In this document: positions 1-22,098 of the stretch, one piece after another
How the letters are laid out: each line of letters begins with the position of its first letter
How positions within the stretch are numbered: the first letter of the stretch is position 1
Program-made: the position numbers and the translations under genes
The notes under the pieces: model-generated
The model's input: the letters and a program-made list of their open reading frames with translations, nothing else
Told to the model about the DNA's origin: nothing
Database searches by the model: none
Source of the DNA: an uncultured Collinsella sp.
GTDB taxonomy: Bacteria > Actinomycetota > Coriobacteriia > Coriobacteriales > Coriobacteriaceae
Length of the DNA: 22,098 nt
Assembly: GCA_900551655.1 (NCBI GenBank)
Contig: URWM01000003.1
Coordinates: forward strand, 1 to 22,098
Direction: 5' to 3'

Positions 1-54
1 TTTTTTTCAAGCAGAAGACGGCATACGAGATTCCTCTACGTCTCGTGGGCTCGG
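1..54. other. Untrimmed Illumina Nextera P7/i7 adapter at the contig end
   Basis: This is sequencing artefact, not genome. Positions 8-31 match the Illumina P7 flow-cell sequence exactly, 32-39 (TCCTCTAC) match the Nextera N712 index, and 40-54 match the first 15 bases of the Nextera read-2 adapter. The 7 T's at 1-7 read as poly-A on the other strand, which is the usual signal of reads that run past the end of the adapter. The 19-base transposon mosaic end that should follow base 54 is absent, so the genome-adapter join may rest on a few shared bases around 50-58. Adapter identity is from known published sequences. Confidence 0.97.
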
Positions 55-2980
55 GCACGCCATTGACCTGCTCCCTCAGGTGGTGCATATGCCCGCTGTA
101 CAGCTCGACGATATCGCGCCGCCGCCCCGCCGCACTGTAGACGCGCATGGCGCAGCGCACCATATCCTCACGCGCCGTTTCCTGCCGAAGCCCCGACTCC
201 GCCAGCCAAATCGCCGACTGCAGGTCGTTTTCTTCTAGGGCGGCATTTGCTCCCTTAATCATGCAATCGATGTACTTTGACTGCATAATGCGTCGCATAC
301 GCAAAAAGTAGGTGGGGTTACAGCCATTGGGAACATACAACGGTCCGGCATAAAGCTGCTCAATCTTAAGGCACAGCTCAACTAAATGGGGCCCGCGCGC
401 ACCCGTGCGATTTCCCAAAACCTCGCGGCTTATCTGGTCAAACAGCCGTACATCGGTCTTGACGTAGTCGCCGTTGAGTCCGATGCATTCATTTTGGATG
501 AGCACACACGACTTGCCATCCGGCGTCGGTCCCAAAGCCGACCGCAAGCGCGATATCGTCGAGTACAGGTTATTGCGGGCGCTATTGAACTCGGCATGGG
601 GCCACAGCTCCATGGCCAGCGTCTCACGATCGACGAGCGCATCCATGCCCAGTGCAAGCCGCTCGGCAAGTGTCGCCGCCTTCTTGCGGCGCCACATTTT
701 GTCCGTGATGGGAAACCCGTCGCGCTCGGCGCGAAACGCACCAAACATGCGAATCTCGATATGGTCGATGGTATCAACGGCTTCAACCTCGCCGGCCTGG
801 AACAGGCGCTCGCCCTCCCCTTCCAAATCGTCGCGCAGCGAGTACCGCGACAGCTCGCGCACGGGAAGCTTCTTGCGAATCCTGGTCGCCGGCTCGCCCA
901 GACAATGCATGGCAAGGCGCGCAAAGAGCCGATACGATGGCTCCAGAATCCCCGCACGATTCATGGACATCCAGGCCGCAAGATCGCTGTCTCGGCCCGC
1001 ACAGGCCAAATGCAGCGCCACCATCCAGGCCTCCGCTCCACCAACCTGCGTCTGGCTTATATCGAGCAACTCCGCTTCCTCGCGTACCGAAACCATCGAG
1101 GTGTTACGCAGATACGCCGCGCGCTCCAGCAGCAATGCGTTATCGCGCATGTACGCAATCGACTCCTCGGCAAGTTTGAGCACTTGGACCGCACGGAACT
1201 TTGCATTAACCGGCCGTCCCTCTGCCAGCGACTGCCAGCCTTCTAGCAACAGGCCAAACAGCTGAATCTGGTTGTCGCGCATGCGCACGGCAAAACGATC
1301 GAGCTCGTTGAACGCCGCGTCGTCGGTTACCGGCAGGCCGGAAAGGAGCCGCCGTGCCGCCAACACCATGCGCACCCAGGTAGCCATCGCCTTAAGCCCA
1401 CGCACGTCGAGCGCCTTCCGCACCACCGTCATCTCGTCGTCGCGCTCGTCGGTTCCCGTAAACGACCCGTCAAAGAGCTCCACCAGCATGCTATCGGCCC
1501 GTATAACAATCCCCGCGATGTCGAGCTCGCAGTCGTAGGCCTTGCTCGTTTTGAGCTGCTGTAGAACGCCGCCGTCATCTCCCCGCTCGGTCAGGCAGCG
1601 CTTGACCTCGATATGCGCAGACAACATATCGAGTGCGGTATGGGATGTCTCGATTTCTGGCACGGCCAGGTTCGTAGGAAGCCCAAGCCCGTTGTCCCCA
1701 TAGCAAACAGCCGTCAGTGTCTGGGCCACCCTCCATGAAACAGGGTCTATTTCGCAGGCCGCCCGTTCGCCCCCGCGCTCGATAACCGATGCCATATAGC
1801 GAGCGAGCTTTGTATTGGACACGCTGACCGCTGCCAGATATACGCCAAGCGCCTCGGCAGGCGTTGGCTCTGGAGCCGGATCGTCGGCATCGATCGTGCC
1901 CAGCGCTGCTCGGCAGATATCGGCCCCGTGCCCCGTCAGAGCAAGATCGACCCCATACTGCCCAGCAAGTTCAAGGACCGCATCACGGTCCAAAAAGGCG
2001 TCCGCCAGGCCCATCGCCGCATCGCATCGGCCCGCCTTAAGCAAAATCCGGGCCGCCCTCGGAACAAGTTCGGGGCGAACCTCGGCCACCAACTTACGCA
2101 AACGCAAGCGTCCGTTATCCTCCGTGCCCAGACACGTAAAACTCCGCTCGGCGGGATCCAAGCCAAAGATCGGATAGTCGCGTACAAAGTAGGACTGGTC
2201 GACCATCGACAGCCTCACCCCACAAGCCTCGAGTTCTGCGATATTGCCCTCGCCCATCAAAATCATGAGACATGCCACGCAAAACAGCGCATTATTGTCG
2301 AGCGAAGCCAGATCGACAAGTGCCGCGCCATATACGTTGACAATCTCGTTTTCGAGCAGACCGGCTACGTCGCCTTGGCCATACAGACCCGTCTGCAATG
2401 CCGAAACGAGCTCGGGCACGCCCTGCGTGAGCTGATAAAAGTCGAGCGATGTGCTGATCGAAAACGCCGATGCCCACGCCGAATACTCATAGGCATGCAC
2501 CTTGAGCATCTGCGCATTGATCTTAACCGAATCGCCCAGCCCATGAATCAGCTGACGATTTGAAGGACGGCAGGAGATAAAGACCCCTACCCCCATGGCG
2601 CGCAGGCCGCGAATCCTGTCGATGAGGTCTTCGGTATCGTGCTGATCGAGGTTTGGCACATTATCAATCGCGATAAGGGAGTGCGGTTTGTCTTTGAGTT
2701 CTTCGGTAACCACCTCGAGCTGCATAAACACCTCGCGCCCAGTGGCGCGATCGGCCTCGATAATCCGCACGGGGCCTCGCGTCGGGTCGCATTTAACCTC
2801 ATGGGTGTACTGCAGCAGCACCGAGGTCTTCCCAAACCCGTCAGGCGCATAAAGAACCACGATGCCGGCCTTTCGGCCCTTGGCGAGAAGCTCATTCATC
2901 AAGCGTTCGCGTCGCACCATATAGCCACCGCCCAGCGGCATCAGCTCGAGGTCGTCCATACTGCCCAAATCGTTTACCAT
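55..2980 (-). CDS. Large ATPase-BTAD (SARP-like) transcriptional regulator, 3' end missing
   Basis: An open frame of about 975 codons starts at ATG 2980, with GAGGAG six bases upstream, and runs without a stop through genomic sequence and on into the adapter, so the true C-terminus is lost. The N-terminus resembles MalT-type STAND ATPases: Walker A at residues 45-53 (APDGFGKTS) and a Walker B-like strand ending at D106 (LIAID). Residues about 200-730 look like an all-helical repeat region without clear motifs. From about 738 to 835 there is an OmpR-like winged helix of the SARP type (around M745; WRRKKAATLAERLAL; ARNNLYSTISRLRSAL). About 840-975 fits a bacterial transcriptional activation domain (LNGDYVKTDVRLFDQ, later LYSGHMHHLREQV). 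BTAD domains normally end about here, so only a short tail is probably missing. Target genes are unknown; no obvious partner lies beside it. Confidence 0.85.
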
Positions 2981-3368
2981 GCCCGCTCCTCAACTCGACC
3001 GTATGGACACTGTAGCCGCAAGACCATACAAGCCGCGCTATGAATAGAGCGACCTTGTGTTTTAGGTTGTCTTTTGGTACGCAAGCGGCAAGTTTTTGTA
3101 CAGCGAGGGCCGATTCTTATTAATCCCCCGACTAATCGGTCTTTAAGCAGGTAAATGAGCTTGTCAGCTTGTCCCATCTAAGCGGCAGTGTAACGCAAAT
3201 GAACAAGGTTCAGCCATGTCATTCAACTCGCCTAGCACCCGCTACCGTCTACGACCTTTTAGTGGCATTTTTGCATAGAATCTGGTATGGAATGAATCAA
3301 GCTGTTTGACATCCGGCATTCGCCAAGCTTGCGGCAAGATTTTGGTCAAGCGGGCGGAAAGGGATAGC
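2981..3368. other. Intergenic region upstream of the regulator gene
   Basis: No convincing gene is present. It lies between the start of the large regulator and the terminator of nagB, so it should hold the regulator's promoter. A weak minus-strand candidate is TTGATT at 3295-3300, a 17-base spacer, and TATGCA. A short dyad (CCGA TTAG TCGG) lies near 3128-3139. The 67-codon minus-strand frame at 2974-3177 has a composition unlike its neighbours and overlaps the regulator start, so I do not call it. Confidence 0.5.
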
Positions 3369-3396
3369 AAAAAGGCCCCCGCAAAGCGGAGGCCTT
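3369..3396 (-). terminator. Rho-independent terminator of nagB
   Basis: On the minus strand a stem GGCCTCCGC/GCGGGGGCC with one G-U pair and a TTT loop is followed directly by TTTTT. It lies about 30 bases after the nagB stop codon. Confidence 0.9.
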
Positions 3397-3428
3397 AGGC
3401 AAGGCTATGTCGAGGTGCAGGATTCGCG

Positions 3429-4157
3429 CTACTCGCAGAGCGAAAGGGCGGCCTCGTCGGCAACGACAACGCAGTTGGTGTGCAGCTGCAGGATCGAAGC
3501 CGGGCACGCGGGCGTAACCGGACCATAGCACATGTCATGCACGGCCTGAGCCTTGGCCTCGCCGTTGGCGACGACCAGGATCATGCGGGCATACATGATG
3601 GTCTGGGTACCCATGGTGTAGGCCTGACGGGGAACATCGTCGATGCTGTCGAACAGGCGGCTGTTGGCCTGAATGGTGCTCTCGGTGAGGTCGACGCAGT
3701 GCGTGCCCTTGGAGAAGTGGTCATCGGGCTCGTTGAAGCCGATGTGGCCGTTGTTGCCAATGCCGAGCAGCTGCAGATCCGGGTAACCGGCGGCGGCGAC
3801 GATCTTGTCGTACTCAGAGCAGGCAGCGGCGGCGTCGGGGTTGGAACCGTCGGGCACATGCGTGTTGTTCAGGTCGATGTTGATGTGGTCGAAGAAGTTC
3901 TCACGCATGAAGTAGTGATAGCTCTGGGGATCGTCGTGCGAAAGGCCGCGATACTCGTCCAGGTTGTAGGTGCTGACCTCGGCAAAGTCGACGTCGCCCT
4001 TCTCGTACCAAGCAGCGAGCTGCTTGTAGGCACCGATCGGGGTGGAGCCGGTGGCAAGGCCCAGCACACAGTCGGGCTTGAGGATAACCTGCGCCGAGAT
4101 GATATTGGCGGCCTTGCGGCTCATATCCTCGTAGTCTTTAGCTTTAATGATTTTCAT
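3429..4157 (-). CDS. nagB: Glucosamine-6-phosphate deaminase
   Basis: This cytosolic enzyme converts glucosamine-6-phosphate to fructose-6-phosphate and ammonia, feeding amino sugars into glycolysis. I chose ATG 4157 (MKIIKAKDYEDM), which has AAAGGA upstream and gives 242 residues, the length of the Bacillus-type enzyme; the in-frame codon at 4235 has no ribosome site and adds unconserved residues. The sequence shows the phosphate loop LATGSTP (34-40), the catalytic NLDEYRGL (D67) and GIGNNGHIGFNEP (132-144) with H138 and E143. N136 stands where E. coli has D141, as in other Gram-positive enzymes. GlmM, acting in the opposite (anabolic) amino-sugar direction, and a sugar PTS EIIA lie next to it. 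The 5' region up to 4300 is rich in hairpins, for example GGCCGCA/TGCGGCC near 4223-4245. Confidence 0.97.
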   Translation of the reverse strand: MKIIKAKDYEDMSRKAANIISAQVILKPDCVLGLATGSTPIGAYKQLAAWYEKGDVDFAEVSTYNLDEYRGLSHDDPQSYHYFMRENFFDHINIDLNNTHVPDGSNPDAAAACSEYDKIVAAAGYPDLQLLGIGNNGHIGFNEPDDHFSKGTHCVDLTESTIQANSRLFDSIDDVPRQAYTMGTQTIMYARMILVVANGEAKAQAVHDMCYGPVTPACPASILQLHTNCVVVADEAALSLCE

Positions 4158-4355
4158 TACGCGTCCTTTCTCGTACAAGAGAGGCAAGGCTCCCCTTACA
4201 AGCACTTGCCCGCGGCCCGCGTCGGCCGCAACCAACGTGTGCGGCCACCAGGGCGAGGTCGCGTAATATATGTGTCTCGTGTCTAACCGCGTCGAGGCCC
4301 CTGCCCGTCCACGGTGACCCGAAGCCTTTTAGCTTCGGACAAATCCCATCTTGCC

Positions 4356-4389
4356 ACGGAGGGCGTCCTCTTTCAAGGGCGCCCTCCGT
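4356..4389 (-). terminator. Strong hairpin downstream of the EIIA gene
   Basis: A perfect 10-base inverted repeat (ACGGAGGGCG/CGCCCTCCGT) extends inward by about 4 more pairs to a CTTTCA loop. It sits about 40 bases past the EIIA stop and upstream of nagB. Neither strand has a proper U-run, so a terminator role is inferred from position; it could instead be a processing or mRNA-stability element. A second, 7-base hairpin (CCGAAGC/GCTTCGG) follows at 4319-4338. Confidence 0.5.
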
Positions 4390-4429
4390 AAACGTGTTTG
4401 AATTGTAGGCTAATGGCCACGCGCACTTG

Positions 4430-4927
4430 CTAGCGCTCGCGAGCAACGATGAGCTGGTCCATCTCTTCGACATGCACGCCAACGGAGCCCTTGATGCTCG
4501 AGAACTCAACGGAGTTGCACACCAAGATGGGAACCGTCACATCGTAGCCCTCGGCAGCAATTGCCTCGCGATCGAACTCAATGAGTACATCGCCCTTATG
4601 GACGATGTCACCCACTTGCGCATGTACGGTAAAGTGCTTGCCCTCGAGCTGAACAGTGTCCAAACCAACGTGGATGAGCACGTCCAAGCCATCGACCGTG
4701 TTAAGCGCAACGGCGTGCCCCGTGGGAAAAATGGCCTCGACCTTGGCATCAGCCGGTGCAATCACACGCGTGCCGGTAGGCTGAATCGCCACGCCCTGGC
4801 CCAAAAGGCCGGTGGCAAATGTCTGGTCGTTTACCTCGGAAAGCGGAATGACGTCGCCCGAGATGGGAGCATCCAGCGTAAGGACTCGACCACGCATACC
4901 AAAAGACCTTAGGACTTTAGTGAACAT
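4430..4927 (-). CDS. PTS glucose-type enzyme IIA, single-domain (Crr-like)
   Basis: This is the soluble EIIA(Glc)-type phosphocarrier, which takes phosphate from HPr and passes it to an EIIB domain of a sugar permease. ATG 4927 (MFTKVLRSFG) has GGGGGAG just upstream and gives 165 residues, the usual length; the earlier in-frame ATG at 4948 lacks a ribosome site. Active-site residues are visible: H71 in FPTGHAVALNT and the phosphorylated H86 in IHVGLDTVQLEGKHF. The C-terminal strands (DVTVPILVCNS) fit the family. It is a stand-alone domain with no EIIBC partner in the window, so it may serve several permeases and may also have a regulatory role as Crr does in other bacteria (inference). Confidence 0.93.
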   Translation of the reverse strand: MFTKVLRSFGMRGRVLTLDAPISGDVIPLSEVNDQTFATGLLGQGVAIQPTGTRVIAPADAKVEAIFPTGHAVALNTVDGLDVLIHVGLDTVQLEGKHFTVHAQVGDIVHKGDVLIEFDREAIAAEGYDVTVPILVCNSVEFSSIKGSVGVHVEEMDQLIVARER

Positions 4928-4998
4928 GCTCCCCCTCGGACATACCAATCGACCAAAATAGCCTTAACAGTTTACCACTTGGCACTCGTTTTTGACCA

Positions 4999-6336
4999 TT
5001 AGGGAAGTTCGCGCTTGACAACCTCGACGATGTCGTCGACAACGCGCTGGGTCAGCTCGTGCGTCTCCGCCTCGGCCATAACGCGGACCAGCGGCTCGGT
5101 ACCGCTCGGACGCACCAGAATGCGACCACGGCCGTCAAGTTCCTTCTCGGCAGCAGCGACGGCATCCCAGATGGGCTGGCAATCGTCCAGACCAGCCTTG
5201 TTGTCGGAATGCACGTTGACGAGTACCTGCGGGTACTTCTTCATGATGCCGGCAAGATCGGTGAGGGTACGACCGGTGCGCTTGAGCACGGCCAGCAGCT
5301 GCAGAGCCGTCACCAGACCGTCACCGGTGGTGTTGTGCTCCAGGAAGATGATGTGGCCGGACTGCTCGCCGCCGATGACGGCGCCATCCGCGAGCATACG
5401 CTCCAGAACGTAGCGGTCGCCCACGGCGGTCTGGACCATCTCAAAGCCCTGCTCCTTCATTGCGATGGAGAAACCCAGGTTACACATGACGGTCGAGACG
5501 ATCTCGGAGTTGGCGAGCTTGCCGCGAGCAGCAAGGTCGGAGCCGCAGATAGCCAGGATGTAGTCGCCATCGATCTCGTTGCCCTCACTGTCCACGAACA
5601 GCACGCGATCGGCGTCGCCGTCGTGGGCCAGGCCGATATCGGCGTGGGTGCGCAGCACGAGCTCGCGCAGGGGCTCAAGGTGCGTGGAGCCGCACTCGAC
5701 GTTAATGTCGGTGCCGCAGAAATCGGTGTTGATGGCATGCACCGTGGCGCCCAGGCGCTGCAGCGCGGCAGGCGTGGTCTGGCAGGAAGCACCGTGACCG
5801 CAGTCGACGGCAACGACCAGGCCGTCGAGCTTAAGGCCGTCGAGCGTGCTGATGGCATGATCGACATAGGCCTTGCGGGCATCCTTCATCTTGATGATGT
5901 GACCCACACCGGCGCCGGTCGGCAGCGTGTCGGCAGCCATGGCCTCCTCGGACATGACCCAGGCGCTGATCTCTTCCTCAACCGCGTCGGGAAGCTTCAT
6001 GCCCTTACGACTAAAGAACTTGATGCCGTTGAACTCCGGCGGATTGTGCGAAGCAGAAATGACAATGCCGCCGTCGAGCTCGTTTTGAACGGTGAGCAGT
6101 GCCACGGCCGGCGTAGGGATAACGCCGCAGCAATGCGGGCGACCGCCCTCGGCCATAATGCCGGCGGTCAGAGCACTCTCGAGCATGGTGCCCGAAAGAC
6201 GCGTATCGCGACCGATGCAAATGTCCGGGCCAAGGAACTTGGTCGCCGCGCGGCCCAGACGAAATGCAAGGTCGCACGAGAGGTCGGCGTTGGCGACGCC
6301 ACGGACGCCATCGGTACCGAAGATGTTCTGGGGCAT
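4999..6336 (-). CDS. glmM: Phosphoglucosamine mutase
   Basis: It interconverts glucosamine-6-phosphate and glucosamine-1-phosphate, the step toward UDP-GlcNAc for peptidoglycan. ATG 6336 (MPQNIFGTDGVRG) has a GGAG site upstream and gives 445 residues, the same length as E. coli GlmM; a TTG at 6354 in the same frame is less likely. Motifs in order: FGTDGVRG (6-13), the phosphoserine loop ISASHNP with S96, the metal-binding DGDADR (239-244), GEQSGH (323-328) and the phosphate-binding RPSGTEP (409-415). It lies 63 bases downstream of the rplM-rpsI terminator and 71 bases upstream of the EIIA gene, so EIIA may be partly co-transcribed. Confidence 0.98.
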   Translation of the reverse strand: MPQNIFGTDGVRGVANADLSCDLAFRLGRAATKFLGPDICIGRDTRLSGTMLESALTAGIMAEGGRPHCCGVIPTPAVALLTVQNELDGGIVISASHNPPEFNGIKFFSRKGMKLPDAVEEEISAWVMSEEAMAADTLPTGAGVGHIIKMKDARKAYVDHAISTLDGLKLDGLVVAVDCGHGASCQTTPAALQRLGATVHAINTDFCGTDINVECGSTHLEPLRELVLRTHADIGLAHDGDADRVLFVDSEGNEIDGDYILAICGSDLAARGKLANSEIVSTVMCNLGFSIAMKEQGFEMVQTAVGDRYVLERMLADGAVIGGEQSGHIIFLEHNTTGDGLVTALQLLAVLKRTGRTLTDLAGIMKKYPQVLVNVHSDNKAGLDDCQPIWDAVAAAEKELDGRGRILVRPSGTEPLVRVMAEAETHELTQRVVDDIVEVVKRELP

Positions 6337-6385
6337 AGGATCGCTCCTTCCCAAGTGGGCAAAACGCAGTCGCCCACCCTAGTCG

Positions 6386-6429
6386 AAAAAGAAAAGCGGG
6401 ACCCGCCGAGCAATCGGCAGGCCCCGCTT
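6386..6429 (-). terminator. Terminator of the rplM-rpsI operon
   Basis: On the minus strand an AAGCGGG/CCCGCTT stem with inner GCCGA/TCGGC pairing is followed by TTTTCTTTTT. It lies about 30 bases after the rpsI stop. Confidence 0.9.
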
Positions 6430-6459
6430 GTACATTGTATCTCGTAAGGAGATAAAACC

Positions 6460-6855
<396 letters not shown>

Positions 6856-6857
6856 CT

Positions 6858-7301
6858 TTAAGCCTCCAGCTCAATCTTCGTGGGGTTCTGGGCAGCGTGC
6901 GGATGCTCGGCACCAGCGTAGACCTTAAGCTTGGTCATCTGGGCACGGCCGAGGGTGGTCTTGGGCAGCATGCCGCGAACGGCGCGCTCGATGACCTTCT
7001 CCGGGTGCTTCTCCATAGCCTGGCGGAAGCTCTCAGCCTTGAGGCCGCCGTTGTAGCCGCTGTGGCGATAATAGGTCTTCGTGTCGGCCTTGTTACCGGT
7101 AAGCTGGACCTTATCGGCGTTGATGACGACAACGAAGTCGCCGCAGTCGCTGTTGGGCGTGAACTGGGGCTTGTTCTTACCGCGCAGGATCATTGCGATC
7201 TGGGTGGCAAGACGGCCCAGGACAGCACCATCGGCGTCGACGAGAACCCAGTTGCGCTGGACCTCGCCCTGCTTGGCGTAGTGAGTCGATTTCGAAATCA
7301 C
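6858..7301 (-). CDS. rplM: 50S ribosomal protein L13
   Basis: A 147-residue L13 with [52 protein letters not shown] and [13 protein letters not shown], all conserved in the family. The start is GTG at 7301 with AGGAGG about 8 bases upstream. It is the first gene of the operon with rpsI. A good sigma-70 promoter lies at 7368-7395, so the 5' leader is about 60 bases. Confidence 0.99.
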
Positions 7302-7367
7302 TTAGACTCCTCCATGTACAGTACGTGTTGTTACAGAGATTCACGGGGCTCTGCAAGTAACCCGTCC

Positions 7368-7395
7368 ATATTACCCCGCTCGCCGCCCGAGTCAA
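7368..7395 (-). promoter_or_regulatory. Sigma-70-type promoter of rplM-rpsI
   Basis: On the minus strand TTGACT (7390-7395), a 16-base spacer and TAATAT (7368-7373). Both boxes are close to consensus and lie about 65 bases before the rplM GTG. Confidence 0.8.
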
Positions 7396-7458
7396 CAGGT
7401 ATTTTGGCTCCGACCAGAGTTTCTGCACATGTCGTCCATGGGTCATGACGTCGCGACG

Positions 7459-8337
7459 CTAGCGCTCGACAAACGCCTCGATATCACTCAGTAGGCGCTT
7501 TGCCTCCTGGCGGCCCTGGATATACAGGTCGAGGAGCTTTGCCGAATCATGCTCAACATGGCCGACCTCGACCGGCTTTTGCGGAGCAACGACCAGCGCG
7601 CGGCCCTCGCGTTCATACTTCCACAGATGCATGCGCTGGATGTTATAGCGGTCGTGGCGCGTCTCGATAGCCTCGAGCAGGTAGGGGTAGTCGGCATAGC
7701 GAGCGCGTGCGGCTGGCATAAACTCGTAGGGCTTTTTCTCATACGAACGGTCCTGCGTGACAATGACAACCGCACGGTCGAAGCCCGCCTCCTCGAGCAC
7801 ATGCTCGATAGGAACCGAATCGGCCACGCCGCCGTCGACGTATTTGTGCCCGTCAATCTCGACCGGCGGCGTCACCAGCGGCAGCGACGTCGAGGCGCGC
7901 ACAGCATCGAGGTCGAGCACGGCGCTTTTGACCGGCAGGTACGTGGCGGTTCCAAACAACATGTCCGTCGCAACGGCGTACATCTCGATGGGACTGGCGT
8001 CGAACGTCTCGTTGTCAAAGGGATCCAGGCGGTCCTGGACATCGTTGAAGATAAAGTCGTAGCCAACGATAGAGCCCGTGGACGCAAACGATGCGGCGCC
8101 CATGAAGCGGCTATCGTTGCAGAAAGCCAGGTTGATGCGGTTGGCACGGCCGATTTGGTGCGACTTGTAGTTCACGCCGTTGAGGGCGCCGGCCGATACG
8201 CCATATACCGCCGGAATCTCGACGCCGGCCTCCATGAGAACGTCGAGCACGCCTGCGGTAAATTGCCCGCGGAAGCTGCCGCCCTCCAAAACGAGCGCGA
8301 CCTTGCCGGCGTTCTTTGCCTTATCTTCTGCAGTCAT
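7459..8337 (-). CDS. Patatin-like phospholipase (YjjU-type)
   Basis: A 292-residue serine hydrolase of the bacterial patatin family, expected to cleave acyl chains from lipids in the cytosol or at the inner membrane face. It shows the oxyanion-hole loop LEGGSFRG (17-24), the nucleophile elbow GVSAG with S48 (46-50), and the second dyad residue D168 in VDGG (167-170). No signal peptide or membrane segment is visible. It starts at ATG 8337 with AGGAGGT at ideal spacing. The loop GGSFRG rather than GGGxRG and the overall length fit the YjjU/RssA side of the family. It stands alone, with rplM downstream and ssrA upstream. The substrate cannot be told from sequence. Confidence 0.92.
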   Translation of the reverse strand: MTAEDKAKNAGKVALVLEGGSFRGQFTAGVLDVLMEAGVEIPAVYGVSAGALNGVNYKSHQIGRANRINLAFCNDSRFMGAASFASTGSIVGYDFIFNDVQDRLDPFDNETFDASPIEMYAVATDMLFGTATYLPVKSAVLDLDAVRASTSLPLVTPPVEIDGHKYVDGGVADSVPIEHVLEEAGFDRAVVIVTQDRSYEKKPYEFMPAARARYADYPYLLEAIETRHDRYNIQRMHLWKYEREGRALVVAPQKPVEVGHVEHDSAKLLDLYIQGRQEAKRLLSDIEAFVER

Positions 8338-8520
8338 ATTGACCTCCTGCGATTGCGTTTTGGCTTTCTTCTACCCAGTTTTACGGAGGAGAGCGCACGG
8401 GTTTTGGAGTTAAGGGGGCGGGGCGGTCAAGCCAACCCCAGAGTATGAGTTGCCGCTGGGAAAGTGCATCCCGGTCTGCGTTGATGCGGCGCATGGCAGG
8501 CTGAGGTTCGATAACATCGC

Positions 8521-8686
8521 ATCTATATAGGATTGAGGCTTTGCGCGGAGAATCCGCGTATTTGCTTCGCAAATCCGCACCGGCTTCGGCCGCCTGCCGG
8601 CGTCCTCGCCCGCGGGCTAAAAACGCTGACGCGTTTTCTTTACGCCCACGCCCTGCATAGAGTTCGATTCTCCGCGGTATCTATAT
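8521..8686. repeat. Hairpin-rich MITE-like segment copying the tmRNA 3' end
   Basis: This non-coding block lies in the 396-base gap between the patatin gene and ssrA. Its ends carry an 8-base direct repeat, ATCTATAT (8521-8528 and 8679-8686). Inside are inverted copies of CGCGGAGAATC (8544-8554) and its complement (8666-8676). Between them are small perfect hairpins in a row: CGCGG/CCGCG, ATTTGC-TTC-GCAAAT, the GC-rich CCGGC/GCCGG group, GCCCGCGGGC, and AAAACGC-TGAC-GCGTTTT. The right arm, 8660-8676, is a 17-base inverted copy of 8743-8759 in the tmRNA T-arm. No open frame is convincing. The rest of the gap, 8338-8520, shows only the patatin leader and no clear feature. Confidence 0.5.
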
Positions 8687-8691
8687 GTAAT

Positions 8692-8723
8692 AAAAAAGCA
8701 GGTAGAGACACTTCTCTACCTGC
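8692..8723 (-). terminator. Terminator of ssrA (tmRNA)
   Basis: A perfect 11-base stem (GCAGGTAGAGA/TCTCTACCTGC) with an AGTG loop is followed by six U's on the minus strand. It begins 11 bases past the tmRNA CCA end. Confidence 0.95.
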
Positions 8724-8733
8724 CTGTAACTGT

Positions 8734-9097
8734 TGGTGGAGGCGCGGAGAATCGAACTCCGGTCCACGAAAGCCCCCTGATTGGCATCTCCAAGCTCAGT
8801 CGCTGGTTTTGTCTCGGACGCTTTGCGCGCAGCGACACGCTCGCGGCGTCCTAACCGGTTCGGTCTTAGCCTGCGCCATACCGATTACGTGCGCAGGAGC
8901 ATTCCCCTAAAATGACGTCGCACCGGTGTCGGGGAAATCACCGGGTTGACGCGCCGCTATAAACTAAGCAGCGAGAGCCATAGGCTCAAAAGAAGAGTTG
9001 TTGTCAATTCAATTTGACGGTACCCCTGTTTAACGAGGCGAGGAGACCTCGGCTTGCTTCCTCTCTCAGAGCTATCGTGTCGAAACCAGTCGCCCCC
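8734..9097 (-). ncRNA. ssrA: Transfer-messenger RNA (tmRNA)
   Basis: This 364-base RNA rescues stalled ribosomes with SmpB. The 5' end reads GGGGGCGACTGGTTTCGAC, the conserved tmRNA start. The 3' end carries the T-arm GGAGTTCGATTCTCC and an encoded CCA at 8736-8734. The first seven bases pair with CGCCTCC before ACCA to form the acceptor stem (one G-U). The internal tag frame ends in ALAA and a TAG at 8964-8966. A strong terminator follows. The promoter was not clearly found: TTGAAA near 9165-9170 with a poor -10 is the best candidate. Confidence 0.97.
8964..9005 (-). other. tmRNA proteolysis tag reading frame
   Basis: The tag reads DNNSSFEPMALAA followed by TAG. The resume codon is assigned as GAC at 9003-9005 because the codons upstream are ATT and then TGA, and because an A sits four bases before the resume codon, as in E. 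coli. The ALAA end is the usual protease degron. Confidence 0.8.
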
Positions 9098-9130
9098 GAA
9101 TGTCGGGAAAGTCTGGATGGTATTGGGCAC

Positions 9131-9156
9131 GAGTACCCAACAGGAGTACCCAACAG
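9131..9156. repeat. Tandem 13-base repeat upstream of ssrA
   Basis: GAGTACCCAACAG occurs twice head to tail (9131-9143 and 9144-9156). With the neighbouring TTGGGC at 9123-9128 the first copy forms an imperfect dyad (TTGGG...CCCAA, 9123-9140). It lies 34-60 bases upstream of the mature tmRNA 5' end, so it may overlap the ssrA promoter. Nothing else was seen between 9098 and 9280. Confidence 0.5.
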
Positions 9157-9347
9157 CCGTCGACTTTTCAAGGAACATACGGGGCGAGCCCCGCTTGCGA
9201 GGTGCTATGTTACCACGTTCTCAAGGAAGACAGCTGTTCTATGCACGAGCTGTGAAGACCCCAATGTGCGCTGCACTTCGCACTTTTGCTACCGATCGCG
9301 TCACGTATATTTTCGCCAAGCACAATTGACACGTCGAAAGGACCGTT

Positions 9348-9785
9348 ATGGATACCAAGCAGCAACTCGTCAATGCCCTCGTGGGCCTGGGCTCAACCAT
9401 TACCGAAGCTATGGATGTCATCGAGGGCTTTGTCCCCTGCGGACATCCTGCCCTCGTGGTCACGGGCGCCCTCAACGCGCTCACCGACGGCGCCGATGAG
9501 GCCACACTCGCCGAGCACGTTGAAACCGTCCGCGGCTTCATCGACCACGTAAGCGAAAACCGCGGCGTCACCGCGCATCACGACATCGAGCTTGGCGAGC
9601 TCACGGGTGCAAAGGCCGAACTCTTTGCCGAAATCAGCGCTATAGCCAACCTCACCAAAACCGCTGGCGTCAAGAACACCCAGGTCAACGAATGGCTCTA
9701 CCGCAGCCTCGCTGCCCTCAATCAATCCGATACCACAGCAGTAGACAAACTCGCCGAAGCCACTGCCATAAAAACGCAGCTTTAA
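9348..9785 (+). CDS. Conserved-looking hypothetical protein, 145 residues
   Basis: I do not recognise this protein. It starts at ATG 9348 with GAAAGGA a few bases upstream and is the first plus-strand gene after ssrA. A possible -10 (TATATT, 9306-9311) lies about 40 bases before the start, with only a weak -35 in front. The sequence is acidic and predicted mostly helical, with no signal peptide, membrane segment or cysteine motif; the only cysteine is in the segment FVPCGHPALVVTGALNAL (28-45). Codon choice matches the high-GC neighbours, which supports a resident coding gene rather than a chance frame. The opposing minus-strand frame 9393-9845 is a shadow. Confidence 0.75.
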   Translation: MDTKQQLVNALVGLGSTITEAMDVIEGFVPCGHPALVVTGALNALTDGADEATLAEHVETVRGFIDHVSENRGVTAHHDIELGELTGAKAELFAEISAIANLTKTAGVKNTQVNEWLYRSLAALNQSDTTAVDKLAEATAIKTQL

Positions 9786-9906
9786 AGACTTAGTTCTCAT
9801 TTCGAGCCATAACTGAAGAGCAAGCCAGATACAGCACATAATCACATGAGAGATTTGAGAGTATCCAGCTTGTTCTTCGAATAAAAATGATACCTGTCCA
9901 GGCTAC

Positions 9907-10005
9907 TTAACGCTTTGCTTTTCGCGCTATCCAACGTACCAGCCTAAATGCGAGCACGATAAGCGCAATTAGTATCGCAAGTAAGACGATTTCTGGACCG
10001 CGCAC
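9907..10005 (-). CDS. Small single-span membrane peptide, 32 residues
   Basis: This short gene starts at GTG 10005 with GGGAGG seven bases upstream and ends at TAA 9907-9909. Its ribosome site begins right after the stop codon of the secreted-protein gene at 10018, so the two are probably one transcript. The peptide has a short polar start (MRGPE), a hydrophobic stretch of about 15 residues (IVLLAILIALIVLAF, 6-20) and a strongly basic tail (RLVRWIARKAKR), typical of small bacterial membrane proteins with the tail inside the cell. No family is recognised. It could be a regulator or partner of the secreted protein, or a toxin-like peptide; the sequence does not decide. Confidence 0.65.
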   Translation of the reverse strand: MRGPEIVLLAILIALIVLAFRLVRWIARKAKR

Positions 10006-10017
10006 AAAACCACCTCC

Positions 10018-10533
10018 CTAGTATGCATAGGTGTGCAGGGTCGTTCCCTGCATTTCTGCGCCCAGGAACACATTTCCAGTATACAAGCCTGGTATAGACA
10101 CATTCACGCGCTGTAGCGCTCGTGTACTATTCCAGGTAAAGGAATCAGATGCCGTTCCCAGGGGAACAGAATAATTCGAACCCCATGCACTCGTTATCTT
10201 ATGATTGCCGATTTTAATGTAGAACTCCTGAAATATCACCGAGTTATAGTAAACCCTCCATGTGCCAGAGGCGTTTTGATAATAAGAATCCCACGCGTTA
10301 CACGGCTCAATAGTCGGAATATATTCAATTCCAATTTTGCCTTCAGTTCCATCCGGCAAAATAACGGTATATTCCTGACTCGCACGATCTTTCAGTTGAA
10401 ATGAAACATTCACTGGATATTCGCTATTGTCATTAGTCAGGAAATCATCCGCAAACCCTATTGAGGGCGTAAACAGCGATAGGGCAGCCACTAACAGTAG
10501 TAATGCAACAGGTAAAGATAGGCGCTTGTTCAT
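10018..10533 (-). CDS. Secreted protein resembling the DUF5626 family
   Basis: A 171-residue protein with a clear Sec signal peptide: MNKR, a hydrophobic core (LSLPVALLLLVAALSLF) and a likely cut after GFA-DD near residue 28. The mature part is beta-rich and aromatic: PDGTEGKIGIEY, then SGTWRVYYNSVIFQEFYIKIGNHKITSAW, and a C-terminal strand GAEMQGTTLHTYAY. This order (G-rich IGIE strand, GTW..Y, ...I..N.IT..., polar end) resembles DUF5626 proteins as I remember them, without proof. The start ATG 10533 follows AGGAG. Base composition and codons (AAT, ATA, TTA) are clearly lower in GC than the neighbours, which suggests transfer. It heads a two-gene unit with the 32-residue membrane peptide. 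Confidence 0.75.
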   Translation of the reverse strand: MNKRLSLPVALLLLVAALSLFTPSIGFADDFLTNDNSEYPVNVSFQLKDRASQEYTVILPDGTEGKIGIEYIPTIEPCNAWDSYYQNASGTWRVYYNSVIFQEFYIKIGNHKITSAWGSNYSVPLGTASDSFTWNSTRALQRVNVSIPGLYTGNVFLGAEMQGTTLHTYAY

Positions 10534-10922
10534 AATGCTCGCTCCTAAAATAAATTCAGCTCCATCAACTAAGCATATCTAAGACGCTTATTGCTAAATA
10601 TGGTTCCGAATCTTGATAGCATCATGAACCTCCACATTTTTCTTTTAGGATATCGCTTTATGTACCCGTACGCAAGCACTTTAACTTTGTTATTTGGGAG
10701 CCAGCCGGCGAAAGGATAGAAGTAAACTGTCCCTGGAAATTGCCGAGATAAACGCTTTGGTTAGAAGCACTTGGCCCCATCAATCCATTGGAGGCTTTCC
10801 CAACAAAGCACATCTCCGAAACATACTTCCGGCCATCTGACCCAAAATATCGTGTCGGCAGGACTGAGAAGGCCTCTAGAGGGGCGGCGCATTAAAAGAA
10901 TAAGGCGGTCCATGGCAAAACA
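10534..10922. other. Low-GC region with decayed coding sequence
   Basis: No intact gene can be supported. On the minus strand one frame is open from 10964 down to 10569 except for a single TAA at 10761-10763. Its second half codes for aromatic and basic text (VYFYPFAGWLPNN, then KVLAYGYIKRYPKRKMWRF) ending at TAG 10569-10571. A second frame offers about 50 codons from an ATG near 10818 (residues SNQSVYLGNFQGQF). Either may be a remnant of an older gene; neither has a convincing start. The last 35 bases hold the ribosome site of the secreted-protein gene, and a poor promoter (TTGCGT, 17 bases, TATCCT) lies within. Confidence 0.4.
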
Positions 10923-10924
10923 GC

Positions 10925-10962
10925 GTGCACCCCTTGGGGTGACGGAGCTCCAGGGGGTGCAC
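10925..10962 (-). terminator. Hairpin after the toxin-antitoxin operon
   Basis: GTGCACCCC (10925-10933) and GGGGTGCAC (10954-10962) form a 9-base stem 14 bases past the toxin stop. On the minus strand the stem is followed by GCTGTTTTG, a poor U-run, so termination is likely but not certain. Confidence 0.55.
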
Positions 10963-10975
10963 ATATAGATTTACG

Positions 10976-11491
10976 TTAGCGGGACACCCGCCCACCACGT
11001 TCGGCCAAAGCCAGAATCGGCATCATTTGGCGCGGGGTCTTTGCTGCAAGATCGGCATGTTCGAGCAGCTTTCGATCGTTTGTCACCAAGTAATCGACCT
11101 GCGCGCGCTTGCACGCGGCGAGCACCAGGTTGTCCTCGTAATCGCGATGGAGCACTAAGTATTTGTCGGCCAGCCAAAGGTCCGACGCATCTGCACCCAC
11201 GGCCGTGGCGTTTTCGGTCATATTCCGAACAAACGCCAGCGCAGCGTCGCCAATTGCATGGGCAGATGCCTCGCCGAGCGCTCCCCCGCTGGCAATAACG
11301 CTACGCTTCAGCTCGTGTTGGACAACGTACAGTACGTCATTAGCGATATGCACCGGGAAGAACAGCGACGCCCCCGTCTCCGTCGCCTGCCCAATAAACG
11401 CACGCGCGGCAAGCGACTCGGCATGGTCGACGCAAAACGAATCAACCCATACGTTGGCATCCACCATTATTTTGAGGAAAGCCCCGCTCAC
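10976..11491 (-). CDS. PIN-domain ribonuclease toxin (VapC-like)
   Basis: A 171-residue PIN-domain protein, expected to be a metal-dependent RNase that cuts tRNA or other RNA when freed from its antitoxin. The acidic residues of the fold are visible: D11 in KIMVDANVWVDSF, D120 in RDYEDNLVLAACK, and D139 in DYLVTNDRKLL. The start GTG 11491 overlaps the antitoxin stop by four bases (GTGA), so translation is coupled; an internal ATG nine codons into the gene (MVDANVW) is an alternative start. It is longer than a typical VapC (about 130-140), mainly through the region 60-100. The neighbouring antitoxin makes a toxin-antitoxin role very likely. Confidence 0.87.
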   Translation of the reverse strand: MSGAFLKIMVDANVWVDSFCVDHAESLAARAFIGQATETGASLFFPVHIANDVLYVVQHELKRSVIASGGALGEASAHAIGDAALAFVRNMTENATAVGADASDLWLADKYLVLHRDYEDNLVLAACKRAQVDYLVTNDRKLLEHADLAAKTPRQMMPILALAERGGRVSR

Positions 11492-11841
11492 AGGATCATC
11501 CCCTTTTGGCGATAGCGCTCATCCATTGCTTCGGAATAGATTGTGTCCCAATCGCGATCGTCGGATACGGGCGACGTAGCGATGCCCAGGTCCGCGTAAA
11601 GCTGATCCGCCGCCGCCCATGATGCGACGAACGGAGTATCGGGCGCGACGGCCTGCTTGCGGTCGTCGACGGCCGCAAGCACTTCCTCGCACTGCCCGCC
11701 ACCCTGCGCGACCTTGGCCACCACCTTTTTGATGAGCTCGGGCAGTGACCCGCCCGAAAGCCGCAGCACCTCCTCGGCACGGTTCTTGACCTGGCGATCA
11801 ACGCGAACATTCACCTGCGCCATACTGCTAACAGCACTCAT
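11488..11841 (-). CDS. RelB/DinJ-like antitoxin of the PIN toxin
   Basis: A 117-residue protein whose N-terminus (MAQVNVRVDRQVKNRAEEVLRLSGGSLPELIKKVV, residues 7-41) fits the ribbon-helix-helix DNA-binding domain of RelB/DinJ antitoxins. The rest is acidic and probably disordered, as expected for the toxin-wrapping tail. I chose ATG 11841 because AAGGTGGGG precedes it and because the predicted transcript start (about 11875) lies downstream of the longer GTG start at 11880. The domain should repress its own promoter. Pairing of a RelB/DinJ-type antitoxin with a PIN toxin is seen in nature but is a mixed combination relative to VapB-VapC. Confidence 0.82.
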   Translation of the reverse strand: MSAVSSMAQVNVRVDRQVKNRAEEVLRLSGGSLPELIKKVVAKVAQGGGQCEEVLAAVDDRKQAVAPDTPFVASWAAADQLYADLGIATSPVSDDRDWDTIYSEAMDERYRQKGMIL

Positions 11842-11881
11842 CTCAACCCCACCTTCTACTTCTGCTAACCAAGCTATCACA

Positions 11882-11910
11882 ACTATATATTGCTGCTAGC
11901 ACATGGTCAA
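11882..11910 (-). promoter_or_regulatory. Promoter and possible operator of the toxin-antitoxin operon
   Basis: TTGACC (11905-11910), a 17-base spacer and TATAGT (11882-11887) on the minus strand, very close to consensus. The spacer contains the perfect 8-base palindrome TGCTAGCA (11894-11901), a plausible site for the ribbon-helix-helix antitoxin; related TTAGCA half-sites occur just downstream. Confidence 0.75.
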
Positions 11911-11914
11911 ACGC

Positions 11915-11959
11915 AAAAAGCCTGCATTCTGACGGCTGCAACACCGCCCAAATGCAGGC
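11915..11959 (-). terminator. Terminator of the DUF6110/ATPase operon
   Basis: GCCTGCATT (minus strand) pairs with AATGCAGGC across a 22-base loop that can fold further (GGCGG/CCGTC), followed by TTTTT. It lies 20 bases past the ATPase stop and ends next to the -35 box of the toxin-antitoxin promoter. Confidence 0.8.
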
Positions 11960-11978
11960 CAAAACTTAAGTAAAAGCG

Positions 11979-14054
11979 CTAGCGCAGATATGCCTTCGCG
12001 TTGCCCAAGCTATACGCAATCGTCGAACCGTTGTGCAGCAGCGACGATGTCTGCGGGGCGATCGTGCCGGTAATACCCAATGCCAGCAGCGCCGAGTTGG
12101 TGAGCATGACCTTGGCATACGAGCTCGTCAGACGGTCGATGAGGCCCTGACTCATGCGGCGCAGGCGCACGATCGCGGCGAGATCCGTGTCGGCCAGGAT
12201 GATGTCGGCGACCTCCTTGGCAATGTCGCTTCCGCCGCCCATGGCCAGCCCCACGTCGGCCAAACCGAGCGCTGGCGAATCGTTGACACCATCGCCCACC
12301 ATGGCAACATGGCGCCCCTCGCTCTTAATGCGCTCCACATAGGCGTACTTGTCCTCGGGCAGCAGTTCGGCCTTAAACTCGTCGACGCCCGCCTCGCGCG
12401 CAATGCGCTCGGCCGTGCGCTCCGAATCGCCCGTGAGCATAACGACATGCTTGACGCCCAGCGCATGCAGGTCGGCGATGGCCTCACGGACCCCGGGCTT
12501 GAGCGGATCCTCGATGCCAAGCACGCCCACAACGGTGCCGTCGACCGCCAGATACAGCGGCGACAGGCCCTGCACCTGGGACTCGATCTGCTCCTTGATG
12601 TCGGACTCGAGCTGCGCACCCTCGTCCTCAAATACAAAGTGCGCTGAACCGATGATTGCGCGACGCCCTTCGATGGACGAAGCGATGCCGTGTGCCACGA
12701 TGTACTCGACGGCGGCGTGGCGCTCGCGATGCTCGAGCTCGTGCTCGCGTGCCGCATTGACCACGGCGCGTGCCACTGGATGCGGGAAATGCTCCTCTAA
12801 GCAGGCGGAAAGGCGCAGAACCTCGTCCTCGCTCCAGCCATCGGTCGTCAGCACGCAAGCCAGGCGCGGCTGCGCCTCAGTGAGCGTGCCGGTCTTATCA
12901 AAGACAATGGTATCGGCCTTGGCAAACGACTCAAAGTACTTGGCGCCCTTGACCATCACGCCCATCTTGGCAGCATCGCTCATAGCGGTCATGACGGCAA
13001 CGGAACCCGTGAGCTTGAGTGCGCACGAGTAGTCGACCATCAGCGCCGCCGAGGTCTTAATGAGGCTACGCGTGGTGAGAGCGACAAGGCCCGCGAGCAG
13101 GAAGTTCCACGGGACGATCTTGTTGGCGAGGTCTTCCATGTGCGACTGGCCCTCGGACTTGAGCGAGTCGGCCGCCTGCACGAGCGAGACGATCGAGCGC
13201 AGCTTGGTCTGAGCCGTGTTGGCGCGCACGCGCACCAAGATGCTGCCGTCCTCGACGACAGTTCCAGCAAACACATCGTCGCCTGCGCTGCGCTCGACGG
13301 CAAGCGGCTCGCCGGTCAGGGTCGCCTGGTTAACCATGGCGCTCCCCTGCTCAACCACGCCGTCGATGCAGATGGACATGCCGGTGCGAACGGCGACCAA
13401 GTCGCCGGGCTCAAGCTCGGTGGCGGCAACGCTCACCTCGGTGTCACCGACCACTTTTTGTGCCTTATCGGGCACATCGAGCAGCGAGTTGATGAGCTCG
13501 TTTTCGCTCATGGCGCGGGTGTAGTCCTCGAGCAGCTCGCCCACATTGAGCAGGAACATCGTCTGCCCCGCGGTATCGACATCACGCTTGACGAACGAAA
13601 TGCCGATGGCCGAAGCGTCGAGCACGGGAACGGTCAGGCGCGGCTGCGAGAGCTCGTGGAGAGCGGCGCGCAAAAAGGTCATGTAACCGGCCACGACAAA
13701 CACCGCACGCAGAGGCGTCGGCAAGAACCAGCGGCGTGCGTAATGGGCGCCGATGAGTGTCGCCAGGTCCATAACGAGTTTGTGCTTGCGCGGCTCGAGT
13801 TGCATCACGTAACCCGACTTGGCATCGGCGATGGCTTGAGCATCGAGTGCGCCCAAGGCGTCGAGCACGCTCGCACGACACTGCTCGTCATATTCGAGCG
13901 CCATCTGGCCAATACGGCCATATACGCGCACTTTGCGCACGCCGTCGATTTCGCCGCCAAGCTTAAGAAGTGCATCGAGATCGCTCTCTGGCACAGGACC
14001 CGCCAATTGAAGACGGGTCCTGCCGGGGATCTCGCTAATAATCGAGAATCTCAT
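11979..14054 (-). CDS. P1B-type heavy-metal-translocating ATPase, non-canonical SCAL motif
   Basis: A 691-residue membrane pump. Visible motifs: actuator loop TLTGEP (246-250), phosphorylation site DKTGT with D386, the P1B-specific HP pair (H425-P426), TGDS (541-544), hinge GDGVNDSP (587-594), and C-terminal STIAYSLGN. In place of the usual CPC in the sixth membrane helix it has YSCALK (342-347), so the transported metal cannot be read from the motif. Residues 1-75 look like a ferredoxin-fold HMA-like domain (IPGRTRLQL) without CxxC, so it probably does not bind metal as a chaperone target does. It follows the DUF6110-like gene by 18 bases with a weak ribosome site. Transition-metal export in homeostasis is the likely job (inference). 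Confidence 0.92.
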   Translation of the reverse strand: MRFSIISEIPGRTRLQLAGPVPESDLDALLKLGGEIDGVRKVRVYGRIGQMALEYDEQCRASVLDALGALDAQAIADAKSGYVMQLEPRKHKLVMDLATLIGAHYARRWFLPTPLRAVFVVAGYMTFLRAALHELSQPRLTVPVLDASAIGISFVKRDVDTAGQTMFLLNVGELLEDYTRAMSENELINSLLDVPDKAQKVVGDTEVSVAATELEPGDLVAVRTGMSICIDGVVEQGSAMVNQATLTGEPLAVERSAGDDVFAGTVVEDGSILVRVRANTAQTKLRSIVSLVQAADSLKSEGQSHMEDLANKIVPWNFLLAGLVALTTRSLIKTSAALMVDYSCALKLTGSVAVMTAMSDAAKMGVMVKGAKYFESFAKADTIVFDKTGTLTEAQPRLACVLTTDGWSEDEVLRLSACLEEHFPHPVARAVVNAAREHELEHRERHAAVEYIVAHGIASSIEGRRAIIGSAHFVFEDEGAQLESDIKEQIESQVQGLSPLYLAVDGTVVGVLGIEDPLKPGVREAIADLHALGVKHVVMLTGDSERTAERIAREAGVDEFKAELLPEDKYAYVERIKSEGRHVAMVGDGVNDSPALGLADVGLAMGGGSDIAKEVADIILADTDLAAIVRLRRMSQGLIDRLTSSYAKVMLTNSALLALGITGTIAPQTSSLLHNGSTIAYSLGNAKAYLR

Positions 14055-14072
14055 AGTTTGTGCCTGGGAGCG

Positions 14073-14318
14073 TTACTCGGCTGCCTCGTCAGCAGCGGCC
14101 TCGCTCTGGGTGATGTAGGCAGCCTCGGCAACCATGTCGTCGACATTAGCCTTGGCCTGCTCGACCATGTCCTGGTAGCAGTTCTTGACGCGCATACCGC
14201 ACGCGATGCCCTGCACGCAGGCATTCTTTACCGGAGCGCTGGTGAGCAGTTTGATGCCGGCCGTGCCAAGCAGAAAACCGCCACCGACAAGCAGGGTATT
14301 GAACGTCGACTTCTTCAT
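14073..14318 (-). CDS. DUF6110-like small membrane-anchored protein
   Basis: An 81-residue protein starting at ATG 14318 after GGGAG (the longer in-frame start at 14378 has no ribosome site and runs through the hairpin leader). It has one hydrophobic, glycine-rich segment near the N-terminus (TFNTLLVGGGFLLGTAGIKLL), then SAPVKNACVQGIACGMRVKNCYQDMVEQAKANVDD and an acidic tail. The GGxLLGTAGIKLL...K..Y/C...A..LR.K pattern matches DUF6110 as I remember it, a family found next to HMA-domain P-type ATPases. Three cysteines lie in the middle (CVQGIACGMRVKNC), a possible metal site. Role unknown: it may aid folding or metal delivery to the pump. Confidence 0.78.
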   Translation of the reverse strand: MKKSTFNTLLVGGGFLLGTAGIKLLTSAPVKNACVQGIACGMRVKNCYQDMVEQAKANVDDMVAEAAYITQSEAAADEAAE

Positions 14319-14334
14319 GTTGCTTCTCCCTTTT

Positions 14335-14387
14335 GCCGCATTGGACGCGGCATGGTGCTTCAGCACCCGAGTAAACAAGTTTGCTCG
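14335..14387 (-). promoter_or_regulatory. Structured 5' leader with three consecutive hairpins
   Basis: On the minus-strand transcript, in order: CGAGCAAAC-TT-GTTTACTCG (14387-14368, one G-U type mismatch), GGTGC-TGAA-GCACC (14367-14354) and GCCGC-GTCCAAT-GCGGC (14351-14335). They end about 9 bases before the GGGAG ribosome site of the DUF6110-like gene. No U-run follows, so any control would act on translation or RNA stability. A riboswitch is possible but no known class was recognised. Confidence 0.45.
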
Positions 14388-14426
14388 AGCACGCTTTTGA
14401 AATATCTCAATTTTATCTAACTATCT

Positions 14427-14446
14427 AGGTCAGCCATGGCTAACCT
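14427..14446. promoter_or_regulatory. Palindromic operator copy upstream of the DUF6110/ATPase operon
   Basis: AGGTCAGCCATGGCTAACCT is a 20-base palindrome with one mismatched pair. It shares 13 contiguous bases (AGCCATGGCTAAC) with the site at 18152-18169. It lies about 110 bases upstream of the DUF6110-like start, next to AT-rich sequence (TAGATAGTTAGATAAAAT on the minus strand) that could hold the -10 box. The outer AGGTTAG/CTAACCT halves recall DtxR/IdeR half-sites but with a longer centre; this likeness is only suggestive. Confidence 0.6.
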
Positions 14447-14479
14447 TTTGAAAATTAACGATGCGGAGTAACCGATTGT

Positions 14480-14506
14480 CAATGTGACAAAGGGACTGTC
14501 CCTTTG
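14480..14506. repeat. Dispersed palindromic repeat, partial copy
   Basis: These 27 bases are identical to 19246-19272. The core CAAAGGGAC-T-GTCCCTTTG is palindromic. In this copy the right arm diverges after CTTTG. It lies 8 bases past the stop of the second ABC gene, so it may act as its terminator hairpin although no U-run is present. Confidence 0.7.
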
Positions 14507-14513
14507 CCCCTTC

Positions 14514-16271
14514 TTACAACTGCCAGGTAGCTGCTTCCTTTTGCAGCGCCACCATGCGGGCGAATTCTCCACCTGCCGCCTTGAGCTGCGCCGGAGTGCC
14601 CTGCTCGGCAACCACACCATCCTTAAGCACAACGATTTTGTCGGCATTTTCCACCGTACGCATACGGTGGGCAATAACGATAACCGTCTTACCTGTAAGC
14701 AGACGGGAGAGCGCCTGCTGTACCACGGTCTCGTTCTCCACGTCCAAGCTCGCCGTCGCCTCGTCCAACAGCACGATGGGCGCATCTTTGAGCAGCGCGC
14801 GAGCGATGGAGATGCGCTGGCGCTCGCCGCCGGAGAGTTTGGAGCCGTTCTCACCGATCATGGTGTCGTAGCCCTGCGACATGCGGCTCACAAACTCGTC
14901 GCAGTTGGCGGCACGCGCGGCCGCAAGCACTTCCTCATCGGTGGCATCACGACGCCCGAGGCGGATGTTTCCCATCACCGTGTCGTCAAAGAGCAGCACG
15001 TCTTGGAACACGATGGCGTAATCACGCAGCAGTACCTCGGGATCAACGCTCGCAACATCCACACCGCCCACGGTAACCTTGCCCGCGGTGGCATCCCAAA
15101 AGCGCGCGGCCAGGCGGCTCACCGTAGACTTACCGGAACCCGAAGGACCGACCAGCGCCGTAACTTCGCCTTCCTTGGCGGTAAAGCTCACATCGGTAAG
15201 AACTTTCTCGCCGGCGCGGCCGTCCTCGCCCGCACCATAGCCAAATGCCACGTGATCGAACACCACATCGTGGCCCGCGGGCTCAAATTTCTCGCTGCCC
15301 CGCGCCACAGGCTCTTCCATGATGGAACGCATGCGCTTGGCAGACGACTCGGCGGCAAACAGCTCGGACATTAACATTAACGCCTGGTCAAAGGGAGCAT
15401 AGATACGGCTCACCATAAGCAGGAAGGCAAACATCACCAAAAAGTCGACCTGCCCGGAGGCGACCACCGCGGCGCCCGTAACCAGCGTGGTGGCAATGCC
15501 CAGACGCAGGATGACAAAAGCAGAGTTGACCAAAAGCCCGTTAGCGAGCTCGCCCTTGGTGGTCTCGCGCTCCTCGGCATCGATCACGGCGTTGAGTCCC
15601 TCAAGATAATGGGCCTCCTGGTTGGTGGCGCGGATCTCGCGAACGCAGTCGAGCGTCTCTTGAATTGCCTCGGTAACCTTGACCTTCTCGGCACGCACGC
15701 GATCGAACACCGGAGTCATGGGGCCGCGTGTTAGATACAGCACGGCAAAGGCAACGGGAACGCTCCAAAACGCCGCGATCGCCAGCTGCCAGCAAAAGAA
15801 CAGCGACGCCACGAACACAATGGCGCTTGCGATGATGGCACCCCAAAGCTCTCCCAGCACGTGGCTGTAGGCGTGCTCCATGGCCTGGACGTCGCCCATG
15901 ATGGTCTCGGTTAAATCGGCCAGATCACGACGACCAAAAAACGACAGCGGCAGTTTGCGCAAGCGCTCGGCGATCTCCATACGCTGCTTGCCGCACTCCT
16001 CGTAGAAGATGCAGTAGGTGTAGTAATACTGCTGCCAGTTAGAGGCAAAGAGCAACACGAAAAAGACCAGGAGGCCGCCCACGATCGGCAGCGCATCCGG
16101 CAGGTCGGCCCCGCTGGCGAGATGCTCGACAAAGCCGGCCATGACCAGGAATAAAAAGCCCATGCCGGCCATGGTAATGAGATTGGTGAGCGTGGTCCAG
16201 AAAATGCCGCGTTTTACTCCGGCGACGCCTTTATCGGATAGGAAATACTTCTTTTGGAACGAGGCGAACAT
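14514..16271 (-). CDS. ABC transporter half, permease-ATPase fusion (second of a pair)
   Basis: A 585-residue half-transporter of the exporter fold: about six membrane helices in residues 20-300 and an ATPase domain from about 335. The ATPase has Walker A GPSGSGKST (375-383), Q-loop VFQD (421-424), signature LSGGE (479-483), Walker B IVLLDE (499-504) and H-loop H535; all catalytic residues are present. Its ATG follows the stop of the first half directly (TAAATG), so the two are translated together and most likely form a heterodimer. With an AraC regulator alongside, the arrangement recalls YbtP/YbtQ and IrtA/IrtB siderophore importers, which share this fold; drug or peptide export is the alternative. 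No binding protein gene is present. Confidence 0.93.
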   Translation of the reverse strand: MFASFQKKYFLSDKGVAGVKRGIFWTTLTNLITMAGMGFLFLVMAGFVEHLASGADLPDALPIVGGLLVFFVLLFASNWQQYYYTYCIFYEECGKQRMEIAERLRKLPLSFFGRRDLADLTETIMGDVQAMEHAYSHVLGELWGAIIASAIVFVASLFFCWQLAIAAFWSVPVAFAVLYLTRGPMTPVFDRVRAEKVKVTEAIQETLDCVREIRATNQEAHYLEGLNAVIDAEERETTKGELANGLLVNSAFVILRLGIATTLVTGAAVVASGQVDFLVMFAFLLMVSRIYAPFDQALMLMSELFAAESSAKRMRSIMEEPVARGSEKFEPAGHDVVFDHVAFGYGAGEDGRAGEKVLTDVSFTAKEGEVTALVGPSGSGKSTVSRLAARFWDATAGKVTVGGVDVASVDPEVLLRDYAIVFQDVLLFDDTVMGNIRLGRRDATDEEVLAAARAANCDEFVSRMSQGYDTMIGENGSKLSGGERQRISIARALLKDAPIVLLDEATASLDVENETVVQQALSRLLTGKTVIVIAHRMRTVENADKIVVLKDGVVAEQGTPAQLKAAGGEFARMVALQKEAATWQL

Positions 16272-18098
16272 TTAGGCCTCGCCTCCCTTCGTGACGGCGG
16301 CATCCGCGGTCGCTGCAGTGATTTTCCAGCTCGCGGCCTGTTCGTATTCGGCCCACATCTTGGCATACAGGCCCTCTTGGGACAGCAGCTCGGCATGGGT
16401 GCCAGCCTCCTGCACGCTGCCCTGGTTGAGCACCGCGATTTGGTCTGCGCCCACTACAGTCGAGAGTCGGTGCGCAATCATAATGACCGTGCGACCCGCC
16501 GCCAGCTTGCTAAAGGCGCGCTGGATGAGTGCCTCGTTCTCGGGATCGGCAAACGCCGTGGCCTCATCGAGCACCACGATAGGCGCGTCTTTAAGGATCG
16601 CGCGGGCGAGTGCCACGCGCTGGACCTCGCCGCCCGAAAGATATGCTCCGCCGGCACCGAGCATGGTATTGATGCCCTGTGGGAGCTTGGCCACAATGTC
16701 GTCGCACTGAGCTGCGGAGAGGGCCGCACGCACTTCGTCGTCAGTGGCCGTAGGCTTGGAGGCGCGCACGTTATCGGCAAGTGTTTGCCGGAACAGCTGG
16801 TTGGTCTGGAACACGAAGGCGACCTGGTCCATAAGCTCGTGCGGATCCATATCGCGAACGTCCACACCGCCTACGAGCACTCGACCCGAGGAAACATCCC
16901 AAAAACGCGGGATCAGGCTTGCGCAGGTTGACTTACCGCCACCCGAGGGACCCACCAGGGCGAGGGTGCTACCAGCGGGAACGCTAAAGCTCACATGATC
17001 GACGGCAGGCGCTTCGGCACCCTCGTAGGTAAAGCTCACGTCCTCAAAGCGCACATCGCTGCCAGCAGGGTGCTTGGGCTGGGCAGGCACGGAGAGCTGC
17101 TTGGAATCCATAACGCTTCGGATGCGCGCCAGCGAATCGGCACTCATCTGAGAGGCCTCGCCCACAAACATGAGCTTGGTCATGGCCGTCGGCACCACGG
17201 CCGAAAACATCGCGTAAAACGTGAAGTTGGCCATAAAATGCGCGAAGTCCGTCTCGCCCGGCGCCAACAGCAACGCCACGGGCAACAGGAATGTCACAAG
17301 ACCATTGAGCGCGGCAAGGTTGAGTACCTGCGGACCTCGGCAAAACGTGCCCGCATAGCTTTGTGCCATGTCGGCGTATTCGGCGATCGCGTCGTGGAAC
17401 GCCTTAAAGGAATAGACCGTCTGCTGAAACACCTTGACCACGGGAATGCCGCGTACGTATTCGGTACCGGTCTTGTTCATCTTGACCAGCGCGCCCATGT
17501 AGGCCTTCATGAACTCGGCGCCCTTGCCGCTCATCATGGTGGCCATGGCGCCAAGCGAAACGGCGACCGAGATAAGGCATGCCGCGCCCAAGCGCCAATC
17601 GAGGGCGAAAAGCAGCACGAGCAGACCTGCGACCATGGCGGTGGCGCCGGCGATATCGGGTAGCATGTGCGCGAGCAGGGTCTCGGTGGAGGCGGCGCAT
17701 CCGTCTACGATACGGCGCAGCTCACCGGTGGCGTGTGTGTCAAAGTAGCCAAGCGGCAGCTTAAGCAGGTGCTCGCTCGTAGTCTTGCGAATATTGGACG
17801 CGCAGCGAAACGCAGACAGGTGCGTGCACATGAGCCCCACGAAATAGACCACGATGCTTGCCAGCGCAAACCCCACGGCCCACCAGCCATACGTCGCGAT
17901 GCCGCAGGCTTCGCTCCAGTTAGGCGCCACGGCGATCAGATCGCGCGCGACAAGCCAAATGCACACGAACGGGCCAAAGCTCAGCAGCTGCGAGAGCGCC
18001 GAGAGAGCCATGCCCAAATACGTTAGGAATTTGCGGTCGCCGGCATATGCAAGCAGCTCGCCGATACCGCCGCCTTCCCTTTTTGACCCCTTTGCCAT
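16272..18098 (-). CDS. ABC transporter half, permease-ATPase fusion (first of a pair)
   Basis: A 608-residue exporter-fold half-transporter. I chose ATG 18098 (MAKGSKREGGG), which follows AGAAAGGA; the ATG at 18161 has no ribosome site and lies inside the operator. Membrane helices span roughly 35-310. The ATPase domain has Walker A GPSGGGKST (383-391), Q-loop VFQT (429-432), signature LSGGE (487-491), Walker B IVVLDE (507-512) and H543. The residues after Walker B are ATAFAD rather than the usual ATASLD, a small departure at the D-loop that also occurs in YbtP/Q-type proteins as I recall. It is the promoter-proximal gene of the operon and is divergent from the AraC-family regulator. Confidence 0.93.
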   Translation of the reverse strand: MAKGSKREGGGIGELLAYAGDRKFLTYLGMALSALSQLLSFGPFVCIWLVARDLIAVAPNWSEACGIATYGWWAVGFALASIVVYFVGLMCTHLSAFRCASNIRKTTSEHLLKLPLGYFDTHATGELRRIVDGCAASTETLLAHMLPDIAGATAMVAGLLVLLFALDWRLGAACLISVAVSLGAMATMMSGKGAEFMKAYMGALVKMNKTGTEYVRGIPVVKVFQQTVYSFKAFHDAIAEYADMAQSYAGTFCRGPQVLNLAALNGLVTFLLPVALLLAPGETDFAHFMANFTFYAMFSAVVPTAMTKLMFVGEASQMSADSLARIRSVMDSKQLSVPAQPKHPAGSDVRFEDVSFTYEGAEAPAVDHVSFSVPAGSTLALVGPSGGGKSTCASLIPRFWDVSSGRVLVGGVDVRDMDPHELMDQVAFVFQTNQLFRQTLADNVRASKPTATDDEVRAALSAAQCDDIVAKLPQGINTMLGAGGAYLSGGEVQRVALARAILKDAPIVVLDEATAFADPENEALIQRAFSKLAAGRTVIMIAHRLSTVVGADQIAVLNQGSVQEAGTHAELLSQEGLYAKMWAEYEQAASWKITAATADAAVTKGGEA

Positions 18099-18117
18099 GA
18101 GATTCCTTTCTAACGGC

Positions 18118-18146
18118 TTGAGAGTTAACCGTAATGAACTTATCAT
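18118..18146 (+). promoter_or_regulatory. Promoter of the AraC-family gene
   Basis: TTGAGA (18118-18123), a 17-base spacer and TATCAT (18141-18146), each five of six to consensus. The expected transcript start, about 18153, falls at the edge of the palindrome 18152-18169. The -10 box overlaps that of the opposing ABC promoter. Confidence 0.75.
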
Positions 18147-18170
18147 TGATGTGTTAGCCATGGCTCACAA
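18142..18170 (-). promoter_or_regulatory. Promoter of the ABC operon
   Basis: On the minus strand TTGTGA (18165-18170), a 17-base spacer and AATGAT (18142-18147), each four of six to consensus. The spacer is largely the palindrome, so a protein bound there would block RNA polymerase. The 5' leader would be about 35-40 bases to ATG 18098. Confidence 0.6.
18152..18169. promoter_or_regulatory. Palindromic operator between divergent promoters
   Basis: TGTTAGCCATGGCTCACA is an 18-base palindrome with one mismatched pair. It covers the -35/-10 spacer of the ABC promoter and the start site of the AraC-gene promoter, so one bound regulator could control both. Read on the minus strand it shares AGCCATGGCTAAC with 14432-14444. 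Confidence 0.65.
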
Positions 18171-18212
18171 TCGAGCCAGGCGTGGACGTTTCTGCAAAGG
18201 AAAGGGACGCTT

Positions 18213-19217
18213 TTGCAAATACGGCGGGCAGCGACCGACATAACCGAGCTCTACGCACCGCAGTTTGAGCAGTTTGGCCTGGAGCTTACCGGCAAGGGCG
18301 CCGTCTTTACCGGCGAGGTGGCAAACGATCGGGCGCACGGACGCGCATGGATCATGCCCCTCTCCCCTGCCTGCATCGTCATGGAGCATTACATTACCCC
18401 GACGCACGATATGTACCTGGCCGAATACACACCCGAACCGTACGCATGCGTGAGCGAGGTCAGCGCGCCCACGCTCATGTGCATGCCCGAAGCCGGCATA
18501 ACGCCTGCGAACCTTAAACCCCTGCATGGACCGTGGCCAAACAATGCCGTGTGCAGCTTTATCCAAGATAACTGTGGCGAGGAGTTAAGCCCACTGTTTG
18601 CAGGGCGGCTCTATCACTCGCGCTCGGTGCTCTTTTTGCCCGGGTATTTTGACGAGCTGGAGCATCGGTATCCCACTGAGTTCGTGGGAGTCTTTGAAGC
18701 GTTTGCCGAGTCGTGGCACGAGGAGGCGACGTCTGCCATCTGCCACACGCTGCGCCGGATTAACGAGGACCGCGCCCGCACCGTAGGCGGACACGTCTAT
18801 ATGCAAGGCATCGTGGAGACCATGGTCGCGGAGCTCGCCTGTTCGCGCGCGGCCCACAAGCAGGCGCGGCGGGCGGCAGACACACGCGCCAGCATAACCA
18901 TTGCCGAAGAAGCAACGGCAATGATTGAGCGCGCGCTCGACAAAGGCAGACGTGTGGGTATCAACGAGGTAGCCGAGAGGCTCTACACAAGCCGCTCCAA
19001 GCTATGCGCCACCTTTAAGGCCCAAACTGGCGAGTCCCTGGGCGCCTACATCCGCAGACGCCGTATGGAGCGAGCACAGGACCTTTTGGCCGATAGCGCG
19101 CTCACGATAGCGCAGGTTGCAGAGCGTCTAGGCTACCCTCAGCAGGCCGCCTTCGCCCAAGCCTTCAAGCAACACACCGGCACCACCCCCACCACCTGGC
19201 GCTCCCAACATCAATAA
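18213..19217 (+). CDS. AraC-family transcriptional regulator
   Basis: A 334-residue regulator. The start is TTG 18213 with AAAGGGA about five bases upstream; no better in-frame start is seen. The C-terminal AraC/XylS domain has both helix-turn-helix units: INEVAERLYTSRSKLCATFKAQTG (about 250-273) and LTIAQVAERLGYPQQAAFAQAFKQHTGTTPTTWR (about 297-330), the latter with the family's GY...F..AFK...G..P..WR pattern. The N-terminal 200 residues would sense a ligand and contain several cysteines (C54, C79, C90, C114, C121), no obvious motif. It is divergent from two ABC half-transporter genes, as YbtA is from ybtPQ, so it likely activates or represses them. The ligand is unknown. Confidence 0.92.
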   Translation: MQIRRAATDITELYAPQFEQFGLELTGKGAVFTGEVANDRAHGRAWIMPLSPACIVMEHYITPTHDMYLAEYTPEPYACVSEVSAPTLMCMPEAGITPANLKPLHGPWPNNAVCSFIQDNCGEELSPLFAGRLYHSRSVLFLPGYFDELEHRYPTEFVGVFEAFAESWHEEATSAICHTLRRINEDRARTVGGHVYMQGIVETMVAELACSRAAHKQARRAADTRASITIAEEATAMIERALDKGRRVGINEVAERLYTSRSKLCATFKAQTGESLGAYIRRRRMERAQDLLADSALTIAQVAERLGYPQQAAFAQAFKQHTGTTPTTWRSQHQ

Positions 19218-19245
19218 GGGGAGGGCAAAGGAACAGGCGCATGCC

Positions 19246-19279
19246 CAATGTGACAAAGGGACTGTCCCTTTGTCACATT
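19246..19279. repeat. Dispersed palindromic repeat, full copy
   Basis: Bases 19247-19279 form a perfect palindrome with 16-base arms (AATGTGACAAAGGGAC, centre T, and its complement). It starts 29 bases past the AraC-family stop and may be its terminator, although no U-run follows. The first 27 bases recur at 14480-14506. Confidence 0.8.
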
Positions 19280-19363
19280 CACCTGACCCGAACGGCCGAG
19301 TCGTCTGGCCGGGGAAGCCCCGAGTCGCCGGGGTGCTTGCTCAAAATGAGTTCCGCACGCAAA

Positions 19364-19386
19364 GAAGGCCACTTAATGTGGCCTTC
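19364..19386 (-). terminator. Terminator downstream of gatB
   Basis: A perfect 9-base stem GAAGGCCAC/GTGGCCTTC with a 5-base loop is followed by TTTG on the minus strand, 67 bases past the gatB stop. The short U-run makes it modest; its symmetry may let it serve the AraC-family gene on the other strand too. The segment 19280-19363 has only a short CGGGG/CCCCG dyad. Confidence 0.7.
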
Positions 19387-19452
19387 GTCTTGCGCAGGAC
19401 TGTTTGAAATTTTGAGGAAGCACCCGCCCTGCCGGGGCTCCCGGGTTCCCGT

Positions 19453-21129
19453 TTACGAGAGCGACGTTCTCAGCAACTCGTTGAAGAGCTTCGGGTTGCC
19501 CTTGCCGCGGCTTGCCTTCATGCACTGGCCCACCAAAAAGCCGATGACCTTCTGGTTGCCATCGCGGTACTGCTGCGCCTGCTCGGCACAGTTCGCCAGC
19601 ACCTCGTCCACGATCGGCTGCAGTGCGCCGGCATCGCTCACCTGGCGCATGCCGCGCTCGTCGACGATCTTGTTGGGGTCGTCGCCGGTCTGGGCCATGG
19701 CCTCAAAGACCTCGTGCGCCTGGTTGGAACTGATGGCATCGGTCGCCAGCAGCTTGGCAAGCGCCGCCACCTGAGCCGGCGCGATGCCGGACTCGGCAAG
19801 CGACACGCCCGCACCCTTAAGGTAGGCGATCATCTCGTTGACCAGCAGGTTTGCGACCGTCTGGGCCTCCTTGCCGGCCATACCGGCAGCGGCGGCCTCA
19901 AAGAACTCGGCAAACTCGGGGTCGCCGGCGATCTGCTCGGCGTCGGCTGCCTTAATGCCAAAGTCGGCCTCAAAGCGGGCGCGCTTGGCATCGGGCAGCT
20001 CGGGGATCTCACCACGGCAGCGGTCGATGAACTCATCATCCAGGTCGAACGGCGCCAGGTCGGGATCGGGGAACAGGCGATAGTCGTCGGCCGTCTCCTT
20101 AACACGCATGACCACGGTGCGCTTGCGGCTGGGCTCCCAGTGGCGGGTCTCCTGATAGATGATGCCGCCCTCCTCGAGCACCTCGGCCTGGCGGCAGATC
20201 TCGTAGGCGAGGCCGTCGTGCAGGCTCTTGAACGAGTTGAGGTTCTTAAGCTCGGTCTTGGTGCCCAACTTGGTCTCGCCGCGGCGACGCAGCGACACGT
20301 TGCCGTCGCAGCGCATGGAGCCCTTCTCCATGGAGCAGTCGGAAATGCCCAGTGTCACAAAGATGCGACGGAGCTTTTCCATAAACAGGCGAGCCTCCTC
20401 GGGCGTACGCAAGTCGGGCTCAGTCACGAGCTCAATCAAAGGCGTGCCGCAGCGGTTGTAGTCGACGAGCGACTCGGCCGCGGCGGTAATGCGGCCTTCG
20501 GCACCGCCCACGTGCACCATCTTGGCGGCGTCCTCCTCCATATGGATGCGCAGGATGCGAATGGGCACCGTGTAGGAGCCGTCCTCGCGGCGCTCGGGCA
20601 TCTGCAGGTTGGACGCATCGTAGCTGGCCAGGTGGCCGGCACGCTGGTTGCCCTCGCGCATGGTCGACGACATGGACGTGGACAGGCCCTCGGCGTTGGC
20701 AGAGGCGCTCGCCAGACTCTGAGCCTCGGCCTCGCCAAACGCGCAGTCGGGGCGCTCGGCGGCACCGCGACCGGTCACGTCCAGGTCAAGATGGCCGTAC
20801 ATGGCAAAGGCGACCGGGCCCTGCGTGGTCTGGAAGTTCTTGGCCATGTCGGGATAGAAGTAGTGCTTGCGGTAGAACATCGAGTGGCGCTGAATCTCGC
20901 AGTTGGTGGCAAGACCGGCCTTGACGATGCTCTCGATGGCGCGCTTGTTGGGCACCGGCAGGGCGCCGGGCAGGCCCAGGCACACCGGGCATACGTTGGC
21001 GTTGGGCTCGTCATCGTGACTGAGCTTGCAGTTGCAGAACATCTTGGTGTCGAGTGCGGTGAGCTCGGTGTGGATCTCCAGGCCGATCACGGCCTCCCAA
21101 TCCTGCAGGACCTCGGAAAGCTCCTTCAT
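19453..21129 (-). CDS. gatB: Asp/Glu-tRNA amidotransferase subunit B, with an insertion
   Basis: GatB binds misacylated Glu-tRNA(Gln) or Asp-tRNA(Asn), activates the acid with ATP and receives ammonia from GatA. The 558-residue protein shows VIGLEIHTEL (14-23), the zinc cysteines C32, C34, C47 and C50 (MFCNC, CPVCLGLPGALP), RKHYFYPDMAKNFQ (87-100), IHMEEDAAKMVH (195-206), YNRCGTPLIELVTEPD (224-239) and the C-terminal YqeY-like tail with GNQKVIGFLVGQCMK (524-538). Known GatB proteins are about 475-500 residues; here residues about 120-186 (alanine- and serine-rich, then NQRAGHLASYDASNLQMPERREDG) replace what is normally a short loop. ATG 21129 overlaps the gatA stop by one base (TAATG), so translation is coupled. 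Confidence 0.97.
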   Translation of the reverse strand: MKELSEVLQDWEAVIGLEIHTELTALDTKMFCNCKLSHDDEPNANVCPVCLGLPGALPVPNKRAIESIVKAGLATNCEIQRHSMFYRKHYFYPDMAKNFQTTQGPVAFAMYGHLDLDVTGRGAAERPDCAFGEAEAQSLASASANAEGLSTSMSSTMREGNQRAGHLASYDASNLQMPERREDGSYTVPIRILRIHMEEDAAKMVHVGGAEGRITAAAESLVDYNRCGTPLIELVTEPDLRTPEEARLFMEKLRRIFVTLGISDCSMEKGSMRCDGNVSLRRRGETKLGTKTELKNLNSFKSLHDGLAYEICRQAEVLEEGGIIYQETRHWEPSRKRTVVMRVKETADDYRLFPDPDLAPFDLDDEFIDRCRGEIPELPDAKRARFEADFGIKAADAEQIAGDPEFAEFFEAAAAGMAGKEAQTVANLLVNEMIAYLKGAGVSLAESGIAPAQVAALAKLLATDAISSNQAHEVFEAMAQTGDDPNKIVDERGMRQVSDAGALQPIVDEVLANCAEQAQQYRDGNQKVIGFLVGQCMKASRGKGNPKLFNELLRTSLS

Positions 21130-22098
21130 TACAGCTCGCCTCCCTTCCCGGCAAAATCGGGCGCGACGGAAAGCGCGGGCGCACCCGTGGCGGCATCGGC
21201 AAAGCCGCGCTCCAGGGCGCGGGCAAACGTGAGCAGCTGACGGTCCTTAAACGCCGGACCAACCAGCTGGGCAGAAACGGGCAGCTGAGTATCCTCGCCC
21301 AGGCCCAGCGGCACCGAGATGCCACCGTTGCCGCAGATGTTGAGCGAAATGGTGTACAGGTCGGACAGGTACATCTGCGTGGGGTCGCTGATCTCGCCAA
21401 ACTTAAAGGCCGTGCGCGGCGAGGCGGGCATCAGGATCGTGTCCACCTTGGCATACGCGGCGTCGTAGTCCTGCGTGATGAGCGTGCGAGCCTTCTGCGC
21501 AGCGTAGTAGTACTTGTCGTACACACCCGAGCTCAGCAGGTAGGCGCCGAGCATCTGACGGCGCTTGGCCTCGGCGCCAAAGCCATGGGCGCGCGAAAGC
21601 GAACTCTGGTCGGACAGGTTGGCGCAGCCCTCCTCCTGATAGCCGTAGCGAATGCCGTCGAAACGGGCCAGGTTGGAGAACGCCTCGGCCGGGCCGATGA
21701 CGTAGTAGGCGGCGATGGCGGCGTCCAGGTGCGGCAGGTCGACCTCGACCAGCTCGACGCCCTGGTTCTGCAGCTCCTGAGCGGCACGCTGAACAGCGAC
21801 CTTGACCTCGGGCGTCAGGCCCTCGGCCTCCATAAACGCGGGAATGATGCCCACGCGCTTGCCCTCGATGCTGTCGTTGAGGTGCTCGGTAAAGTCGACG
21901 GCACAGTCCTGGCTGGTGCAGTCGTACGGATCGTGGCCCGCACCGGTTAGCGCGTTCATGGCCAGTGCAACGTCCTCGACCGTGCGGCCGAAGGGGCCAA
22001 CCTGGTCGAGCGAAGAGCCAAAGGCCACCACGCCGTAGCGGCTCACGGCACCGTACGTGGGCTTAAGGCCCACCACGCCGCAGAGCGCCGCCGGCTGG
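21129..22098 (-). CDS. gatA: Asp/Glu-tRNA amidotransferase subunit A, 5' end outside window
   Basis: GatA is the glutaminase that supplies ammonia to GatB. The frame is open to the window edge; the first visible residues are QPAALCGVVGLKPTYGAVSRYG, the conserved stretch just after the catalytic serine loop of amidase-signature enzymes, so the Lys/Ser catalytic residues lie outside. About 320 C-terminal residues are present, with SSLDQVGPFGRTVEDVA, DYDAAYAKVDTILMPASPRTAF and a typical NICGNGGISVPLG. Its stop overlaps the gatB start by one base. gatC would be expected further upstream beyond 22098. Confidence 0.97.
   Translation of the reverse strand, partial: QPAALCGVVGLKPTYGAVSRYGVVAFGSSLDQVGPFGRTVEDVALAMNALTGAGHDPYDCTSQDCAVDFTEHLNDSIEGKRVGIIPAFMEAEGLTPEVKVAVQRAAQELQNQGVELVEVDLPHLDAAIAAYYVIGPAEAFSNLARFDGIRYGYQEEGCANLSDQSSLSRAHGFGAEAKRRQMLGAYLLSSGVYDKYYYAAQKARTLITQDYDAAYAKVDTILMPASPRTAFKFGEISDPTQMYLSDLYTISLNICGNGGISVPLGLGEDTQLPVSAQLVGPAFKDRQLLTFARALERGFADAATGAPALSVAPDFAGKGGEL

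Follow-up and report, generated by a model that had tools for sequence, protein, structure and literature searches.

A 16-bp dyad shared by two operons of a gut Collinsella marks a probable DtxR-family iron regulon

Main finding

The window, by which we mean the whole analysed stretch of 22,098 nt from an uncultured Collinsella sp., carries two copies of a 16-bp dyad, one before a DUF6110/P1B-type ATPase operon and one before an ABC transporter operon. Boxes of the same kind recur before iron transport genes and dtxR genes in Collinsella and its relatives. In our estimate (a probability of roughly 0.8), both boxes are operators of an autoregulated, MntR-sized (about 120–150 aa) DtxR-family metalloregulator that most likely senses iron, and the two operons would belong to a general iron-starvation regulon.

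DtxR-family iron regulons are well known. What appears to be new here, judging from the sequences, is the half-site spacing, the MntR-sized regulator, the inclusion of a P1B6/DUF6110 pair and the distribution over two phyla. Among the papers listed by our literature searches, we recognised none that describes the box, or any regulon of the DtxR type for Collinsella or Lachnospiraceae. Both groups are frequent inhabitants of the gut. A readable box yields lists of candidate targets for them (ferrous import, haem/siderophore import, ferrosome-like genes, DUF3793, DUF2325) together with a candidate regulator, and it connects the P1B6/DUF6110 pair, of which little is understood, with iron starvation.

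Two operators of one kind in the window

A search of the window locates AGGTCAGCCATGGCTAACCT at 14427–14446. The 13-mer AGCCATGGCTAAC occurs on both strands, at 14432–14444 (+) and 18153–18165 (−). An earlier, sequence-only reading of this DNA had noticed the pair; both copies exist, the second one base away from the 18154–18166 given there. Its judgement that such a repeat is unlikely by chance is borne out: with up to two mismatches, AGCCATGGCTAAC has five matches in the window (two pairs being both strands of one dyad), compared to a mean of 0.41 in 100 shuffles of the window, none of which reached five. It had further described one mismatch in each palindrome, equally far from the centre, and indeed the symmetry of both 16-mers, 14429–14444 and 18153–18168, is broken at positions 3 and 14 only. 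The common unit is the 16-bp dyad GTTARCC-NN-GGYTAAC. A 20-mer, as proposed before, was rejected as the unit, its 20-bp form AGGTNAGCCATGGCTNACCT being present once only and not common to both sites. The following sites were annotated:

14429..14444, minus strand: operator 1, 16-bp dyad GTTAGCCATGGCTGAC, 110 nt before the DUF6110 start
18153..18168, minus strand: operator 2, GTGAGCCATGGCTAAC, in the spacer that separates ABC1 from the divergent araC, 54 nt ahead of the ABC1 start
18124..18139, minus strand: possible weaker copy, GTTCATTACGGTTAAC, sharing the ABC/araC spacer with operator 2 at a distance of 29 bp
18118..18146, plus strand: promoter-like TTGAGA-N17-TATCAT directed towards araC; the weaker copy overlaps it, and it ends a short way upstream of operator 2

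A sequence related to the weaker copy is found 25 nt before the start in 14/14 close ABC1 orthologs. The promoter-like site is weak, one such site being found in the stretch where 1.2 are expected by chance.

For an independent ranking, a weight matrix was derived from 33 sites in feoAB and dtxR1 promoters of relatives, none of them taken from the window or its two operons. This matrix places 18153–18168 first (20.2 bits) and 14429–14444 second (19.3 bits) in the window, while 100 simulated sequences of window length reached a best score of 18.7 and a median of maxima of 11.1; the weaker copy ranks third with 15.1 bits. A second matrix, built from 17 feo sites (feo-only), again puts operators 1 and 2 on top (20.3 bits each), followed by 18124–18139 (14.2 bits). 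That both sites are one kind of operator standing before the two operons, as had been suggested, is thus upheld by a matrix that owes nothing to these operons.

Because the training sites of the matrices had been selected for resemblance to the consensus, a model-free count of all gapped four-base palindromes was run over 35 upstream regions and compared with 60 shuffled sets. GTTA-N8-TAAC came out on top with a count of 8 over the 35 regions (best count in the shuffled sets: mean 2.9, maximum 6). It was top in the ABC set too (5/8), and not top in the dtxR1, feoAB or DUF6110 sets taken singly.

Genes of the two operons

The two operators precede the following genes:

11979..14054, minus strand: ATPase of the P1B type, P1B6-like in its HN close to the C-terminal end, its SCA within the TM4 region and its N-terminal GRxR
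14073..14318, minus strand: DUF6110 protein, 81 aa (Pfam DUF6110, E=4e-10; related to PacL (DUF1490), with DUF1490 below cut-off)
14514..16271, minus strand: ABC2 half-transporter, YbtQ-like by structure-database sequence matches
16272..18098, minus strand: ABC1 half-transporter, YbtP/IrtA-like by structure-database sequence matches
18213..19217, plus strand: AraC-family regulator, divergent from ABC1

The start of ABC1 was set at 18098 and not at 18161 because of the presumed ribosome site AGAAAGGA; with the start behind AGAAAGGAATCTC, operator 2 would lie upstream and off the start codon. Concerning the transporter, the best bacterial structure match of ABC1 is chain A of the YbtPQ entry 6p6i (6e-99), followed by IrtA, and that of ABC2 is chain B of the same entry (2e-82), although eukaryotic ABCB proteins outscore the YbtPQ chains for both by sequence. 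The window pair is thus related in sequence to both YbtPQ half-transporters, in good agreement with its earlier description as YbtPQ/IrtAB-like. The AraC neighbour is a further likeness to these systems. Unlike them, the window has no siderophore synthesis genes that we could recognise, and the importer role is predicted from sequence.

In the window, the AraC/ABC/ABC genes lie between gatB and DUF6110 (14400–19300). gatB and DUF6110 are direct neighbours in C. aerofaciens (L031) and in the relatives L181, L184, L185, L189, L197, L198 and L203, and AraC/ABC/ABC is therefore regarded as a variable cassette.

Distribution of the box within Collinsella

The pattern GTNAGCCATGGCTNAC with at most one mismatch is found in 15/21 relatives and in 13/13 within the genus, at one to five places per Collinsella genome versus none or one for the reversed control. 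These places are a mixture of promoters (feoAB, ABC, DUF6110 and, in G009, a ZIP gene) and of start-codon coincidences (glyS). A Nramp gene is also preceded by a box (one match in G001).

When three mismatches were permitted, the matches and reversed-control matches in six genomes amounted to 16/7, 17/5, 17/8, 16/4, 11/6 and 8/9; most single matches at this threshold therefore mean little. The sequence-only reading had held that many copies inside unrelated coding genes would refute its regulon. At this threshold most of the 16 G001 matches do fall within coding genes or at their starts, glyS among them, but none of these is a conserved high-scoring promoter site. The G001 matches at glyS and at further coding genes or their starts (L017, L160, L162 and L164–L170) were discarded as coincidences of the gccATGGC start context. 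The G001 match of L161 lies 59 nt before an ORF. A match at cobW (L019) recurs in 10/13 Collinsella genomes and overlaps a possible start codon.

Across 43 Collinsella genomes, DUF6110 was matched in 34 and FeoAB in all 43. The upstream sets comprise 30 of the 34 DUF6110 matches and 30 feoAB regions, eight full-length feoAB matches being left out, and the ABC1 count excludes L234 and L236–L239 (partial or distant). A region was taken as boxed when its score exceeded the 99th percentile of its own shuffles. By this measure, the 33-site matrix detects 28/30 DUF6110 and 22/25 ABC1 regions, and the feo-only matrix 21/30 and 22/25, respectively. The feo-only matrix also detects 25/28 dtxR1 promoters, with L291, L295 and L296 as exceptions, so that in most cases the candidate repressor gene carries the box itself. 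Before feoAB, the 33-site matrix marks 23/30 regions, these regions being its training data; in 22 of the 23 the boxes are in tandem, 17 bp apart. No box was found in the remaining 7/30 feoAB regions, and G034, G045, G047 and G048 among those genomes have DtxR1, a point against DtxR1 as sole regulator. In 12/30 DUF6110 regions the best dyad is not the main site but the weaker GTTAGATAAACTAAAC at 87–88 nt.

Seven genomes of the C. aerofaciens group possess DUF6110 and no close ABC1, gatB adjoining DUF6110 in 6/7 of these loci. Boxes are still present there, strong ones at feoAB and others at dtxR1, along with the weaker dyads at DUF6110. The small regulon formerly proposed for the two window operons retains its metal-responsive look; it was drawn too narrowly, as boxes are also present at feoAB, dtxR, Nramp and ZIP genes.

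Some loci are worth recording in their own right. DUF6110 has an in-frame stop in L203 (G013), a genome in which DtxR1 was also not found. At 4037–4052 of L025 (G002), GTTAGCGATGGCTAAC is surrounded by an inverted repeat of 18 bp, perfect and with a loop of four bases, which separates an AraC-family gene from an ECF/ABC-like cluster. Boxes also occur at an AraC/ECF cluster of similar make-up in G070 (L329). L123 of G014, with a small-protein gene and a P-type-ATPase-like ORF divergent from dtxR, was considered as a DUF6110 locus and rejected: the small protein has no Pfam match, and no good box lies between the genes.

Boxes outside Collinsella

Atopobiaceae belong to the same class as Collinsella, and in L030 of this family GTTAGCCATAGTAAAC lies 15 nt before the DUF6110 gene. 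As far as the sequences tell, the box has the general form GTTARCC-NN-GGYTAAC in Collinsella and a looser form, GTTAG-N6-CTAAC, in Lachnospiraceae. The latter precedes DUF6110 in Blautia (L033, GTTAGTTAATTCTAAC at 37 nt) and Paralachnospira (L034, GTTAGAAATTTCTAAC at 275 nt). L032 has boxes, none of them before its own ATPase. Matches of GTTAG-N6-CTAAC versus reversed control are 7/1 in G052 (Blautia), 8/1 in G053 (Paralachnospira), 4/2 in G055 and 1/3 in the Atopobiaceae genome G054. In 26 genomes of the family of G053, which we take to be Lachnospiraceae, there are 132 exact matches versus 48 for the reversed control, with three genomes showing no match and four more at or below control.

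The eight sites of G053 lie at FeoB, at FeoA with a divergent dtxR, at a DUF2325 gene convergent with that dtxR, at a second dtxR (25 nt upstream), and at FecCD, ABC half-transporter, DUF6110 and DUF3793 genes. Three of the seven sites of G052 belong to FeoB, DUF6110 and a dtxR with a divergent ABC gene, and the other four to hydrolase and arabinofuranosidase genes with no clear iron link. In G058, G070 and G076, where FeoA/FeoB genes have boxes as well, 20 regions covering 30 of the 32 sites were inspected. Seven of the 20 have Feo, FecCD, NEAT or the ABC1 relative directly downstream. Nine are followed by flavodoxin, DUF3793, DUF2325, HMA, AraC/ECF, ABC or FMN-binding genes, which we take to be plausible targets, and four show no visible link. 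The ABC1 relative is that of G076 (49% identity over 86 aa at a contig end), with the box 88 nt upstream. Boxed dtxR genes were found in L315, L316, L317 and L328. A regulon private to the two window operons, as the sequence-only reading had it, is at odds with the Lachnospiraceae boxes at Feo, FecCD, NEAT and dtxR genes.

DUF3793 and DUF2325 genes are repeatedly boxed in four Lachnospiraceae-type genomes (L304, L315, L324, L328, L330, L332, L336). Roles in the iron response are therefore suggested for both families.

Proposed regulon and candidate regulator

We infer from these sequences that the box serves repression rather than activation, with a DtxR paralog as its binder and iron as the metal. 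Under sufficient iron, the repressor with its metal would occupy the box at the promoter and prevent transcription. As iron falls, it would leave the box, and three sets of products would be made: FeoAB for Fe(II) import; the YbtPQ-like importer together with AraC, through which the presence of a ligand would be checked as well; and the DUF6110/P1B6-ATPase pair, proposed here as a ferrosome-like iron store or platform.

Extended to both phyla, the proposal is that gut anaerobes among the Coriobacteriia and Lachnospiraceae may use a so far unrecognised, MntR-sized DtxR repressor and the GTTAG-N6-CTAAC box as main iron regulator in place of Fur, and that ferrosome-like genes and the YbtPQ-like importer may belong to one ancient regulon, boxes being present at related operons in both phyla. 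We lean towards this wider reading, with clearly less assurance than towards the regulon itself.

The proposed system resembles the DtxR/IdeR regulons in its DtxR-family repressor, its autoregulated appearance and its iron uptake targets, and the GTTAG/CTAAC half-site is that of the IdeR/DtxR box. The canonical DtxR/IdeR box is a 19-bp palindrome with half-sites 1 bp apart. The present box does not conform to it, its half-sites being 6 bp apart; further differences are the MntR-sized candidate regulator and the inclusion of a P1B6/DUF6110 pair.

All 21 relatives encode a DtxR-family protein with PF01325 above cut-off, and DtxR1 has both PF01325 and PF02742. Orthologs of DtxR1 (56–100% identity) occur in 28/43 Collinsella genomes, and DtxR2-like proteins in 43/43. 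The best match in the dtxR1 promoters has 3–5 mismatches of 16 in 28/28 cases, and 26/28 have two such matches. At most four mismatches are seen in 24/28 promoters versus 0.6% of shuffles; at most five occur in 4.9% of shuffles.

DtxR1 was not found in G013, G030, G049 and G050 despite strong boxes before feoAB or ABC1, and therefore DtxR2 or another protein must act there. A first alternative, which we consider possible although clearly the lesser one, is that the second paralog DtxR2 (about 147 aa) binds GTTAGCCATGGCTAAC, or that the box is common to both paralogs. DtxR1 was not found in some of the boxed genomes, while DtxR2-like proteins were matched in every one of them. Moreover, the dtxR2 promoters of C. 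aerofaciens relatives contain a dyad of the same 8-2-8 architecture as the box, which is a different, perfect one (GGTATGCC-AC-GGCATACC). Against DtxR2, no good GTTA-N8-TAAC box was found at dtxR2 in the distant L127, L128, L130 and L132 (best 7–8 mismatches), whereas dtxR1 promoters are boxed. Furthermore, the protein of the boxed Lachnospiraceae locus L313, the sole boxed dtxR protein compared, is nearer to DtxR1 (40% identity) than to DtxR2 (34%).

A perfect or near-perfect dyad, GGTATGCCACGGCATACC, lies about 35–50 nt before dtxR2 in L129 and L133–L139, and may possibly be a separate DtxR2 operator.

The ATPase/DUF6110 pair

The window ATPase has HN at 674 and is without a CPx motif, by an inferred TM numbering. 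HN and the absence of CPx are common to all six relatives compared, and SCA to five of them (L030 has TCA). Its nearest named relative among the matches listed is from C. aerofaciens, with 97% identity. According to PMC9374683, the P1B6 class is characterised by an HN motif in TM6, no CPC in TM4 and a DUF6110 partner. The window ATPase shares HN, the lack of CPx and the DUF6110 partner, and is on these sequence features assigned to the P1B6 type.

A ferrosome-like role would have a parallel in C. difficile fezAB. A review (PMC12574912) describes FezA/FezB as repressed by Fur, and FezB is termed a putative ferrous iron transporter in PMC10979944. Low-iron induction of a ferrosome-like pair therefore has a precedent. 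Both systems combine a membrane protein with a transporter, and fezAB is iron-switched (PMC12574912). They differ in that Fur regulates fezAB while a DtxR-type box is present here, and the likeness is drawn from gene descriptions.

Whatever the regulator, the pair could instead form an efflux platform for zinc or another metal, which we regard as unlikely, somewhat more so than binding by DtxR2. This alternative draws on mycobacterial PacL1-CtpC, a zinc efflux platform in which DUF1490, a relative of DUF6110, is encoded together with the ATPase (PMC9374683). The window ATPase is without the CPC motif of CtpC, and the DUF6110 box is held in common with iron import genes in both Coriobacteriia and Lachnospiraceae, a company of iron and not of zinc genes. 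In addition, an exporter induced by iron starvation would presumably make little sense. The ferrosome-like store or platform is thus the function we propose.

Manganese, Fur and AraC as alternatives

The metal is a separate question. By solved structures, DtxR1 is nearest to MntR proteins, and its predicted metal ligands are a hybrid: the DYLE motif retains the MntR-type Asp and Glu, and a Cys like that of DtxR stands where MntR has a Glu. Manganese is therefore a conceivable co-repressor. Like the MntR regulons of E. coli and B. subtilis, the present one has a regulator of that size and a Nramp target; a ZIP gene is boxed as well, and the compact dyad resembles MntR boxes. Nevertheless, an MntR regulon with manganese in place of iron seems improbable. 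Systems for Fe(II), ferric siderophores or haem (FeoAB, FecCD, NEAT, YbtPQ-like) and ferrosome-like genes make up most of the named targets, and the Cys in place of the Glu ligand points away from MntR. Iron is accordingly kept as the most likely metal.

Binding by a Fur-family protein is very improbable. A Fur-family gene is present in 13/13 Collinsella genomes, and the Fur repression of C. difficile fez (PMC12574912) would fit. One box is even found beside fur: in G002 (L153, 1607–1622), GTTAGCTTTTGCTAAC lies before a flavodoxin gene with the Fur-family gene next in line. However, 12 of the 14 Collinsella fur loci examined are without a match within three mismatches, matches being limited to L153 and one in L154, and boxes accompany dtxR genes instead. 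The box is, moreover, a GC-centred dyad and unlike Fur boxes. Flavodoxin is also boxed in G058 (L320).

Least probable by far is a local regulon close to the earlier picture, with the neighbouring AraC protein as binder of the two boxes. In its favour, operator 2 lies between the divergent araC and ABC1, and AraC genes are boxed in Lachnospiraceae too. However, the seven genomes in which a close ABC1 was searched for and not found keep their feoAB and dtxR1 boxes, which disfavours AraC as general binder, and AraC proteins usually bind direct repeats.

Further features of the window

The window starts (1–60) with CAAGCAGAAGACGGCATACGAGAT...GTCTCGTGGGCTCGG, which we take to read as an Illumina P7/Nextera adapter; a 993-aa minus-strand ORF runs into these bases. 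The first bases of the window are therefore likely a sequencing artefact.

At 10976–11880 (minus strand), a PIN-domain protein overlaps a small upstream partner without a Pfam match, and the two look like a toxin-antitoxin pair. A similar ORF pair follows the ATPase in G007 (L021).
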